A stretch of 64,000 nt of DNA from Prescottella agglutinans. GTDB lineage: Bacteria; Actinomycetota; Actinomycetes; Mycobacteriales; Mycobacteriaceae. This document shows positions 1 to 64,000 of the stretch, one piece after another (position 1 is the first letter of the stretch; each line of letters opens with the position of its first letter). The translations under genes and the position numbers were made by a program. The notes under the pieces were generated by a model. The model worked only from the letters and a program-made list of their open reading frames with translations. It ran no database searches and had not been told where the DNA came from. The stretch lies in contig NZ_RKLP01000002.1 in NCBI RefSeq assembly GCF_004011865.1, positions 310,001 through 374,000 of the forward strand, written 5' to 3'.

Positions 1-39
1 ACGGTCGCGCGGGGAGACCATCCACGTCATAGTGGGATC

Positions 40-375
40 ATGAGCGACGAACTGGACGCACAACCCGAGGTCCACTCCGACAGCCGGCGCTACGAGATCC
101 GCGTCGGAAATGAAACCGCAGGTTTCACCGAGTTCGTCGACAGTGGCGACCAGCGCATCTTCTTCCACACCGAGATCGACGAACGCTTCTCCGGCCGGGG
201 CCTGGCGAGCACGCTGATCCGGGCAGCGCTCGAGGACACCACGGCCCACGCCAAACGAATCGTCCCGATCTGCCCGTTCGTGGCCGGATTCCTGGAGAAG
301 CACGACGACTTCGCCGACCACGTCGATCCGGTCACTGCGGAGGCGAAGCGCACAGTCCGCGAATCGCAGGTCTGA
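40..375 (+). CDS. GNAT-like N-acetyltransferase (YjdJ-type)
   Basis: This 111-residue protein matches the small single-domain GNAT family (N-acetyltransferase, YjdJ type), which uses acetyl-CoA but whose substrate is generally unknown. The visible core is an acidic N-terminus, a beta-strand stretch around residues 18-45, the turn ERFSGRGLASTLIRAAL (about residues 48-65), which is the acetyl-CoA pyrophosphate-binding region, and the C-terminal IVPICPFVAGFLEKH segment typical of this subfamily. The length is normal for the family. The ATG at 40 has only a weak upstream purine stretch. It stands alone here and nothing nearby suggests its substrate. The fold call is confident; the function is not. 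Confidence 0.85.
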   Translation: MSDELDAQPEVHSDSRRYEIRVGNETAGFTEFVDSGDQRIFFHTEIDERFSGRGLASTLIRAALEDTTAHAKRIVPICPFVAGFLEKHDDFADHVDPVTAEAKRTVRESQV

Positions 376-542
376 CGTCACCCGACCGGGTACCGCAGAC
401 CGTGTCTTCCCATCGGCCCGGATTGTGGTGTTGCTCTCCAGGCCCTGGAGGCCATCCGCCGTCGGCCCCTACGCTGGGAGCCGGGCCGCTTCCCACAAGG
501 GAGCCGCCGTTCGCGTTCGGATTCCGCAACCCAGAATCCAGG

Positions 543-845
543 ATGGTGAAGAAGACATTGCCGCACAGAATTGTGCCCAACACGGAGGTGAGCCCCGAGT
601 ACACCGGGCCCGATTTCCTCACCTCGCAGTTGCCTCCGTCGAGTCGCCCGGGGCACACCGCGTGCGACGTGGGTTCCGGCGAACCCGCACGGAAGCGTCG
701 ATTCCCGGGCAAATTCACGCTCGCGACCTCGGCCGGCCTGCTGCCCGCCGTCGTCGACATGGCGGTGACCGGAACCCCGACCGAGGGCATCGTCGTCGGG
801 GGCCTGTCCGCGCTGGCGGTCGGTGTCGCCGCGGTCGCGATCTGA
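543..845 (+). CDS. Hypothetical small protein with C-terminal hydrophobic segment
   Basis: The frame can be read from 402, but its N-terminal part is Pro/Cys-rich and looks non-coding, so I place the start at the ATG at 543, giving 100 residues. The first half is basic and polar. The last roughly 35 residues (VVDMAVTGTPTEG followed by an Ala/Val/Gly-rich stretch) could form a membrane-associated helix. There is no strong Shine-Dalgarno sequence, only CCAGG just before the start. I recognise no family. It may be a real small membrane protein or a chance frame in GC-rich DNA. Confidence 0.35.
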   Translation: MVKKTLPHRIVPNTEVSPEYTGPDFLTSQLPPSSRPGHTACDVGSGEPARKRRFPGKFTLATSAGLLPAVVDMAVTGTPTEGIVVGGLSALAVGVAAVAI

Positions 846-1004
846 CCGGAGCCATCCGGGCGCACCGCTTCACCCGAACATCTCCAGTGGCACCGCCACG
901 ACCGCTTCCGGGCCCCTACGATGGACGTACAGCAGCGATGCACGCTCGACCGATTGCGTCCCGCTGCGGCGAGCGCATCGCGACGGCCACGAAGGATCGG
1001 ACCG

Positions 1005-1250
1005 ATGACACAGGAGCACGCCCGAGGACGGGGCGCGACCAGCGGATTACGCCTTCTCACAAAGGTTCTCGTGACAGCCATGTTCGCGACACTGCCGATC
1101 GCCGTCTCCGCGGCCCCCGCAGCCGCCGACACCGTCCACGCAGTCACAGGCCCCACGGTGGCGGCCACGCAGCAGGCGGGCGCCAACTACGACGCCCCGT
1201 GCCGACGCTGGCAGAACCCACAGGCATACGGACACTGGCACTGCCGGTAG
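1005..1250 (+). CDS. Small secreted protein, Cys pair near C-terminus
   Basis: This is an 81-residue protein with a basic N-terminus, then a hydrophobic stretch (LLTKVLVTAMFATLPIAVSAAPAAADT, about residues 20-45) that reads as a signal peptide with an AxA cleavage motif. The mature part is only about 37 residues and ends CRRWQNPQAYGHWHCR, with two cysteines that could form a disulphide. The ATG at 1005 was chosen because AAGGAT lies about 8 bases upstream; the frame extends to 921 but that part lacks coding character. I recognise no family. It lies directly upstream of a secreted mycolyltransferase-like enzyme on the same strand. Confidence 0.55.
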   Translation: MTQEHARGRGATSGLRLLTKVLVTAMFATLPIAVSAAPAAADTVHAVTGPTVAATQQAGANYDAPCRRWQNPQAYGHWHCR

Positions 1251-1464
1251 GAGCGCCGCCCCTCCCGCACAGCAGCATCGAAAAGGAATGAAATGGTGGG
1301 TGAATTCCTGCACCAGAATCCCTGATCGGGACATTTGAGACTCTCCGGGCCGGTAATCTGCGGCCGCTATCGCCAGGCCGAGGAGGACGCCGGTGCCGAA
1401 TCGGCACGCGCACGAATCGTCAGCATTGCGCGTGATGTTTCGAGTTGCACCGGAGGACGTTCAC

Positions 1465-2499
1465 ATGAGGAATTCGCAGGTCGGGCGGGCGCGGGTTCTT
1501 GCCGCCGCCGTCGTGGTATCCGCGGCATCACTGCTCGCGGTACCGGCGACCGCATTCGCCGACACTCGCGCCACGGCCGCGGCAGACGTCTCCGGCGCCT
1601 ATCTCGTCGACACGACGAAGAACTCCGACCGCAAGGTCACCATCTCGGTGTTCTCGCCGGCGATGGGCCGCAACATCCCCCTCGAGGTCATCCTCCCCGC
1701 GGACACCAGTGAGCCGCGGCCGACGCTGTACCTGCTGAACGGTGCCGGCGGCGGCGAGGACTCGGCCACCTGGCAGCGCAGGACCGACGTCATGGACTTC
1801 TTCGAGGACAAGAACGTCAACGTCGTCACCCCGCTCGAGGGCGCCTTCAGCTACTACACCGACTGGCAGAAGGACGATCCGAAACTGGGCCGCCAGAAGT
1901 GGCAGACGTTCCTGCTCGAGGAACTCCCGCCGGTCATCGACAAAGAGTTCGGCACCAACAAGGTGCAGTCCGTCGCCGCGATCTCCATGACGGCCACCTC
2001 GGTGCTCAACCTGGCGATCGCCAAGCCCGGCTTCTACAGGGCCGTCGGCTCGTACAGCGGATGTGCCGAGACCAGCACCCTGATCGGCCAGAACGCGATC
2101 CAGATCGTCACCGGTATCCGCGGCGGCGCCGACATCACCAACATGTGGGGCCCACTCGACGGACCGGGCTGGGTCGAGAACGATCCCGTCGTCAACGCCG
2201 AAAAGCTCCGTGGCACAGAGCTCTACATCACCACGGCCTCCGGCCTGCCCGGCCCGCACGAGACGCTCGACGGCCCCGGGATCGACGGTCAGCCGAATGT
2301 GCTCGCCGACCGGGTGATGGGCGGCGGCGTGATCGAGTTGGTCACCAACTACTGCACCCGCAACCTCGCCAACCGTCTCGCCGACCTGCAGATCCCCGCC
2401 ACCTTCGATTTCAAGCCCACCGGGACGCACACGTGGGGCTACTGGCAGGACGACCTGCACAACTCCTGGCCGGTCATCGCCCGGTCCATGGGAATCTAG
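1465..2499 (+). CDS. Secreted esterase of the Ag85/mycolyltransferase family
   Basis: The product (344 residues) has a signal peptide (ARVLAAAVVVSAASLLAVPATAFA) followed by an alpha/beta-hydrolase domain like Ag85 and corynebacterial Cmt proteins. These enzymes move mycolyl groups between trehalose mycolates and arabinogalactan outside the membrane. Family-type motifs are LYLLNGAGGGEDSATW near the oxyanion region, a nucleophile elbow AISMTATSV in place of the usual GLSMAG, an acidic segment GPHETLDGPG, and a C-terminal histidine in GTHTWGYWQDDLHNSWP. The start at 1465 has GGAGGA 7 bases upstream. A mycolyltransferase implies a mycolic-acid-bearing host. The Ala in place of Gly in the elbow is unusual, so another esterase activity is possible. 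Confidence 0.85.
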   Translation: MRNSQVGRARVLAAAVVVSAASLLAVPATAFADTRATAAADVSGAYLVDTTKNSDRKVTISVFSPAMGRNIPLEVILPADTSEPRPTLYLLNGAGGGEDSATWQRRTDVMDFFEDKNVNVVTPLEGAFSYYTDWQKDDPKLGRQKWQTFLLEELPPVIDKEFGTNKVQSVAAISMTATSVLNLAIAKPGFYRAVGSYSGCAETSTLIGQNAIQIVTGIRGGADITNMWGPLDGPGWVENDPVVNAEKLRGTELYITTASGLPGPHETLDGPGIDGQPNVLADRVMGGGVIELVTNYCTRNLANRLADLQIPATFDFKPTGTHTWGYWQDDLHNSWPVIARSMGI

Positions 2500-2568
2500 G
2501 CCGACACCTCAGCCGCAGAAGGGCCGGTGGCAGGTCGGAGAACGGCACCCCCACGCGAAAGGCGTCCT

Positions 2569-3597
2569 TCAGTTCGACAGCTTGCTGCTCTGATCACTGG
2601 ATCGCAATGCTCGTTCCGATGCCATTGTCCCGCTTTGGGGTTCGCTGTGCGTGTTGTGTTCGCAGAGTTGACGGGCATGGTGCAGCAGGGCTTGTCGCAC
2701 TGGATCCGGTGACAGGACCCGCAGGGGTGTGGCGAGGCCGAGGAGGTACTTCGCAAGCCCGTCCGCGTCGGGGCCGCCGATGTCGACGATCGTGGCATGG
2801 GGGCCTTCGGGATGGTGGGTACCGACCGTCGATGGGATCAACCGCAGCGCATCGCCCATGGGGAGCGGCAGGCGGATTCTTGCGAGGAGGGGGTAAGGCC
2901 CGGTCGCGACGGAGCGAGAGACGAGCAGCGCCGGGTCGGGTGGGTCGATGAGTTCCACCGGCTGCCCTGTGGGCCGTACTCGGTCCACCCTGTCGGCGCG
3001 GAAGGTCCGCCATTCGCCTCGAGCAACATCTCTGGCGACGAAATACCACCGGCGTTCGGTGTGAACGAGGCGGTACGGGTCGACGCAACGGTCTGTCGCA
3101 TTCCCCTTCCAGTCGCGGTACGAGAGTTGGGCGCGTTCGCCGCGCCGGCAGGTGACGGCCAGTTGCAGCAGCATGTCGGGCGTGATCTGCGGCTCGTCGG
3201 GCCTGGGGGTGTGGACGACGGTGGCGTCGATCTCGCCCAGTCGGTCCGCGATCCGTTGCGGAAGAATCTGCCGCAGTTTCACTAGTGCGGACAGTGCGGC
3301 CTGGTGGCCGCCGAGAGCGCCGCTCACGGCGGCCTCGCGCAGTCCGACAGCCACAGCGAGTGCTTCGTTGTCGTCGAGGATCAGCGGCGGCATCCGAGTT
3401 CCGGCGCCGAGGCGATAGCCGCCCCAGGGTCCGGGGTCGGAGTCGATGGTGTAGTCGAGTTGCCGGAGCTTGGCGATGTCCCGCCGCACTGTGCGATCGG
3501 TGACGGCCATCCGGTCGGCTAGCTCACCGCAGGTCCACGACGGCCGGGCGGCCAGTAACGACACCAATTGCAGCAGGCGGGCGGACGTGTTGATCAC
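2569..3597 (-). CDS. WYL-domain transcriptional regulator (YafY type)
   Basis: This 343-residue protein has an N-terminal DeoR-like helix-turn-helix (about residues 8-55, with SWTCGELADRMAVTDRTVRRDI and the wing WGGYRLGAG) and a WYL sensor domain (about residues 130-240, with LSYRDWKGN, DPYRLVHTERRWYFVARDV and FRADRVDRVRP). Such regulators bind DNA as dimers and sense nucleic acids or small ligands. The GTG at 3597 puts the HTH at the very N-terminus. It is divergent from a VOC protein gene, with a 20-bp dyad between them (3618-3637). A second regulator of the same architecture lies at 54599. The family assignment is firm; the ligand is unknown. Confidence 0.9.
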   Translation of the reverse strand: MINTSARLLQLVSLLAARPSWTCGELADRMAVTDRTVRRDIAKLRQLDYTIDSDPGPWGGYRLGAGTRMPPLILDDNEALAVAVGLREAAVSGALGGHQAALSALVKLRQILPQRIADRLGEIDATVVHTPRPDEPQITPDMLLQLAVTCRRGERAQLSYRDWKGNATDRCVDPYRLVHTERRWYFVARDVARGEWRTFRADRVDRVRPTGQPVELIDPPDPALLVSRSVATGPYPLLARIRLPLPMGDALRLIPSTVGTHHPEGPHATIVDIGGPDADGLAKYLLGLATPLRVLSPDPVRQALLHHARQLCEHNTHSEPQSGTMASERALRSSDQSSKLSN

Positions 3598-3617
3598 TTT
3601 CCGGAGTGTTCCACAAC

Positions 3618-3637
3618 CAGGACCAAAACTGTCCTGG
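3618..3637. promoter_or_regulatory. Candidate operator dyad for the WYL regulator
   Basis: In the 62-bp gap between the divergent regulator (start 3597) and VOC gene (start 3660) there is a perfect dyad: CCAGGAC, 7 bases, GTCCTGG. A further GTCCT follows at 3642. The core GGAC-N7-GTCC recurs in front of the second WYL regulator at 54560-54574, at nearly the same distance from the regulator start. The arms are read directly; the operator role is inferred. Confidence 0.6.
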
Positions 3638-3659
3638 ACTCGTCCTAGTGTCCCTCTCC

Positions 3660-4046
3660 ATGAGCACAGACACCACCTCCGCACCTGCGTTCCGCTACTC
3701 GGCCGTCACATTCGACTGCCCGGAGCCCACCGAACTGGCCCGCTTCTACGGCGAAGCGCTCGGCCTGCCCGTAGTCTTCTCCACTGACGACTTCGTCCTG
3801 CTCGGCCAAGCCGGCGCGGCCGGGCTGGGATTCAACCGGTTGACCGACTATCGCCGCCCCACCTGGCCGGACCCCTCGCAGGAAAAGCAGGCCCATATCG
3901 AACTAGGCGTAGACGATCTGGAAGCCGCTGAAGCCCGACTGCTCGCCATGGGGGCCGCCAAGCCCGAGTTCCAGCCGGATCCCGACCGGTGGCGGGTCCT
4001 ACTCGATCCCGCAGGCCATCCCTTCTGCATCTCCACCCTGGTGTGA
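3660..4046 (+). CDS. VOC family (glyoxalase/bleomycin-resistance-like) protein
   Basis: This 128-residue protein is a vicinal-oxygen-chelate fold. It begins FRYSAVTFDCPEPTELARFYGEALGLP, has HIELGVDDLEAAEARLLAMGA near residue 80, and ends with WRVLLDPAGHPFCIS, the usual second-module signature of glyoxalase-like domains of this type. The start at 3660 places the fold at the N-terminus. It is divergent from a WYL regulator with a shared dyad between them, so it is probably that regulator's target. The substrate is unknown; many such proteins detoxify or bind small electrophiles. Confidence 0.85.
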   Translation: MSTDTTSAPAFRYSAVTFDCPEPTELARFYGEALGLPVVFSTDDFVLLGQAGAAGLGFNRLTDYRRPTWPDPSQEKQAHIELGVDDLEAAEARLLAMGAAKPEFQPDPDRWRVLLDPAGHPFCISTLV

Positions 4047-4390
4047 GCGGCCGGTCGACGAACGGCCACGACCCGCGCCGGTAGGGAGATGTTTCATCCA
4101 AATATCAAACAGTGCAACCGATTACGTCGACTACATCCAGGACGCGAACATCAAGACCCATGGGGACACGTGTTCGACAGCAGTGGCATCGTCGACGGCG
4201 TTCACCGGCGGAGGGAAGCCGGCGCAAGCGCGGATTCGATGGGAGGACGCTGTCGATTCCGCACTCGTCGACGGGGAACCGATCGTGGCGGCGCGAATTC
4301 ACCGTCTACGGCCGATGGTCCGAGGGGCGCTCGATGGCGATATCGGCACGGGTGCTGCACGTTTGCTGCACGCCGAGGTGAGTGAACACG
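4047..4390. other. Gap without a recognisable gene
   Basis: About 345 bases lie between the VOC gene and the hairpin next to tRNA-Leu. Several short frames are open on both strands, but none has a convincing ribosome-binding site, a recognisable domain or coding-like amino-acid composition. A short direct repeat of GCTGCACG occurs around 4353-4372. I see no promoter or RNA gene I can support. Confidence 0.5.
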
Positions 4391-4425
4391 GCACCGCCAC
4401 CTCCGTTACCGGTAGGTGGCGGTGC
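4391..4425 (-). terminator. 12-bp hairpin overlapping the tRNA-Leu 3' end
   Basis: GCACCGCCACCT (4391-4402) and its exact complement AGGTGGCGGTGC (4414-4425) flank an 11-base loop. Read on the minus strand, the upstream arm starts inside the 3' end of the tRNA (the last C of the acceptor stem, the discriminator and the CC) and continues into the trailer. There is no clear U-tract. It is probably a terminator or processing element for the tRNA transcript. Confidence 0.6.
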
Positions 4426-4496
4426 CCCCAGTGGGACTCGAACCCACACTCGGCGGATTTTAAGTCCGCTGCCTCTGCCAATTGGGCTATGGGGGC
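4423..4496 (-). tRNA. tRNA-Leu (UAA anticodon), short variable loop
   Basis: The minus strand folds as a 74-nt cloverleaf. The acceptor stem is GCCCCCA/TGGGGGC, with a D-arm containing AATTGGCAGAGGC. The anticodon stem is GCGGA/TCCGC with loop CTTAAAA, so the anticodon is UAA. The T-arm is GTGGG-TTCGAGT-CCCAC, the discriminator is A, and only CC of the 3' CCA is encoded. Leucine tRNAs normally carry a long class II variable arm; here the variable region is only about 5 nt (CGAGT). I name it Leu from the anticodon. A similar short UAA tRNA may exist in mycobacteria, but I could not verify that. Confidence 0.88.
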
Positions 4497-4572
4497 CCAC
4501 CACCGGCCCGACTCCGGTGGCCCACGACCGTGGAACTCAGAACAGTGTAGGCGGAACTAATAGTGAGCTAAT

Positions 4573-5529
4573 TCACGACCCGCCCAGTGGGACTGACATT
4601 GCGATTCCGTCGAGAATGTCGTGCTCGCTCACGACGAGTTCGCCGATGCCGGCGCGGCGCGAGAGTTCGTCCGCCAGAACGGCCGTGACGATCGCGCCGC
4701 CTCCGATCACGTCGACCCGACCCGGGTGCATGGGGCCGAGCGCCGCGCGCTCGTCGTGCGTCATCGTCACGAGACGGTGCGCGACGTCGTGCAACTGGGC
4801 GAGGCTGAGCCTCGACAGGTGCACGCGGTCGGCGTCGTACTCCGGCAGGTTCTGTGCGACGGCCGACAGCGTCGTCATCGTCCCGGCGACCCCGACCCAG
4901 GTGCGCGCCTGCTCGACGGGCACACGGGCGAACGCCTCCGCGAGCCGTTCGGCCGCGAATTCGCGTGCCGCAGAGACCTGCTCGTCGGTCGGCGGGTCGT
5001 CGTGCAGGCACCGCTCGGTGACCCGCACGCAGCCGACGTCGGTGGAGTACGCGGCGTGGACGCCGGCGTCGTCGCCCAGGACGACCTCGGTGGACCCGCC
5101 GCCGAGGTCGACCACCACGAACGGACCCTCCGCGGCGTCGAGTTCGCCGACGGCGCCGGCGAACGACAGTCGCGCCTCCTCGTCTCCGGTGATGACCTCC
5201 GCCTCGGCGCCGGGGATCACGGCCCCCAGCACCTCGCGGGTCATCGCGAAGAAGTCTTCCCGGTTCGCGGCGTCGCGGGTGGCCGACGTCGCGACCATCC
5301 GCACGGCCGTCGCGCCGGTCTCGCGGATGATGTCGGCGTACTCGGCGAGCGCCACGCGGGTGCGCTCGATCGCCTCGGGAGCGAAGGCGCCGTTGGCGTC
5401 GACCCCCTGCCCGAGGCGCACGATCCGCATCAGCCGGGTCACATCCGTGAGCCGCCCGTGCTCGTCGGCGTCCGCGACGAGCAGTCGGATCGAGTTGGTA
5501 CCGCAGTCGATCGCGGCGACCCTGGTCAC
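4573..5529 (-). CDS. ppx2: Exopolyphosphatase / Ppx-GppA family phosphatase
   Basis: This 318-residue cytoplasmic enzyme belongs to the actin-fold Ppx/GppA family, which removes terminal phosphates from polyphosphate or from pppGpp. The motifs are AIDCGTNSIRLLV at residues 6-18 (phosphate 1), ATSATRDAANREDFF, the ITGDEEARLSFAGAV loop, VVVDLGGGSTEVVLG (phosphate 2) and VIGGGAIV near the C-terminus (adenosine motif). The length fits the short single-module Ppx form found in actinobacteria. It overlaps the DUF501 gene by 4 bases and ends the eno-ftsB-DUF501-ppx run, an order shared with Mycobacterium (Rv1023-Rv1026). Confidence 0.93.
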   Translation of the reverse strand: MTRVAAIDCGTNSIRLLVADADEHGRLTDVTRLMRIVRLGQGVDANGAFAPEAIERTRVALAEYADIIRETGATAVRMVATSATRDAANREDFFAMTREVLGAVIPGAEAEVITGDEEARLSFAGAVGELDAAEGPFVVVDLGGGSTEVVLGDDAGVHAAYSTDVGCVRVTERCLHDDPPTDEQVSAAREFAAERLAEAFARVPVEQARTWVGVAGTMTTLSAVAQNLPEYDADRVHLSRLSLAQLHDVAHRLVTMTHDERAALGPMHPGRVDVIGGGAIVTAVLADELSRRAGIGELVVSEHDILDGIAMSVPLGGS

Positions 5530-6062
5530 TCGTCGTCCCCGGTGTCGGCCGGCCCCTGGTACTCGGGCCAGTCGGCGGGAATCGCGGTGCCACGGAGCTT
5601 CCCACGCGCGGCGAGGGAGACGGACTCGTCACCGAACGGGTTGACGCCCGGCCCCTTCGCGAGGGCATGGGCCATCAGAACGTGCAGGCACTTCACCCGG
5701 TCCGGCATGCCTCCACCGGTGAAATCTGTTCCCAGGGAATCGATCTCGTTGCGCTCCGCGAGGTAGGACTCGTGCGCGGCGCGGTAGGCGGCCGCGAGTT
5801 CCGGGTCGGTGCCCAGACGCTCGGTCATCTCGCGCATCACACCGGCCGACTCCTGACGGCTCGCCTCGGCGGTCAGGCGCGGGTCCGTCAAGTAGTAGAG
5901 GGTGGGGAACGGCGTGCCGTCCGGGAGCCGGGGGGCGGTCTTCACGACACCGGGCTGGCCGTCCGGGCTGCGGTACGCGATCTCGAGCACTCCGCGCGGG
6001 ACACGACCCAGCTGGGCCTCCACCGCGTCGAGGTCTTCCTGGGGGACGGACGATTCGCTCAC
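5526..6062 (-). CDS. DUF501 domain protein
   Basis: This 178-residue protein is of the conserved actinobacterial DUF501 family and its function is not established. The N-terminal half (VPQEDLDAVEAQLGRVPRGVLEIAYR, then GQPGVVKTAPRLPDGTPFPTLYYLTDPRL) and the C-terminal GGMPDRVKCLHVLMAHALAKGPGVNPFGDE are typical of the family. The HVLMAHALA segment is its most conserved part. The GTG at 6062 overlaps the ftsB stop codon (GTGA), which argues for translational coupling and against the longer upstream frame. It is always found next to ppx2 and ftsB in related genomes. Confidence 0.9.
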   Translation of the reverse strand: MSESSVPQEDLDAVEAQLGRVPRGVLEIAYRSPDGQPGVVKTAPRLPDGTPFPTLYYLTDPRLTAEASRQESAGVMREMTERLGTDPELAAAYRAAHESYLAERNEIDSLGTDFTGGGMPDRVKCLHVLMAHALAKGPGVNPFGDESVSLAARGKLRGTAIPADWPEYQGPADTGDDE

Positions 6063-6774
6063 CCGGTGGGTACTCCTGGTTCTTCTGGTGCGGGAGCCGG
6101 CGCCACGGGGGCCGCCGGCGGTGCATCTGATCGAGGCTCGGTGGTGGGCGGCGGCTCGGTGAGCCGCTGCCACAGATCACTGTGCCAGGCGCCGGTGGAC
6201 GGCGGCGGGGGCGGTGCGTCCTCCTCCGGCGGCTTGTAGTCGCCGGGCAGCTGCACCTTGTACGGCGTCTCCCCCGGACGCACCAGGCCCAGTCGCTCGC
6301 GGCCCTGCGAGGCGATCCACGCGGGATCGTCGATCTGTTCCTTCTGACGCTGCAGCTCCGCGAGCTGCTGTTCGAGCTCCAGCTGCTCGGAGGCCAGGCG
6401 ATCGGCCTCGGAACGCTGGGTCAGGTAGGTGCGCAGCGGCACCGCGAGGGTGAGCGCCAACGCGCAGATCACCACTCCGAGAATGACGGCTCGCCCGGTC
6501 GAGAGCCCGAAGAAGGTGCGCTCGGCCCTGGCCGGAGCCGATCCCCGCCCCGTGCCGCGCGTCGCGCGGGCACGGGACGAGGACGCTGCGGCGGTTCCGC
6601 GTCCGCCGGCCGCCCCGGGTTCCCCCGGGGCGGCCGCCTGGAAGCGGTCGGTAGCTGCGGCGGGCCCGCCGGACCGGCTCCGCCGGGGGCGACGCGGCCC
6701 CTGGTCCGACCCGGCACCGCGGCGCGCGGGACGCCCACCGGGGCGACCCGACCGCGACCTACCGCGCTGGTTCA

Positions 6775-6775
<1 letters not shown>
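6059..6775 (-). CDS. ftsB: Septum formation initiator FtsB/DivIC family protein
   Basis: This 238-residue bitopic membrane protein belongs to the divisome FtsB/DivIC family, which pairs with FtsL and FtsQ during septation. The first about 100 residues are Gly/Arg/Pro/Ser-rich and cytoplasmic. One transmembrane helix follows (AVILGVVICALALTLAVPL), then a coiled coil (SEADRLASEQLELEQQLAELQ) and the family signature PAWIASQGRERLGLVRPGE. The Pro-rich tail is extracellular. The long low-complexity N-terminus is typical of mycolata. The ATG overlaps the eno stop by 4 bases and the stop overlaps the DUF501 start, so the three genes are likely translationally coupled. Confidence 0.92.
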
Positions 6776-8226
<1,451 letters not shown>

Positions 8227-8274
8227 CTAACCGGAGTAACCGACTCCCGCGCCGAGGCGCGCGTGTCACACCGG

Positions 8275-9123
8275 TCACCGCCGGACGCCCACCGAGTACG
8301 CGGCGGCGCGGTCCCGCACGTCCATGAGGTACTCGCCGGACAGGTTGTAGGCCATCAGGGCGGTGCGCCACCCGTCCTCGGTGGTGAGGTCGCCGCCGCG
8401 CGCACACAGGTAGCGCGCCGCGGTGAGGGCCGCGTCGTCGATGTTGTCCGGGTCGGCGGCGCCGTCGCCGTTCGCGTCGACGCCCCAGCGTTTCCACGTC
8501 TCCGGGATGAACTGCAGCGGCCCCATCGCCCGATCGTGGGTGGCATCGCCGTCCATCCCACCGCCGTCCGTGTCGGGGATCTCCGCGACACCGGGCGACC
8601 CGTCGAGCGGAATCCCCCGGATGGGCGGGCTCACCAATCCGTCGTCCGCCACCCGCGAGCCGCCGTGGGTGCCGTGCTTGCTCTCGACGGCGGCGATGCC
8701 GGCGAGGGTCGTCCACCCGATCCCGCAGTCGGGCCGGGACGCGGCCATCACCGCGGCCGCGTACCCGTAGGCCTCGAGGGCGGTGGACGAGATCGCGAGG
8801 CTGTCGGACAGCGGCGCCGCCCACCCCGCCAACTGCGTCGCGGTCCGGCCCGGTGCGTCGACGTCGATCGGCGGCAGCGGCGCGCCGGGCCCGGGAGGAA
8901 TGCCCTCGGGGATCTCGATGCGCGGTTGGCGCTGGTCGAATTCGTCCAGCCCCGAAGAGACCGTGACGGCCGCGACCGCCACCAGGGTCGCCGACGTCAC
9001 GACGAGGAAGGTCCGGAATCGGCGCCGCGGGCGGCGCGGAAACGGATCCGGCGGCATGGCTGCCGTGCTCGTCCGGGGAGCCCCGCTCCGGGTCGCGGCT
9101 TGTCTCGTCACGGCGTCCATCAT
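8275..9123 (-). CDS. Lytic murein transglycosylase (LpqU-like, MltB/SLT_2 type)
   Basis: This 282-residue envelope enzyme is predicted to cleave the MurNAc-GlcNAc bond of peptidoglycan. It has a basic N-terminus and one membrane anchor (FLVVTSATLVAVAAVTVSS, about residues 38-57), then a Pro-rich linker. The catalytic domain has IAAVESKHGTHGGSRV (the catalytic Glu in AAVESKHG), MGPLQFIPETWKRWGVDANGDGAADPDNIDDAALTAARYLC and MAYNLSGEYL. The position next to eno matches Mycobacterium lpqU, but I see no lipobox cysteine, so it is an anchored rather than a lipid-modified form. The start could be the ATG at 9123 or a later one. Confidence 0.88.
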   Translation of the reverse strand: MMDAVTRQAATRSGAPRTSTAAMPPDPFPRRPRRRFRTFLVVTSATLVAVAAVTVSSGLDEFDQRQPRIEIPEGIPPGPGAPLPPIDVDAPGRTATQLAGWAAPLSDSLAISSTALEAYGYAAAVMAASRPDCGIGWTTLAGIAAVESKHGTHGGSRVADDGLVSPPIRGIPLDGSPGVAEIPDTDGGGMDGDATHDRAMGPLQFIPETWKRWGVDANGDGAADPDNIDDAALTAARYLCARGGDLTTEDGWRTALMAYNLSGEYLMDVRDRAAAYSVGVRR

Positions 9124-9215
9124 CCAGACCGCGCGGTCGTGACGCTTGCCGATATCGGGACCAAAGCCCCATTCCAGACAAAAAAGACCAGGCAGGGGGA
9201 GTTTTTCTAGCGATC

Positions 9216-9234
9216 TTAGGGAATGCTACGTTCA
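9216..9234 (+). promoter_or_regulatory. Weak iron-box-like site upstream of efeU
   Basis: The 19 bases from 9216 match the IdeR/DtxR consensus TTAGGTTAGGCTAACCTAA at 12 of 19 positions by my count, including TTAGG and GCTA. It lies about 80 bases before the efeU start, where an iron repressor could act. The match is partial and the second half-site is poor, so this is a suggestion only. Confidence 0.3.
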
Positions 9235-9316
9235 CCGAAGGCCCTTCCAGGTTTGCCTTGCCTTCCCTCATGACGAGGAGACCGGGCCGTCCCGACTCGT
9301 CCCAGGAGCACATGCC

Positions 9317-10228
9317 GTGTCAGTCCTCGCCGCCGGCGCCGACGCGCCCTCCATCGCCACCCAGTTGTTCGGCAGCGGTCTGATCGGCGTCCGTGAGGGG
9401 CTCGAGGCCGGCATCGTCGTGATGGTCCTCGTCGCGTTCCTCGTCAAGTCCGGCCGGCGTGACGCGCTCAAGTGGGTGTGGATCGGTGTCGGCGCCGCGG
9501 TCGCGATGGTGGCCGTGATCTTCGGCGTCATCCACTTCGGCACCTCCACGGTCACCGGCACCGCCGCCGAACTGATCAGCGGCCTGGCGTCCCTCGTCGC
9601 CGTCGCGATCGTCACCGCGATGGTGCTGTGGATGCGCACCGCCGCGGCGTCGATCTCGGGTCAGTTGCGCGCCGGGCTGGACCGCGCACTGGCCGTCGGG
9701 CCGGCCGCTGTCGTGATGCTGGCCTTCTTCGCCGTCGGCCGCGAGGGCGTCGAGACCGCGCTGCTGCTGGTCGGATACGCGGAGAACACCGCCGGCAGCG
9801 CGTGGCCGCTCGTCGGGCTGCTGCTCGGCATCGTCGTCGCCGCCGTGCTCACCGTGCTGCTGTACGTCGGCGCCGTGCGGATCGACTTCGTCCGGTTCTT
9901 CCGCTACACCGGCGCCTTCCTCGTCGTCGTGGCGGCGGGCATCCTCGCCTACGGCGTCCGCGCGCTTCAGATCGCCGGCTGGCTGCCGGGCGGCTCCACG
10001 CTCGCGTTCGACGCCTCGTCCGTGTTCGACACCTCCAGCTGGTACGGCACCGTGCTGCAGGGCATCTTCAACTTCCGCCCGGACCCGACGGTGCTGCAGC
10101 TCGTCGCGTGGATCGCGTACCTCGCGATCGTGATGCCGCTGTTCCTGCGCCCCGCCAAGGCCAAGGCCGATGCCGCCGCGCCGCGCCCCGAATCGGGCAG
10201 CACCGACACCTCCGTCACCGTTTCCTGA
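9317..10228 (+). CDS. efeU: Iron permease EfeU (FTR1 family)
   Basis: This 303-residue polytopic membrane protein of the OFeT/FTR1 family imports iron across the cytoplasmic membrane. The iron-binding helix signature REGLEAG is at residues 26-32 and a second one, GREGVETALL, is near the middle, as expected for EfeU. About seven hydrophobic helices can be counted. The GTG at 9317 has AGGAG about 8 bases upstream; the frame is open further left but lacks coding character. It is the first gene of efeUOB, 26 bases before efeO. Low-iron or low-pH induction is known for the family. Confidence 0.95.
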   Translation: MSVLAAGADAPSIATQLFGSGLIGVREGLEAGIVVMVLVAFLVKSGRRDALKWVWIGVGAAVAMVAVIFGVIHFGTSTVTGTAAELISGLASLVAVAIVTAMVLWMRTAAASISGQLRAGLDRALAVGPAAVVMLAFFAVGREGVETALLLVGYAENTAGSAWPLVGLLLGIVVAAVLTVLLYVGAVRIDFVRFFRYTGAFLVVVAAGILAYGVRALQIAGWLPGGSTLAFDASSVFDTSSWYGTVLQGIFNFRPDPTVLQLVAWIAYLAIVMPLFLRPAKAKADAAAPRPESGSTDTSVTVS

Positions 10229-10254
10229 GCACCGTTTCCCGAAAGGTTCCGCCC

Positions 10255-11388
10255 GTGCGTCGTACCACCTCCGCGCTCGCCCTCCTGGCGATCGCTCCGC
10301 TCGCTCTCGCGGCGTGCACGTCCAAGTCCGCCGCCGGCGCCGAGGCCATCACGGTGACCGCCACCGACACGACGTGCGAGATCTCCGGGACCACCGGCGA
10401 GACCGGCAACACCACGTTCTCCATCACCAACAACGGTTCCAAGGTCACCGAGTTCTACGTCTTCGGCGACGGCGACCGCGTGATGGGCGAGGTCGAGAAC
10501 GTCGGCCCCGGCCTGACCCGTCAGCTGATCGTCAACCTCGCCGAGGCCGGGACGTACCACACGGCGTGCAAGCCGGGCATGGTCGGCGACGGCATCCGCA
10601 GCGAGTTCACCGTCACCGGCGACTCCGTGGTCGCGACCGACCAGGACAGCCGCCTCGCGGAGGCCGCGGCCGGCTACAAGCGCTACGTCGACAGCCAGAT
10701 CACCGCGCTGCAGGAGACCGCGGGCGCGTTCGTGGCCGCGATCAAGGCCGGGGACATCGCCGCCGCCAAGGCCCAGTACCCGCTGACCCGCACCTACTAC
10801 GAGCGCATCGAGCCGATCGCCGAGAGCTTCCCGAACGATCTCGACCCGCGCATCGACCTTCGCGAGGTCGACGTCGAACCCGGCTGGCACTGGACCGGTT
10901 TCCACCGGCTCGAGAAGGACCTGTGGGTGCAGGGGCTGCAGCCCGACACCAACGCGATCGCCGACCAGCTGCAGGCCGACCTCCAGGAACTGATCGACGG
11001 CGTGTCCGCCCCGGACTTCGAGGTCGACCCGATCCAGGTGGCCGGTGGCGCGCAGACGCTGCTCGACGAGATCGCGCGCACCAAGATCACCGGCGAGGAG
11101 GACATCTTCTCGCACACCGATCTCTACGACTTCCAGGCCAACGCCGACGGCTCGCAGGCCGCGATCGCGTCGGTGCGGCCGATCCTCGAGGAGCGCAACC
11201 CCGAGCTCGCGGCGCGCATCGATCAGCGTTTCGCCGACCTCGACGCGGAACTCGCGCAGTACCGCCGGGGCGACGGGTTCGTCTCGTACGACACGGTGAC
11301 CGAGCCGCAGCGGCAGGCCCTGTCGCAGAAGATCGACGCGTTGTCCGCCGAAGTGAGCCAGGTGCAGGGTGTCATCGCAGGACAGTAG
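10255..11388 (+). CDS. efeO: EfeO, imelysin (M75) iron/heme-binding lipoprotein
   Basis: This 377-residue extracytoplasmic component of the EfeUOB system is thought to capture ferrous iron or heme-derived iron and pass it to EfeU. It has a lipoprotein signal with lipobox LAAC at about residues 17-20, a cupredoxin-like domain (about residues 28-125, ending HTACKPGMVGDGI) and an imelysin/M75 domain with GWHWTGFHRLEKDLW, which carries the family HxxE-type metal motif. The GTG at 10255 precedes the signal peptide. The 3' end overlaps the efeB start by 20 bases. Confidence 0.95.
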   Translation: MRRTTSALALLAIAPLALAACTSKSAAGAEAITVTATDTTCEISGTTGETGNTTFSITNNGSKVTEFYVFGDGDRVMGEVENVGPGLTRQLIVNLAEAGTYHTACKPGMVGDGIRSEFTVTGDSVVATDQDSRLAEAAAGYKRYVDSQITALQETAGAFVAAIKAGDIAAAKAQYPLTRTYYERIEPIAESFPNDLDPRIDLREVDVEPGWHWTGFHRLEKDLWVQGLQPDTNAIADQLQADLQELIDGVSAPDFEVDPIQVAGGAQTLLDEIARTKITGEEDIFSHTDLYDFQANADGSQAAIASVRPILEERNPELAARIDQRFADLDAELAQYRRGDGFVSYDTVTEPQRQALSQKIDALSAEVSQVQGVIAGQ

Positions 11389-12685
11389 TCAGCACGGCAG
11401 CAACGACGCGGCCGGCGACGCCCGGCCCGAGCCACGTCCGGGCCTGTCCCGCCGGCGCCTCTTCGGCGCCGTCGGGGCCGGCGCGGTGCTCGCCGGCGCG
11501 GGCGTCGCGGTGGGGCGCCTGACCGCCCCCGAGGCCGCGGCGTCGACCTCCGAGGTGGTGCCGTTCCGGGGCACCCATCAGGCTGGAATCGTCACGCCCG
11601 CACAGGATCGCATGCACTTCGTCGCCTTCGATGTCATCACCGATTCGCGTGACGAGCTGATCGCGATGCTGAAGAAGTGGACCGAGATGGCCGCGCGGAT
11701 GACCGCCGGCGACGAGGCCACCGAGGACGGCGCGACCGGGGCCGGCGAATACAACCCGCCCAGTGACACCGGCGAGGCACTGGACCTGCACGCGTCGAAG
11801 CTGACGCTCACGATCGGGTTCGGGCCGTCGCTGTTCGGCGTCGACGGCAAGGACCGGTTCGGCATCGCCGGCAAGAAGCCCGCGGCGCTGGTCGATCTGC
11901 CGAAGTTCACCGGCGATGCCCTCGAGCCCGCGCGCTCGGGCGGCGACATCGCGATCCAGGCGTGCGCCGACGACCCGCAGGTCGCGGTGCACGCGGTGCG
12001 CAACCTCGCCCGCGTCGGCTTCGGCGTGGTCGCCGTCCGCTGGTCGCAGCTCGGGTTCGGCCGCACGTCGTCGACCTCGACGAGCCAGACGACGCCGCGA
12101 AACCTGTTCGGGTTCAAGGACGGAACGCGCAACATCAAGGCCGAGGACCCGGCCGCACTGTCGGAGTTCGTGTGGGTGGACCCGCAGGACGACCAGGCCT
12201 GGATGGCCGGTGGCTCGTACCTCGTGGCCCGGCGCATCCGGATGCTCATCGAGCCGTGGGACCGCACCACCCTGCACGAGCAGGAGCGGGTGTTCGGGCG
12301 CAGCAAGGGCAGCGGCGCCCCGCTCGGCCGCAAGGACGAGTTCGACGACCTGCAACTCGACGCCAAGGGCGCCGGCGGCAAGCCGGTGATCGACAAGGAC
12401 GCGCACGTACGCCTCGCGTCGGCCGAGGAGCTGAACGGCATCCAGATCCTGCGCCGCGGCTACAACTTCACCGACGGCACGGACGGATTCGGTCACCTCG
12501 ACGCCGGACTGTTCTTCATCGCGTACTGCCGCGACCCGCAGAAGCAGTTCGTACCGATGCAGCAGAACCTCGCCCGCAACGACGCGCTCAACGAGTACAT
12601 CAAGCACGTCGGCTCCGCGGTGTTCGCCGTGCCGCCGGGCGTCGGCGACGGCGGCTACTGGGGGTCGACACTGTTCGAGGCGTGA
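11369..12685 (+). CDS. efeB: EfeB/DyP-type heme peroxidase, Tat-exported
   Basis: This 438-residue dye-decolorizing-type peroxidase oxidises substrates with peroxide. Within Efe systems it is proposed to take iron from heme or to oxidise ferrous iron. The Tat signal LSRRRLFGAVGAGAVLAGAG is at about residues 27-46. The DyP signature GFKDGTRN (distal Asp) lies near residue 250, followed by WVDPQDDQAWMAGGSYLVARRIRM, and the C-terminal GLFFIAYCRDPQKQF is also typical. The GTG at 11369 lies inside efeO, so expression is probably coupled. The stop at 12685 is only 30 bases before the uORF of the next unit, and its promoter probably overlaps the efeB 3' end. Confidence 0.95.
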   Translation: MSSQDSSQHGSNDAAGDARPEPRPGLSRRRLFGAVGAGAVLAGAGVAVGRLTAPEAAASTSEVVPFRGTHQAGIVTPAQDRMHFVAFDVITDSRDELIAMLKKWTEMAARMTAGDEATEDGATGAGEYNPPSDTGEALDLHASKLTLTIGFGPSLFGVDGKDRFGIAGKKPAALVDLPKFTGDALEPARSGGDIAIQACADDPQVAVHAVRNLARVGFGVVAVRWSQLGFGRTSSTSTSQTTPRNLFGFKDGTRNIKAEDPAALSEFVWVDPQDDQAWMAGGSYLVARRIRMLIEPWDRTTLHEQERVFGRSKGSGAPLGRKDEFDDLQLDAKGAGGKPVIDKDAHVRLASAEELNGIQILRRGYNFTDGTDGFGHLDAGLFFIAYCRDPQKQFVPMQQNLARNDALNEYIKHVGSAVFAVPPGVGDGGYWGSTLFEA

Positions 12686-12701
12686 CCCGGCGCGAGGCTG
12701 A

Positions 12702-12707
12702 TAGAGT
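12702..12707 (+). promoter_or_regulatory. Candidate -10 element (TAGAGT) of a leaderless uORF
   Basis: TAGAGT matches the actinobacterial -10 form TANNNT and ends 7 bases before the ATG at 12715, which would place the transcription start at or beside that codon. The -35 region would fall over the efeB stop codon and has no good TTGACA match. The same hexamer appears ahead of rplY at 31925. Confidence 0.4.
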
Positions 12708-12714
12708 GCCGGCC

Positions 12715-12741
12715 ATGGATATCGAGGTCGACAGAATCTAG
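12715..12741 (+). CDS. Eight-codon upstream ORF (leader peptide MDIEVDRI)
   Basis: A short ORF encodes M-D-I-E-V-D-R-I and stops at the TAG 12739-12741. Its stop codon overlaps the first base pairs of a perfect hairpin (12740-12761). There is no Shine-Dalgarno sequence in front of it, which fits a leaderless transcript started by the TAGAGT element. Short uORFs ending in a terminator hairpin are known to sense ribosome-targeting antibiotics ahead of ABC-F, erm and whiB7-type genes. The location 275 bases upstream of an ABC-F gene suggests the same here. This is an inference. Confidence 0.5.
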   Translation: MDIEVDRI

Positions 12742-12763
12742 CCACCGGACTGCCGGTGGCTTT
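12740..12763 (+). terminator. Attenuator-like hairpin ahead of the ABC-F gene
   Basis: AGCCACCGG and CCGGTGGCT form a perfect 9-bp stem closed by the tetraloop ACTG, followed directly by TT (the run TTT spans 12761-12763). It begins at the stop codon of the uORF, so a ribosome paused on the uORF would cover the left arm. It could also simply terminate the efeUOB transcript; both roles are compatible. Confidence 0.65.
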
Positions 12764-13017
12764 GCCGATCCGGCGCGGACCGCGCCTCGGCGAACGACCC
12801 CTACCCTTTTCGGGCTCCACCCCGCATGTCCGCCTCGCGCCGATCACGTCTCCCGCGTGCACAGCGATGTCGACCTTCCCGGCGAACGCATGCCTTCCGG
12901 CACGCAGCCACGTTCCGGGTTCCCGGCGCCTTCGCACGCCTGCTCGACGACTTCTCGTGATCGGTCCGTCCTTCAGCACCGCTGATCAGCAACCTTTCAC
13001 GAAAGGGACGGCAACGC
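12764..13017 (+). promoter_or_regulatory. Leader region with SD-sequestering hairpin
   Basis: This is the untranslated stretch between the attenuator hairpin and the ABC-F start. At 12993-13006 CCTTT and AAAGG pair around the loop CACG, and the right arm contains the AAAGGGA Shine-Dalgarno sequence of the ABC-F gene. No coding frame here is convincing. I could not fold the whole leader to look for an alternative pairing. Confidence 0.45.
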
Positions 13018-14622
13018 ATGAGTGCCTCCGCAATCACTTTGAGAGACATCACCTTCGAATGGCCTGACGGTACGGTCGCCCTCGACCGCGTGAGCGGCAC
13101 CTTCACCGCGGGTCGCACCGGACTCGTCGGCCGGAACGGAGCAGGCAAGTCCACGCTGCTGCGACTGATCGCCGGACTGCTGCGGCCCACGTCGGGTCGG
13201 ATCGACCGTGTGGGTGAGGTCGGATACCTACCGCAGACGCTGACTCTGCGGAAGGACTCGACGGTCGCCGAACTCCTCGGCATCGACGGGATCATCGGAG
13301 CACTCCGGGCGATCGAGTCCGGCGATGTCGCGGCACACCACTTCGACACGGTCGGCGACGACTGGGACATCGAGGCGCGCGCCGACGAAGCACTGCACGA
13401 CATAGGCTTCACCGCCGCAGACCTCGGCCGCCGCGTCGACACCGTCTCCGGAGGCGAGGCGATGCTCATCGGCATCACCGGCCTGCGGGTCCGCCGCACC
13501 CCGATCACCCTGCTCGACGAACCCACGAACAACCTCGACCGCCGCACCCGCGCGCGTCTCGCGGAGATGGTCGACGACTGGACCGGCACTCTCGTCGTCG
13601 TCAGTCACGACCTGGAACTGCTCGAACACATGGATCACACCGCCGAGTTGCACGCCGGGCGTCTGGATGTCTTCGGCGGTCCGTACAGCGCGTGGAAGGC
13701 ATACCTCGAGCAGGAACAGGCCGCGGCGGTCCAGGCCGCCCGCTCGGCCCAGCAGGCACTGAAGGTCGAGAAGCGCCAGAGGATCGAAGCCGAGACCAAG
13801 TTGGCACGCCGCGAACGCACGGCGAAGAAGACCCAGAAGGACGGCGGGATCCCCAAGATCCTGGCAGGGAATCGAGCCAGCAAGGCTCAGGCGTCCGCGG
13901 GGTCGATGCGCTCGACGCTCGAGGCCAAGGTCGAGGCCGCGCAGGCCGCCGTCGATGCCGCGGACTCGCGCGTGCGAGAGGACGAACACCTCCACCTCGT
14001 GCTGCCCGATCCGGACGTGCCACGGAGCCGACGCCTCGTCGAGTTCCGCGACGGAGACCGCACCGTCGTCGTCCAGGGCCCGGAACGCGTCGCGCTCGTC
14101 GGCCCCAACGGGGCCGGCAAGTCCACCCTGCTCGAGCATCTCGTCCACGGCACCGTCGGCGACGAGGATCGGGTGCGCGGCGTGCTACTCACCGAACGAG
14201 TCGGCTACCTCCCGCAGCGACTGGACAACCTCGACGAGGCCAGGAGCGCGCTCGAGAACGTGCAGGAGGTCGCGCCCGGCACGCCCGCCGGCACGATCCG
14301 CAACCAACTCGCCCGACTGCTGATCCGTGGCAGTGCTGCCGACCGGCCCGTCGCGACGCTCTCCGGCGGAGAACGCTTCCGCGTCTCACTCGCCAAGCTG
14401 CTCCTGGCGGACCCGCCCGCACAACTGCTGATCCTCGACGAGCCGACGAACAACCTCGACATCACCAGCGTCGAGCAACTCGCCGAGGCGCTCGACGCCT
14501 ACGGTGGCGCGATGCTGATCGTCAGCCACGACTACGAGTTCCTGCGCAAGGTCGGGATCGATGTCACCGTCGAACTCGACGAGGACGGACGGATCTGCAC
14601 CGATTCGCAACTGGCGCAATAG
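13018..14622 (+). CDS. ABC-F ATPase, probable ribosome-protection type
   Basis: This 534-residue soluble protein has two ATP-binding cassettes and no membrane domain. Cassette 1 has Walker A GRNGAGKST (about residues 38-46), signature VSGGEAM and Walker B ITLLDEPTNNLD. A charged linker follows (AYLEQEQAAAVQAARSAQQ onward, about residues 225-340). Cassette 2 has GPNGAGKSTLL, LSGGERFRVSLAKLL and LLILDEPTNNLD. ABC-F proteins bind the ribosomal E site; resistance members displace macrolides, lincosamides or pleuromutilins. The uORF-hairpin leader favours an antibiotic-inducible resistance role over a housekeeping one. It interrupts the conserved lpqU-mazG neighbourhood. The drug class cannot be read from sequence. 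Confidence 0.92.
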   Translation: MSASAITLRDITFEWPDGTVALDRVSGTFTAGRTGLVGRNGAGKSTLLRLIAGLLRPTSGRIDRVGEVGYLPQTLTLRKDSTVAELLGIDGIIGALRAIESGDVAAHHFDTVGDDWDIEARADEALHDIGFTAADLGRRVDTVSGGEAMLIGITGLRVRRTPITLLDEPTNNLDRRTRARLAEMVDDWTGTLVVVSHDLELLEHMDHTAELHAGRLDVFGGPYSAWKAYLEQEQAAAVQAARSAQQALKVEKRQRIEAETKLARRERTAKKTQKDGGIPKILAGNRASKAQASAGSMRSTLEAKVEAAQAAVDAADSRVREDEHLHLVLPDPDVPRSRRLVEFRDGDRTVVVQGPERVALVGPNGAGKSTLLEHLVHGTVGDEDRVRGVLLTERVGYLPQRLDNLDEARSALENVQEVAPGTPAGTIRNQLARLLIRGSAADRPVATLSGGERFRVSLAKLLLADPPAQLLILDEPTNNLDITSVEQLAEALDAYGGAMLIVSHDYEFLRKVGIDVTVELDEDGRICTDSQLAQ

Positions 14623-14638
14623 CTGACGCCCGGCGGAC

Positions 14639-15325
14639 CTACCGCATCCAGTGGGTCCGCCAGGCGTCCGCGTCGAGTCCGCCCCACGGGACCCCGTCGG
14701 CGTGCGCGGCGGACTCGGCGGCCCGGATCCGTTCGACGAAACGCAGTGTCGCCTTGCGCAGTTCGTCCTCGGCGCTGCCGGGGCCACCCAGCCGCACCAC
14801 CCGCAGCTCGTCCGGCACCAACTCGTCCGGCAGCCCGGCCTTGCGGGCCCGCGAAATCACCTTCTCGGCGAGCGCGAGCGCGGGTTGCAGGAGTGCGATG
14901 CCGTCGATGCAGGATTCGCGCGCCTTCTCCGCGGCCTTGCGCACCTCCCATGCCCGCTCCTGCTCGGCGATGTCCACCGGGCCGACGACGTCCTCGGCCA
15001 GGTGCGGGCTGCGGTGCGCGAGTTTGGCGACCAGCGTCGCGGCCACGTCGTCGACCGTGAACTCCCCCGCGGCCTCGGCGATCCGCGAGTGGAACAGCAC
15101 CTGCAGCAACAGGTCTCCGAGTTCCTCACGGATACCGTCGGGGTCGCCGACCTGCACCGCGTCGAGCAATTCGTAGGTTTCCTCGAGCAGGTACGGCCGC
15201 AGCGAGTCGTGGGTCTGCGTCACCTCCCAGCCGCCGTAACCCCACAGCTTGTCCATCACCTCGACGGCCTCGATGAGCGCGTCACCGGCGCGCCACCCGT
15301 CGCGGCGCTCCCCACTGGCACTCAT
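14639..15325 (-). CDS. mazG: MazG-family nucleoside triphosphate pyrophosphohydrolase
   Basis: This 228-residue all-alpha NTP pyrophosphohydrolase hydrolyses NTPs or damaged nucleotides to NMP plus PPi. The MazG motifs are DKLWGYGGWEVTQTHDSLRPYLLEETYELLDAV (EExxE metal site) and IREELGDLLLQVLFHSRIAEAAGEFTVDDV (the ExxD site), both in the first about 95 residues. The ATG at 15325 is 5 bases after the mfd stop. As I recall it, the M. tuberculosis homologue carries an extra N-terminal domain; the open frame continues left here but its residues do not look coding, so this copy appears to lack it. Confidence 0.92.
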   Translation of the reverse strand: MSASGERRDGWRAGDALIEAVEVMDKLWGYGGWEVTQTHDSLRPYLLEETYELLDAVQVGDPDGIREELGDLLLQVLFHSRIAEAAGEFTVDDVAATLVAKLAHRSPHLAEDVVGPVDIAEQERAWEVRKAAEKARESCIDGIALLQPALALAEKVISRARKAGLPDELVPDELRVVRLGGPGSAEDELRKATLRFVERIRAAESAAHADGVPWGGLDADAWRTHWMR

Positions 15326-15330
15326 CCGGG

Positions 15331-18300
15331 TCAGACCCCCGCCTGCGCGCCGGTCCGCGTGCTCACGTCGACCGACCCCGCCGCCTTGCCGTCCATCGCG
15401 AGCAGGAAGTCCGCGATGTACTGCAGCAGTTCGACGTCGCGCACCCGTTCGGCACCCACACCGCCGGATCCGGTGCGCGGCAACGGCATCTGGACCATTC
15501 CGGTGGTGGCACGGTACTGCGCGCTGGGATAGATCCGCTTGAGCCGCAACTGCTTCGAATCCGGGAGCTGCATCGGCGACACCTTGAGCTGGGTGCCGGT
15601 GACGGCGACCTCCTCGATCCCGTACTCGCGGCACAGCAGGCGCAGCTTCGCGACCGACACCAGTCGGCCCACCTCCTCGGGCAGCGGGCCGTACCGGTCG
15701 ACGAGTTCCTCGACGACCCCGGCGATGGCGTCGGTGTCGACGGCGGCCGCCAGCTTGCGGTAGCCCTCGAGACGGAGGCGGTCGCTCGTGACGTAGTCGG
15801 GCGGGATGTGCGCGTCGACCGGCAGGTCGATCCGCACCTCCTTCGTCTCCGGTTCGGTCGTGACCGGTCGGCCGTCCGCGATCGCGCGGTACGCCTCGAC
15901 GGCCTCGCCGACCAGTCGCACGTACAGGTCGAAGCCGACACCCGCGACGTGACCGGACTGCTCGGCGCCGAGAACGTTGCCGGCGCCGCGGATCTCGAGG
16001 TCCTTCATCGCGACGGCCATACCGGCGCCGAGATCCGAGTTCTGCGAGATGGTCGCGAGCCGGTCGTACGCGGTCTCGGTGAGCGGCTTCTCCGACGGGT
16101 ACAGGAAGTACGCGTAGCCGCGTTCGCGGCTGCGGCCGACCCGACCGCGCAACTGGTGCAGCTGCGACAGGCCGAGCGAGTCGGCCCGCTCGACGATGAG
16201 CGTGTTGGCGTTGGAGATGTCGAGGCCGGTCTCGATGATCGTCGTGCAGACGAGGACGTCGAACTCGCGCTGCCAGAAGCCCTGCACGGTCTTCTCGAGC
16301 GTCTCCTCGTTCATCTGCCCGTGCGCGACGACGACCCGCGCCTCCGGAACGAGGTCACGAATCCTCTTGGCGGCCTTGTCGATCGAGCTGACTCGGTTGT
16401 GGACGTAGAACACCTGTCCGTCGCGCAGGAGCTCGCGGCGGATCGCGGCGGCCACCTGCTTGTCCGCGTACCCGCCCACGTACGTGAGGATCGGGTGCCG
16501 CTCCTCCGGCGGGGTCAGGATCGTCGACATCTCCCGGATACCGGCCATGCTCATCTCGAGCGTGCGCGGGATCGGCGTCGCCGACATCGTCAGCACGTCG
16601 ACGTGCGTGCGCAGTGCCTTGATGTGTTCCTTGTGCTCGACGCCGAAGCGCTGCTCCTCGTCGACGACCACCAGACCGAGGTCCTTCCAGCGGACACCGG
16701 TCTGCAGCAGGCGGTGGGTGCCGACGACGACGTCGATCTCCCCCTCCGCCAGTTGCGCGATGATCTCCTTGGACTCGGCGGCGTCGGTGAAGCGGGACAG
16801 CCCGCGCACCTTCACCGGGAACGACGCCATCCGCTCGGAGAACGTCTGCAGGTGCTGCTGCGCGAGCAGCGTCGTCGGGACCAGCACCGCGACCTGCTTG
16901 CCGTCCTGGACGGCCTTGAACGCGGCGCGGACCGCGACCTCGGTCTTGCCGTAGCCGACGTCACCGATCACGACGCGGTCCATCGGGACCGGCTTCTCCA
17001 TGTCGGCCTTCACCTCGTCGATGACGGTCAACTGGTCGTGGGTCTCGGTGAACGCGAAGGCGTCCTCCATCTCCTTCTGCCACGGGGTGTCGGGGCCGAA
17101 CGCGTGACCGGGCGCGGCCTGGCGCGCGGCGTACAGCTGCACGAGCTCGCCCGCGATCTCCCGAACCGCCTTGCGCGCCTTGCGTTTGGTGTTCTGCCAG
17201 TCGGAGCCGCCCAGCTTGGACAGGGCGGGCATCTCACCGCCCACGTAGCGCGAGAGCTGGTCGAGCGACTCCATCGGCACGAACAGCCGGTCGCCCGGGT
17301 GCCCGCGCTTGCTGGCCGCGTACTCGATGACCAGGTACTCGCGGCGCGCGCCGCCGATGGTGCGCTCGACCATCTCCACGAACCGGCCGATGCCGTGCTG
17401 GTCGTGGACCACCATGTCCCCGGCGGTCAGCGCCAGCGGGTCGACCTGGTTGCGCCGCTTGGCCGGCATCTTCTTGCCGTCGCCCGCCGCGGCGACCCGA
17501 TTGCCGGTCAGGTCGGACTCGGTGACGATCACCAGGCCGGGCACCCCGGCGGCCTCGTCGCCCGGCAGCACCAGGCCCTCGTGCAGCGAGCCGCACAGCA
17601 CGCCCACCAGTCCGCGGGCCGGTTCGGCGCCCGGGGCGAGTTCGCCGGCGGGGACGTCGGCGTCGCGCAACCGCTCGAGGACACGGTGTGCGGTGCCCGA
17701 ACCCGCGACGACGACCACCGCCCGCCCGCCGGTCGTCACGTGCGCGCGCAGGTTCACGAACAACATCGACAGCAGTTCGTCGGAGCCGCGCACCTCGGGC
17801 GCCGACTGCACCGGCAGCACCGTCTCGTCGTCGCGGCCGGACGCCAGCGGGCTGATCGTCCACCACGGGCGCCCCTGTGCCTCGGCGGTCTCCCGGACCT
17901 GCCGCAGCGACCGGTACGCCGAGGCGCCCAGGTCGATGCCGCCACCGAGGACCGAGGTGTCGATCGGGGCCGCGCCGCCGATCGACGCTGCGGTCCACGA
18001 CGCCTCCAGGAACTCCTGCCCGGTCCGCACCAGATCCGTTGCGCGAGTGCGAATCTTCTCGGGGTCGCACAGCAGGACGTGGGTGTCGCGCGGCAGCGCG
18101 TCGGTGAGGAGTTGCAGCTCGCCCGGCTGCAGCAGCGGCAGCAGCGCCTCCATGCCCTCGACCGGGATGCCGGCCGAGAGCTTGTCGAGCATCTCGACCA
18201 GCGCGGCGTCGGCCGGGTTGTCGGCCGCGAGCTGCGCGGCCCGGTCGCGCACCGCCTCGGTGAGCAGCAGTTCCCGGCACGGGGGCGCGATGACGGAGGC

Positions 18301-19017
18301 GAGCTCGAGCTCGGGCAGCGAACGCTGGTCGGCGACCGAGAACGCGCGCAGCTCGGTGACCTCGTCACCCCAGAACTCGACACGCACGGGATGGTCGGCG
18401 GTGGGCGGGAAGAGGTCGAGGATGCCACCGCGGACCGCGAACTCTCCGCGCTTGCCGACCATGTCGACGCGGGTGTACGCGAGCTCGACGAGGCGGGCGA
18501 TCAGCGAGTCGAAGTCGTGCTCGGTGCCGACCCGCAGGATGATCGGCTCGATCTCCCCCAGCCCGGGGGCCATCGGCTGCACCAGCGAGCGCACGGTGGT
18601 CACGATCACCCGCAGCGGCGGACCGTACTCGGGGTCGTCGGGCCGGGCCAGGCGGCGCAGCACCTGCAGCCGACGTCCGACGGTGTCCGCGCTCGGCGAG
18701 AGCCGCTCGTGCGGGAGGGTCTCCCACGACGGGAACTGCGCGACGGCGTCACCGATGATCTCGCGCAGCTCGACGGTGAGGTCGTCGGCCTCGCGGCCGG
18801 TGGCGGTGACCAGCAGCAGCTGCGCCTTCTCGGACACGGCCGTCGCGACGAACGGGCGCACCGGGTTGGGGGCGACGATGTCGAGCGCCGCGCGACCCAC
18901 ACTGTCGACCACTTGCCCGATCGCGGAGTCCGTGAGGACGGTCCGCGCGAGCCCGGCGAGCGGTGTCGGCCCGCCGACAGGCGCCACGGACGGAGCTGAA
19001 GAGGACACGGAAGACAA
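15331..19017 (-). CDS. mfd: Transcription-repair coupling factor Mfd
   Basis: This 1228-residue SF2 translocase removes RNA polymerase stalled at lesions and recruits UvrA. The visible order is: UvrB-like damage-recognition modules (with [16 protein letters not shown] and [25 protein letters not shown]), a CarD-like RNAP-interaction domain ([17 protein letters not shown]), the helicase core (Walker [23 protein letters not shown] box [15 protein letters not shown], motif [16 protein letters not shown], translocation motif [20 protein letters not shown]) and the C-terminal TRCF domain. The start is TTG at 19017, with AGGAG 8-10 bases upstream; a GTG at 19008 is the alternative. It lies in the minus-strand tetR-mfd-mazG run. 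Confidence 0.97.
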
Positions 19018-19080
19018 CGACGGCGCTCCTGATGTCGTGAAATGCAGACTGTTCGATTCTAGGCGCGCGGACCGACACGA

Positions 19081-19102
19081 GGCCCGGCGCCCGCTCCGGG
19101 CC
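19081..19102 (-). terminator. Short GC hairpin between tetR and mfd
   Basis: GGCCCGG and CCGGGCC form a 7-bp stem with an 8-base loop in the 97-bp gap between tetR and mfd. It may end part of the tetR transcript. The stem is short and there is no U-tract. Confidence 0.35.
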
Positions 19103-19114
19103 GAACCGGGCGGA

Positions 19115-19705
19115 TCACTCCCCCAGCTGCGGATCCGCTTCGAGGTTCGTGAGCCCGTTCCAGCACAGGTTCACCAGGTGCGCGGCGACGACCTCCTTCG
19201 ACGGCGTCCGCTCGTCGAGCCACCACGTCGCGGTGGTGGCGACCATCCCGACCAGCGCCTGGGCGTACAGCGGCGCGAGTTCCGGGTCGAAGCCGCGGCG
19301 CGCGAAGTCGCCGGCCAGGATGTGCCCGACCTGGCGGACCGCCTCGTTGAGCAGGCTCGAGTAGGTGCCCTCGGCGGCCGCGACCGGCGAGTCCCGCACG
19401 AGGATCCGGAAGCCGTCGGTGCGCTCCTCGACGTAGGTCAGCAGCGCCAGCGCCACCCGCTCGACGCGGACGCGGGAGCGGTTCTGCGTCAGCGACGACG
19501 TGATCATCTCGAGCAGCTTCGACATCTCACGGTCCACGACGACCGCGTACAGCCCTTCCTTGCCGCCGAAGTGTTCGTAGACCACGGGCTTGGAGACCTG
19601 GGCGCGCGCCGCGATCTCCTCGATCGAGGCGGCCTCGTAGCCGCGCTCGGCGAACAGTGTCCGACCGATCTCGATCAACTGTTCCCGTCGCTGCGTCCCG
19701 GTCAT
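19115..19705 (-). CDS. TetR-family transcriptional regulator
   Basis: This 196-residue protein has an N-terminal TetR helix-turn-helix at about residues 5-52 ([35 protein letters not shown] then [20 protein letters not shown]) and an all-helical ligand-binding domain. The ATG at 19705 precedes the HTH directly. It is the counterpart of the TetR gene between mfd and glmU in mycobacteria (Rv1019). Ligand and targets are unknown. It is divergent from tRNA-Gln and glmU. Confidence 0.92.
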
Positions 19706-19877
19706 CCGAGTCCGGGGAGTACGTTCGGGATTCGAGGACTCCCGTGCTGGTCGCGACACTCGAGGTACCGTCCTTTCCGACACGCCGCAGGCGAATTTCT
19801 CGAGCAGTTCGACGCGCGGCGCGTCGGCATGCGAGGATCGTTCCCGCGCTGCGAGCACCAGCTCGCCCGCGCGGTAA

Positions 19878-19948
19878 TCCGCCGTAGTGTAATGGCAGCA
19901 CCTCTGATTTTGGTTCAGATAGTTCAGGTTCGAGTCCTGGCGGCGGAG
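19878..19948 (+). tRNA. tRNA-Gln (UUG anticodon)
   Basis: The cloverleaf is clear. The acceptor stem is TCCGCCG/CGGCGGA, the D-arm contains GTAATGGCAGCAC, the anticodon stem TCTGA/TCAGA has a loop TTTTGGT that gives anticodon TTG, the T-arm includes TTCGAGTCC, and the discriminator is G. The full CCA is not encoded. It sits between tetR and glmU. Confidence 0.93.
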
Positions 19949-20209
19949 CCCATCGACACGACCACGACCCGACTGTGATTCCGGCCACCGTAAGCCGACC
20001 AGTCGGTCCGATCTCGCTAATTTCCCGCTACCTCGCCTCTGCGATCGGCCGTCCCGACGCGCGCGGTTCCACCGACGAGTGCGCTCGCGCACCGCTACGC
20101 TCGGGCACGTTGCCATCTCGTGAACGGCTCGCGATATTCTTTTCCGGAACGTGTGCGACGAGTCCGGCCGCTGGAGCGGCTAAGCGTAGATCGACTTCGA
20201 GGGAGCTTC

Positions 20210-21688
20210 ATGCCACCGCAGACCGCCGTCATCGTCCTCGCTGCCGGTGCCGGGACGCGAATGCGGTCGAAGACCCCCAAGGTGCTGCACACCCTGGCCG
20301 GTCGATCGATGCTCGCCCACTCTCTCCATGCCGCCGCCGCCGTCGATCCCACCGAACTCGTGACCGTGATCGGACACGACCGCGAAGCGGTCTCCGCCGC
20401 CGTCGACGAGGTCGCCAAGGACCTCGGGCGCGCCGTCGCCACCGCCGTCCAGGACGAGCAGAACGGCACCGGTCATGCCGTCGGCTGCGGACTGACCGCC
20501 CTGCCCGACGACTTCGCCGGCACCGTGCTGGTGACCGCCGCCGACGTCCCACTGCTCGACGCCGACACGCTCCGCGCGCTCGTCGACACGCACACCGCAG
20601 AGCCCGCCGCCGCGGTGACCGTGCTCACCTCGACGGCACCGGATCCCACCGGGTACGGACGGATCCTGCGGACCACGGACGGCGAGGTCGCCGCGATCGT
20701 CGAGCAGGCCGACGCCACCGAGGCCCAGCGCGCGATCACCGAGGTCAACTCCGGGGTCTACGCCTTCGACGCCGCCACGCTCCGCAGCGCGCTCGCATCC
20801 CTGAGCGCGGACAACGCGCAGGGCGAGCTGTATCTCACCGACGTCATCGCCATCGCCCGGCAGGCCGGGAAAACCGTTCGGGGCCAGAACATCGCGGACA
20901 ACCACTTGGTGGCCGGCGCGAACGACCGCGTCCAGCTCGCCACTCTCGCAAGGGAACTGAACCGGCGGATCCTCGAGCGCCACATGCGCGCCGGTGTCAC
21001 CGTCGAGGACCCGTCGAGCACCTGGGTCGACGTCGGCGTGACGATGGGCCGCGACGTGACCCTGCGTCCGGGCGTGCAACTCCGCGGCGCCACGAGCGTC
21101 GCCGAGGACGCCGTGATCGGCCCCGACACCACGCTCACCGACGTCACGGTCGGCGAGGGCGCGTCGGTGATCCGGAGCCACGGCCACGACGCGGTGATCG
21201 GCCCCGACGCGACCGTCGGCCCGTACACGTACCTGCGACCCGGCACCGTCCTGGGCGCGTCCGGCAAGCTCGGCGCCTTCGTCGAGACCAAGAACGCCGA
21301 CATCGGTGCACACTCGAAGGTGCCGCACCTCACGTACGTGGGCGACGCGACCGTCGGCGAGCACAGCAACATCGGAGCATCCAGCGTTTTCGTCAACTAC
21401 GACGGCGTGAACAAGAGTCGCACCGTCGTCGGTTCGCATGTACGCACCGGATCCGACACCATGTTCGTCGCCCCGGTCCATGTCGGGGACGGCGCCTACA
21501 CGGGCGCGGGCACGGTCCTGCGCAACGATGTTCCGCCGGGGGCGCTCGCCGTCTCGGGTGGAAAGCAACGCAATATCGAGGGTTGGGTCCAGCGCAACAG
21601 GCCCGGCACTCCCGCTGCGGAGGCGGCGGCACTAGCACTCCAGCAAGAATCCGATCGGCAAGAACCAAAGGATGGCGAAGATCAGTGA
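20210..21688 (+). CDS. glmU: Bifunctional GlmU: GlcN-1-P acetyltransferase / GlcNAc-1-P uridyltransferase
   Basis: GlmU makes UDP-GlcNAc for peptidoglycan and arabinogalactan linker synthesis. The 492-residue protein has an N-terminal pyrophosphorylase domain ([22 protein letters not shown] at residues 10-31, [11 protein letters not shown], and [10 protein letters not shown]) and a C-terminal left-handed beta-helix acetyltransferase with hexapeptide repeats ([45 protein letters not shown]). The C-terminal tail after residue 455 is Ala/Glu-rich. The ATG at 20210 has GAGGGA upstream. The stop overlaps the prs GTG, so glmU-prs is an operon. Confidence 0.98.
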
Positions 21689-22665
21689 GCGCGATATCCA
21701 GCGACGTGCAGAAGAACTTGATGCTCTTCTCGGGCCGCGCACACCCCGAACTGGCGGAGCAGGTGGCCAAGGAACTGGACATCAAGGTCACGCCGCAGAC
21801 CGCTCGTGACTTCGCCAACGGCGAGATCTTCGTCCGGTTCGAGGAGTCGGTGCGAGGCTCGGACGCCTTCGTCCTGCAGAGCTTCCCCGCGCCGCTCAAC
21901 CAGTGGCTCGTCGAGCAGCTGATCATGATCGACGCCCTCAAGCGTGGTTCGGCCAAGCGGATCACCGCGATCCTGCCGTTCTACCCGTACGCGCGTCAGG
22001 ACAAGAAGCACCGCGGCCGCGAGCCCATCTCCGCTCGCCTCATCGCCGACCTGCTCAAGACCGCCGGCGCCGACCGCATCATCACGGTCGACCTGCACAC
22101 CGACCAGATCCAGGGCTTCTTCGACGGACCGGTCGACCACATGCACGCCCTCGGCCAGCTGGCCGACTACGTGCGCGACAACTACGGCACCGAGAACATC
22201 TGCGTCGTCTCCCCCGACGCCGGTCGCGTGAAGGTCGCCGAGAAGTGGGCCGACGCCCTCGACGGCGCACCGCTCGCGTTCGTCCACAAGACCCGTGACC
22301 CGCTGGTCCCGAACCAGGTGAAGTCGAACCGCGTCGTCGGTGACGTCAGCGGCCGCACCTGCGTGCTGATCGACGACATGATCGACACCGGTGGCACCAT
22401 CGCCGGCGCCGTCGAGGTCCTCAAGAACGCCGGCGCGGGCGACGTCATCATCGCGACCACGCACGGCGTGTTCTCCGATCCGGCGGCCGAGCGCCTCGCG
22501 AATTGCGGCGCCAAGGAGGTCATCGCCACCAACACGCTGCCGATCCCGGAGGAGAAGAGGTTCCCGACGCTGACGGTGCTGTCCATCGCACCGCTGCTGG
22601 CGCGGACCATCCAGGAGGTCTTCGAGAACGGCTCGGTGACGTCCCTCTTCAACGGCATCGCCTAG
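21685..22665 (+). CDS. prs: Ribose-phosphate diphosphokinase (PRPP synthase)
   Basis: This 326-residue enzyme makes PRPP from ribose 5-phosphate and ATP; in mycolata PRPP also feeds arabinan synthesis. The motifs are [25 protein letters not shown], the flexible loop [35 protein letters not shown] and the PRPP-binding loop [16 protein letters not shown]. The GTG at 21685 overlaps the glmU TGA. The length is normal for class I enzymes. In Mycobacterium lpqT and rplY follow; here a non-syntenic block intervenes and lpqT is missing. Confidence 0.97.
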
Positions 22666-22676
22666 ATCCGTTCCTC

Positions 22677-22715
22677 GCCCGTGCCCGGTTCGCCCCTGGC
22701 GTGCCGGGCACGGGC
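22677..22715 (+). terminator. Terminator hairpin after glmU-prs
   Basis: GCCCGTGCCCGG and CCGGGCACGGGC are perfect 12-bp complementary arms around a 15-base loop, 11 bases after the prs stop. No U-tract follows, as is common in high-GC actinobacteria. Confidence 0.7.
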
Positions 22716-22729
22716 GTAGTGTCTCCGGT

Positions 22730-23365
22730 GTGTTCTCCGGTTTCCCGACCACCGCACTGGATTTCTACGAGGACCTCGAGGCCGACAACAGCAAGGCCTT
22801 CTGGACCTCCCACAAGTCGATCTACGACACCGACGTGCGGGTGCCCATGGTCGACCTGCTCGCCGAACTCGAACCGGAGTTCGGTTCCGGCAAGGTGTTC
22901 CGCCCCTATCGCGACGTCCGGTTCTCGAAGGACAAGTCGCCCTACAAGACCCACCAGGGCGGGTTCGTCGAGGCCTGCCCGGGTGTCGGTTTCTACGTCC
23001 AGATCGACGCATCCGGGTTGTTCGTGGCCGGCGGCTACTACTCCCACACCCCCGAGCAACTTGCGCGTTACCGCGAGGCCGTCGACGACGAGCGCCGCGG
23101 CCGCGCCCTGCAGCGGGTCGTGCGCAAACTCGGATCGTCGGACTACGACATCGGTGGCGACCGTCTCGCCACCCGCCCCCGCGGTGTGGCACCGGATCAT
23201 CCACGCCTCGAACTGCTGCGGCACCGGACGCTGACGGCCGGGTCGCATCTGGGTTGTCCCGACTGGCTCGGCACCGGCGAGGCGGCCGACCACGTGCGGG
23301 TCGCCTGGCGTGCGATGAGCCCCCTCGTCGACTGGTTCACGAGCGCGTTCGGCGCGAAGGGGTGA
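22730..23365 (+). CDS. DUF2461 family protein
   Basis: This 211-residue protein matches the conserved DUF2461 (TIGR02453) family, whose biochemical role is not known. Family features are the N-terminal FSGFPTTALDFYEDLEADNSKAFWTSHK, the central FRPYRDVRFSKDKSPYKTHQGGFVE (strongly conserved) and GFYVQIDASGLFVAGGYY. The C-terminal part, with LGCPDWLGTGEAADHVRVAW and PLVDWF, also fits. The start is GTG at 22730. It is separated from prs by a terminator, so it has its own promoter. Confidence 0.88.
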   Translation: MFSGFPTTALDFYEDLEADNSKAFWTSHKSIYDTDVRVPMVDLLAELEPEFGSGKVFRPYRDVRFSKDKSPYKTHQGGFVEACPGVGFYVQIDASGLFVAGGYYSHTPEQLARYREAVDDERRGRALQRVVRKLGSSDYDIGGDRLATRPRGVAPDHPRLELLRHRTLTAGSHLGCPDWLGTGEAADHVRVAWRAMSPLVDWFTSAFGAKG

Positions 23366-23506
23366 ACTCGGCGGGGAGCGGAGAACGCGTGTGGCACAAG
23401 ACTTTGCCGCTACCGGCCGGTACCGGGCATGAGTTTGGTCACGGACGGCGGAAAAATTGGACCTCGGTGTAGCCGGGCTCGAAGCGGTGCCTTATTGTGG
23501 CTCGTC

Positions 23507-24190
23507 GTGATCGACGCGCAGACCCTGGAAAGCCCTTCCGCAGGCCCTGAATTCTCGAACAGCCAAACGGTTCGCCGATGGACTCCCGGGTCTTGTGTGT
23601 GGTGCGGAAGCGACGATTCGATCGAGGAGTTCCGCAACGAGCCGCGCTGTGGAACGTGCCGCGAGCACGAGGGCGTGATCGACGAGGCTCGCAAGTTCAT
23701 GGGCATGTACGGCCTGCGCCCGATCGGCGGCACCCTGCAGTCGGACGACGAGGAAGAGCGCGAGTGGCGAGTGGCCGCCCGTGACGCCCGCGCGGCCCTG
23801 AACGGGATCCGTCTGGCCGAGCCGCCGGACCCGGCCCTGGTTCGCAAGGCGATGCGTCCCAAGGCCGCTCGCATCGTCAGCGCCTTCGACGCCGAGTCCG
23901 CGCCCGCGCGCAAGGCGCCCGCCGCCCGTCCCCGTACGGCGCCGTCCGCTCCCGCCCCCACGCCGACCGCGGCCGTCGCACCGGCGAAGAAGCTCGACGT
24001 CGCCGCGCTCGAGGAGCGCGTGACGGGTCTGCTGGACCAGCTCACCAAGGTCGACACGCAGATCGAGCTCGCCGAGGCCGGACAGGGCCTGGCCGCGCGG
24101 GCCCGCCTCAACGACCTCAACGGCCAGAAGGCGACCATCCTCCGCACGCTCGCGGCGCTGGAGAAGGCCCGCCGCAGCGCGGGCGCATAG
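23507..24190 (+). CDS. Putative zinc-ribbon protein with Pro/Ala linker and C-terminal helix pair
   Basis: I do not recognise a named family. From the GTG at 23507 the protein has 227 residues; the frame also opens at 23429. A CxxC-x16-CxxC motif (CVWC then CGTC, about residues 27-50) looks like a zinc ribbon. A charged helical stretch follows (DDEEEREWRVAARDARAAL), then an Ala/Pro linker (about residues 125-160), then a predicted coiled coil (LEERVTGLLDQLTKVDTQIELAEAG, ARLNDLNGQKATILRTLAALEKA). It could be an adaptor or regulator. It is followed at 16 bases by a GNAT gene. Confidence 0.7.
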   Translation: MIDAQTLESPSAGPEFSNSQTVRRWTPGSCVWCGSDDSIEEFRNEPRCGTCREHEGVIDEARKFMGMYGLRPIGGTLQSDDEEEREWRVAARDARAALNGIRLAEPPDPALVRKAMRPKAARIVSAFDAESAPARKAPAARPRTAPSAPAPTPTAAVAPAKKLDVAALEERVTGLLDQLTKVDTQIELAEAGQGLAARARLNDLNGQKATILRTLAALEKARRSAGA

Positions 24191-24206
24191 GGACGCACCG
24201 CCCGAC

Positions 24207-24716
24207 ATGCTGGTCCGCGACGCCACCCCGAACGATCTGCCCGGCATCCTCGAGATCCACAACGAGGCGATCGCCAACTCGACGGCGATCTGGGACGAGA
24301 CGCTCGCCGACCTCGACGAACGGCGGTCGTGGTTCGACGACCGCCGCCGCCTCGGCTTCCCGATCCTGGTCGCGGACATCGACGGCCGGGTCGCCGGGTA
24401 CGCGTCGTACGGGGTGTGGCGGCCCAAGAGCGGCTACCGCCACACCGTCGAGAACTCGGTGTACGTGCACGTCGACTTCCACCGGCGCGGCATCGCGACG
24501 GCCCTGATGACCGAACTGATCGCCCGGGCCCGCGCCGGCGGGATCCACGTGATCGTCGCCAGCGTCGAGTCGGCCAACGCCACGTCGATCGCGCTGCACG
24601 AGCGGTTCGGTTTCCGCGTGGTCGCCCAGATGCCCGAGGTGGGGCGGAAGTTCGGCCGCTGGCTGGACATGACCTACCTGCAGCTGACGCTGCCCGATCC
24701 GTACGCGGACGCCTAG
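24207..24716 (+). CDS. GNAT acetyltransferase, phosphinothricin/methionine-sulfoximine type
   Basis: This 169-residue enzyme resembles the Pat/MnaT/YncA group, which acetylates the amino group of phosphinothricin, methionine sulfoximine or methionine sulfone. The signatures are VRDATPNDLPGILEIHNEAIANSTAIWDE at the start, GYASYGVWRPKSGYRHTVENSVYVH, the acetyl-CoA loop HRRGIATALM, ASVESANATSIALHERFGF, and MPEVGRKFGRWLDMTYLQ near the C-terminus. The stop abuts the egtD stop on the opposite strand with no gap. The specific substrate is inferred from family resemblance only. Confidence 0.9.
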   Translation: MLVRDATPNDLPGILEIHNEAIANSTAIWDETLADLDERRSWFDDRRRLGFPILVADIDGRVAGYASYGVWRPKSGYRHTVENSVYVHVDFHRRGIATALMTELIARARAGGIHVIVASVESANATSIALHERFGFRVVAQMPEVGRKFGRWLDMTYLQLTLPDPYADA

Positions 24717-25688
24717 TCAGCCACGCCGGGCACAGACCAGCGCGAAACGGTCGTCGGGGTCGGTCCAGGTCTGGACCTCGTCGAATCCGGCGGCCGCGAG
24801 TTCTCGCCGAATGCCGTCCTCCCGAAACTTGGCGGAGATCTCGGTCCGCATCTGTTCCCCCGAGTCGAACGGCACGGTCAGTCCGAGATCCGGTATGTGC
24901 ACGGTCATCTCGGACATGGCCTCGAGCCGCATCTCGATCCACTCGTTGATGGGATCCCACACCGCGACGTGCCGGAACCGGTCCAGGTCGAAGTCCGCGC
25001 CCAACTGTTTGTTCAGCACGGAGAGCACGTTCAGGTCGAACTGCGCGGTGACCCCGGCCGCGTCGTCGTACGCCGGCACCAGCACCGCAGGGTCGGTCAC
25101 CAACGCGACGCCGAGCAGCAGGTGCTCCCCCGGGTCCAGGACGTCCGCGATGCCGGCGAGGAACTCGCGGCGCTCGTCGGGCACCAGGTTGCCGAGCGTG
25201 CCGCCCAGGAACGCGATCATCCGCCGGCCCCCGCCGGGCAGGTGATGCAGCGACTCGGTGAAGTCCCCGACCACCCCGTGCACGCCGATCTCGGGGAACT
25301 CCTTCGCGATGCGCCGGGTGGCGTCCCGCAGCGCACTCTCCGAGACGTCCTGCGGGACGTACCGTTCCAGCGACCCCCGCGCCCCCAGTTCCTCGAGCAG
25401 CAGCCGCGTCTTCTCCGACGACCCCGACCCGAGTTCGACGAGGATCTCCGGCACCGCGACGTCGGCGATCTCCCGCGCGTGGGCCTCGAGCAGCGCCCGT
25501 TCGGTGCGCGTCGGGTAGTACTCCGGCAGCCGCGTGATCCGCTCGAACAGTTCGCTGCCGCGCGCGTCGTAGAACCATTTGGGCGGCAGCCACTTGGGCG
25601 ACGACGTCAGCCCGCGTGCGGCGTCCGTCCGCAGCGCCGCGGTCAGCTGCTCGGGTGCGATGTGGACCTCGAGGGTCGGTGCACTCAT
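24717..25688 (-). CDS. egtD: L-histidine N-alpha-methyltransferase EgtD
   Basis: EgtD trimethylates histidine with SAM to give hercynine, the first committed precursor of ergothioneine. The 323-residue length is typical. Family features are LTSSPKWLPPKWFYDARGSELFERITRLPEYYPTRTE at the N-terminus, ILVELGSGSSEKTRLLLEEL (SAM site), MIAFLGGTLGNLVPDER, LLLGVALV, and the C-terminal substrate-pocket region EISAKFREDGIRRELAAAGF. It is the last gene of egtABCD and lies 36 bases after egtC. Confidence 0.97.
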   Translation of the reverse strand: MSAPTLEVHIAPEQLTAALRTDAARGLTSSPKWLPPKWFYDARGSELFERITRLPEYYPTRTERALLEAHAREIADVAVPEILVELGSGSSEKTRLLLEELGARGSLERYVPQDVSESALRDATRRIAKEFPEIGVHGVVGDFTESLHHLPGGGRRMIAFLGGTLGNLVPDERREFLAGIADVLDPGEHLLLGVALVTDPAVLVPAYDDAAGVTAQFDLNVLSVLNKQLGADFDLDRFRHVAVWDPINEWIEMRLEAMSEMTVHIPDLGLTVPFDSGEQMRTEISAKFREDGIRRELAAAGFDEVQTWTDPDDRFALVCARRG

Positions 25689-25724
25689 TCCTCTCCCATC
25701 TGAAATGTTCGGCTCGGATGACGC

Positions 25725-26453
25725 TCACAGCGGGGTGTTGATCAGGTGACCGGGTCGTGCGGTGACGATGTGCCCGTCGGGTATCTCCTTCCACTCGTGG
25801 TTCCGGTCGAACGGTTCGGAGCTCAGGACCGCACGGTCGTCGTCGACGAGCGCCGACAACGAGTGGTCCCACGTCGTGGCCCACAGCTGCCGTCCGTCAC
25901 CGAGCAGCATGTTCAGCCTCGACTCGGGCGCGGCCTCGGCCACGAGCTGCGTGACCTGTATCAACGCGACCTCCGGACTGTTCTCCCGCAGCGCGTCCCG
26001 CACCAGCAGCCACAGCAGCGCCGAATCGGTGGGTGCCTCCAGGCCCAGCAGGTCGACGGTCGGCAGTCCCCGCGCCGGCTCCACCATCGATTCGGGCCAG
26101 CCGACGATCCGCCCGTTGTGGCTGAACGCCCAGTGCCCCGAGACGAACGGCGCGCACGCGCTGCGTTCGACCGGCATCCCGACCGTCGCCGAACGGATCG
26201 CCGCGAGCACCGCGTGCGAGCGGACCCGCGAGAGCATCTCGGGCAGTGCGGGATCCGACCAGATCGGCATCGCGCTGCGGTACCGCGACAGCGTCGACCC
26301 CCACCATGCGGCGCCGAACCCGTCGGCGTTGATGGTGCCGCCGCCGCGCATGTCCCGTGGGTCCCACGACTGCCGCAGCAGCGAGAACTCCCCCGCCGTG
26401 ATCACCTCGCGGACCGAGCGCGTCGGACCGACGTAGCCCAGATGGCGACACAT
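25725..26453 (-). CDS. egtC: Gamma-glutamyl-hercynylcysteine sulfoxide hydrolase EgtC
   Basis: EgtC is a class II glutamine-amidotransferase-fold hydrolase that removes glutamate from gamma-glutamyl-hercynylcysteine sulfoxide. The 242-residue protein starts MCRHLGYVGP, placing the nucleophilic Cys at position 2. Other amidotransferase features are NADGFGAAWW, RSHAVLAAIRSATVG and PFVSGHWAFSHNGRIVGW. The ATG at 26453 overlaps the egtB stop (ATGA), which fixes the start; the longer upstream frame is in egtB DNA. Confidence 0.96.
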   Translation of the reverse strand: MCRHLGYVGPTRSVREVITAGEFSLLRQSWDPRDMRGGGTINADGFGAAWWGSTLSRYRSAMPIWSDPALPEMLSRVRSHAVLAAIRSATVGMPVERSACAPFVSGHWAFSHNGRIVGWPESMVEPARGLPTVDLLGLEAPTDSALLWLLVRDALRENSPEVALIQVTQLVAEAAPESRLNMLLGDGRQLWATTWDHSLSALVDDDRAVLSSEPFDRNHEWKEIPDGHIVTARPGHLINTPL

Positions 26454-27745
26454 CAGACGTCCCTCGCGCAGCGGAAGCCCGCGAAGATCTGGCGTCGGAT
26501 CGGATGGTCCCAGTTCCGGAACGTGCCCCGGCACACCACCGGGTCGGTCCCGAACGAACCGCCGCGCAGGACACGGTAGTCGCCGCCGAAGAACACCTCG
26601 GAGTACTCCCGGTAGGGGAACGCCTCGAAGCCCGGGTACCCGGTGAACGGCGACGACGTCCACTCCCACACGTCGCCGATCAGTTGGTACACACCCGCCG
26701 GGGACGCACCCTTGGGATAGGACCCGACCGGGGCGGGACCGAGATGGCGCTGCCCGACATTGGCCCGCCGGCGGTCGGGATCGTCGTCACCCCAGGGGAA
26801 CCGCCGCGAGCGTCCGCTGGCCGGATGCCAGCGCGCCGCCTTCTCCCACTCGGCCTCCGTGGGCAACCGCTTGCCGGCCCACCGCGCGTACGCCTGCGCC
26901 TCGAACCAGCAGACGTGCACCACCGGTTCGGCCGGCGGCACCGGTTCGAGCACCCCGAACCGCTGCCGCCACCAATGCCCGCCGCCGTCGCCGATCCAGA
27001 ACTGCGGCGCCTCGAGCCCGGCCTCGACCCGATGCCGCCATCCGCGGGTGCTCCACAGTTCCCGCCGCCGGTAACCGCCGTCCTCGATGAACGCCGTGTA
27101 GTCGGCGTTGCTCACCGGGACGGTGTCGATCGCGAACTCGTCGACGAACACCCGGTGCGCGGGCCGCTCGTTGTCGAGCGCCCAGTGGTCCTCGGACGTT
27201 CCCATCGTGAATTCGCCTGCCGGGATGACGACTTCGGGTTCGAGCACCGGAGCGATGGGGACGGCGACGGGCGGCGCGGTCAGCACCGCCACCCCGGCAC
27301 GCAACTGGTGTGTCGCGAGCATCGTCTCGTCGTGCTGCTGTTCGTGCTGCGCGATCATGGCGAACGCGAACCCGTTCTCCTCGAGCCGACTGCCACGAAA
27401 CCTGCTCGCGTCCAGAACGTCCCAGACCTTCTCCCGGACCTCGCCGACGTAGCGCCGGGCCTCCCCGGGCCCCAGCAGCGGGAGCGTCGGGCGCGCCGCG
27501 CGCGCGTGCTTGAACGCGTCGTACAGCTCGTCGATGTCGCTGCGCACCGCGTCACGGCCGCCGACGTCCCGGACCAGCCACAGCTCCTCCTGGTTCCCGA
27601 TGTGGGCGAGATCCCACACCAGCGGGCTCATCAGGGGCGAGTGCTGTGCCACGAGATCGGGCTCGTCGACGCAGTCGGTGAGCGCGACCGTGCGCTGCCG
27701 GGCCCTCGACAACGCCGACTCGAGCTGCTCGCGCAGGCCGTTCAC
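26453..27745 (-). CDS. egtB: Iron-dependent hercynine oxygenase (sulfoxide synthase) EgtB
   Basis: EgtB couples hercynine to gamma-glutamylcysteine (or cysteine) with O2 to form the C-S bond. The 430-residue protein has an N-terminal DinB-like four-helix domain with the iron triad (WDLAHIGNQEE and MIAQHEQQHDETML, the HX3HXE motif) and a C-terminal FGE-sulfatase domain (FTMGTSEDHWALDNERPAHRVFVDEF, GKRLPTEAEWEKAARW, DVWEWTSSPFTGYPGF, RVLRGGSFGTDP). The GTG at 27745 overlaps the egtA stop. The presence of egtA and egtC suggests the gamma-glutamylcysteine route. Confidence 0.97.
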   Translation of the reverse strand: MNGLREQLESALSRARQRTVALTDCVDEPDLVAQHSPLMSPLVWDLAHIGNQEELWLVRDVGGRDAVRSDIDELYDAFKHARAARPTLPLLGPGEARRYVGEVREKVWDVLDASRFRGSRLEENGFAFAMIAQHEQQHDETMLATHQLRAGVAVLTAPPVAVPIAPVLEPEVVIPAGEFTMGTSEDHWALDNERPAHRVFVDEFAIDTVPVSNADYTAFIEDGGYRRRELWSTRGWRHRVEAGLEAPQFWIGDGGGHWWRQRFGVLEPVPPAEPVVHVCWFEAQAYARWAGKRLPTEAEWEKAARWHPASGRSRRFPWGDDDPDRRRANVGQRHLGPAPVGSYPKGASPAGVYQLIGDVWEWTSSPFTGYPGFEAFPYREYSEVFFGGDYRVLRGGSFGTDPVVCRGTFRNWDHPIRRQIFAGFRCARDV

Positions 27746-28968
27746 CTGGGCTCCTCGTCCGGCCGCTCGCCGCGATGGCACCGTCGGGCGGCGGCCGCCA
27801 GTTCCGATGCGAGAACGCGGTCCGGCGCGTGGTCGGCCGCCAACTCGAGCAACGCGACCGCGCCGCTGCGCAGATCGCCGTCCGCCAGCCCGTCACGCGC
27901 CGCATCCCGCCACCGGCCGCGGGTCGGCAACGCGACGTCGAGGGCCTCCGGCGCGATCAGCAGCGCCTCGAGCGCCGCCACCGGCAGGCGCCACCGGTCA
28001 CCCGGCTGGGTGTCGAAGTACCGCACCTCGAGGTGGCCGACCGCCCGGACCGGGGGAAACACCGTCGTCAGGTGGTAGTCGAGGTCGGCGCGCGTTGGCC
28101 GCCGACCGAGTTCGTCGTCGAGCGCGCCGTCGATCCAGTCCGCGAACGTCGCACCGGGCGGGGCCGCCCAGCACGGTCCGTCGCGCCTCACGCACAGCAG
28201 CGGGACGTCGAGCACCCACCGCGCGTAGTCGCCGATCGGGTCCACCGAGAACTCCCCGGACTCCGCGGGCCCGCTCGTGCGCGACCCGTCGAGCTCGAGC
28301 CAGGTCCGCATCCGCTGCGACGCCCAGTCGCCCGAGGGGATGCCACGCAGCCGCGGCGAGCACGCGAACGCCGCGATCAGCGCGGGCCCGACGGTGTGCA
28401 GCAGGTTCCACCGGCGGGCGACGTCCGCGGTGTCGGCCCCGACGTCGACGCTGACCTGCACGGCCGCGGTGTTGCACATCATGAGCTTGCCGAACGGGCC
28501 GATGTCCTCGAACCGCTCCTCCATCGCCCGGTAGCGCGGCAGTTGGAGCAGGCGCTGCGCGGGCCGCCGGGAATCGGCGGCGTGCGCGTGTGTAGTGATG
28601 GAGCGGGTCGCGAGCAGCGCGCGCAGGGTCCGTTCGTCGGAGGCGAGGGCGTCGCAGATCGCGACGGCACTGTCGCGGGGCGCGCTGGAGAGTTCTATCT
28701 GACCACCGGGTTCGATGGTGACGAGGCTGCCGGACGGCAGCGGGTGCGCGGGAGAATCGGGGACGATCGACCGCGGGGCGTGAGGCCCGAGAGCTGCGGC
28801 GATGGATGCGAGGTCGGGGCGGGTGGACGAGGGACTTCGGTGTTCGGTGAGCCATTCGAGTTCGGCACCGATCAGCCTCGGAGGCCCCAGCTTGAAGCAC
28901 ACTCCGCCGACGTAGGACTCTGCCGCGGGGCGCGTGCTGAGACCGGTGGACTCGACTGCGACAACCAT
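27742..28968 (-). CDS. egtA: Glutamate-cysteine ligase EgtA
   Basis: This ATP-dependent ligase makes gamma-glutamylcysteine, the sulfur donor for EgtB. The 408-residue protein belongs to the actinobacterial GCS2 group: IGAELEWLTEHR (about residues 33-44), VTIEPGGQIELSSAP, PRYRAMEERFEDIGPFGKLMMCNTAAVQVSVDVG and RGIPSGDWASQRMRTW. The ATG at 28968 has GAGGAT upstream. It is the promoter-proximal gene of egtABCD, and it is divergent from egtE, 87 bases away. Confidence 0.95.
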   Translation of the reverse strand: MVVAVESTGLSTRPAAESYVGGVCFKLGPPRLIGAELEWLTEHRSPSSTRPDLASIAAALGPHAPRSIVPDSPAHPLPSGSLVTIEPGGQIELSSAPRDSAVAICDALASDERTLRALLATRSITTHAHAADSRRPAQRLLQLPRYRAMEERFEDIGPFGKLMMCNTAAVQVSVDVGADTADVARRWNLLHTVGPALIAAFACSPRLRGIPSGDWASQRMRTWLELDGSRTSGPAESGEFSVDPIGDYARWVLDVPLLCVRRDGPCWAAPPGATFADWIDGALDDELGRRPTRADLDYHLTTVFPPVRAVGHLEVRYFDTQPGDRWRLPVAALEALLIAPEALDVALPTRGRWRDAARDGLADGDLRSGAVALLELAADHAPDRVLASELAAAARRCHRGERPDEEPR

Positions 28969-29055
28969 GCCATCCTCCCCTCGGGAGCGGTCGAGCGTCC
29001 TCCTCGAGGGTAGAGCCCGCTCCCCGTCGTGGCTACCGATCGGGAGGATTTGGCG
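28969..29055. promoter_or_regulatory. Divergent egtA/egtE promoter region
   Basis: This 87-bp gap must carry the promoters of egtABCD (minus) and egtE (plus). GGGAGG at 29042-29047 is the egtE ribosome-binding site and the egtA Shine-Dalgarno sequence is at the left edge. I see no clear operator. Confidence 0.5.
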
Positions 29056-30228
29056 ATGCTCGACATGGAACGGCTTCGACGCGATACCCCGGGATGTCTG
29101 GAAAGGGTGTTTCTCGACAGCGCGGGCTCGTCACTGCCACCGCAGCCGGTGCTGGCGACCGTGATCGGGCACCTGCGCCGCGAGGCCGAGGTCGGCGGCT
29201 ACGTCGCGGCCGCCGAACGGGCCGACGACCTCGCCGCGGTGCGCGGGTCGCTGGCCGCGCTGATCGGCGCGGCGCCGCGCGACATCGCCCTCATGGACAG
29301 CGCCACGCGGGCCTGGAGCGAACTCGTGGCCGCGATCCGCTTCGCGCAGGGCGACCGGATCCTGATCTCCCAGGTGGAGTACGCCAGCAATGCGATCACC
29401 GCACTGCACCGTGCCCGCGCGACGGGTGCGACGGTGGAGGTCGTCCCGAGCGATCCCAGCGGTCGCATCGACGTCGAGGCCCTCGAACGGATGCTCGACG
29501 ACCGCGTCCGATTGGTGTCGCTGGTCCACGTTCCGACGAACGGCGGGTTGATCAATCCGGTCCGGGAGGTGGTGGAGGCGGCGCATCGCCACGGCGCGCT
29601 GGTGCTGCTGGACGCGTGCCAGTCGGTGGGGCAGGTTCCCATCGACGTCGGCGCGCTCGGGGTGGACGCGCTGTCCGCCACCGGCCGGAAGTGGCTGCGC
29701 GGACCGAGAGGAACCGGGTTCCTCTATGTGCGTGGTGAACTCGCGGGATCCCTCGAGCCGACAGGGCTGGATCTGCACGGCGCCGAGTGGACCGGCCCGG
29801 ACGCGTATCGACCGGCGCCGGACGCGCAACGATTCGAGTTGTGGGAATGCGACGTCGCCGCACGCCTCGGGCTCGGTGCGGCGGCCGACTACCTGCTCGG
29901 CATCGGAATCGAGTACGCCGCAACCGCCATCGCCGATCGTGCCGAGAGGATGCGCGGCGGCCTCGGTGATCTCCGCGGTGTGACCGTCCGCGACCTTGGC
30001 ACCGATCGCTGCGGCATCGTCACCTTCACCGTCGAGGGCGTCGATCCGGGAAGCGTCCGGGAACAGCTGGCACGCAACGCGATAACGGTGACGGTGAGCG
30101 GGCGGTCGTCGACTCTGCTCGACATGAGCGCGCGCGGACTCGACGCGGTCGTGCGCGCCTCCGCGCACTACTTCGTGTCCGACAGCGACATCGACCGGTT
30201 CCTGGCGGCCGTCGCGCGGGTCGCCTGA
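29056..30228 (+). CDS. egtE: PLP-dependent C-S lyase EgtE (class V aminotransferase family)
   Basis: EgtE cleaves hercynylcysteine sulfoxide to ergothioneine. The 390-residue protein has a class V aminotransferase fold: FLDSAGSSLPPQPVL, MDSATRAWSEL, SLVHVPTNGGLINPV, VLLDACQSVGQVPIDVGALGVD, and the PLP lysine in SATGRKWLRGPRGTGFLYV. I chose the ATG at 29056 because GGGAGGA lies 8 bases upstream; a GTG at 29029 is possible. It completes the pathway but sits on the opposite strand from egtABCD. Confidence 0.93.
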   Translation: MLDMERLRRDTPGCLERVFLDSAGSSLPPQPVLATVIGHLRREAEVGGYVAAAERADDLAAVRGSLAALIGAAPRDIALMDSATRAWSELVAAIRFAQGDRILISQVEYASNAITALHRARATGATVEVVPSDPSGRIDVEALERMLDDRVRLVSLVHVPTNGGLINPVREVVEAAHRHGALVLLDACQSVGQVPIDVGALGVDALSATGRKWLRGPRGTGFLYVRGELAGSLEPTGLDLHGAEWTGPDAYRPAPDAQRFELWECDVAARLGLGAAADYLLGIGIEYAATAIADRAERMRGGLGDLRGVTVRDLGTDRCGIVTFTVEGVDPGSVREQLARNAITVTVSGRSSTLLDMSARGLDAVVRASAHYFVSDSDIDRFLAAVARVA

Positions 30229-30320
30229 CCCCTTCACCGAACGGACTGGTCGGTCGGGTCACATTCGAAGATGGGTTCCCGCTGGGCGGGATCTCCATGA
30301 CGTCAAACCTTCCTCCGGTG

Positions 30321-30344
30321 TAAATGATCTGTGTCACACATTTA
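30321..30344 (+). promoter_or_regulatory. Candidate operator upstream of the flavoprotein gene
   Basis: TAAATG (30321-30326) and CATTTA (30339-30344) are inverted arms that enclose a smaller dyad TGTG-T-CACA (30330-30338). The stretch is AT-rich against the local background and lies 22 bases before the start at 30366. It could bind a CRP- or GntR-type regulator; which one is unknown. Confidence 0.4.
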
Positions 30345-30365
30345 TTCGCGTGAGAGGACCACCAC

Positions 30366-31841
30366 ATGGCTGACGCCACACCGATCCGTCCCATCCCGGC
30401 AGAGCAGGTCACCGAATGGGCCTACGAGGCCGACGTCGTCGTCGCCGGGTTCGGTGTCGCCGGCGCCTCCGCCGCTGTGGGCGCCGCCCAGGCGGGCGCC
30501 GACGTCCTGGTGCTCGAGCGCACCGGGGGCTGGGGTGGCGCCGCGGCGATGGCCGGCGGCTTCATCTACATGGGCGGTGGCACCCCGCTGCAGAAGGCGT
30601 GCGGGTTCGAGGACACCGTCGACAACATGAAGGCCTTCATGAAGGCCGCTCTCGGCCCCGGCACCGACGAGGCGAAGATCGACGCCTACTGCGACGGCAG
30701 CGTCGACCACTACCACTGGTTGGTCGACGAGTGCGGCGTGCCGTTCAAGATGAGCTTCTGGGGCGAGCCGGGCTGGGAGCCGCCCGGAGACGACGGCCTG
30801 CAGTACTCGGGCGGTGAGAACGCCGCGCCGTTCAACGCCACCATTCCCCCGGCCCCGCGTGGTCACGTCCCGCAGATGTCGGACAAGCAGAGTGGCGGCG
30901 AAAAGGGTGGCGGCTACATGCTGATGAAGCCGCTCACCGACAAGGCGGCCGAGCTGGGCGTGCGCGCCGAGTACGACATGCGCGTGCAGGCCCTGATCGT
31001 CGATACCGATGGTCGCGTCGTCGGCATCCAGGCCAAGCAGTACGGCAAGGATGTCGCCGTTCGCGCCCGCAAGGGCGTCGTCCTGGCGACCGGCAGCTTC
31101 GCATACAACGACACCATGCTCGAGTCGTACGCACCGAAGTTGGTGGGCCGGCCGGCCGCATCGATCGAGGAGCACGACGGCCGGGCGATCCGCATGGCAC
31201 AGGCACTCGGCGCCGACCTCGCGCACATGGACGCGGCTGAGGTTGCGTTCTTCTGCGATCCGCAGCTCTTCATCCGCGGCATCCTGGTCAACGGCCGCGG
31301 CCAGCGGTACATCAACGAGGACACCTACCCGGGCCGCGTCGGTCAGGCCACGCTGTACGAGAACGAGAACCAGTCGTACCTGATCATCGACGAAGCCGCG
31401 TACGAGGAGGGCCTAACCCGCCCGACCGCGACCGAACAGCTGCGGCACCAGCCCAAGTGGGTTGGCGAGACTGTCGAGGAACTCGAGGCGGAAATGGGCC
31501 TGCCCGCCGGCGCCCTCCAGTCCACGGTCGACGTCTACAACCGTCATGCCGAGAACGGCGAGGATCCGCTGTTCGGCAAGAAGCCTGAGTGGGTCAAGCC
31601 GATCGGCTCCCCCGTCGCCGCGATCGACCTGCGCGGTATGACGGGCGGCTTCACGCTCGGCGGCCTGCGCACCAACGTCGACTCCGAGGTGCTGCACGTC
31701 TCCGGCGAGCCGATCCCCGGCCTGTTCGCGGCCGGCCGCTGCACCTCCGGCGTCTGCGCCGGCGGCTACGCGTCCGGGACCTCGCTGGGCGACGGCAGCT
31801 TCTTCGGCCGTCGCGCCGGCATCAGCGCCGCCAAGGCCTGA
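30366..31841 (+). CDS. FAD-dependent oxidoreductase, 3-ketosteroid dehydrogenase-like (delta-4(5alpha) type)
   Basis: This 491-residue flavoprotein belongs to the succinate dehydrogenase/fumarate reductase flavoprotein superfamily. It has an N-terminal dinucleotide fold VVVAGFGVAGASAAVGAAQAG (about residues 24-44), then GGWGGAAAMAGGFIYMGGGTPLQ, a central cap domain, and a C-terminal FAD segment PGLFAAGRCTSGVCAGGYASGTSLGDG. The YMGGGT and C-terminal GYASGTSLGDGSFFGRRAG segments resemble 3-ketosteroid delta-4(5alpha)-dehydrogenases, in which a Tyr-x-Ser pair is catalytic; Y468 and S470 could match. Terminators lie on the downstream side. It could act on another enone, so I give no symbol. Confidence 0.82.
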   Translation: MADATPIRPIPAEQVTEWAYEADVVVAGFGVAGASAAVGAAQAGADVLVLERTGGWGGAAAMAGGFIYMGGGTPLQKACGFEDTVDNMKAFMKAALGPGTDEAKIDAYCDGSVDHYHWLVDECGVPFKMSFWGEPGWEPPGDDGLQYSGGENAAPFNATIPPAPRGHVPQMSDKQSGGEKGGGYMLMKPLTDKAAELGVRAEYDMRVQALIVDTDGRVVGIQAKQYGKDVAVRARKGVVLATGSFAYNDTMLESYAPKLVGRPAASIEEHDGRAIRMAQALGADLAHMDAAEVAFFCDPQLFIRGILVNGRGQRYINEDTYPGRVGQATLYENENQSYLIIDEAAYEEGLTRPTATEQLRHQPKWVGETVEELEAEMGLPAGALQSTVDVYNRHAENGEDPLFGKKPEWVKPIGSPVAAIDLRGMTGGFTLGGLRTNVDSEVLHVSGEPIPGLFAAGRCTSGVCAGGYASGTSLGDGSFFGRRAGISAAKA

Positions 31842-31860
31842 CGCCCCCCACCCGAACCGG

Positions 31861-31900
31861 ATCGGCCCGGTCGACGCACTCTCGCGCCGACCGGGCCGAT
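31861..31900 (+). terminator. Terminator after the flavoprotein gene
   Basis: ATCGGCCCGGTCG and its exact complement CGACCGGGCCGAT form a 13-bp stem with a 14-base loop, followed by TTCCCGT. Confidence 0.75.
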
Positions 31901-31924
31901 TCCCGTCCGGCCCCGCACGTCCGG

Positions 31925-32112
31925 TAGAGTATTTCGAGTTGTCTCGGCGAGGGCGATTCGCGAAGCACCTTCACACGCTGAATCACCGTGATCGACGCGG
32001 CTACGGCTCTGCACGGGCAGTTCTGCCCGCCAGCCGGTCCGTGTCCGTCCGCCTCTCGCCGCGACGAACGACCGCCAACGAAATCTCACGTGAGTTGTAG
32101 GAGCCGTTTCAC
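31925..32112 (+). promoter_or_regulatory. rplY promoter and long 5' leader
   Basis: A TAGAGT -10-like hexamer at 31925-31930 lies 24 bases after a terminator and about 180 bases before rplY. If it is used, the transcript has a leader of roughly 175 bases without a convincing ORF. GTAGGAG just before 32113 is the ribosome-binding site. I recognise no known RNA family in the leader. Confidence 0.4.
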
Positions 32113-32709
32113 ATGTCTGACGAAAACCGCCTCGTAGCCTCGGTCCGTTCCGAGTTCGGCAAGGGCGCTGCCCGCCGCGCTCGTCGCGACGGCCAGGTTC
32201 CCGCCGTCGTGTACGGCCACGGCACCGACCCGCAGCACCTGAACCTCCCGGCTCGCGAGTTCGCCGCCATCCTGCGCGCGCACGGCACCAACGTCGTCAT
32301 CAACCTGGAGATCGACGGCAAGGAGCAGCTGGCGCTGACCAAGTCGGTCGTCGTCCACCCGATCCGCCGCCACATCGAGCACGCCGACCTCCTCATCGTC
32401 CAGAAGGGCGAGAAGGTCGCGGTCGAGGTTCCGATCGTCGTCACCGGCACCGCCGCTCCCGGCGCGCTGGTCACCGAAGAGGTCACCACGATCAAGCTCG
32501 AGGTCGAGGCTCTGCACATCCCCGAGTCCGTCGAGATCTCGGTCGAGGGCGCCGAGGTCGGCACCCAGTTCCTGGCCGGCGCTGTCGCGCTGCCCAAGGG
32601 TGCGACCCTGGCCGACGACGCCGAGCTGCTGCTGGTGAACATCGTCGCCGCTCAGGCTGCCGAGCCGGCCGCCGGCGAGGAGACCGAGGCTGCCGAGGCC
32701 GAGGCCTGA
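32113..32709 (+). CDS. rplY: 50S ribosomal protein L25/general stress protein Ctc
   Basis: This 198-residue protein binds 5S rRNA. The N-terminal L25 domain includes [23 protein letters not shown] and [19 protein letters not shown]; the C-terminal TL5/Ctc beta domain follows ([35 protein letters not shown]). The acidic tail [12 protein letters not shown] is common in actinobacteria. It stands before pth as in mycobacteria (Rv1015c-Rv1014c). Confidence 0.96.
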
Positions 32710-32730
32710 TCAGCATCTCGCTGAACATCC

Positions 32731-32768
32731 AGCGGCGCGTCGATCCCGTTCGGGTTCGACGCGCCGCT
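32731..32768 (+). terminator. Hairpin between rplY and pth
   Basis: AGCGGCGCGTCGA and TCGACGCGCCGCT form a perfect 13-bp stem with a 12-base loop, starting 21 bases after the rplY stop. It may reduce read-through into pth. Confidence 0.7.
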
Positions 32769-32807
32769 GTCGTATGAGCACCGTCGTTTCGAAAGGACTG
32801 TCGAGCA

Positions 32808-33386
32808 GTGAGTGACGAGACCGGCACCGCAGTGGTCGTCGGCCTGGGCAACCCGGGACCGCAGTACGAGAAGACCCGCCACAACGTCGGCTTCATGGTG
32901 GCCGACGTCCTCGCCGGGCGCGTGGGCGGAAAGTTCAGCGCCCACAAGCGCAGCGGCGCCGAGATCGTGCAGACCCGGCTCGTCGGCCGGCAGGTGATCC
33001 TCGCCAAGCCCCGCTCGTACATGAACCTCTCGGGCGGCGCGGTGTCCGGGCTGGCCCGCTTCTTCTCCGTCAAGCCGGAGAACATCGTCGTCATCCACGA
33101 CGAGCTGGACCTCGACTTCGGCACCATCCGGCTCAAGCAGGGCGGCGGCGAGGGCGGCCACAACGGCCTGCGCTCGATCTCCCAGTCCCTCGGCACCAAG
33201 GACTACCTGCGCACCCGTGTCGGCATCGGGCGCCCCCCGGGCCGCCAAGACCCCGCCGACTACGTACTCAAGCCGTTCTCCAGCGTCGAACGCAAGGAAC
33301 TCGACCTCGTCTGCGAGGAGTCCGCGGACGCCGTCGAACTGGTCCTGCAACTCGGACTCGAGGCGGCGCAGAACCGGCTGCACTGA
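32808..33386 (+). CDS. pth: Peptidyl-tRNA hydrolase
   Basis: Pth releases peptides from prematurely dropped peptidyl-tRNA. The 192-residue protein has [22 protein letters not shown] (with the catalytic His), [26 protein letters not shown] (catalytic Asp) and [15 protein letters not shown]. The start is GTG at 32808 with GAAAGGA upstream. The length is typical. Confidence 0.97.
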
Positions 33387-33407
33387 TCGCCTCCACGAGC
33401 GGCGGGC

Positions 33408-33483
33408 ATCACACACCTCCTGCCGGCATCACACACCTTCTCGACGCAGAAATGGTGTGTGACAACGCCAGAAGGTGTGTGAT
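33408..33483. repeat. Four-copy inverted/direct repeat array (ATCACACACC type)
   Basis: Two direct copies, ATCACACACCTCCT (33408-33421) and ATCACACACCTTCT (33428-33441), are followed by two inverted copies, AGAAATGGTGTGTGAC (33448-33463) and AGAAGGTGTGTGAT (33470-33483). The last is the exact complement of the second. The unit starts are 20, 20 and 22 bases apart, about two helix turns. It lies between pth and the DUF1877 gene and could be an operator array or, in RNA, a set of alternative hairpins. Confidence 0.8.
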
Positions 33484-33556
33484 TCGTCCGCCGGCAGCGG
33501 ACGTGTCGGCGGGTGGTGATTGGATCACGCCACGTCGATCAATGGGAGGAATCGGA

Positions 33557-34048
33557 ATGACGGCTCTCGCGGTGCTCTTCGCCCTGGACGGCAACGACGC
33601 CGAACGGCTGCTGGCCTGCCGGGACGACGACGAGTTGATGCAGCTCGTCGGGGAGGTCGAGGAGCGCTGGGAAGCGGACCACGTCTGCGAGCTCGACAAG
33701 TCCTGGGACGCGATGCACCGCTGCCTCACGGACGGCGACCTGGCCTTCGACAACGGCGAGTTCCCCCTGTCGCACGTCATCCTCGGCGGGGTGCCGCTGC
33801 ACGAAGAGGACGACTATCTCGTCTGCTACGTCACCGCTGAGCAGGTTCCCGAGGTCGCAGCAGCCCTGGAACCCCTTGACGGGCAGTGGCTGCGCGATCG
33901 CTTCGCCACGCTCACGTTCGACGATTACGACGGCGCCGGCGATGCGGACGACATCGAGTACACCGTGGCCTTTCTGTCCGGGCTCAAGGACTTCTACCGC
34001 GCGGCAGCGCGGAACGGCCGGGCCGTGATCTTCACGGTGGATCAGTAG
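33557..34048 (+). CDS. DUF1877 family protein (YfbM-like)
   Basis: This 163-residue protein resembles the DUF1877/YfbM family, which has no established function. Family-type segments are an acidic N-terminal part, LDKSWDAMHRCLTD in the middle, FPLSHVILGGVPLHEEDDYLVCYVTAEQVPEVAAAL, and a C-terminal VAFLSGLKDFYRAAARNGRAVIFTV. The ATG at 33557 has GGGAGGA 6 bases upstream, which supports it over the earlier frame. Its stop abuts the stop of the convergent ligase gene. It follows the unusual repeat array and is an insert relative to the mycobacterial pth-pks16 order. Confidence 0.85.
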   Translation: MTALAVLFALDGNDAERLLACRDDDELMQLVGEVEERWEADHVCELDKSWDAMHRCLTDGDLAFDNGEFPLSHVILGGVPLHEEDDYLVCYVTAEQVPEVAAALEPLDGQWLRDRFATLTFDDYDGAGDADDIEYTVAFLSGLKDFYRAAARNGRAVIFTVDQ

Positions 34049-35677
34049 TCAGAGCAACCCGATCGAGCTCGACCGCCGCAGCTTGCCCGACGACGTCTTG
34101 GGGATCGAGCCGGGACCGAGCACGGCAACGGAGCGTGGCCGCACGCCGACCTCGGCGACGACGGCGTGCACCACCTCGTGTTCGATGCGCTTGACCTCGT
34201 CGGGGTCGTCGATTGCGTTGGTCTCCACGGCAACCGCGAAGCTCTCGCGCTTGTCGCCGGCGTCGAGGCGGATCGCGACGGCGTTGCCCGGGCGCACCCC
34301 CGCGACCGATCCGGCTGCGCGCTCGATGTCGGTGGGATAGATGTTGCGGCCGCCCATGATGATGACGTCCTTGACGCGCCCGCACACGACGACGAGCCCC
34401 TCTTCGGTGAAGTAGCCGATGTCGCCGGTGCTGATCCAGCCGTCCTCGTCCTGCGTGGAAACCGGACCGTCGACGGTGAGATAACCAGGGGTGACGGACT
34501 TTCCGCGCAGCTCGATCACCCCGACCGCCCGCCGTGGCAGTTCCAGCCCGTCCTGCGCGACGACCCGGCCCTCGAGCCCGGGGACGAGCGGACCCAGGGT
34601 TGCCAAGCGCCGGGCGTTGCTCCGGCTGGAGCGGACCGCCAGCCCGCCCGCTTCGAGCAGGTCCGGGTCGACATGGTCGACCACCAGTCCCTGCCCGGGT
34701 TCGGGCACCGACACCGCGAGCGTCGCCTCGGCCATCCCGTAGGTCGGCGCGAGGGCGAGCGGGTCGAGTCCGAAGCGGGCGCCGGCCTCCGCGAGCGCGA
34801 CCATCGTGTCGGGGTCGACCGGCTCGGCACCGTTGAGCAGGCAGCGCATCGACGACAGGTCGTACTCGCCGTTCGGGGCCTGCGCGAGCCGACGGGCCAG
34901 CAGCGAGTACGCGAAATTCGGTGCGGCGGTGACGGTTCCGCGGTACTTGCCCATCAGTTCGGCCCACAGAAGCGGGGTCCGGAGGAAGTCGAGCGGGGTG
35001 ATGTGGACGGTCGTGGCACCGATCTGCATCGGCACCGAGAGGAACGCGATCATCCCCATGTCGTGGAAGAGCGGCAGCCAGCTGATCATCACGTCCCGGT
35101 CGGGGCTGAACTTGACGCGGTCGATCATCGCGTAGGCGTTGGCGTAGAAGTTGGCGTGCGTGAGCTGCACAGCCTTGGGTGAACCGGTGGACCCGGACGT
35201 CAGCTGTTGCAACGCGATGTCGGTCTCGGCGGTCTCGACGGGGTCGATGTCCTCGCCGTCGCGCATCTCGTCGATCGTCACGACCCGGATGCCGCGTTCC
35301 ATCAACAGCGGCACCGCCGGTTCGAAGGGCGCACCGACGATCACCGCGGTGGCCTCGATCATCCGGATGATCGCCTCGGTGTCCTGCGCCCACACCTGCA
35401 GATCGGTCCGCGGGGTCGGCTGGTGCAGCATCGTCACCGACGCGCCCCGCATCCACGTCGCCTGGCAGACCGGCGCGATGTCGACGGGCATGCCGGCGAG
35501 AACGCCGATCGCGTCGCCCGGTCGTATCCCGGCGGCGGCGAGCGCACCGGCCATCCGGCGCGCGACGGCGTGCACCTCGCCCCACTCCTGCCGGAGCGGC
35601 GCGTCGGGCTCACCGGTGATCAGGGCCTGCGCGCTGGTCGCGGCCGTGGCATACATCTCGTCGGTGAACTTGCTCAT
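34049..35677 (-). CDS. Fatty-acyl-CoA/AMP ligase, Pks16-like
   Basis: This 542-residue adenylate-forming enzyme activates a carboxylic acid as an acyl-adenylate. The core motifs are [19 protein letters not shown] (P-loop, about residues 160-178), [53 protein letters not shown], and a C-terminal [10 protein letters not shown] with the catalytic Lys. Features such as [18 protein letters not shown] also occur in mycobacterial FAAL/FadD proteins. Its place after pth matches M. tuberculosis pks16, which is a ligase despite its name. Whether the product goes to CoA or a carrier protein cannot be told. It is divergent from prfC. Confidence 0.9.
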
Positions 35678-35840
35678 CGAAAGCTCCTCCGGTTCAGTCC
35701 GGACACTACGACTGCGCGGCCGATCCCCTCACGTATATCCGGAAGCGGTGCCGACCTGTTACTGCAGGACACCGCCCGCGTACCCTGGTAACGGTTCTGA
35801 CCTGTTCGTCCACCGACCCCGACTCTCGAGAGGTTCACCG

Positions 35841-37523
35841 TTGACCAGCGCCCCCGACTCGGCCGAACTCACCACCGCCGAGAAGGCGCCGATCGCCGGT
35901 TCCGCACCGAAGTCCCTCGCGGCCGAGGCCGCGCGACGTCGCACGTTCGCGGTCATCTCCCACCCCGACGCCGGTAAGTCGACGCTGACCGAGGCGCTCG
36001 CGCTGCACGCGAAGGTGATCTCGGAGGCCGGTGCCGTGCACGGCAAGGCCGGACGCAAGTCGACGGTGTCCGACTGGATGGAGATGGAGAAGGCCCGCGG
36101 CATCTCGGTCTCGTCGACGGCGCTGCAGTTCAACTACCACGCCGAGGAGACCCCGGACGACCAGATCAACGTCGTCAATCTGGTCGACACTCCCGGCCAC
36201 TCCGACTTCTCGGAGGACACCTACCGTGTGCTCACCGCCGTCGATGCCGCGGTGATGCTCATCGACGCCGCGAAGGGCCTCGAGCCGCAGACCCTCAAGC
36301 TGTTCCAGGTGTGCCGCCACCGCGGCATCCCGGTCATCACCGTGATCAACAAGTGGGACCGCCCGGGCCGCACCCCGCTGGAACTGCTCGACGAGATCGA
36401 CGAACGGATCGGCCTCACCCCCACGCCGCTGTACTGGCCGGTCGGGATCGCCGGCGACTTCCGTGGTCTGCTCCGCCGGGGCGAGGACGGTGTCGCGCAG
36501 GAATACATCCGCTTCACCCGTACCGCGGGCGGCGCCAAGATCGCCCCCGAGGAGGTCATGGATGCCGACGCCGCCGCGGCCCGCGAGGGCGACGAGTGGG
36601 TGACCGCGGCCGAGGAGAGCGAACTGCTCTCGGCGAGCGGCCAGGACCACGACCAGGAGCTGTTCCTGGCCGGTCAGACCTCGCCGGTGATCTTCGCGTC
36701 CGCGATGCTCAACTTCGGCGTCCGGCAGATCCTCGACACCCTCATCGCGCTGGCCCCCGCGCCCGGCGCCCGCAAGGACGTCGCCGACGGCGCCCGCGAG
36801 GTGACCGACCCGTTCAGCGCGGTCGTGTTCAAGGTGCAGGCCGGCATGGACGCCGCCCACCGGGACCGTCTGGCGTTCATGCGTGTCGTCTCTGGCGTGT
36901 TCGAACGCGGCATGGTCGTCACGCACGCCCAGACCGGCAAGCCGTTCGCGACCAAGTACGCGTTGACGGTGTTCGGCCGCGACCGCAACACGGTCGAGAA
37001 CGCGTATCCGGGCGACATCGTCGGTCTGGTCAACGCCAACGCACTCGCCCCCGGCCACACGCTGTTCAGCGACAAGAAGGTGGAGTTCCCGCCGATCCCG
37101 TCGTTCGCCCCCGAGCACTTCTCGGTGCTGCGCGCCGAGAGCGCCAGCAAGTACAAGCAGTTCCGCCGCGCGGTCGACCAGCTCGAGTCCGAGGGCGTCG
37201 TGCAGATCCTGCGCAACGACATCCGCGGCGACGCCTCCCCCGTGATGGCCGCCGTCGGCCCCATGCAGTTCGAGGTGGTCGCGGCCCGCATGAAGGCCGA
37301 GTTCAACGTCGAGGCCCGGATGGAGCCGCTCGGCTACGCCCTCGCCCGGCGCACCGACGCCGAGTCGGCGGTCGAGCTGGGCCGCCAGCGCGGCGTCGAG
37401 GTGTTCACCCGCACCGACGGCGTGCTGCTGGCACTGTTCAGCGACAAGTGGCGGCTCCAGTACATCCAGAAGGAGATGCCGGAGCTCACGCTCGAGGCGC
37501 TTGTCGCCGCGGGCGATCAGTGA
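35841..37523 (+). CDS. prfC: Peptide chain release factor 3 (RF3)
   Basis: RF3 is a translational GTPase that removes RF1/RF2 after termination. The 560-residue protein has FAVISHPDAGKSTLTEALAL (G1), the switch I region RKSTVSDWMEMEKARGISV, DTPGHSDFSEDTYR (G3), TVINKWDRPGR (G4), then domain II (VFKVQAGMDAAHRDRLAFMRVVSG) and the C-terminal domain with AVGPMQFEVVAARMKAEF. The start is TTG at 35841 with GAGAGG upstream. An N-terminal Ala/Glu-rich stretch of about 30 residues precedes the G domain. The stop overlaps the pnuC GTG. Confidence 0.96.
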   Translation: MTSAPDSAELTTAEKAPIAGSAPKSLAAEAARRRTFAVISHPDAGKSTLTEALALHAKVISEAGAVHGKAGRKSTVSDWMEMEKARGISVSSTALQFNYHAEETPDDQINVVNLVDTPGHSDFSEDTYRVLTAVDAAVMLIDAAKGLEPQTLKLFQVCRHRGIPVITVINKWDRPGRTPLELLDEIDERIGLTPTPLYWPVGIAGDFRGLLRRGEDGVAQEYIRFTRTAGGAKIAPEEVMDADAAAAREGDEWVTAAEESELLSASGQDHDQELFLAGQTSPVIFASAMLNFGVRQILDTLIALAPAPGARKDVADGAREVTDPFSAVVFKVQAGMDAAHRDRLAFMRVVSGVFERGMVVTHAQTGKPFATKYALTVFGRDRNTVENAYPGDIVGLVNANALAPGHTLFSDKKVEFPPIPSFAPEHFSVLRAESASKYKQFRRAVDQLESEGVVQILRNDIRGDASPVMAAVGPMQFEVVAARMKAEFNVEARMEPLGYALARRTDAESAVELGRQRGVEVFTRTDGVLLALFSDKWRLQYIQKEMPELTLEALVAAGDQ

Positions 37524-38188
37524 GCCTGCTGCAGACACTGTTCGACGCCGAACTGCACATCGGCGGCGCCACGATCCTGTGGCGCGAGATCATCGGCAAC
37601 GCGTTCGGCATCGCGTCCGCGATCGGCGGGATGAAGCGGGTCGTGTGGGCGTGGCCGGTGGGGATCATCGGCAACGCCCTGCTGTTCACGGTGTTCATGG
37701 GTGCGCTGTTCCACACCCCGCAGGACCTCAACCTGTACGGCCAGGCCGGGCGACAACTGCTCTTCATCACGGTGAGCGTGTACGGCTGGACGCGTTGGCT
37801 GCAGTCGCGGAACGACTCCGGCAAGGCCGTGCTCCCGCACTGGGCGTCCACCCGCGCGCGGGTGGGCATGATCGCGACGATGGCGCTCGGCACCGTCGTG
37901 TTCGCGAAGGTCTTCGAGGCGCTCGGGTCGTGGGGCCCGTGGCCCGACGCCTGGATCTTCACCGGGTCGATCCTCGCCACCTACGGCATGGCCCGCGGCT
38001 GGACCGAGTTCTGGTTGATCTGGATCGGCGTCGACGCCGTCGGGGTGCCGCTGCTGTTCAGCGGCGGCTACTACCCGTCGGCGCTGCTGTACCTGGTGTA
38101 TGCGGCCTTCGTGTTGTGGGGCTTCGCGGTGTGGTTGCGGATCCAGCGCCGGTCCGCGGCGCAGATGGACGTCACCGCGTCGGAATGA
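37520..38188 (+). CDS. pnuC: Nicotinamide riboside/mononucleotide transporter PnuC
   Basis: This 222-residue polytopic membrane protein of the PnuC family takes up nicotinamide riboside for NAD synthesis by facilitated diffusion. Features include an N-terminal region REIIGNAFGIASAIGGMKRVVWAWPVGIIGNALLF, several hydrophobic helices, FITVSVYGWTRWL with the substrate-site tryptophans, and EFWLIWIGVDAVGVPLLF near the C-terminus. The GTG at 37520 overlaps the prfC TGA, so the two genes are likely coupled, although functionally unrelated. Confidence 0.92.
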   Translation: MSLLQTLFDAELHIGGATILWREIIGNAFGIASAIGGMKRVVWAWPVGIIGNALLFTVFMGALFHTPQDLNLYGQAGRQLLFITVSVYGWTRWLQSRNDSGKAVLPHWASTRARVGMIATMALGTVVFAKVFEALGSWGPWPDAWIFTGSILATYGMARGWTEFWLIWIGVDAVGVPLLFSGGYYPSALLYLVYAAFVLWGFAVWLRIQRRSAAQMDVTASE

Positions 38189-38216
38189 TCCACCGACCTG
38201 TCCTGTTTGACCCGGT

Positions 38217-39089
38217 ATGGCAGAGGTCACAGCACAGGATTCGGTAGCAACTCCGACGTTCGGCAGGTTCGGTGTGTGGCGGGCGGCGTACGTCACGACA
38301 CCGAAGATGGTCGCCGAGATCGAACGACTCGGCTACGGCGCCATCTGGGCCGGCGGCTCCCCGCCCGCCGATCTGCAGGTGATCGAGGACCTGATCGCCG
38401 GCACCGAGAAGATCACCGTGGCGACCGGGATCGTCAACATCTTCTCCGCGCCGGCCGACGAGATCGCGAAGTCGTACCAGCGCATCGAGTCCCGCCACCC
38501 GGGGCGCTTCGTCCTCGGCATCGGCGTCGGACACCCCGAGGTGGCCGGTATGGGCGCCGACAAGCCGTACGACGCGCTCGTCCGCTACCTCGACGTCCTC
38601 GACGACGCCGGCGTCCCGAAGGAGCGGCGGGTACTGGCCGCGCTCGGCCCCAAGGTCCTGCGGCTGGCGGCGGACCGATCCGCCGGCGCGCACCCCTATC
38701 TGACGCCGCCCGAGCACACCCGGCAGGCGCGGGAGATCCTCGGCCCCGACGCGCTGCTCGCGCCGGAACAGAAGGTGGTCCTGTCCACCGACTCCGACGC
38801 CGCCCGCGCGATCGGCCGCGAGGCCGTCGAGAACCCGTACCTGCACCTGCGGAACTACCGCCGCAACCTCGAACGCCTCGGTTTCCGGACCGCGGAACTC
38901 GACAACGGCGGCAGCGACCGCGTCATCGACGCGCTCGTCGCGCACGGCGACGCGACCACCGTCGCGGCCCGCCTCACCGCGCACCTCGACGTGGGCGCCG
39001 ACCACGTCGCGATCCAGGTGCTGCCGATGGCGGGCGAGCCGCTCCCGGCGCTGCGGGAACTCGCGGCGCAGCTCGGCGTCGGCGGCTAG
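38217..39089 (+). CDS. LLM-class F420-dependent oxidoreductase
   Basis: This 290-residue TIM-barrel protein of the luciferase-like monooxygenase superfamily belongs to the F420-dependent actinobacterial branch (TIGR03620-type). Visible features are FGRFGVWRAAYVTTPKMVAEIERLGYGAIWAGGSP, KITVATGIVNIFSAPADEIAKSYQRIESRHPGRFVLGIGVGHPEV and a C-terminal GADHVAIQVLPM. The substrate is not known. It is 28 bases after pnuC and is followed by a hairpin. Confidence 0.88.
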   Translation: MAEVTAQDSVATPTFGRFGVWRAAYVTTPKMVAEIERLGYGAIWAGGSPPADLQVIEDLIAGTEKITVATGIVNIFSAPADEIAKSYQRIESRHPGRFVLGIGVGHPEVAGMGADKPYDALVRYLDVLDDAGVPKERRVLAALGPKVLRLAADRSAGAHPYLTPPEHTRQAREILGPDALLAPEQKVVLSTDSDAARAIGREAVENPYLHLRNYRRNLERLGFRTAELDNGGSDRVIDALVAHGDATTVAARLTAHLDVGADHVAIQVLPMAGEPLPALRELAAQLGVGG

Positions 39090-39102
39090 ACCGCGGCCGC
39101 CT

Positions 39103-39129
39103 CGCCCGAGGGGATCTGCTCCTCGGGCG
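39103..39129 (+). terminator. Terminator hairpin after the LLM gene
   Basis: CGCCCGAGG and CCTCGGGCG form a perfect 9-bp stem with a 9-base loop, 13 bases after the stop codon. Confidence 0.65.
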
Positions 39130-39182
39130 GATATGCGCGTTTCGGCACTCAAACTGGACGCTTGGTTTACAGTCTCGGACCG

Positions 39183-39194
39183 TAGGTGAACCTA
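39183..39194 (+). promoter_or_regulatory. TAGGT-GA-ACCTA palindrome before the phospholipase gene
   Basis: TAGGT and ACCTA are exact inverted arms 2 bases apart, 22 bases before the GTG at 39217. Extended to 19 bases (39182-39200) the site matches the IdeR/DtxR iron-box consensus at 12 of 19 positions by my count. It is a candidate operator for the phospholipase-endoglycoceramidase pair; the regulator is not shown. Confidence 0.45.
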
Positions 39195-39216
39195 ACTTCT
39201 TCCCAGTGGAGCCGAC

Positions 39217-41382
39217 GTGACCCGAAACGCACTCTCCCGGCGAAGGTTTCTCGCCGCCGGCGCCGGCGCGGCCGCGGCGGTGGCAGCGTCCTCGCTGCTG
39301 CCGCCCTCGCTGCAGCGAGCCCTGGCGACACCCGTCCAGTCGGGCGGGCTCGAGTCGATCGAACACGTGGTCCTCCTGATGCAGGAGAACCGCTCGTTCG
39401 ATCACTACTACGGGACGTTGCGCGGGGTGCGCGGGTTCGGCGACCCCAACGCGCTGCGCCTGCGGGGCGGCGGCGGCGTCTTCGAACAGCCGGGGTCGAA
39501 CGGTCCCGTCCTGCCGTTCCCGATCCGGGACTCCGCCGCGGCGCAGCGCATGGACGCCCAGAACGTGGGCGGACTCGACCACAGCTGGGAGGGCGGCCAC
39601 CAGGCGCTCGCGGACGGCTGGCACGACGGCTGGATCGCGGCCAAGACCGCCACCACGATGGCGTACTACGACCGCCAGGACATCCCGTTCCACTACGAAC
39701 TCGCCGACGCGTTCACCGTCTGCGACGCGTACCACTGCTCGGTGCCGACATCGACCAGCCCCAATCGGAACTACTGGGTGTCCGGGTACACCGGCTTCGA
39801 ACCCGCCGGGCCGAGCCCGACGGCATCCCTGGGGTCGTCGTCGGATCCGGCGGGGCCGGACGGGCGGGCCGTCACCAACGCCGCCTACGACCCCTGGCAC
39901 GCCGGCTACGGGTGGGCCACCGTTCCCGAGCGCCTGCAGGCCGCCGGTGTCACCTGGAAGACCTACCAGGAGTGGGACAACTTCGGCGACAACAACCTCG
40001 AGTACTTCACGACGTTCAAGAAGGTGGCGGCGGCCCTGCTCGGCCAGCCGAGCCTGCTGCCCTACGAACTGCAGACCCTCGCCGGCTTCTACCTGGCGCT
40101 ACCGTCGTTGCCCGGGCCGGTCCAGGACGCGGCGGTCCAAGCCCTCGCGGTCGCCGCCGACCGCCTCGCCCCCGCCGATCGCGAACTGTACGACCGCGCG
40201 CTGTACCGGTCCCGTCCGGGGACCCTGGCCGCCGAGTTCCGGCGTGACGTCGAGTCCGGCACACTGCCGCAGGTCAGCTATCTGGTTCCGTCGGAGGCCG
40301 ATTCGGAGCATCCGTCCGGGTCGTCGCCGGCCGCGAGCGCCACACTGCTGTACCAGGTGCTCGACGCCGTCGCCTCCGACCCGGCGCTGTGGGCGAAGAC
40401 CGCCGTGATCGTCAACTTCGACGAGAACGACGGCTACTACGACCACGTGCCGCCGCCCCGCCCACCACTGTCCGCGACCTCCGAGTGGGTGCGCGACCAA
40501 CCCCTGGGACTCGGCCCCCGGGTGCCGATGACGATCATCTCGCCCTGGACCGTGGGCGGCTTCGTGTGTTCCCAGGTCTTCGACCACACCTCGGTCGCGC
40601 AGTTCCTGGAGAGGCGGTTCGGGATCGCGCAGCCGGAGATCGACCCGTGGCGGCGGACGGTGAGCGGGGACCTGACGTCGGCGTTCGATTTCGGCTCCCC
40701 CCGCAGCCTGCCCGCCGTCACCCGCCCGCAGCCCACTCCCCCGCTCGAACCTCGATGGACGCCGACTCCCCCGGCCGAACAGCGAATTCCCGTGCAGGAG
40801 AGCGGTACCCGGCCCGCACGCGCGCTGCCGTACCAACCGGACGCGCACGCGGCCGTGAACCCCGGCGACCGGTCGCTGACCGTCCGCCTGGTCAACACCG
40901 GCACCGCCTCGGCCCATCTGGCCCTCTATCCGTACGCGGGCGAGTTCGACGTGCCGCGCCACTACGACGTCTCGGGCGAGGCAACCGACACCCTCGCCCT
41001 ACCCGGCGGCCCTCGGTACGACCTGACGCTGCTGGGCCCGAACGGTTTCCGGCGAGAGTTCACCGGATCGACCGACGGCGCGGCGGCCGCGCTCGAGGTG
41101 TCCACGTCGGTGGACGCGTCGACGCGAACACTCGACCTGGTCGCGGCGAACCGCGGACCGCACGAGTTGACGGTGGTGGTCGGTGGCGACCGCCGTCGAC
41201 TCGCGCCCGGGGGCCGGGCGACGTGGACCGTGCCGTCGGAGGACGGCTGGTACGAGTCCGTCGTGACCGTCGACGAGGACGCCACCTTCCGACGCCGACT
41301 CGTCGGGCACGTCGAGAACGGCCGCGACAGCATCAGCCAACCACTGCACTCCGGCCTCGACACGATCGACGCCCAACCCTGA
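39217..41382 (+). CDS. plc: Phosphocholine-specific phospholipase C, Tat-exported
   Basis: This 721-residue secreted enzyme of the bacterial phospholipase C/acid phosphatase family cleaves the headgroup from phosphatidylcholine or sphingomyelin. The Tat signal LSRRRFLAAGAGAAAAVAAS is at residues 6-25. The alkaline-phosphatase-like domain opens with IEHVVLLMQENRSFDHYYGTLRGVRGF (about residues 48-74), followed by DHSWEGGHQALADG, SVPTSTSPNRNYWVSGYTG and VIVNFDENDGYYDHVPPP, all containing expected metal or catalytic residues. Two C-terminal DUF756-type domains follow after about residue 520. The start is GTG at 39217. A signal-bearing endoglycoceramidase gene follows 29 bases later. Confidence 0.93.
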   Translation: MTRNALSRRRFLAAGAGAAAAVAASSLLPPSLQRALATPVQSGGLESIEHVVLLMQENRSFDHYYGTLRGVRGFGDPNALRLRGGGGVFEQPGSNGPVLPFPIRDSAAAQRMDAQNVGGLDHSWEGGHQALADGWHDGWIAAKTATTMAYYDRQDIPFHYELADAFTVCDAYHCSVPTSTSPNRNYWVSGYTGFEPAGPSPTASLGSSSDPAGPDGRAVTNAAYDPWHAGYGWATVPERLQAAGVTWKTYQEWDNFGDNNLEYFTTFKKVAAALLGQPSLLPYELQTLAGFYLALPSLPGPVQDAAVQALAVAADRLAPADRELYDRALYRSRPGTLAAEFRRDVESGTLPQVSYLVPSEADSEHPSGSSPAASATLLYQVLDAVASDPALWAKTAVIVNFDENDGYYDHVPPPRPPLSATSEWVRDQPLGLGPRVPMTIISPWTVGGFVCSQVFDHTSVAQFLERRFGIAQPEIDPWRRTVSGDLTSAFDFGSPRSLPAVTRPQPTPPLEPRWTPTPPAEQRIPVQESGTRPARALPYQPDAHAAVNPGDRSLTVRLVNTGTASAHLALYPYAGEFDVPRHYDVSGEATDTLALPGGPRYDLTLLGPNGFRREFTGSTDGAAAALEVSTSVDASTRTLDLVAANRGPHELTVVVGGDRRRLAPGGRATWTVPSEDGWYESVVTVDEDATFRRRLVGHVENGRDSISQPLHSGLDTIDAQP

Positions 41383-41411
41383 CCAGAGCAACCATCCGTT
41401 AGGAGAAGCCT

Positions 41412-42887
41412 TTGCGGCGCATCCGATTCACATCCCTGATCGTGGCAGGCTCGTTGGTCATCGGTGGCGGTGTGGCCGCCGCGCAGAGCAGCCTGCCCGA
41501 ACCGGGTACCGGCAGCAGCGGGAGCACCGCCGCGGATCCGTCGTACCTGACGGACACGGCCGGCAGGTCGCTGATCCTGCGGGGGTTCAACACCGCGTCG
41601 AGCGCAAAGAGCGCGGTGGACGGCATGCCGCTGTTCACCGAGTCCGACCTCGAGCGCGAACACGCCGACATGGGAACGAACTTCGTGCGCTTCCTCATCT
41701 CGTGGCGGTCGGTGGAACCCGCGCCGGGACAGTACGACCCGGCGTATCTGGACCGTGTCGAGGAACGCGTCGGCTGGTACGCCGAGCGCGGCTACAAGGT
41801 CATGCTCGACATGCACCAGGACGTGTACTCCGGGGCGGCCCTCCCCGGCGGTGGCGCCGGAAACGGCGCCGGCCCGATCGGCAACGGCGCACCGGCATGG
41901 GCCACCTACACCGACGGACTTCCGGTCGAGCCGCAGGACAGGTGGGAGCTGTACTACCTCCAGCCCGGCGTCATGCGGGCGTTCGACAACTTCTGGAACA
42001 CCACCGGCACGCACCCCGAGCTCACCGAGCACTACGCGAACGCCTGGCGGGCGGTCGCCGAGCGATTCGCCGACAACGACGCCGTCGTGGCGTACGACCT
42101 GATGAACGAGCCGTGGGGAGGCTCACTGCAGGGCCCCGCCTTCGAGGGCGGCCCGCTCACCGCGTTGTATCAACGGACCACCGACGCCATTCGCCAGGTG
42201 GACCAGGACAGCTGGGTGTGCGTGGCGCCGCAGGCGATCGGGGTCAACCAGGGCGTCCCCAGCGGGCTCGCCAGGATCACCGATCCGCGGCCGGGCGACC
42301 AGCGCATCGCCTACTGCCCGCATCTCTACCCCCTTCCTCTCGACATCGGTGGGGGCTACGAGGGTGCGGCACGCGCGCTCACCGACGCGACCATCGACGC
42401 CTGGCGCGCCGACGTCTCCCGCGTCGCCGGCAGCGTGCTCGGCGGGGCTCCGGTCATCCTCGGCGAGTTCGGGATGGACACCACGCTGCCCGGCGCCCGG
42501 GACTACTTCGATCGGGTCTACGCGACCGCGCGCGAGATCGGGGCCGGGGTCTCCTACTGGTCCAGCGACCCGGGACCGTGGGGCCCGTACCTGCCGGACG
42601 GAACGCGGACACTTCTCGTCGACACCGTGAACAAGCCTTATCCCCGCGCGGTGGCCGGCACGCCCCTCGACTGGTCGTCGACCGTGGACCGTCTGCAGGT
42701 GACGTTCAGCCCCTCCCCGCTGGTCACGGCACCCACCGAGATCTACCTCCCGGAGAGTGGATTCCCGGGCGACGTGGACGTGGAGGGTGCGGACGTCGTG
42801 CACTGGGATCGTCAGAGCCGACTGCTCACCGTTCGGACCGCGACCGACGCAGCCACCGTCACCGTCACCGTCACACCGGCGTCCTGA
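41412..42887 (+). CDS. Endoglycoceramidase, GH5 (EGCase-type)
   Basis: This 491-residue secreted glycoside hydrolase family 5 enzyme is predicted to cut the bond between the oligosaccharide and ceramide of glycosphingolipids. It has a signal peptide (SLIVAGSLVIGGGVAAAQ, cleaved near residue 25), a TIM barrel (ILRGFNTASSAKS, YKVMLDMHQDVYSG, VVAYDLMNEPWGG, LGEFGMD) and a C-terminal beta-sandwich. By my count the acid-base Glu is residue 233 (NEPWG) and the nucleophile is about residue 352 (LGEFG), close to the catalytic pair I recall for Rhodococcus EGCase II. The length also matches. The start is TTG at 41412 with AGGAGAA upstream. Confidence 0.9.
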   Translation: MRRIRFTSLIVAGSLVIGGGVAAAQSSLPEPGTGSSGSTAADPSYLTDTAGRSLILRGFNTASSAKSAVDGMPLFTESDLEREHADMGTNFVRFLISWRSVEPAPGQYDPAYLDRVEERVGWYAERGYKVMLDMHQDVYSGAALPGGGAGNGAGPIGNGAPAWATYTDGLPVEPQDRWELYYLQPGVMRAFDNFWNTTGTHPELTEHYANAWRAVAERFADNDAVVAYDLMNEPWGGSLQGPAFEGGPLTALYQRTTDAIRQVDQDSWVCVAPQAIGVNQGVPSGLARITDPRPGDQRIAYCPHLYPLPLDIGGGYEGAARALTDATIDAWRADVSRVAGSVLGGAPVILGEFGMDTTLPGARDYFDRVYATAREIGAGVSYWSSDPGPWGPYLPDGTRTLLVDTVNKPYPRAVAGTPLDWSSTVDRLQVTFSPSPLVTAPTEIYLPESGFPGDVDVEGADVVHWDRQSRLLTVRTATDAATVTVTVTPAS

Positions 42888-43074
42888 ACGTCGCCACCGG
42901 ACCGGATCGGACGGGTGCGATCAGGCCTGAAAGAGACTGCTCGACAGCGGGATCGACCTGCTCCGGGATTCTCACGAATCCCTAAGACTTCGCCAACGGA
43001 AGTCCAGTCGCGCCCGCATAGCTTCGTCGGTGTCGAGGCCACTCGGGCCCCGACACCGAACGAGGAGCCAGCGC

Positions 43075-43506
43075 ATGAACACGTCCTTCGTCAGCCGCAT
43101 CTCCCGCCGCAAGGTCGCTGCCGCGGCCGTCGGCCTCGCCGCCACCGCCGCGATGGCCGTGCCCGGCGTCGCATGGGCACAGAACGCCATTCCTGGTGGT
43201 GCTCCGGTGGCCGTCGCCACCCCGGCGGCCCAGCTCACGCCGGCGTCCGAGGGCACCGCGGTCGACGCCGACGGCAACAACTGTGCTGTGTCGGTGCAGT
43301 CGCTCACCGCAGAGGAACTGCAGAAGCTGATCGACGACGGCGTCATCTCCACGGATCCGGCGGTGGTGGGCGACGGCAACGTGGCGGTCACGATTTCGAT
43401 CGCCGCCGAGACCACCGAAGCCACTCCCGCCGAAGTTGTCCCCCAGGACCGCGCCGCGGCGGACACGAAGGACGGGGCGGTGACCGTCACATCCACGAAC
43501 TGCTGA
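43075..43506 (+). CDS. Secreted protein of unknown function with Cys pair
   Basis: This 143-residue protein has a basic twin-Arg-like start ([29 protein letters not shown]) and a signal peptide ending near residue 35. The mature part is Ala/Thr/Val-rich, acidic, and has Cys in NNCAVSV and at the very C-terminus (TSTNC), which could pair. The ATG at 43075 has GAGGAG upstream. I recognise no family. The stop is only 7 bases before prrA, so it probably shares a transcript with that sensor system or is its target. Confidence 0.7.
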
Positions 43507-43513
43507 CCACTCC

Positions 43514-44230
43514 ATGAACGCGGGCACTATGGATGCAGTGACCGATAGTGCCCGCATCCTGCTCGTCGACGACGACCCCAAGGTCCTGTCCTCCCTCACG
43601 CGGGGGCTCCGCCTGTCCGGTTTCGACATCGAGACCGCCGACGACGGAGCCTCCGCGCTGCGGGCCGTGTCCGCGTCCCGCCCGGACGCGATCGTGCTCG
43701 ACGTGAACATGCCGGTCCTCGACGGGGTGAGCGTGGTGACCGCGCTGCGGGCGATGGGCAACGACGTCCCGATCTGCGTGCTCAGCGCGCGCAGCACGGT
43801 CGGCGACCGGATCGCGGGACTCGAGGCCGGGGCCGACGACTACCTCACCAAGCCGTTCGAACTGGGCGAACTGGTGGCGCGACTGCGGGCGCTGCTGCGC
43901 CGGGCACCCCGCGCCCCCGTCCCCTCCGGCACCGTGACGGTGGGTCCGCTGGAGGTGGACCTGCCCGGCCGCCGCGTGCACATGGGCGGTGAACGCGTCG
44001 ACCTCACCAAACGCGAGTTCGACCTGCTCGAGGTTCTCGCCGAGAATGCCGGCATCGTGCTCAGCCGGGTTCGCCTGCTGGAACTGGTGTGGGGCTACGA
44101 CTTCGACGCCGACACCAACGTCGTCGACGTCTTCGTGACGTACCTGAGGAGAAAGCTGGAGGCCGGAGGAATGCCACGCGTGCTGCACACCGTCCGGGGC
44201 GTCGGCTTCGTTCTGCGGGAACAGCCGTGA
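43514..44230 (+). CDS. prrA: Response regulator PrrA (OmpR/PhoB family)
   Basis: This 238-residue response regulator has a receiver domain ([18 protein letters not shown]; phosphoacceptor Asp in [13 protein letters not shown], about residue 59; [13 protein letters not shown] with the conserved Lys) and a C-terminal winged-helix domain ([48 protein letters not shown]). The segments closely match mycobacterial PrrA as I recall it. The ATG at 43529 or a GTG at 43538 are alternative starts. The stop overlaps prrB. Confidence 0.93.
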
Positions 44231-45513
44231 AGGCGCGCCGACACTCGCTGTCGTTGCGCACCCGCGTCGCTCTGGTGTCCGCGCTGGCCGCCACGATCGT
44301 CATCGGCGCGATCGGTGTGGCCTTCGCCGTGTTCCTACGGGTGAACGGTTCCGAGCAACTCGACCGCACCCTCGATTCGGTGTCACTCAGCGTCGCGGCG
44401 GACACCACCACCGCGTACGAGGATCAGATGAGCGCCCCTGCTGTCGGTCTCGAGCCCTCCGTGACGGCCACCGGAGCGGACCCGGTCCGCACGACCACGA
44501 TCGACGGTGCCGCCGTGCGCGCGAAGGACGTCCCGATCGCCGGGACCGCCGGCCAGGTGATCGCCGTGTCCGTTCCCGAGGACGCGCTCACCCGCGCCAT
44601 CCGGGAGCAGCAGTGGCAGGTCGCCGGCGCCGCCGTCGCCGCGATCGCGGTCGCGGCCGGTCTCGGCTGGCTTCTCGCCGGGCGCGCCGTCCGGCCACTG
44701 CAGCGCCTCGCCGCCGCCACCCACACCGTCGGCGGCGACCTCCCTCCGTCGCTGCCGGACATTCGCGGCGCCCGCGAGGCCGAGGACCTGGCCGACGCGA
44801 TCGGTCACATGCTGGACCGGATCGGTAAGGCCCAGAACCGAACCCAGGAGGCGCTCGGCTCGGCCCGGGACTTCGCGGCCGTCTCGGCGCACGAGTTGCG
44901 CACGCCGCTCACATCCATGCGGACCGATCTCGAGGTGCTGGCCACCATGCCCCTCACCGACGAACAGCGCACCGAGATCCTGAGCGAACTGCGCGCCACC
45001 GAACGTCAGATAGAGGCGACCCTGAGCGACCTGGAGAGCCTCGCGGTGGGCGAACTGTCCGACGTCGCGGATCACGAGGATCTCGACCTGGTGGAGGTCG
45101 CGGACCGGTGCGTGCAGGAATCCACGCGTCGCCTTCCCGACGTGGACGTGGCACTGACCGCACCGCCGACGCTGCCGATGCGCGGGCTGCCGTCGGGCCT
45201 GCGCATGGTTCTCGAGAACGCCGTCGTGAACGCTGCGCGTCACGGTGTGGCCGACCGCGTCCGGATCACCGTCGCCGGGCACGCCGGCGAGGTCACGATC
45301 ACGGTCGACGACAACGGCACCGGCGTTCCGGAACACGAGCGGACGACCGTGTTCGAGCGCTTCGTGCGAGGGGCGTCCGCGCACCCGGACGGTTCCGGGC
45401 TCGGTCTCGCGCTCATCGCGCAGCAGGCGGCTCTGCACGGCGGCACCGCCGAGCTGACCGACAGTCCACTCGGCGGTGCGCGACTACGCCTGAACCTTCC
45501 CGTGACCGCCTGA
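44227..45513 (+). CDS. prrB: Sensor histidine kinase PrrB
   Basis: This 428-residue membrane kinase has two transmembrane segments (about residues 15-37 and 137-156) flanking an extracytoplasmic sensor loop, then HAMP-like sequence ([18 protein letters not shown]), a dimerisation domain with [19 protein letters not shown] (phosphorylated His) and an HATPase domain ([47 protein letters not shown]). The GTG at 44227 overlaps the prrA stop. The last 30 bases overlap the convergent hydrolase gene. Confidence 0.94.
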
Positions 45514-46554
45514 CGGCGTCCGCTCCGCCGGATCCGCGGTGATCTCGGTGAACAGCGCCTCGATCGCCTCCGGATCGATGTCTGCGATCGCCGGAGGGTT
45601 CCAGGACGGGTTGCGGTCCTTGTCGACCAGAAGGGCCCGCACGCCCTCGATGAAGTCCGCGTTGCAGGTGACCTCGGCACCGAGCGTCAGCTCGAGATCC
45701 AGGCACTGCTCGAGGGTCAGGTCCGCGCCCCGACGCACCAGCTCCGCCGTGATCCACAGGCTGCTGGGCGCCACCGACGCCAGTTCCTCGCGGGTGGTCT
45801 TGGTCCACACGTCGTCGCCGGTGAGCCTGGCCACCATGTCCGCCAGAGTGCCCGACCCGAAGACGCGGTCGATCTCGGCCTGCCGCTCCGCCATCTCCGA
45901 CGCCGGCGCGTCGGTGACGTGGCGCGCCAGCACGGTGTCGAGGTCCCCGGCGCTCATCGCGCGAATGTCGGCGGCGAGCGCGTCGACCTTGTCACTGGTC
46001 ACGAAGTGGGTGGCCAGCCCGATGGCGACCGCGTCCGCGCCGGACGCGCGGGCACCGGTCAGGCCCAGGTACATTCCCGCGGCTCCGGTCAGCCGCGGCA
46101 GGAAGTAGCTGGCACCGACATCGGGGAAGAAGCCGATCGCCGTCTCGGGCATCGCGAGGCCGGCCCGCTCGGTCACCACACGCACCGAGCCGTGCACCGA
46201 GATGCCGAGCCCGCCACCCATCGCGTGCCCGTCGATCAGCGCGATGTACGGCTTGGGGTAGTTCGCGATGAGCGCGTTGAGCTTGTACTCGGTGGAGAAG
46301 AACTTGTGGACCGCGTTGGTGTCCCGGTCGAGCGAGGACTGGCGCACCGACTTGATATCGCCGCCCGCACAAAATGCCCGGTCCGATGAGCTGGTCACCA
46401 GGACCGCCGAGATCGCGTCGTCGTCGCGCCACTGCACCAGCGCGTCGTACATGTCGCGAATCATGCTGTTGTCCAAGGCGTTGAGCGCCCTGGGACGATC
46501 CAGCACGATCTCCGCGACACTGCCGTGCACACGGGTCTCGATGAACGACGTCAT
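45484..46554 (-). CDS. 3-hydroxyisobutyryl-CoA hydrolase-like (crotonase family)
   Basis: This 356-residue crotonase-superfamily enzyme of the hibch branch acts in valine degradation. The oxyanion-hole segments are VTSSSDRAFCAGGDIKSVRQ and IALIDGHAMGGGLGISVHG; the catalytic region is MPETAIGFFPDVGASYFLPRL (Glu and Asp). The C-terminal half has ADFIEGVRALLVDKDRNPSWNP, typical of the hydrolase rather than of a plain enoyl-CoA hydratase. The ATG at 46554 is chosen; the longer frame starts in doubtful sequence. Confidence 0.88.
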   Translation of the reverse strand: MTSFIETRVHGSVAEIVLDRPRALNALDNSMIRDMYDALVQWRDDDAISAVLVTSSSDRAFCAGGDIKSVRQSSLDRDTNAVHKFFSTEYKLNALIANYPKPYIALIDGHAMGGGLGISVHGSVRVVTERAGLAMPETAIGFFPDVGASYFLPRLTGAAGMYLGLTGARASGADAVAIGLATHFVTSDKVDALAADIRAMSAGDLDTVLARHVTDAPASEMAERQAEIDRVFGSGTLADMVARLTGDDVWTKTTREELASVAPSSLWITAELVRRGADLTLEQCLDLELTLGAEVTCNADFIEGVRALLVDKDRNPSWNPPAIADIDPEAIEALFTEITADPAERTPSGGHGKVQA

Positions 46555-46580
46555 CGTGCCTACCTCTCCTGTCGAACGAT

Positions 46581-47285
46581 TCACGGCCACAACGCGTCGG
46601 CTTGCCACCCGGCAGCCCCATCCGGGGTGCGACGGTAGCGGAGACGCAGGTGCCGTCGGCCCGGGTCTGCGTGCCAGAACTCGACTGCCGCCGGAACCAG
46701 ACACCAAGCCTGCCAGGTTTCCGAAACGAGCATTCGCTCGGCCTCCAGTTCGGCCGCCGCCGCCCGGACCGCGGCATCGTATTCGGCGACATCCGTGAGG
46801 ATCTCGCTCTGCCGACTCGCCGCCGCAACCGCCCGCGCCGTCGCCGACCGCTCCCGGAAGTCGCGTGCGCTCACATCGACGTCCCCGCGTTCCACCCCGC
46901 CACGTACCCGCACCTGACGGCCCTGCTCACGCCAGTAGAAGGTCAACGCCGCCGCGGGACGGGCGTCGAGTTGACGCGCCTTGGCCGAGCGCAAGTCACT
47001 CGAGAACCACCACCCGCGCGCGGTGACGTCCTTGAGCAGCAACGTGCGGGCGTCGGGGAATCCGGACTCGTCCACCGTCGACAGCGTCGCGACGTGCGGT
47101 TCCACCACCCCGGCCACGACGGCGTCCTCGAGCCAGGTCAGGAACAGCGGCACCGGGTCCGCGGGCAGTGCGGTGTCGCCGGGCATCGGCAGTCCGGTAG
47201 CGGGCGCACCGGCCGCGGCGCCGGGAATGGCTCGGATCCAACTGCGGGTGTCCGGGTACGACGCGCGGATCTGCCTGGCGGACAT
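46581..47285 (-). CDS. pdxH: Pyridoxamine 5'-phosphate oxidase
   Basis: This 234-residue FMN enzyme oxidises pyridoxamine or pyridoxine 5'-phosphate to PLP. Family motifs are VATLSTVDESGFPDARTLLLKDV, GWWFSSDLRSAKARQL, AALTFYWREQGRQVRVRG and the C-terminal W-x-A-W-x-L and FWHADPGRRHLRLRYRR (PNP-oxidase C-terminal dimerisation region). The ATG at 47285 removes a doubtful N-terminal extension. The gene ends 26 bases before the crotonase gene and may be co-transcribed with it. Confidence 0.93.
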   Translation of the reverse strand: MSARQIRASYPDTRSWIRAIPGAAAGAPATGLPMPGDTALPADPVPLFLTWLEDAVVAGVVEPHVATLSTVDESGFPDARTLLLKDVTARGWWFSSDLRSAKARQLDARPAAALTFYWREQGRQVRVRGGVERGDVDVSARDFRERSATARAVAAASRQSEILTDVAEYDAAVRAAAAELEAERMLVSETWQAWCLVPAAVEFWHADPGRRHLRLRYRRTPDGAAGWQADALWP

Positions 47286-47468
47286 ACGCGAAACCCTAGT
47301 CGTCCGCCCCGGCGACCGCCTACCCGCCGTGGCTGCCGCCGGTCGCACGAAGGCCGATCACGCCCACCGACCCGTCGTTCCGTCGTACGGAACGATCAAT
47401 TGCTGTGACGTGACACACAGTTGACGCTTTGGGTTCGTCGCCTGACGTAGCCGAAGCGAAGGAGTGCA

Positions 47469-48827
47469 ATGCAAGTTCCGTATCCCGCGCAGACCGATCC
47501 CTCCCCGAGGGATTCGCGCCGCGCCCTGGTCTCGAGCTTCCTGGGATCGACGGTCGAGTACTACGATTTCCTGCTCTACGGTGCCGCTGCAGGCCTGGTG
47601 TTTCCCACCCTGTTCTTCCCGGAGACGATGGATCCGGTACTCGGGTCGACACTCTCGTTCATCATCCTGCTCGCCGGATATGTCTCGCGCCCGATCGGCG
47701 GCATCCTCTTCGGCCACTTCGGCGACAAGTTCGGACGCAAGAACATTCTGGTCGTCACCTTGATGATGATGGGTCTCGTGTCCGTCGCGATCGGCCTCAT
47801 GCCGACCTACGCGACGATCGGGGTGGCCGCACCGCTGATCCTGGTCGCCCTCCGCGTCATCCAGGGTCTGGCCGTCGGCGGCGAATGGGCGGGTGCCACC
47901 CTGATGGCCGCCGAGCACGTGGGGCAGAACCGTCGCGGCCTCGCCGCATCGATCGCGGTCACGGGAGGCCCCACCGGGTCTGTCCTGGCGACGCTGGTCC
48001 TGGCCCTCTTCGCGGGGCTTCCGGACGACCAGTTCCTCAGCTGGGGCTGGCGCGTGCCGTTCCTGCTCTCCGCCGCCCTGGTGATCGTCGGTCTGTTCAT
48101 GCGCTACCGCGTGACGGAGTCCCCAGACTTCGCGAAGGCTCGGGCGGCCGGTGAGGTACACACCGGCACGCCGATCCTCCGCGTCCTGAAGAAGTACCCG
48201 GCATCCACGGTGTACGGAATTCTGGCGGCGGCCGGGCCGCTGTTCATGCAGGCGCTCCTCGCCGTGTGGATCGTCCCCTACGTCGCCGCCCAGGGGGTGG
48301 TGCCGCGCCAGGACGCCCTCTACATGCTCACCTTCTCCAGCGTCGTACACATCTTCGCGATCCCCTTCTTCGCCTGGCTCTCGGATCGATTCGGGCGCCG
48401 GCCGGTCATGCTCGTCGGTGGACTGGTCTCGGTCGTGCTCGTCTTCCCGATGTTCGCGCTGTTCAACTCCGACAGCTACTGGCTGGTCGCGATCGGCTTC
48501 CTGGTGGGCAACCCGATCATCCAGGCGTCGATGTACGGCCCGATCGGCGCCTTCCTCGCCGAGAAGTTCGAGACGCAGGACCGCTATACCGGTGTCTCCC
48601 TGACCTTCCAACTCGGCTCGGTCCTCGGCGCCGGCACCGCGCCGCTCATGGCGAACTGGCTCGTCGGACTCGGGAACGGCGGCGGCACCTCCAACATCGC
48701 CTGGTACTTCATCGGACTCATCGCACTGTCCGCGCTGGCGGTGTTCCTGTCCAAGGAGACCCTGAACCGGAGCGGCGGACAGGCCGAACCCACTCCCGCG
48801 CCCGTGCTGGACAACGTGGCCCGGTAG
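47469..48827 (+). CDS. MFS transporter, metabolite:H+ symporter (MHS) family
   Basis: This 452-residue polytopic membrane protein resembles shikimate, proline/betaine and alpha-ketoglutarate symporters. The MHS hallmarks are SFLGSTVEYYDFLLYGAAAGLVF at the N-terminus, PIGGILFGHFGDKFGRKNIL (MFS loop 2-3), VGGEWAGATLMAAEHVGQNRRGLAAS, and WGWRVPFLLSA. About twelve helices are expected. The substrate is unknown. It is preceded by a TTGACG-like element at 47417 and followed by a 13-bp inverted repeat. Confidence 0.92.
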   Translation: MQVPYPAQTDPSPRDSRRALVSSFLGSTVEYYDFLLYGAAAGLVFPTLFFPETMDPVLGSTLSFIILLAGYVSRPIGGILFGHFGDKFGRKNILVVTLMMMGLVSVAIGLMPTYATIGVAAPLILVALRVIQGLAVGGEWAGATLMAAEHVGQNRRGLAASIAVTGGPTGSVLATLVLALFAGLPDDQFLSWGWRVPFLLSAALVIVGLFMRYRVTESPDFAKARAAGEVHTGTPILRVLKKYPASTVYGILAAAGPLFMQALLAVWIVPYVAAQGVVPRQDALYMLTFSSVVHIFAIPFFAWLSDRFGRRPVMLVGGLVSVVLVFPMFALFNSDSYWLVAIGFLVGNPIIQASMYGPIGAFLAEKFETQDRYTGVSLTFQLGSVLGAGTAPLMANWLVGLGNGGGTSNIAWYFIGLIALSALAVFLSKETLNRSGGQAEPTPAPVLDNVAR

Positions 48828-48841
48828 CGCGCCGACGAGGA

Positions 48842-48899
48842 CGGGTCTCCTTCGAGCCCGGTGGTCTCCCCCAGCGGCCACCTCGACGAAGGAGACCCG
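48842..48899. terminator. Bidirectional terminator between MHS and VOC genes
   Basis: CGGGTCTCCTTCG and CGAAGGAGACCCG are exact 13-bp arms around a 32-base loop that contains a smaller GGTGG/CCACC stem. It lies between two convergent genes. Confidence 0.7.
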
Positions 48900-48921
48900 C
48901 TCTGGTCCGCCCACGCGTCCG

Positions 48922-49320
48922 TCAGGGCTTGACCGGGCCCGACAGCATCCAGCGGTGCCCGAACGGGTCGATCAGCGTCGCGTTGCGCCGGCCGTAGTTC
49001 TCCGAGATCCACCGCTCCACGGTGCCGCCGGCGTCGTGGGCCCGCGCCAGCACCGCGTCGGTGTCGTCGACCGGCAGCATCAGGCTCACCGACGTCGCGC
49101 CCGACTCGGGCGCGGTGAGCCCCATCTCCGGGAACTCCTCGGCCAGGTAGATCATGCCGGTCTGCAGGCGCAACTCGGCGTGCCCGATCCGGCCGTCGTC
49201 CATCACGATCGGCTCCCCCACCAGTTCGGCGCCGAACGCCTTCCGGTACCACTCCAGCGCCTCCCGCGCCCCGCGGACCGTCAGGTACGGCAGGGCGCCG
49301 GCCGGAGGGAAGTCCGTCAC
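48922..49320 (-). CDS. VOC family glyoxalase-like protein
   Basis: This 132-residue single-domain VOC protein of the PhnB/YraH-like group has PYLTVRGAREALEWYRKAFGAELVGEPIVMDDGRIGHAELRL at the start and WISENYGRRNATLIDPFGHRWMLS at the end. The GTG at 49320 overlaps the stop of the upstream SnoaL-like gene by 4 bases, which fixes the start. The substrate is unknown. Confidence 0.88.
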   Translation of the reverse strand: MTDFPPAGALPYLTVRGAREALEWYRKAFGAELVGEPIVMDDGRIGHAELRLQTGMIYLAEEFPEMGLTAPESGATSVSLMLPVDDTDAVLARAHDAGGTVERWISENYGRRNATLIDPFGHRWMLSGPVKP

Positions 49321-49811
49321 GGGGCCACCCCGGGCACCCCCGACTGCGGCGACCCGATCAGCGCCCACCGGTTCGAGGTGAGCCGGAAGCTCGGCATGTC
49401 GGCCAGCGAGTACACCGACTCGTAGGTGCGCTCGTACGCGGTGTGCGCGATCTTCCACCGTCCGGCGGCGTCCTTCGCGTACCGGTCCTGGTAGAACGCG
49501 GCGCCGTGCATCAGCATCTGGTCGCCGGGCACCACGACCGTGTCGGACAGGTACCAGATACCCGTCGCGGTGTCGCCGTGCACGTCGATCTCCGGGTGGC
49601 CGCAGTGGTGCTCGGTGATGACGTGCGGACCGAGCGTGTCCTGCAGGAACGACACGAAGGCGTCCCGCGAGTCGAACCGCAGATGCTCGGCGTAGGTGGC
49701 CGTCGCGTCGGGCAGCAGGGTGTCCGCGAAATCGACCCAGGACTTCGTGTCGAGGGCGCGCACGTACCGGTACTTGAGCCGACTGATCTCGGCTATCGCC
49801 TCCAGATCCAC
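49317..49811 (-). CDS. SnoaL-like / NTF2-fold protein
   Basis: This 164-residue NTF2-fold protein of the SnoaL_4 group has an N-terminal helix IAEISRLKYRYVRALDTKSWVDFADTLLPDATATY, a conserved HHCGHPEIDV region and DAAGRWKIAHTAYERTYESVY. The family contains cyclases, isomerases and proteins of unknown role; the function here is unknown. It is translationally coupled to the VOC gene. Confidence 0.85.
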   Translation of the reverse strand: MDLEAIAEISRLKYRYVRALDTKSWVDFADTLLPDATATYAEHLRFDSRDAFVSFLQDTLGPHVITEHHCGHPEIDVHGDTATGIWYLSDTVVVPGDQMLMHGAAFYQDRYAKDAAGRWKIAHTAYERTYESVYSLADMPSFRLTSNRWALIGSPQSGVPGVAP

Positions 49812-49934
49812 GATGCCCGCCCTCCACCCCGCGCGTACGGTACTAGTGCAGGCTAACCGTCACCGCAGGTATCTGGGGCCGGTAGCGGCATTATCGTTGC
49901 ACGCGAATACGAACGGGACGATTCGCCGACGGGG

Positions 49935-51724
<1,790 letters not shown>

Positions 51725-51725
<1 letters not shown>

Positions 51726-52672
51726 CAGTGGCTGCCTTCCGGCTCGGGGTCGATCACGCGTGCGCCGGGCACCGGCCCGCTCGCGACGCGCACGGTGCGG
51801 CACACTCCCGCACCCGAGAGCTCCGCGCCCACCGCGACGGCGGCGTCGGCATCCGCGCACAGGAACGCGCAGGTGGGCCCGGATCCGGACACGATGCCGG
51901 CAAGGGCGCCGGCGGTCACGCCCGCCCGGAGGGTGCGCCGCAGTTCGGGGGCCAGCGACAGGGCCGCCGACTGCAGGTCGTTGCCGAGCAGCGGTGCCAG
52001 CGCCTCGGCGTCGCCGGACGCGAGGGCGTGCATCAGGTCGGCTGCGTCGCCGACGCGGGGCGGCCGGCCCTCGGCGCGGAGCCGATCCAGTTCGCGGAAC
52101 ACCGTCGGGGTCGACAGCCCGCCCTTCGCGAGCGCGAGCACCCAGTGGAAGGTGTTGCGGGACAGGACGGGCAGCAGCTTCTCGCCACGCCCGGTGCCGA
52201 ACGCGGTACCGCCGTGGAGGCTGAACGGGACGTCGCTGCCGAGTCGCGCCGCGAACTCGCCGAGGGCGTCGCGGTCCAGGCCGAGTCGCCACAGTTCGTC
52301 GAGGGCCACCAGCGCGGCCGCCGCGTCGGCGCTGCCGCCGGCCATGCCGCCCGCGACCGGGATGCCCTTGACGATCGAGATCTCGACGTCGGGGGCGATG
52401 CCGGCCTCGGCCGCGAGCATCTCCGCGGCCTTCCAGACCAGATTGGAGGCGTCGGTGGGCACCGAGTCGGCACCCTCACCACGCACCCGCACCGTGAGGG
52501 TCTCGGCGGGGACGACGGACACGTCGTCGGTGAGCGAGAGCGCCTGGAAGACGGTCGTCAGTTCGTGGTAGCCGTCCTCCCGCAGGTCCCCGACTGCCAG
52601 GTGCAGGTTGACCTTGGACGGGGCCCGGACCGTGACGGGGCGAGGAACGACGGACAGCACAGGTTCCAACAA
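51725..52672 (-). CDS. ispE: 4-diphosphocytidyl-2-C-methyl-D-erythritol kinase IspE
   Basis: IspE phosphorylates CDP-ME in the MEP isoprenoid pathway. The 315-residue GHMP-kinase protein has [33 protein letters not shown] near the N-terminus, the ATP loop [45 protein letters not shown], and [13 protein letters not shown]. The start looks like TTG at 52672; a GTG at 52660 is possible. It keeps its mycobacterial linkage to rsmA only loosely, since about 11 kb intervenes. Confidence 0.95.
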
Positions 52673-52733
52673 TAGGCGGTGCGCCCGAGGGGACGAAAAC
52701 GCACCTCAGGCGCACTTCCCCGCCGTCGAATCG

Positions 52734-53477
52734 CTATCGCACCGACCGCACGCCCACACCGAGTCCCACCACGGCGACGGTGACCGCCGCGATCACGCCC
52801 GACAGCACCGTCCCGGACGCCAGATCGCCCGCGAACAGGGCGCGCTCGGCGTCGACGACGTAGCCGAGCGGGTTGATCGAGACGAGCGCTCGCATCCAGC
52901 CCGGGGCGTCGTCGAGCGGCAGCATCGTGCCCGACAGGATGAGCATCGGGAACATCAGCGTCTGCTGCACCACCCAGAACATCCAGTCCTGGTCCCGCAC
53001 GGCCAGCGCCAGCGCATACGACAGCGCGCCGAGGCCCACCCCGAACACGCCGAGCACGGCGATACCGACGACGGCGCCGAGCGGATCGACGTCGAGCCCC
53101 AGCGGCAGCGCCACCAGGATGATCAGAACCGCCTGCGCCGCAAGGGGAACCATCTCCTTCGCGGCCCGGCCGATCAGCAGCGACGAGCGGTGCAGCGGCG
53201 TGACGAGCATCCGTTCGTGCGAGCCCTGCTGCATCTCCATCAGCAGATTCGAGCCCGTCATCGAGGTGCCGAAGATCGCGATCATCACCAGCACCCCGGG
53301 GATGAACCAGTTCCACACGCCCTCCCCCATACCGGGGACGGTCTTCAACAGCGGGCCGAACAGCGCGAGCAGGATCAGCGGCTGAGCGAGGCTGAACACC
53401 ACGCTCACGGGGTCGCGCAGCGTAGGCCGCAGTTCACGGGTCATGACGATGCCGCTGTCGCGGACGATTCCGGTCAT
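52734..53477 (-). CDS. ABC-2 type exporter permease (DrrB-like)
   Basis: This 247-residue membrane protein of the daunorubicin-type ABC exporter family has about six hydrophobic helices. Features are the N-terminal region with a DPVSVVFSLAQPLILLALFG stretch, FIPGVLVMIAIFGTSMTGSNLLMEMQQGSHERMLVTPLHRSSLLIGR (family-conserved), and PLDDAPGWMRALVSINPLGYVVDAERALFAG near the C-terminus. I chose the ATG at 53477, with AGGAGA 6 bases upstream; a GTG at 53534 overlapping the ATPase stop is also possible. It works with the following ATPase. Confidence 0.88.
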   Translation of the reverse strand: MTGIVRDSGIVMTRELRPTLRDPVSVVFSLAQPLILLALFGPLLKTVPGMGEGVWNWFIPGVLVMIAIFGTSMTGSNLLMEMQQGSHERMLVTPLHRSSLLIGRAAKEMVPLAAQAVLIILVALPLGLDVDPLGAVVGIAVLGVFGVGLGALSYALALAVRDQDWMFWVVQQTLMFPMLILSGTMLPLDDAPGWMRALVSINPLGYVVDAERALFAGDLASGTVLSGVIAAVTVAVVGLGVGVRSVR

Positions 53478-53530
53478 GAGAAGTCTCCTCGGTGGGGTCG
53501 GATGGTCGAGCGGTGCGGAAGGGGCGGGGT

Positions 53531-54499
53531 TCACGCGGCGGCCGTCTCACGTAGGCTGCGTCCGGTCAGGCCGAGGAAGACGTCGTCGAGTGTGGGCCGC
53601 GCGATCGCGGCGGTCGCGACGCGCAGGCCGTGGTCCTCGGCCACCCGGAACAGTTCGGGCAGGGTCACCTCGCCCTCGCGGGTCCGCACCTCGACGACGG
53701 CACCGGTCACCGTGACGTCGCGGACCGTCACGAGGCCTGCTGCGAGACCCGCGGCGCGGGTCGCCGCCGCCGGGTCGTCGAACCCGACGGTCAACAGGTC
53801 GCCGGCCAGTTCGGACTTGAGCGCGGACGCGGTGTCGTCGGCGATCACCGTGCCGCGGTCGATGACGATCACCCGTTCGGCCATCGCGTCGGCCTCTTCG
53901 AGGTAATGGGTGGTGAGCACGATCGTGGTGCCCATCCGGGCGCGCAGTCGCAGGATGTGTTCCCACAGGTTGGCGCGGCTCTGCGGGTCCATGCCGGTGG
54001 TCGGCTCGTCGAGGAACAGCAGCGGCGGCCGGTGGACCAGACCGAGCGCGATGTCGAGCCGTCGGCGCTGACCGCCCGAGAGCGTGCTGACCTTCCGGGT
54101 GGCCAGGTCTTCGAGATCGAGGGCGTCGAGGAGTTCGTCCGCGCGGGTGTCCGACGCCGGCTTGGTCATGCCGTAGCAGCGTCCCTGCGTCACCAACTCG
54201 TCCCGGACCCGCTGATTGTGCCCGGCCCCGCTCCCCTGCCCGACGTAGCCGATCCGGCGCCGCACCTCGTCGCGGTCCGCGGTGACGTCGAAGCCGGCGA
54301 CCGTCGCGCGCCCCGCGGTCGGCGGCAGCAGCGTCGTCAGCATCCGCAGCGTCGTCGACTTGCCCGCACCGTTGGGCCCGAGCAACGCCACCAACTCGCC
54401 GTCGGCAACCTCGAGATCGACGTCGACGACCGCGTCGACCGTGTTCTTGCCCTGCTTGAAGCGTTTGGTCAGACCCTCCGTGCGGATCATCGCGTGCAT
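53531..54499 (-). CDS. ABC transporter ATP-binding protein (DrrA-like)
   Basis: This 322-residue ATPase powers the DrrB-like permease. Motifs are LLGPNGAGKSTTLRMLTTLLPPTAG (Walker A), a Q-loop region VGQGSGAGHNQRVRDELVTQGRCYG, LSGGQRRRLDIALGLVHRP (signature) and LFLDEPTTGMD (Walker B), then TTHYLEEADAMAER and a C-terminal extension ending VFLGLTGRSL, typical of DrrA-type ATPases. The ATG at 54499 has GGAGG upstream. It is divergent from a WYL regulator. The exported substrate (drug or lipid) is unknown. Confidence 0.9.
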   Translation of the reverse strand: MHAMIRTEGLTKRFKQGKNTVDAVVDVDLEVADGELVALLGPNGAGKSTTLRMLTTLLPPTAGRATVAGFDVTADRDEVRRRIGYVGQGSGAGHNQRVRDELVTQGRCYGMTKPASDTRADELLDALDLEDLATRKVSTLSGGQRRRLDIALGLVHRPPLLFLDEPTTGMDPQSRANLWEHILRLRARMGTTIVLTTHYLEEADAMAERVIVIDRGTVIADDTASALKSELAGDLLTVGFDDPAAATRAAGLAAGLVTVRDVTVTGAVVEVRTREGEVTLPELFRVAEDHGLRVATAAIARPTLDDVFLGLTGRSLRETAAA

Positions 54500-54555
54500 C
54501 GTGATGCCTCCCCGTTCCGTGTCGATTCGTCTCTCGACACGAAAGCTACGACCTA

Positions 54556-54578
54556 TTGAGGACACCTAGCGTCCGCAA
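54556..54578. promoter_or_regulatory. Candidate operator dyad between exporter and WYL regulator
   Basis: TTG-n-GGAC and GTCC-n-CAA are inverted arms around a 7-base spacer (ACCTAGC). The core GGAC-N7-GTCC and its distance (24 bases before the ATG at 54599) match the dyad in front of the WYL regulator at 2569-3597. Confidence 0.6.
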
Positions 54579-54598
54579 TATCTGGGATGCTTCGACGC

Positions 54599-55567
54599 AT
54601 GCGGGAAACATCGGCACGGCTGCTCCGGCTGCTCTCCCTGCTCCAGACCCGACGGGACTGGTCCGGTCTGGAGCTGGCCGAGCGCCTGGACATCACCCCA
54701 CGGACGGTGCGCCGCGACGTCGACAAGCTGCGCGGCCTCGGCTACCCCGTCGACGCGACCGTCGGCGTCGGCGGCGGGTACCGGCTCGGCGCGGGCGCGG
54801 AGATGCCACCCCTGCTGCTCGACGACGACGAGGTACTCGCCGTCGCGCTCGGCCTGCAGTCCGGTGCCACGGGCGCCGTCCTGGGGATCGGGGAGTCGTC
54901 GGTACGGGCGCTCACCAAGCTGCGGCAGGTGATGCCGTCACGGCTGCGCCATCGCCTCGAGGCGCTGCAGGTGGACGTGGTGCAGCGCGAACCGGCGCCC
55001 AGCGCGGTCGACGCCGCGGTGCTGTCCGCGATCGCGTCGGTGTGCCACGGCCACGAGCGCCTCCGGTTCGACTACCGGACCCACGACGGCAGCGAGAGCC
55101 GACGCGAGGTGGAGCCGTATCGGCTGGTCCGCTCCGGGCAGCGGTGGTACCTCGTCGCATGGGACCTGACGAGGGAGGACTGGCGGTCCTTCCGGGTCGA
55201 TCGCATGGACCCCAAGATCCCGACCGGACCGCGCTTCACACCCCGGGAGCTACCGCCGGGCGGGGCCGCCGAGTTCGTCGCGCGCGGCGTCGGCAGTGCG
55301 GTGACCCGGGTGCGCGCTCGCGTGCTGCTCCACGCCCCGATCGAGGACATCGCCCCGATGGTCGACGCGGCATGGGGCACGCTCGAGGTCGCCCCCGACG
55401 ATCGCTGTGTGGTCGCGCTCGGGAGCGACTCGGTGCGGTCGATCGCACGATGGCTGAGCGCGTTCGACGTCGACTTCACGGTGCTCGACCCGCCCGAACT
55501 GCGCGATGAGTGCCGGCGCCGCGCCGAGCATCACGCGCTGGTCGCCGAACGCTACCGCGGCGCCTGA
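54599..55567 (+). CDS. WYL-domain transcriptional regulator (second copy)
   Basis: This 322-residue regulator has an N-terminal HTH (RLLRLLSLLQTRRDWSGLELAERLDITPRTVRRDVDKLRGLGYPV, wing VGGGYRLGAGAEMPPLLLDDDE) and a WYL domain (LRFDYRTHDGSESRREVEPYRLVRSGQRWYLVAWDL, WRSFRVDRMDP). It resembles the regulator at 2569-3597 in order, spacing and residues, so the two are paralogues. I chose the ATG at 54599 over one at 54587. It is divergent from the DrrAB-type exporter. Its 3' end overlaps the convergent SnoaL-like gene by 16 bases. Confidence 0.9.
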   Translation: MRETSARLLRLLSLLQTRRDWSGLELAERLDITPRTVRRDVDKLRGLGYPVDATVGVGGGYRLGAGAEMPPLLLDDDEVLAVALGLQSGATGAVLGIGESSVRALTKLRQVMPSRLRHRLEALQVDVVQREPAPSAVDAAVLSAIASVCHGHERLRFDYRTHDGSESRREVEPYRLVRSGQRWYLVAWDLTREDWRSFRVDRMDPKIPTGPRFTPRELPPGGAAEFVARGVGSAVTRVRARVLLHAPIEDIAPMVDAAWGTLEVAPDDRCVVALGSDSVRSIARWLSAFDVDFTVLDPPELRDECRRRAEHHALVAERYRGA

Positions 55568-56022
55568 CCCGGCACGTCCATCCAGCCGCTGCCGGTGTCG
55601 TTGCGGATCCAGTCGACCTCGATCCGGCGGTCCGCGATGGCCCACCGTCCGTCGCGGCGCTCGAAACGGTCGAGGTAGCGCAGCCAGACGACGAGGAAGT
55701 TGCGGGTCGGGTTGCCCGCGTCGGCCGCGCTGGTGTGCTGCGCCATCGCATAGATCTCGGTATCGGCGGTGTCGCCGTCGAGTTCGATCGACTGGGTGCC
55801 CGCGAAGTGGAACGTGCGGTCGAAGAGTCCGAAGCCGGCCGGGTCGGCCAGGAACTGCATGAAGTCGTCGATGCCGCCCTGATAGAACGGCGCGTAGTCG
55901 TTGTGCGCGTCGTCGAAGAAGCAACTCCGTACCACCGCCCAGTCCCGGCGGTCGACGCCCTGGAAATAGCGGTGCAGCACGTCGCCGATCTCGGCGCGGT
56001 CACTCAACTCCTCGGGCGTCAC
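55552..56022 (-). CDS. SnoaL-like / NTF2-fold protein
   Basis: This 156-residue NTF2-fold protein is of the same broad SnoaL_4 group as the gene at 49317: it has an N-terminal helix LSDRAEIGDVLHRYFQGVDRRDWAVVRSCFFDDAHNDY, HFAGTQSIELDGDTADTEIYAMAQH, and a C-terminal strand region DGRWAIADRRIEVDWIRND. The GTG at 56022 has GGAGGG upstream. The function is unknown. Confidence 0.8.
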   Translation of the reverse strand: MTPEELSDRAEIGDVLHRYFQGVDRRDWAVVRSCFFDDAHNDYAPFYQGGIDDFMQFLADPAGFGLFDRTFHFAGTQSIELDGDTADTEIYAMAQHTSAADAGNPTRNFLVVWLRYLDRFERRDGRWAIADRRIEVDWIRNDTGSGWMDVPGQAPR

Positions 56023-56106
56023 GTCGGCCCCCTCCGTCTCGTCGGCTCGGTTGCCGAACCCTAGCGCCGAACCCGGTGCCGGTGCGACGAATCGGGCCGG
56101 AGACAC

Positions 56107-56145
56107 GACACGGGCCCCACTCCGGGAAGGAGTGGGGCCCGTGTC
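56107..56145 (-). terminator. 17-bp terminator hairpin of the cold-shock gene
   Basis: GACACGGGCCCCACTCC and GGAGTGGGGCCCGTGTC form a perfect 17-bp stem with a 5-base loop, 40 bases past the stop of the cold-shock gene. It is the longest hairpin stem I noticed in the window. Confidence 0.85.
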
Positions 56146-56185
56146 TCGTCATGCGCCCGGCTCAGCCGGGCAGATCCGAGTCAGC

Positions 56186-56389
56186 TCAGACAGCGGTGAC
56201 GTCGGTGGCCTGCGGGCCCTTGTTGCCCTGGCCGATCTCGAAACGCACGCGCTGGTTCTCTTCCAGGGTGCGGAAGCCGTTGGTCTGAATGGCCGAGTAG
56301 TGGACGAAGACGTCGGCGGAGCCGTCGTCGGGCGCGATGAAGCCGAAGCCCTTTTCAGCGTTGAACCACTTCACGGTGCCTTCTGCCAT
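56186..56389 (-). CDS. cspA: Cold-shock-domain RNA chaperone (CspA family)
   Basis: This 67-residue cold-shock protein destabilises RNA hairpins. It has the RNP1 motif [11 protein letters not shown] and RNP2 DVFVHYSAI, with conserved [11 protein letters not shown]. The ATG at 56389 has GAGGAG upstream. The upstream about 170 bases include a long possible leader, as is usual for csp genes. It has its own terminator. Confidence 0.95.
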
Positions 56390-56639
56390 GTTTCTTTTCT
56401 CTCCTCTTACACAGTGCAAACTCGGGAAACTCCAGGTCAGGGATTCCCGGGCCGGTGTTACTCGGCGGCTACGTCGCTCTCAGGAGAGACTCGTCCGCCC
56501 GCAACTTCAGGATTTGCGAGCGTGGACTAACACAAACACAAAAACTACGACCGAGATCAGTCAACCACAACCAGCGCCGCTGCGCACCGGTCCGGCCCAG
56601 ACGTGTCGCACGTCTCGAAATCGACCCCTTGCGTCCTGA
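56390..56639. other. cspA leader and intergenic region
   Basis: About 250 bases lie between cspA and the copper operators. The stretch at 56525-56575 is locally AC-rich and AT-richer than its surroundings, which would suit a csp promoter or 5' leader on the minus strand. I see no coding frame I can support. Confidence 0.4.
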
Positions 56640-56654
56640 TACCCCCTGGGGGTA
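56640..56654. promoter_or_regulatory. Copper-type operator 1 (CsoR-like)
   Basis: TACCCCCTGGGGGTA is a near-perfect palindrome typical of the GC-rich operators bound by CsoR-type copper repressors ahead of copZ/copA genes. It lies 60 bases before the copper chaperone start. No csoR gene is in the window. Confidence 0.75.
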
Positions 56655-56675
56655 CCTTACGAATTGTTCGAGCCA

Positions 56676-56690
56676 TACCCACACGGGGTA
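56676..56690. promoter_or_regulatory. Copper-type operator 2 (weaker CsoR-like)
   Basis: TACCC and GGGTA are inverted arms 5 bases apart, within TACCCACACGGGGTA. The centre is 36 bases from that of the first site and 32 bases before the start codon of the chaperone. It may be a second or weaker repressor site. Confidence 0.5.
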
Positions 56691-56714
56691 GTGGTACAAC
56701 GGAGGGAGACCGAC

Positions 56715-56927
56715 ATGAGCAGCACCACCGAATACGCCGTCACCGGGATGACCTGCGGACACTGCGTCGCCTCGGTCAAGGAGGAGGTGGGCGCGATCGC
56801 CGGCGTCTCCGACGTCGCCGTCGACCTGCAGTCCGGCCGCCTGACCGTCACGTCCGCAGCCCCGCTCCCCGAGTCCGCGGTCGCCGCGGCCGTCGAGGAA
56901 GCGGGCTACACGGCACAGCCGATCTGA
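56715..56927 (+). CDS. copZ: Copper chaperone with HMA domain (CopZ-like)
   Basis: This 70-residue cytoplasmic metallochaperone carries Cu(I) to the P-type ATPase. It has one heavy-metal-associated domain with the MTCGHC motif (about residues 12-17) and the hydrophobic core typical of Atx1-like proteins ([18 protein letters not shown]). The ATG at 56715 has GGAGGGAG upstream. It is the first gene of a three-gene copper operon. Confidence 0.93.
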
Positions 56928-56935
56928 GGAATCCG

Positions 56936-57880
56936 ATGCGCACGTCCACCACGCTCATCGCCTACGCCGGGGGGCTCGCGGTCGTATTCGCCGCGGCCCT
57001 CGGCGTGGGGACCGTCACGGGAAGCCCGATAGACATGACGAGCACACACACCGACAGCCATTCGGCGGCCGCACCGACAGCCGCACCCGACGCGGACGTT
57101 CCCGCCGGGCTGCAGGTTTCACAGGACGGATACACCCTGGGCGAGGTCACCTCGCCGACCCGGGCCGGCGAGTCCGGCACGCTGAGCTTCCGCGTCCAGG
57201 ACGCCGACGGCAATCCGGTCCGCGAGTTCGCCGAACTGCACGGCAAGCAACTCCACCTGATCGTCGTCCGCGCCGACACCAGCAGGTTCCGGCACGTCCA
57301 CCCGACACTCGGCCCCGACGGCACCTGGTCGATCGACTGGACCTGGCCCACGGGCGGCACCTACCGCGTCTTCGCCGACTTCCAGGCGTCCGGGGCGCCC
57401 GGTCAGCTCACGCTCGGCCGCAACGTCGACGTCGCCGGCGACCTCGAACCAGCGCCGCTGCCGGCCGCCTCGCGCACCGCGACGGTCGACGGCTACACCG
57501 TCACCCTCGACGGCGACCTGACCACCGCCGGCGGCCCGCTGACGCTCCGCGTCACCCGCGACGGCGTCCCGGTCACCGACCTGGACCCCTACCTCGGGGC
57601 GTACGGGCACCTGGTCGCACTGCGCACCGGCGACCTCGCCTACCTGCACGTCCACCCCGAAGGAGAGCCCGGCGACGGCGTCACCGCACCCGGCCCGGAC
57701 GTCACCTTCCACGCGCAGGCCCCGACCGCCGGCACCTACCGGCTGTTCCTCGACTTCCAGCACGAGGGGACGGTCCGCACCGCCGAGTTCACCGTCCCGG
57801 TGGGCCCGACGGCCGCCGCGCCGGCCACCGAATCCGCACCCGCACCCGCACGACACGACGGTCACGAAGGAGGACACTGA
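56936..57880 (+). CDS. Exported histidine-rich protein of copper operon, function unknown
   Basis: This 314-residue protein has an N-terminal anchor or signal ([23 protein letters not shown], about residues 6-28), a His/Ser/Thr segment and a beta-rich exported domain. The motif H-V-H-P occurs twice ([12 protein letters not shown] and [11 protein letters not shown]), as if in two related halves. The C-terminus is HDGHEGGH and could bind metal. I recognise no named family; the fold may be related to FixH/YtkA or copper-binding beta-sandwich proteins. It lies between copZ and the ATPase, and the stop overlaps the ATPase start, so it is probably a periplasmic copper-handling protein. Confidence 0.85.
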
Positions 57881-60150
57881 TGACTACCGCCGATCTCACC
57901 ACCGGCCGTAACGACACCATCGAACTCGCGATCGGCGGTATGACGTGCGCCTCGTGCGCCGCCCGAGTCGAGAAGAAGCTCAACAAGATCGAGGGCGTCA
58001 CCGCGACCGTCAACTACGCCACCGAGAAGGCCAAGATCGCCTTCGCCGAGGGCGTCAGCACCGACGACCTCGTCACGGCGGTGGAGAACGCCGGCTACAC
58101 CGCGACCCTGCCCACTCCCCCGGCAGCCGACGGGCAGGGCACGGGCGAGGAGCAGGGTCACGCCGCGGGCGAGCGCGAACTCGCGGCGCTGCGCACCCGG
58201 CTGATCGTGTCCGCGGTCCTGTCGATTCCGGTGATCGCGATGGCGATGATCCCGGCGCTGCAGTTCACCAACTGGCAGTGGCTGTCGCTCACCCTCGCCG
58301 CGCCCGTCATCGTGTGGGCCGGCCTGCCGTTCCACCGCGCCGCGTGGACCAACCTGCGCCACGGCACCGCGACGATGGACACCCTGATCTCGCTCGGCAC
58401 GTCCGCCGCGTTCGCGTGGTCGCTGTACGCGCTGTTCTTCGGCACCGCCGGCACCCCCGGGATGACGCACGCCTTCGAGCTGACGATCGGCCGGATGGAC
58501 GGCGCCGCGAACATCTACCTCGAGGTTGCCGCGGGCGTCATCACGTTCGTGCTCGCCGGACGGTACTTCGAGGCCAAGTCCAAGCGCACCGCCGGCGCGG
58601 CGCTGCGGGCGCTGCTCGAACTCGGGGCCAAGGAGGTCTCCGTCCTGCGCGACGGTGTCGAATCCCGCATCCCCGCAGACCAACTGCGTGTCGACGACCT
58701 GTTCGTGGTCCGGCCCGGCGAGAAGGTCGCCACCGACGGCGTCGTCGTCGAGGGCAGCTCCGCCGTCGACATGAGCATGCTGACCGGCGAATCGGTGCCC
58801 GTCGAGGTGAGCGTCGGCGACGACGTCGTGGGCGCCACCGTCAACGCGGGCGGACGGCTCGTGGTGCGGGCCCGCCGGGTCGGCAGCGACACCCAGCTCG
58901 CGCAGATGGCCGCGCTCGTCGAGGACGCGCAGAACGGCAAGGCCGAGGTCCAGCGTCTGGCCGACCGCATCGCCGGCGTCTTCGTGCCCATCGCGATCGC
59001 GATTTCCGTTGCCGCCCTGGGCTACTGGATCGGAACCGGCAACCCGCTGCAGGTCGCGTTCACCGCCGCGGTCGCGGTGCTGATCATCGCGTGCCCGTGC
59101 GCGCTGGGCCTGGCCACCCCGACGGCGCTGCTCGTCGGCACCGGCCGCGGCGCCCAACTGGGCGTGCTGATCAAGGGACCCGAGGTCCTCGAAACCACCC
59201 GCGGCGTCGACACCGTCGTCCTCGACAAGACCGGCACCGTCACCACCGGCAAGATGACCCTCGTCGACGTGATCACCGCCGACGGCGTCGACCGCGACGA
59301 GGCGCTGCGGCTGGTGGGGGCGCTGGAGAATGCGTCCGAGCACCCGATCGCCCAGGCCGTCGCCACCGGCGCCGCCCGCAGCGTCGGCACCCTGCCCGGC
59401 GTGGAGGATTTCCTCAACGTCGAGGGCAAGGGTGTCCAGGGCATCGTCGACGGCCACGCCGTGATCGCCGGACGCGAGAGCCTGCTCGCCGACTGGTCGC
59501 AGCACCTGCCCGAGGACCTCGCCCGCGCCAAGCGGGACGCCGAGAAGCTGGGACGGACCGCGATCGCGGCAGGCTGGGACGGGCAGGCCCGCGCCGTGTT
59601 CGTCGTCGCCGACGCGATCAAGGACACCAGCGCCGACGCCGTGCGCCGCTTCAAGGCCCTCGGCCTGACCCCCGTCCTGCTGACCGGCGACAACGAGACG
59701 GTCGCGCGGACCGTGGCCGAGCAGGTCGGCATCGACACCGTGATCGCCGAGGTGCTGCCCGGTGACAAGGTGACCGCCGTCAAGGACCTGCAGTCCCGCG
59801 GCAAGGTCGTCGCCATGGTCGGCGACGGCGTCAACGACGCCGCGGCCCTCGCCCAGGCCGACCTGGGACTCGCGATGGGCACCGGCACCGACGTCGCGAT
59901 CGAGGCTGCCGACATCACCCTGGTCCGTGGTGATCTCCGTTCGGCCGCCGACGCGATCGAGTTGTCGCGCAAGACCTTGCGCACCATCAAGGGCAACCTG
60001 TTCTGGGCATTCGCGTACAACGCGGCGGCGATCCCGCTCGCTGCGGCGGGCCTGCTGAACCCGATGCTCGCCGGCGCGGCGATGGCGTTCTCGAGCGTGT
60101 TCGTCGTCAGCAACAGCCTGCGGCTGCGGCGGTTCCGCCCCTCTTCCTGA
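57880..60150 (+). CDS. copA: Cu(I)-exporting P1B-type ATPase
   Basis: This 756-residue copper ATPase exports Cu(I). It has an N-terminal HMA domain with MTCASC (about residues 20-25), about eight membrane helices, the TGES actuator motif ([11 protein letters not shown]), the CPC metal site in [21 protein letters not shown], the phosphorylation motif [11 protein letters not shown], the HP motif SEHPIAQAV and the hinge [18 protein letters not shown]. The ATG at 57880 overlaps the stop of the exported protein (ATGA). Confidence 0.97.
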
Positions 60151-60158
60151 GCGGACGA

Positions 60159-60191
60159 GACGGGCCCGGCGACACTGTCGCCGGGCCCGTC
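60159..60191. terminator. 15-bp terminator between copA and the binding-protein gene
   Basis: GACGGGCCCGGCGAC and GTCGCCGGGCCCGTC form a perfect 15-bp stem with a 3-base loop between two convergent genes. It can serve both directions. Confidence 0.8.
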
Positions 60192-60204
60192 GTCGTGTGT
60201 CCCG

Positions 60205-61809
60205 TCAGGCGCGACCGGCCCTGTCGAGCAGCATGATTCCCGTCGCGGTGGGCAGCACGCCGCGAACGTCCTGCTGCCAGGCCACGTAGATCATCACGGA
60301 ACTGATCGGCACGCTCGGCACGGTCTCGTTCCACAGCGTCTGGATCTCGGAGATCACGCCGCGGATCCGGTCGTCGCCGTCGGCGGCCTGCAGCTTGGCG
60401 AGCAACTCGTCCATCTGCGGGTTCGAGTACCCCGAGAAGTTGGCGCCGGAGTTGCCCGCCAACGTCGTCTGCAGGCCCAGGAACGGAATCGCCTCGTACA
60501 GGCCGATACCGGCGTGCGCCATGTCGTAGTCGTGCTGGACGTACACCTGCTTGACGATGTCGCCCGCGTTGTTCGCGTTGACAATGTTCACAGTGAACCC
60601 GACCGCCTGCAGCAGCGACTGCACCGCCAGGCCGATCGCCGCCTCGGTGGGCTCCTGCAACACGATGTAGTTCAGCTTGCCGTCGTATCCGTCGGCCTTG
60701 GCCTCGTCGAGCAGCTTGCGAGCGGCGTCCGGATCGTAGGGCAGGCCCTCGACGTCGGTGGCCCAGCGGGAGCGCTTGTCGAACATCGCCTTGCCCGGCA
60801 GGCCGAGACCGTTGTCGCCGCGCTGGCCCACCAGTTCCGGATCAATCGCGAGCGCGATCGCCTTGCGGACACGGACGTCGGAGCCGGGGCGGCCCTCACG
60901 ATTGTTCACCAGTTCGGCGCCACCGCTGTTGAGGATGCTGAACGAGCCCGGGTAGTCGGCGTCGAGAGCGTCGTAGATGGCCTGCGGGTTGCCGCGCATG
61001 AAGCCGATGTCGATGCCGTCGGTCTTCAGCGATTCGAGGTTCTCCCTCGAGCCGCTCAGCGCGATGAACCGGATCCGGTCGGCGTTGGGCTTGCCGTTCC
61101 AGTAGTCGGCGCGCGCGGTGAGGATGCGCTCCTCGTTGGGCGCATACCGCTCGAGCACGAACGGGCCGGCACCGATCGGCTTGAACGCCTCGCCCTCACC
61201 GGCGCTCGGTGCCACGATCATGCCGTGGCCCAGGGCCAGCATCGACGGGAAGGTCGGCCACTGCTTGCGCAGGCGGAACTCGACCGTCTGCGGATCGACG
61301 GCCGTCGTCGACTCGACCGCGTCGACCCACACCGCGGCACCGTTACCGCGATTGGTGTTGTAGCGGTCGATGCTCGCCACCACCGCGTTCGCGTCGAGCG
61401 GCGTGCCGTCGCTGAAGGTCACGCCCGGACGCAGTTTCAGCGTCCACACCATGCTGCTGCCGTCCGCCGTCAGGGACTGTGCGAGCCGCGGCACGAACTC
61501 GCCCGTCTTGTCGTCGTACCGCAGCAGGACGTCGTAGACCGCAGCCAGTTCGTCGCCGCCGCTGCCGCCGCGGGCGGCGGTCCTCGCCGGATCCAGGACG
61601 GCCGCGAGCGCCTGCACGCTGAACGTCAACTGGGGCACCGGGCCAGGCGTGCCCTCCTGGTCGCCCACCAAGCCGACGGCCGGCGGGGTCCGCGTGTCCC
61701 CGCCCCCGGACTCGCTGCCGTCGGCCGAGTTCGCGCATCCCGCGAGCACCAGCGCACTCGCGACCACCGCCGCGACCAAGCCCTTTCCGAACACCGATCT
61801 TCCGGCCAC
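60205..61809 (-). CDS. ABC transporter substrate-binding lipoprotein (SBP_bac_5)
   Basis: This 534-residue extracellular lipoprotein of the oligopeptide/nickel-binding family 5 has a signal and lipobox (LVAAVVASALVLAGC, Cys near residue 25), followed by LTFSVQALAAVLDP, the family region GEFVPRLAQSLTADGSSMVWTLKLRPGVTFSDGTPLDANAVVAS, and C-terminal segments typical of DppA/OppA. I chose the GTG at 61809, with GGGAGGGT upstream. No permease or ATPase genes are adjacent, so it is an orphan in this window. The ligand is unknown. Confidence 0.92.
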   Translation of the reverse strand: MAGRSVFGKGLVAAVVASALVLAGCANSADGSESGGGDTRTPPAVGLVGDQEGTPGPVPQLTFSVQALAAVLDPARTAARGGSGGDELAAVYDVLLRYDDKTGEFVPRLAQSLTADGSSMVWTLKLRPGVTFSDGTPLDANAVVASIDRYNTNRGNGAAVWVDAVESTTAVDPQTVEFRLRKQWPTFPSMLALGHGMIVAPSAGEGEAFKPIGAGPFVLERYAPNEERILTARADYWNGKPNADRIRFIALSGSRENLESLKTDGIDIGFMRGNPQAIYDALDADYPGSFSILNSGGAELVNNREGRPGSDVRVRKAIALAIDPELVGQRGDNGLGLPGKAMFDKRSRWATDVEGLPYDPDAARKLLDEAKADGYDGKLNYIVLQEPTEAAIGLAVQSLLQAVGFTVNIVNANNAGDIVKQVYVQHDYDMAHAGIGLYEAIPFLGLQTTLAGNSGANFSGYSNPQMDELLAKLQAADGDDRIRGVISEIQTLWNETVPSVPISSVMIYVAWQQDVRGVLPTATGIMLLDRAGRA

Positions 61810-61959
61810 GCACCCTCCCACCACTCGTGAAACTGTGACGCCCGCCACAGATTGCGGAGAGGCTAACCGGCCCCGGTTTGTCCCGAACGCCCGTTCCCGG
61901 TCAGTGAGAACCGCGCCGACCGAGCCTCTCTCGGGCTCGGACGGCGCAGCGGAGGTGGA

Positions 61960-62847
61960 TCAGGAGGACGTGCTGCCGGACAGGCTTCCGAGCGACCCCG
62001 CGCCCGAGCCTGTGCCCGAGCCCGATCCCGTGGCCGGGGCGGCGGGACCGTTCGTGGCGAAGTCGGTGGTGCAGCCGTTGAACGTCACCGCGTCGACGAG
62101 CGTCGAGGTCGCGACCGAACCGGTGCCGACGCTCACGCCGTAGTGCTCGACGGTGGCGTTCGGGTTGGCGGCCGAGATCGCGGCGAGCGTCGTCGGCACC
62201 CGATCCTTCGCGCCGTCGATGTTCTGGGTGCTCCACCACCGGCCGTTCTGGATCATGTCGTGCATGCCGCCGTCCGAGGTGGAGGTGGTGCCCGGCTCGG
62301 CGACCCACACGAGAGTGGTGAATCCGTTCTCGAACTTGCCGCCCGTGGTCCCCAGCAGCCGCATCTGGAACGACGCGGTCGACGTGGCCGCCTTCTCGGC
62401 GAACCCGATCTCCTTCCCGATGACGTCCGCGAGCTTCACGCTGCCCGCCGAGTGGTACCACGCGGCGCGGTCCGACGGCCCGTCGACGGCGAGCTCGAGG
62501 GAGCCGTTCCGATCGAAGACACCCGACGCCGAGTAGGACGCCTCCTGCCCCTGCTCGTCGTCGAACGGGATGCCCCAGCCCGCCGGCGTCGCCTCGGTCG
62601 AGAGCGACTCACACGTGAAACCGCCGGCGGGTGCGTCGGACGAACCGCCGAGCGAACCACCGAGCGAACCGGTGGAGGAACCACCGAGCGAACCACCGAG
62701 CGACCCGGTGGAGGAGCCGCCGTCCGCACTGCCGAGCGAACCGAGGGAGCCGGTGGGTTCGGCATGGGAGAGAGCAGGAACGGCCAGTGCGGCAGTGCCC
62801 GCGATCGCGGCGACGGCGGCGGCACGGCGGATCGAAATTCGAGACAT
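61960..62847 (-). CDS. Secreted protein with Gly-Ser-Leu repeats
   Basis: This 295-residue protein has a signal peptide (RRAAAVAAIAGTAALAVPALSHA), then a low-complexity stretch of SLGGS units (about residues 33-70), a beta-rich globular domain (about residues 76-265, with Cys in FTCESLSTEA and NGCTTDF) and a Ser/Gly tail. I recognise no family. The ATG at 62847 has AAAGGTG upstream. It is upstream of the orphan binding-protein gene on the same strand, 150 bases away. Confidence 0.75.
   Translation of the reverse strand: MSRISIRRAAAVAAIAGTAALAVPALSHAEPTGSLGSLGSADGGSSTGSLGGSLGGSSTGSLGGSLGGSSDAPAGGFTCESLSTEATPAGWGIPFDDEQGQEASYSASGVFDRNGSLELAVDGPSDRAAWYHSAGSVKLADVIGKEIGFAEKAATSTASFQMRLLGTTGGKFENGFTTLVWVAEPGTTSTSDGGMHDMIQNGRWWSTQNIDGAKDRVPTTLAAISAANPNATVEHYGVSVGTGSVATSTLVDAVTFNGCTTDFATNGPAAPATGSGSGTGSGAGSLGSLSGSTSS
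62642..62713 (-). repeat. Two 36-bp tandem repeats inside the secreted-protein gene
   Basis: Units 62642-62677 and 62678-62713 differ at two positions. Each encodes the dodecapeptide STGSLGGSLGGS on the minus strand. Related shorter units continue on both sides. Confidence 0.8.
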
Positions 62848-62938
62848 GGAAACACCTTTCGAGGCGAAATAGCGAGGCTGTACCCGACGAACCTAGGGCG
62901 ACTCGCGCCGGCACCGGGACCACACCGAGGCATGCCGA

Positions 62939-62987
62939 TACGAAAGTAGGAGCACTTCCGTACGAAAGGAGGAGACGCCCGTACGAA
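62939..62987. repeat. TACGAAAG direct repeats upstream of the secreted-protein gene
   Basis: TACGAAAGTAGGAG (62939-62952) and TACGAAAGGAGGAG (62961-62974) are direct repeats 22 bases apart, and a third TACGAA starts at 62982, 21 bases further. They are in the 206-bp gap between two minus-strand genes and could be tandem regulator sites. Confidence 0.6.
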
Positions 62988-63009
62988 CCCACCGGCCCAC
63001 GAAACACGA

Positions 63010-63038
63010 ACGGCCCGGAGGCAATTCCTCCGGGCCGT
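63010..63038 (-). terminator. Terminator after the lipoprotein gene
   Basis: ACGGCCCGGAGG and CCTCCGGGCCGT form a 12-bp stem with a 5-base loop (CAATT). On the minus strand it follows the stop codon of the lipoprotein gene by 15 bases and leads into TCGTGTTTCG. Confidence 0.75.
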
Positions 63039-63053
63039 CGTCTCGGGACGGTG

Positions 63054-63662
63054 CTAGCTCACTGTCTCCGTACACACGGTGAAGCGCCGCTCGTCGTGGA
63101 CGAAGCCGCCCTCCGAGCACTGCTCGACGTCCGTGACGCCCTCGATGATCTCGATGGCCCGTTCGATGTTCGGCGCGGACGGATCGTTGCAGTCCACGCG
63201 CTGCGGTTCGTCCTCGCCGTCGGGCATGCTCATGCAACCGCCCATCACCCAGTCGACGTCGAGGCACAGGGCGCCGCGCTCGCTGCCCCACTTGGTCTCG
63301 TAGTAGACCTGATCGACGTCCGCGGGGCACTGTGAGTTCTGCGCCGCCTTGGCGACGACCTTGTAGTTGGACTTGTCACTGCCGCAGGTGGCCTCGGCGA
63401 TCGTTGCCGCATCCGACGTGCCGCCCAGTCGCACGCAGTCGCCGATCTCGACGTCGATGTCGACCGAACCTCCGCGGTCGCTCCCCGCCTGACCGGCCAC
63501 CGTCGTGGGAGCCGCGCTGCTCGTGCTCGAGGAACTCGACCCGGAATCGGCAGCCGCCGGAGTGCCCTCCACCGAACCACCGCAACCGGCGACCAGCGCG
63601 GTCGCTGCCACCACCGACGCCACACCGATCGACCGGCACAGATATGCCCACATTCGCTTGTT
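63054..63662 (-). CDS. Putative lipoprotein (LppU-like)
   Basis: This 202-residue exported lipoprotein starts at the GTG at 63662, with GAGGA about 8 bases upstream. The signal region has IGVASVVAATALVAGC (lipobox Cys near residue 27), then a Ser/Ala linker and an acidic domain with several cysteines (IGDCVRLGGTSDAATIAEATCGSD, LCLDVDWVMGGCMSM, DVEQCSEGG, TVCTETVS). The Cys-rich domain recalls the LppU family of actinobacteria, but I am not certain. The ATG at 63653 is an alternative start. Confidence 0.78.
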   Translation of the reverse strand, partial: NKRMWAYLCRSIGVASVVAATALVAGCGGSVEGTPAAADSGSSSSSTSSAAPTTVAGQAGSDRGGSVDIDVEIGDCVRLGGTSDAATIAEATCGSDKSNYKVVAKAAQNSQCPADVDQVYYETKWGSERGALCLDVDWVMGGCMSMPDGEDEPQRVDCNDPSAPNIERAIEIIEGVTDVEQCSEGGFVHDERRFTVCTETVS

Positions 63663-63831
63663 CACAACAGTTTTCCTCGAAATCACAGCTCGACGGGATC
63701 GTTTCACGGCGACCTCCCCCGACAGAGACCGCCCGGTCCATTGTGGTCCAGAAGTCCGATCCGCACGAATCGAAGCCGTTCGGATCACAAATACGGGGCG
63801 AACCCCCCTGCCACGCAGGATGATCCGGGTA

Positions 63832-64000
63832 TCAATCCGATTCCGGGATCGACGCGAGTCGCACGAAGGCGGCCGCGTCCAGCTTCTCGCCCCGGGTCGA
63901 CGGTTCGATCCCGGCGGCGACGAGTCGCCGCTCCGCTTCGACGGGCGAGCCGGCCCAGCCGGCGAGGGCAGCGCGAAGAGTCTTGCGGCGCTGCGCGAAT
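63832..64000 (-). CDS. rsmA: 16S rRNA dimethyladenosine transferase RsmA (KsgA), 3' end only
   Basis: Only the last 55 codons are in the window; the gene runs off the right edge. The translation starts [17 protein letters not shown], which is the conserved C-terminal motif of RsmA/KsgA, and ends RLASIPESD. The enzyme dimethylates the two adenines near the 3' end of 16S rRNA. In mycobacteria it neighbours ispE. Confidence 0.9.

Follow-up and report, generated by a model that had tools for sequence, protein, structure and literature searches.

A putative leaderless uORF with a hairpin at its stop codon recurs upstream of ABC-F genes in Actinomycetota and points to an antibiotic sensor

Positions 12699 to 13017 of the window, a 64,000-nucleotide stretch of the Prescottella agglutinans genome, probably serve the ABC-F gene that follows as a drug-sensing 5' leader, acting through ribosome stalling on a short upstream open reading frame (uORF) and through the hairpin P1. 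Judged from sequence comparison, a ribosome-stalling attenuator for peptidyl-transferase drugs is the most likely function of this leader. Support for a sensor comes from conservation, co-inheritance with resistance-type genes, covariation in P1, a fixed promoter spacing and the choice of codons. The parts of the element are collected in Table 1.

Table 1. Features of the ABC-F leader and gene in the window
Feature	Position	Strand	Basis
Extended -10 promoter element TGATAGAGT	12699..12707	+	Read from sequence; 7 nt upstream of ATG
Putative leaderless uORF, MDIEVDRI*	12715..12741	+	Sequence; conserved across Actinomycetota
Hairpin P1	12740..12761	+	Fold, covariation; starts within the uORF stop codon
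Predicted hairpin P2, directly 3' of P1	12762..12793	+	Folding of the window leader over its first 90 nt
Remaining untranslated leader, C-rich	12794..13000	+	Leader-body C over G skew 0.25
Possible SD-side hairpin, CCGTCC/GGACGG	12966..13011	+	Drawable in the window; not general in relatives
Shine-Dalgarno-like GAAAGGGA	13001-13008	+	Read from sequence
ABC-F ribosome-protection-like ATPase, 534 aa	13018..14622	+	NCBIfam NF000355; tree

The original prediction described a -10-like TAGAGT just upstream of an eight-codon reading frame and a perfect 9-bp hairpin with a tetraloop at its stop codon. Both are present, and the promoter arrangement recurs in relatives. The -10 box lies at 12702-12707, as read from the sequence, with the TG of the extended form at 12699-12700. 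The uORF reads ATG GAT ATC GAG GTC GAC AGA ATC TAG from its start at 12715 to the stop codon at 12739-12741, and the arms of P1 (12740-12748 and 12753-12761) enclose the loop ACTG. P1 is followed by the tail TTTGCCGA with a weak T run. At the Shine-Dalgarno (SD) side, an alternative hairpin, CCTTTC/GAAAGG, can be drawn at 12993-13006. A search of the whole window against Rfam 15 at gathering score returns two tRNAs only and nothing for the leader; among four relatives searched at E <= 1, the sole match is a microRNA far below its gathering score, which falls on both strands of locus L065 away from the leader.

A genome scan with the pattern [AG]TG-x-IEVD[RK][IL]-TAG finds the uORF at 50 places, 47 of them actinobacterial. 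Forty-one of the latter stand upstream of an ABC-F sequence (two of these broken), two precede a bL32 paralogue together with a Cfr-like gene, and three precede a P450 gene; the remaining locus is cut off, so a recognised gene sequence lies downstream in the other 46. The Cfr-like assignment rests on 379 bits for TIGR04432 versus 222 for RlmN, and that of the bL32 paralogue on 70.5 bits for TIGR01031. The three pattern matches outside Actinomycetota (L051, L079 and L086) have no such hairpin by eye and, with three duplicate rows, are left out of alignment A1. Searches with the ABC-F protein only find the leader at 15/15 loci with at least 69% identity, compared to one of eight at 58-65%; 14 of the 15 are recognised by model R1, and the remaining leader, outside the fetched flank, is known from L065. 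Seven of these 15 genomes are new. The recurrence of the window element is far above chance.

The individual parts are conserved to different degrees. TAnnnT occurs 6-7 nt upstream of the start codon in 40 of 41 leaders, compared to 0.07% of random upstream places, and this spacing fits the expectation for a transcription start at the start codon; the extended -10 TGn is found in 34/41. Deviations are seen in L041, with a -10 box lacking its last T, and in L087, where the spacer measures 9 nt and an SD-like GGAGG stands upstream of the start. The peptide residues E and D are nearly fixed, and 38/41 leaders use the rare AGA at codon 7, a triplet that accounts for 21 of the 1768 Arg codons in the abcF sequences behind them; the bias is partly due to the search pattern, which excludes CGC and CGT. 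L172 has lost the Arg from its peptide. An internal SD-like GAGGU was considered as a cause of the codon conservation; GTG also occurs (L164 and L166). P1 folds with z < -2 against shuffles in 38/41 leaders; L053 and L055 have the uORF with P1 missing. The covariation score of P1 is 0.237, compared to 0.127 in shuffles, and none of 500 shuffles scores as high; two of five covariation measures are not above shuffles, namely, both-side changes (3 versus 2.5) and further pair types (8 versus 8.6). The consensus fold of 21 whole leaders has P1 as the single stem-loop standing out. P2 and one further hairpin are seen by eye in the 21-leader alignment, and the P2 region beats shuffles (z < -2) in 18/41 leaders. 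A second uORF farther down the leader, a by-eye candidate in the 21-leader fold, was rejected, as its frame is not conserved. The leader body has a C over G skew of 0.18, compared to 0.10 in the coding sequences, themselves somewhat skewed, and 0.03 upstream.

Within the genus, the -10 box, uORF and P1 stand upstream of 10/10 ABC-F orthologues, and the uORF pattern with up to two mismatches matches 10 of 301 family genomes, compared to none for the reversed control pattern. The element predicted from the window is kept in its relatives and extends to other families. The proposed insertion of the ABC-F gene next to mazG describes the window and six of nine same-genus relatives; it does not hold for L005, L011 and L013, where the element is upstream of abcF and the 1.5-kb flanks contain no mazG and no efeB. 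The neighboring genes also suggest a reading in which P1 merely terminates the efeUOB operon and the short reading frame arises by chance. P1 begins 54 nt downstream of the efeB stop codon, and efeB is upstream within the 1.5-kb flank at 7/10 same-genus loci. However, model R1 matches 7/7 efeB loci that lie no more than 1.4 kb from abcF, but 0/5 other efeB loci; an eighth match in this comparison (L193, 12 bits, E 0.02) is taken as chance. The leader tracks abcF, not efeB. This presence and absence contradicts the terminator reading, which the three loci without efeB in the flank, the occurrence in other families and the weak T run leave with hardly any probability.

The strength of P1 and its position immediately 3' of the uORF, with folding energies of -12.4 to -18.2 kcal/mol for the P1 window in 39 of 41 leaders, would suit a classical intrinsic attenuator with P1 as the terminator and a downstream segment as the antiterminator. 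The T tract expected of such a terminator does not bear this out: only 5 of the 39 leaders having P1 carry at least four T within the 8 nt 3' of it. Scanning 12500-13100 for terminators and promoters detects neither. Pairing of the uORF or the P1 arms with the downstream leader is not enriched in 37 leaders (mean z of -0.09, +0.42 and -0.16), leaving an antiterminator by long-range pairing without signal and this reading improbable. A slim chance is given to control at translation only, in which a stalled ribosome would refold the leader and free the SD sequence of abcF with no transcription step. The SD-side hairpins of the window and the example of Clostridioides CplR, which works at both levels according to the accessible part of PMC10201436, speak for it. 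Nevertheless, the 52 nt immediately preceding the start codon fold with z < -2 against shuffles in only 2/41 leaders, so that SD sequestration does not hold in general, and leader length ranges from 195 to 610 nt in 39 leaders (L065 and L072, with genes in between, are excluded); the lack of enriched long-range pairing argues in the same direction. The second, SD-sequestering hairpin of the original prediction can be drawn in the window but finds no support as a conserved part. Unlikely, too, is the absence of any drug sensing, with a constitutive leaderless uORF and structured 5' untranslated region serving expression or RNA stability, or with the leader monitoring how much arginine or charged tRNA-Arg (AGA) is supplied. 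The single, nearly fixed AGA would fit the latter, and Actinobacteria do have leaderless amino-acid attenuators, as the accessible part of PMC8079986 describes. However, MDIEVDRI contains no run of Arg codons and its E and D are as good as invariant, and the downstream genes encode ABC-F, Cfr-like, bL32-paralogue, exporter and P450 proteins, none of arginine metabolism.

The favored reading, a drug-sensing leader, can be formulated as a multistep mechanism. Transcription would start at or next to the uORF ATG, so that a 70S ribosome loads straight on the 5' end and reads the eight-codon peptide. The sensing part would be the conserved core E-x-D-R-x-stop, whose Arg is specified by the rare AGA. 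A drug bound to the peptidyl-transferase center would stall the ribosome while its P site holds codon 6 and its A site AGA. By its spacing, the 5' arm of P1 (message nucleotides 26-34) would then be covered and P1 blocked, and transcription would proceed into abcF. Without drug, the ribosome would complete the uORF, P1 and P2 would form, and the untranslated C-rich leader would lead to premature termination, probably Rho dependent, or to decay. The Cfr-like, bL32-paralogue and ABC-F genes behind the leader presumably indicate drugs of the peptidyl-transferase center rather than macrolides.

The best family of the window ABC-F protein is NCBIfam NF000355, with 334 bits, below the curated cutoff of 380. 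A midpoint-rooted tree, built without L036 (too short), sets it apart from TiaA-type and Are5sc-type loci, with the TiaA-like and Are5sc-like row labels assigned by hand; L018, L134, L137 and L146 have no leader match, and L134 is placed among the TiaA-like rows. Loci of the MAGDDDISG type and the TTG-CTC type show 43-47% identity with the window protein and lie in another part of the tree, and the paralogue that shares a genome with the window gene carries the uORF TTG-CTC-CTG-TAG.

Comparable leaders are known from Streptomyces. In the accessible part of PMC12421871, the ARE5 genes tiaA (MVGDDDISG) and are5sc (MLV, TTG start) likewise have a uORF in a long 5' untranslated region upstream of an actinobacterial ABC-F gene, and its translation is inhibited by lincosamide, streptogramin A and pleuromutilin. 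These uORFs, however, are described as having ribosome binding sites, with stalling on the start codon, and the window peptide matches neither MVGDDDISG nor MLV/MRS. The lmrC attenuator of Streptomyces lincolnensis also controls an ABC-F gene, with uORF2 partly overlapping a terminator hairpin, but the accessible part of PMC8546547 neither terms it leaderless nor gives an IEVDR-like peptide. In Firmicutes, ribosome stalling on short uORFs controls the ABC-F genes of VmlR (MIN), CplR (MR[I/M]) and LsaA (MAGN); as far as the available part of PMC10201436 describes them, these uORFs comprise 3-4 codons, in contrast to eight here, and the CplR terminator, with a poly-U stretch, sequesters the SD sequence, unlike the window leader. 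The leuL and trpL leaders of Streptomyces lividans share the leaderless short peptide and hairpins, some without a U-rich stretch, but such peptides are rich in the regulated amino acid and precede genes for biosynthesis, tRNA ligases or import, according to the same part of PMC8079986. A literature search for IEVDR as a leader peptide gives no match, with an earlier listing possible in the supplementary uORF lists of PMC12421871, and titles on ABC-F, Cfr/L32, tiamulin, chloramphenicol, cmlR, Cmx and leaderless leaders include none on this element. From the proposal of an undescribed actinobacterial leaderless version, the uORF leader tied to an ABC-F gene remains, with a peptide unlike MLV, MRS and MVGDDDISG in the accessible part of PMC12421871; T-tract terminator, antiterminator and conserved SD sequestration find no support.

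A related peptide, SPE-x-x-R(AGA), occurs with the same layout as the window element in seven leaders (class B), each preceding a Cmx/CmrA-type exporter; L157 and L158 have no stop codon ahead of the hairpin. A model from four class-B leaders recovers the window element (E 2.2e-7). Thirteen secondary R1 matches in 36 genomes comprise L118 and L120 (class A), L121, L126, L127 and L150 (class B), L119 as a degenerate class-A-like copy with no recognised gene, and six taken as chance (L149 and L151-L155). Inducible leaders of chloramphenicol exporters are known for cmx and cmr of Corynebacterium and Rhodococcus; there, as in class B, a leader peptide stands upstream of a Cmx/CmrA exporter. It is conceivable, with chances slightly short of even, that both classes belong to one Actinomycetota-wide family, in which leaderless arrest peptides share the core E-x-x-R(AGA)-x and have a stop-codon hairpin. 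The peptide would set the drug class, with IEVDR, found with Cfr-like, ABC-F and bL32-paralogue genes, answering to A2503-region drugs and SPE[AS]xR, found with Cmx/CmrA, to chloramphenicol. In class B, Ala or Ser would be the penultimate residue of the nascent chain at the very moment that AGA occupies the A site, the context of chloramphenicol stalling reported in the accessible part of PMC8987054.

Near-identical copies before ribosome-drug resistance genes in many actinobacteria point to a widespread antibiotic sensor, which may be previously undescribed. The analysis also flags actinobacterial gene sets uniting a Cfr-like methyltransferase, a bL32 paralogue and an ABC-F protein. If the proposed reading is true, the sensor would be a compact one beginning at nucleotide 1 of the message. 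Across families of Actinomycetota, among them the Rhodococcus (Prescottella) equi group, the leader apparently moves together with resistance-type genes, and the near-fixed AGA together with the peptide difference between the two gene classes would offer a direct and testable example of a leader peptide fitted to the context preference of a drug.

The original prediction placed a leaderless uORF (peptide MDIEVDRI) and an attenuator hairpin ahead of the ABC-F gene (abcF), and its coordinates for the element are correct in the window sequence. The TAGAGT box precedes the uORF start by 7 nt. Of the proposed hairpin with a short T run, the perfect 9-bp hairpin (P1) stands, but the T run is no longer than TTT; a scan of 12500-13100, which includes the gap between efeB and abcF, reported neither a terminator nor a sigma-70 consensus promoter. 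A mazG-like gene is convergent to abcF, on its far side from efeB.

Features of the abcF leader region and its surroundings in the window
Feature	Position (nt)	Strand	Remark
tRNA gene	4423-4496	-	
efeU	9146-10228		
efeB	11369-12685		further efe genes between efeU and efeB
Gap efeB to abcF			332 nt
TAGAGT box	12702-12707		TG at 12699-12700
uORF	12715-12741		ATG GAT ATC GAG GTC GAC AGA ATC TAG
P1	12740-12761		start inside uORF stop codon
P2 (predicted hairpin)	12762-12793		directly 3' of P1
abcF	13018-14622		
tRNA gene	19878-19948	+	

A protein search for ABC-F within the genus covered 14 genomes, including the own genome. A close abcF orthologue (70 to 100% identity) occurs in 10 of these, and the other 4 carry just a 47% paralogue. 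Nine orthologues are preceded by MDIEVD[RK]I and P1; the tenth (L013, 70%) has a GTG-start MLIEVDRL and P1 arms GCCGCCGA/TCGGCGGC, altered on both sides. The comparison with relatives suggested along with the original prediction thus finds uORF and hairpin at 10/10 genus orthologues. Alternatively, the element could be the terminator of efeB, which is present in 12 of the 14 genomes. R1, the search model of the leader element, matches at all 7 efeB loci lying at most 1.4 kb from abcF and at none of the 5 other efeB loci, which rules out this reading. No efeB was found within the 1.5-kb flank at the loci L005, L011, and L013.

A degenerate uORF pattern run over a collection of genome contigs from 84,980 species matched 50 stretches, 47 of them in Actinomycetota. 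The matched genera are Nocardia, Rhodococcus/Prescottella, Oerskovia, Cellulosimicrobium, Arthrobacter, Leifsonia, Leucobacter, Agromyces, Microbacterium, Streptomyces, Microbispora, Nonomuraea, Microtetraspora, and Sphaerisporangium. An ABC-F sequence lies downstream in 41 of the 47 actinobacterial loci (38 initially, plus L056, L066, and L071 in the longer DNA of L125, L123, and L124). Two loci (L080 and L082) show a bL32 paralogue and a Cfr-like gene, with no ABC-F within the 6 kb covered, and one (L045) has too little DNA downstream to assign a gene. Three Streptomyces genomes (L043/L122, L063, and L083) carry a cytochrome P450 about 490 to 550 nt downstream of the same leader. Two of the 41 abcF sequences are broken: the middle part is missing in Streptomyces triticirhizae (L041/L128), and about the first 60 codons are left, in two pieces, in Nocardia australiensis (L071/L124). 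Several others end inside the gene at the edge of the available DNA. The distribution of the leader family is patchy, with one carrier besides the own genome among 245 genomes of a phylum sample and 7/180 and 16/347 carriers in samples around two carrier genomes, four in each being already known.

A search with the ABC-F protein as the sole query, less biased than the uORF pattern, yielded 23 loci. The leader is present at all 15 loci of at least 69% identity (14 by R1; that of L162 is located 1.7 kb upstream, outside the flank, and is known from L065). Eight of these leader genomes were already pattern-found, and all 7 new ones carry the leader. Among the 8 loci of 58 to 65% identity, it occurs at one (L180, VLTPEIDRA) and was not found upstream of L175 to L179, L181, and L182. 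The upstream regions of L181 and L182 have another short motif in common, GGAAGTCCTTTGATCTGA. Variants at protein-found loci include the 9-codon MELIEVDRA and MELIEVDRL, MELIEVPDN without Arg (L172), and a 9-nt spacer (L087, the same place as L169). On a tree of 62 proteins, two changes account for the IEVDR label, with the L178/L179 pair nested inside without a leader; a single change suffices in 6% of the bootstrap replicates. Members of different families group together in places (Nocardia thailandica with Leifsonia and Streptomyces with Microbispora), which fits horizontal transfer; the grouping of Rhodococcus phenolicus with Nonomuraea is weakly supported. TiaA-like and Are5sc-like loci fall on the opposite side of the midpoint root from the window protein.

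The gene order in Microtetraspora malaysiensis (L065) is leader, bL32 paralogue, Cfr-like gene, and abcF, and N. australiensis (L124) shows the same order with abcF reduced to a remnant. The bL32 paralogue reaches 70.5 bits for L32 (cut-off, 22.6). In L080, the Cfr-like protein stays below both cut-offs, with 379 bits for Cfr (550) and 222 for RlmN (290), and its closest solved chain is Cfr 9p0p. A C-terminal Cfr fragment lies between leader and abcF in L072 and L074, the former also with a bL32 paralogue, and a bL32 fragment is found there in L064. These remnants suggest that a larger operon may have been cut down repeatedly to leader and abcF. Class A leaders, those with an IEVDR-type peptide, also occur as second copies: the gene behind the copy is Cfr-like in L118 (MLIEVDRP) and a bL32 paralogue in L120 (MLIEVDRA). 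Cfr-like methyltransferase genes occur in Microtetraspora, Nocardia, and Streptomyces (L065, L124, L080, L082, and L118), in four of these five loci with the bL32 paralogue immediately upstream.

A TAnnnT box stands 6 or 7 nt before the start in 40/41 leaders (exception, L041), compared to 0.07% of random upstream places, and TGn is present in 34/41. P1 covaries, with a covariation score of 0.237 versus 0.127 in shuffles (equaled by 0/500 shuffles; slid controls, ≤0.124), pairing in 88.9% of 360 cells versus 81.3%, and 32 versus 10.5 cells with two-sided changes. Two other measures are no better than shuffles: pairs with a two-sided change (3 versus 2.5) and further pair types (8 versus 8.6). 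P1 is missing in 2 of 45 aligned leaders (L053 and L055), and folding of the P2 region beats shuffles in 18/41. Codons 4 to 6 are GAG, GTC, and GAC in 41/41 leaders; among the seven new protein-found loci, GTG stands in place of GTC in L164 and L166. Codon 7 is AGA in 38/41, AGG in 2, and AAA in 1, as found with a pattern blind to CGC and CGT at this position; the seven new protein-found loci, free of this limit, have AGA in 5 and AGG in 1. In the downstream abcF sequence, AGA accounts for 21 of 1768 Arg codons.

R1 also matched leaders of the same layout with the peptides MSSPEANRG, MFSPESDRP, MSSPEASRH, and MSSPEASRR (L121, L126, L127, and L150; class B), all upstream of related exporters, that of L127 with 526 bits for Cmx/CmrA (cut-off, 400). 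These four leaders served to build a second model, which, run on 296 genomes, adds three leaders before such exporters (L156 to L158) and recovers the window element (E value, 2.2e-7). The class B peptides have the form SPE-x-x-R, with Arg encoded by AGA. In L157 and L158, the reading frame continues through the hairpin with AGA kept, which suggests that the key position is AGA and not the stop codon.

In actinobacteria, ABC-F genes under uORF control are described in two reports, for lmrC, tiaA, and are5sc (PMC8546547, PMC12421871). The literature search found no paper combining IEVDR and leader peptide, and Rfam has no family for the element. What appears to be new here is the peptide and layout, uORF control of ABC-F genes being of an already known kind. 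A second ABC-F of the own genome (G000:C18:227057-228625, L026), about 45% identical, has a mini-uORF (TTG CTC CTG TAG) with a Shine-Dalgarno sequence upstream, like the are5sc leader; L017, L023, and L024 show the same type of feature. By eye, these upstream regions also have an AT-rich box followed by a -35-like TTG, an arrangement known from WhiB7 promoters.

With codon 6 (nt 16 to 18) in its P site, a ribosome would cover the message up to about nt 31 to 35. With a message starting at the uORF ATG, the 5' arm of P1 comprises nt 26 to 34, so that a stall at AGA would hold P1 open. The T tract after P1 has at least 4 T in 5/39 leaders, and no antiterminator pairing partner was found downstream in the leaders analyzed. 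The leaders are C rich (mean C-over-G skew, 0.18; >0.1 in 33/39; coding sequences, 0.10), which makes an involvement of Rho plausible. According to one study, stalling by chloramphenicol and linezolid is best with Ala at the penultimate nascent-chain position and weaker with Ser or Thr (PMC8987054). With AGA in the A site, this position is A or S in class B and V in class A, for which a different set of drugs would be expected. The class A genes, Cfr-like and ABC-F, presumably point to lincosamides, pleuromutilins, streptogramin A, and perhaps phenicols.
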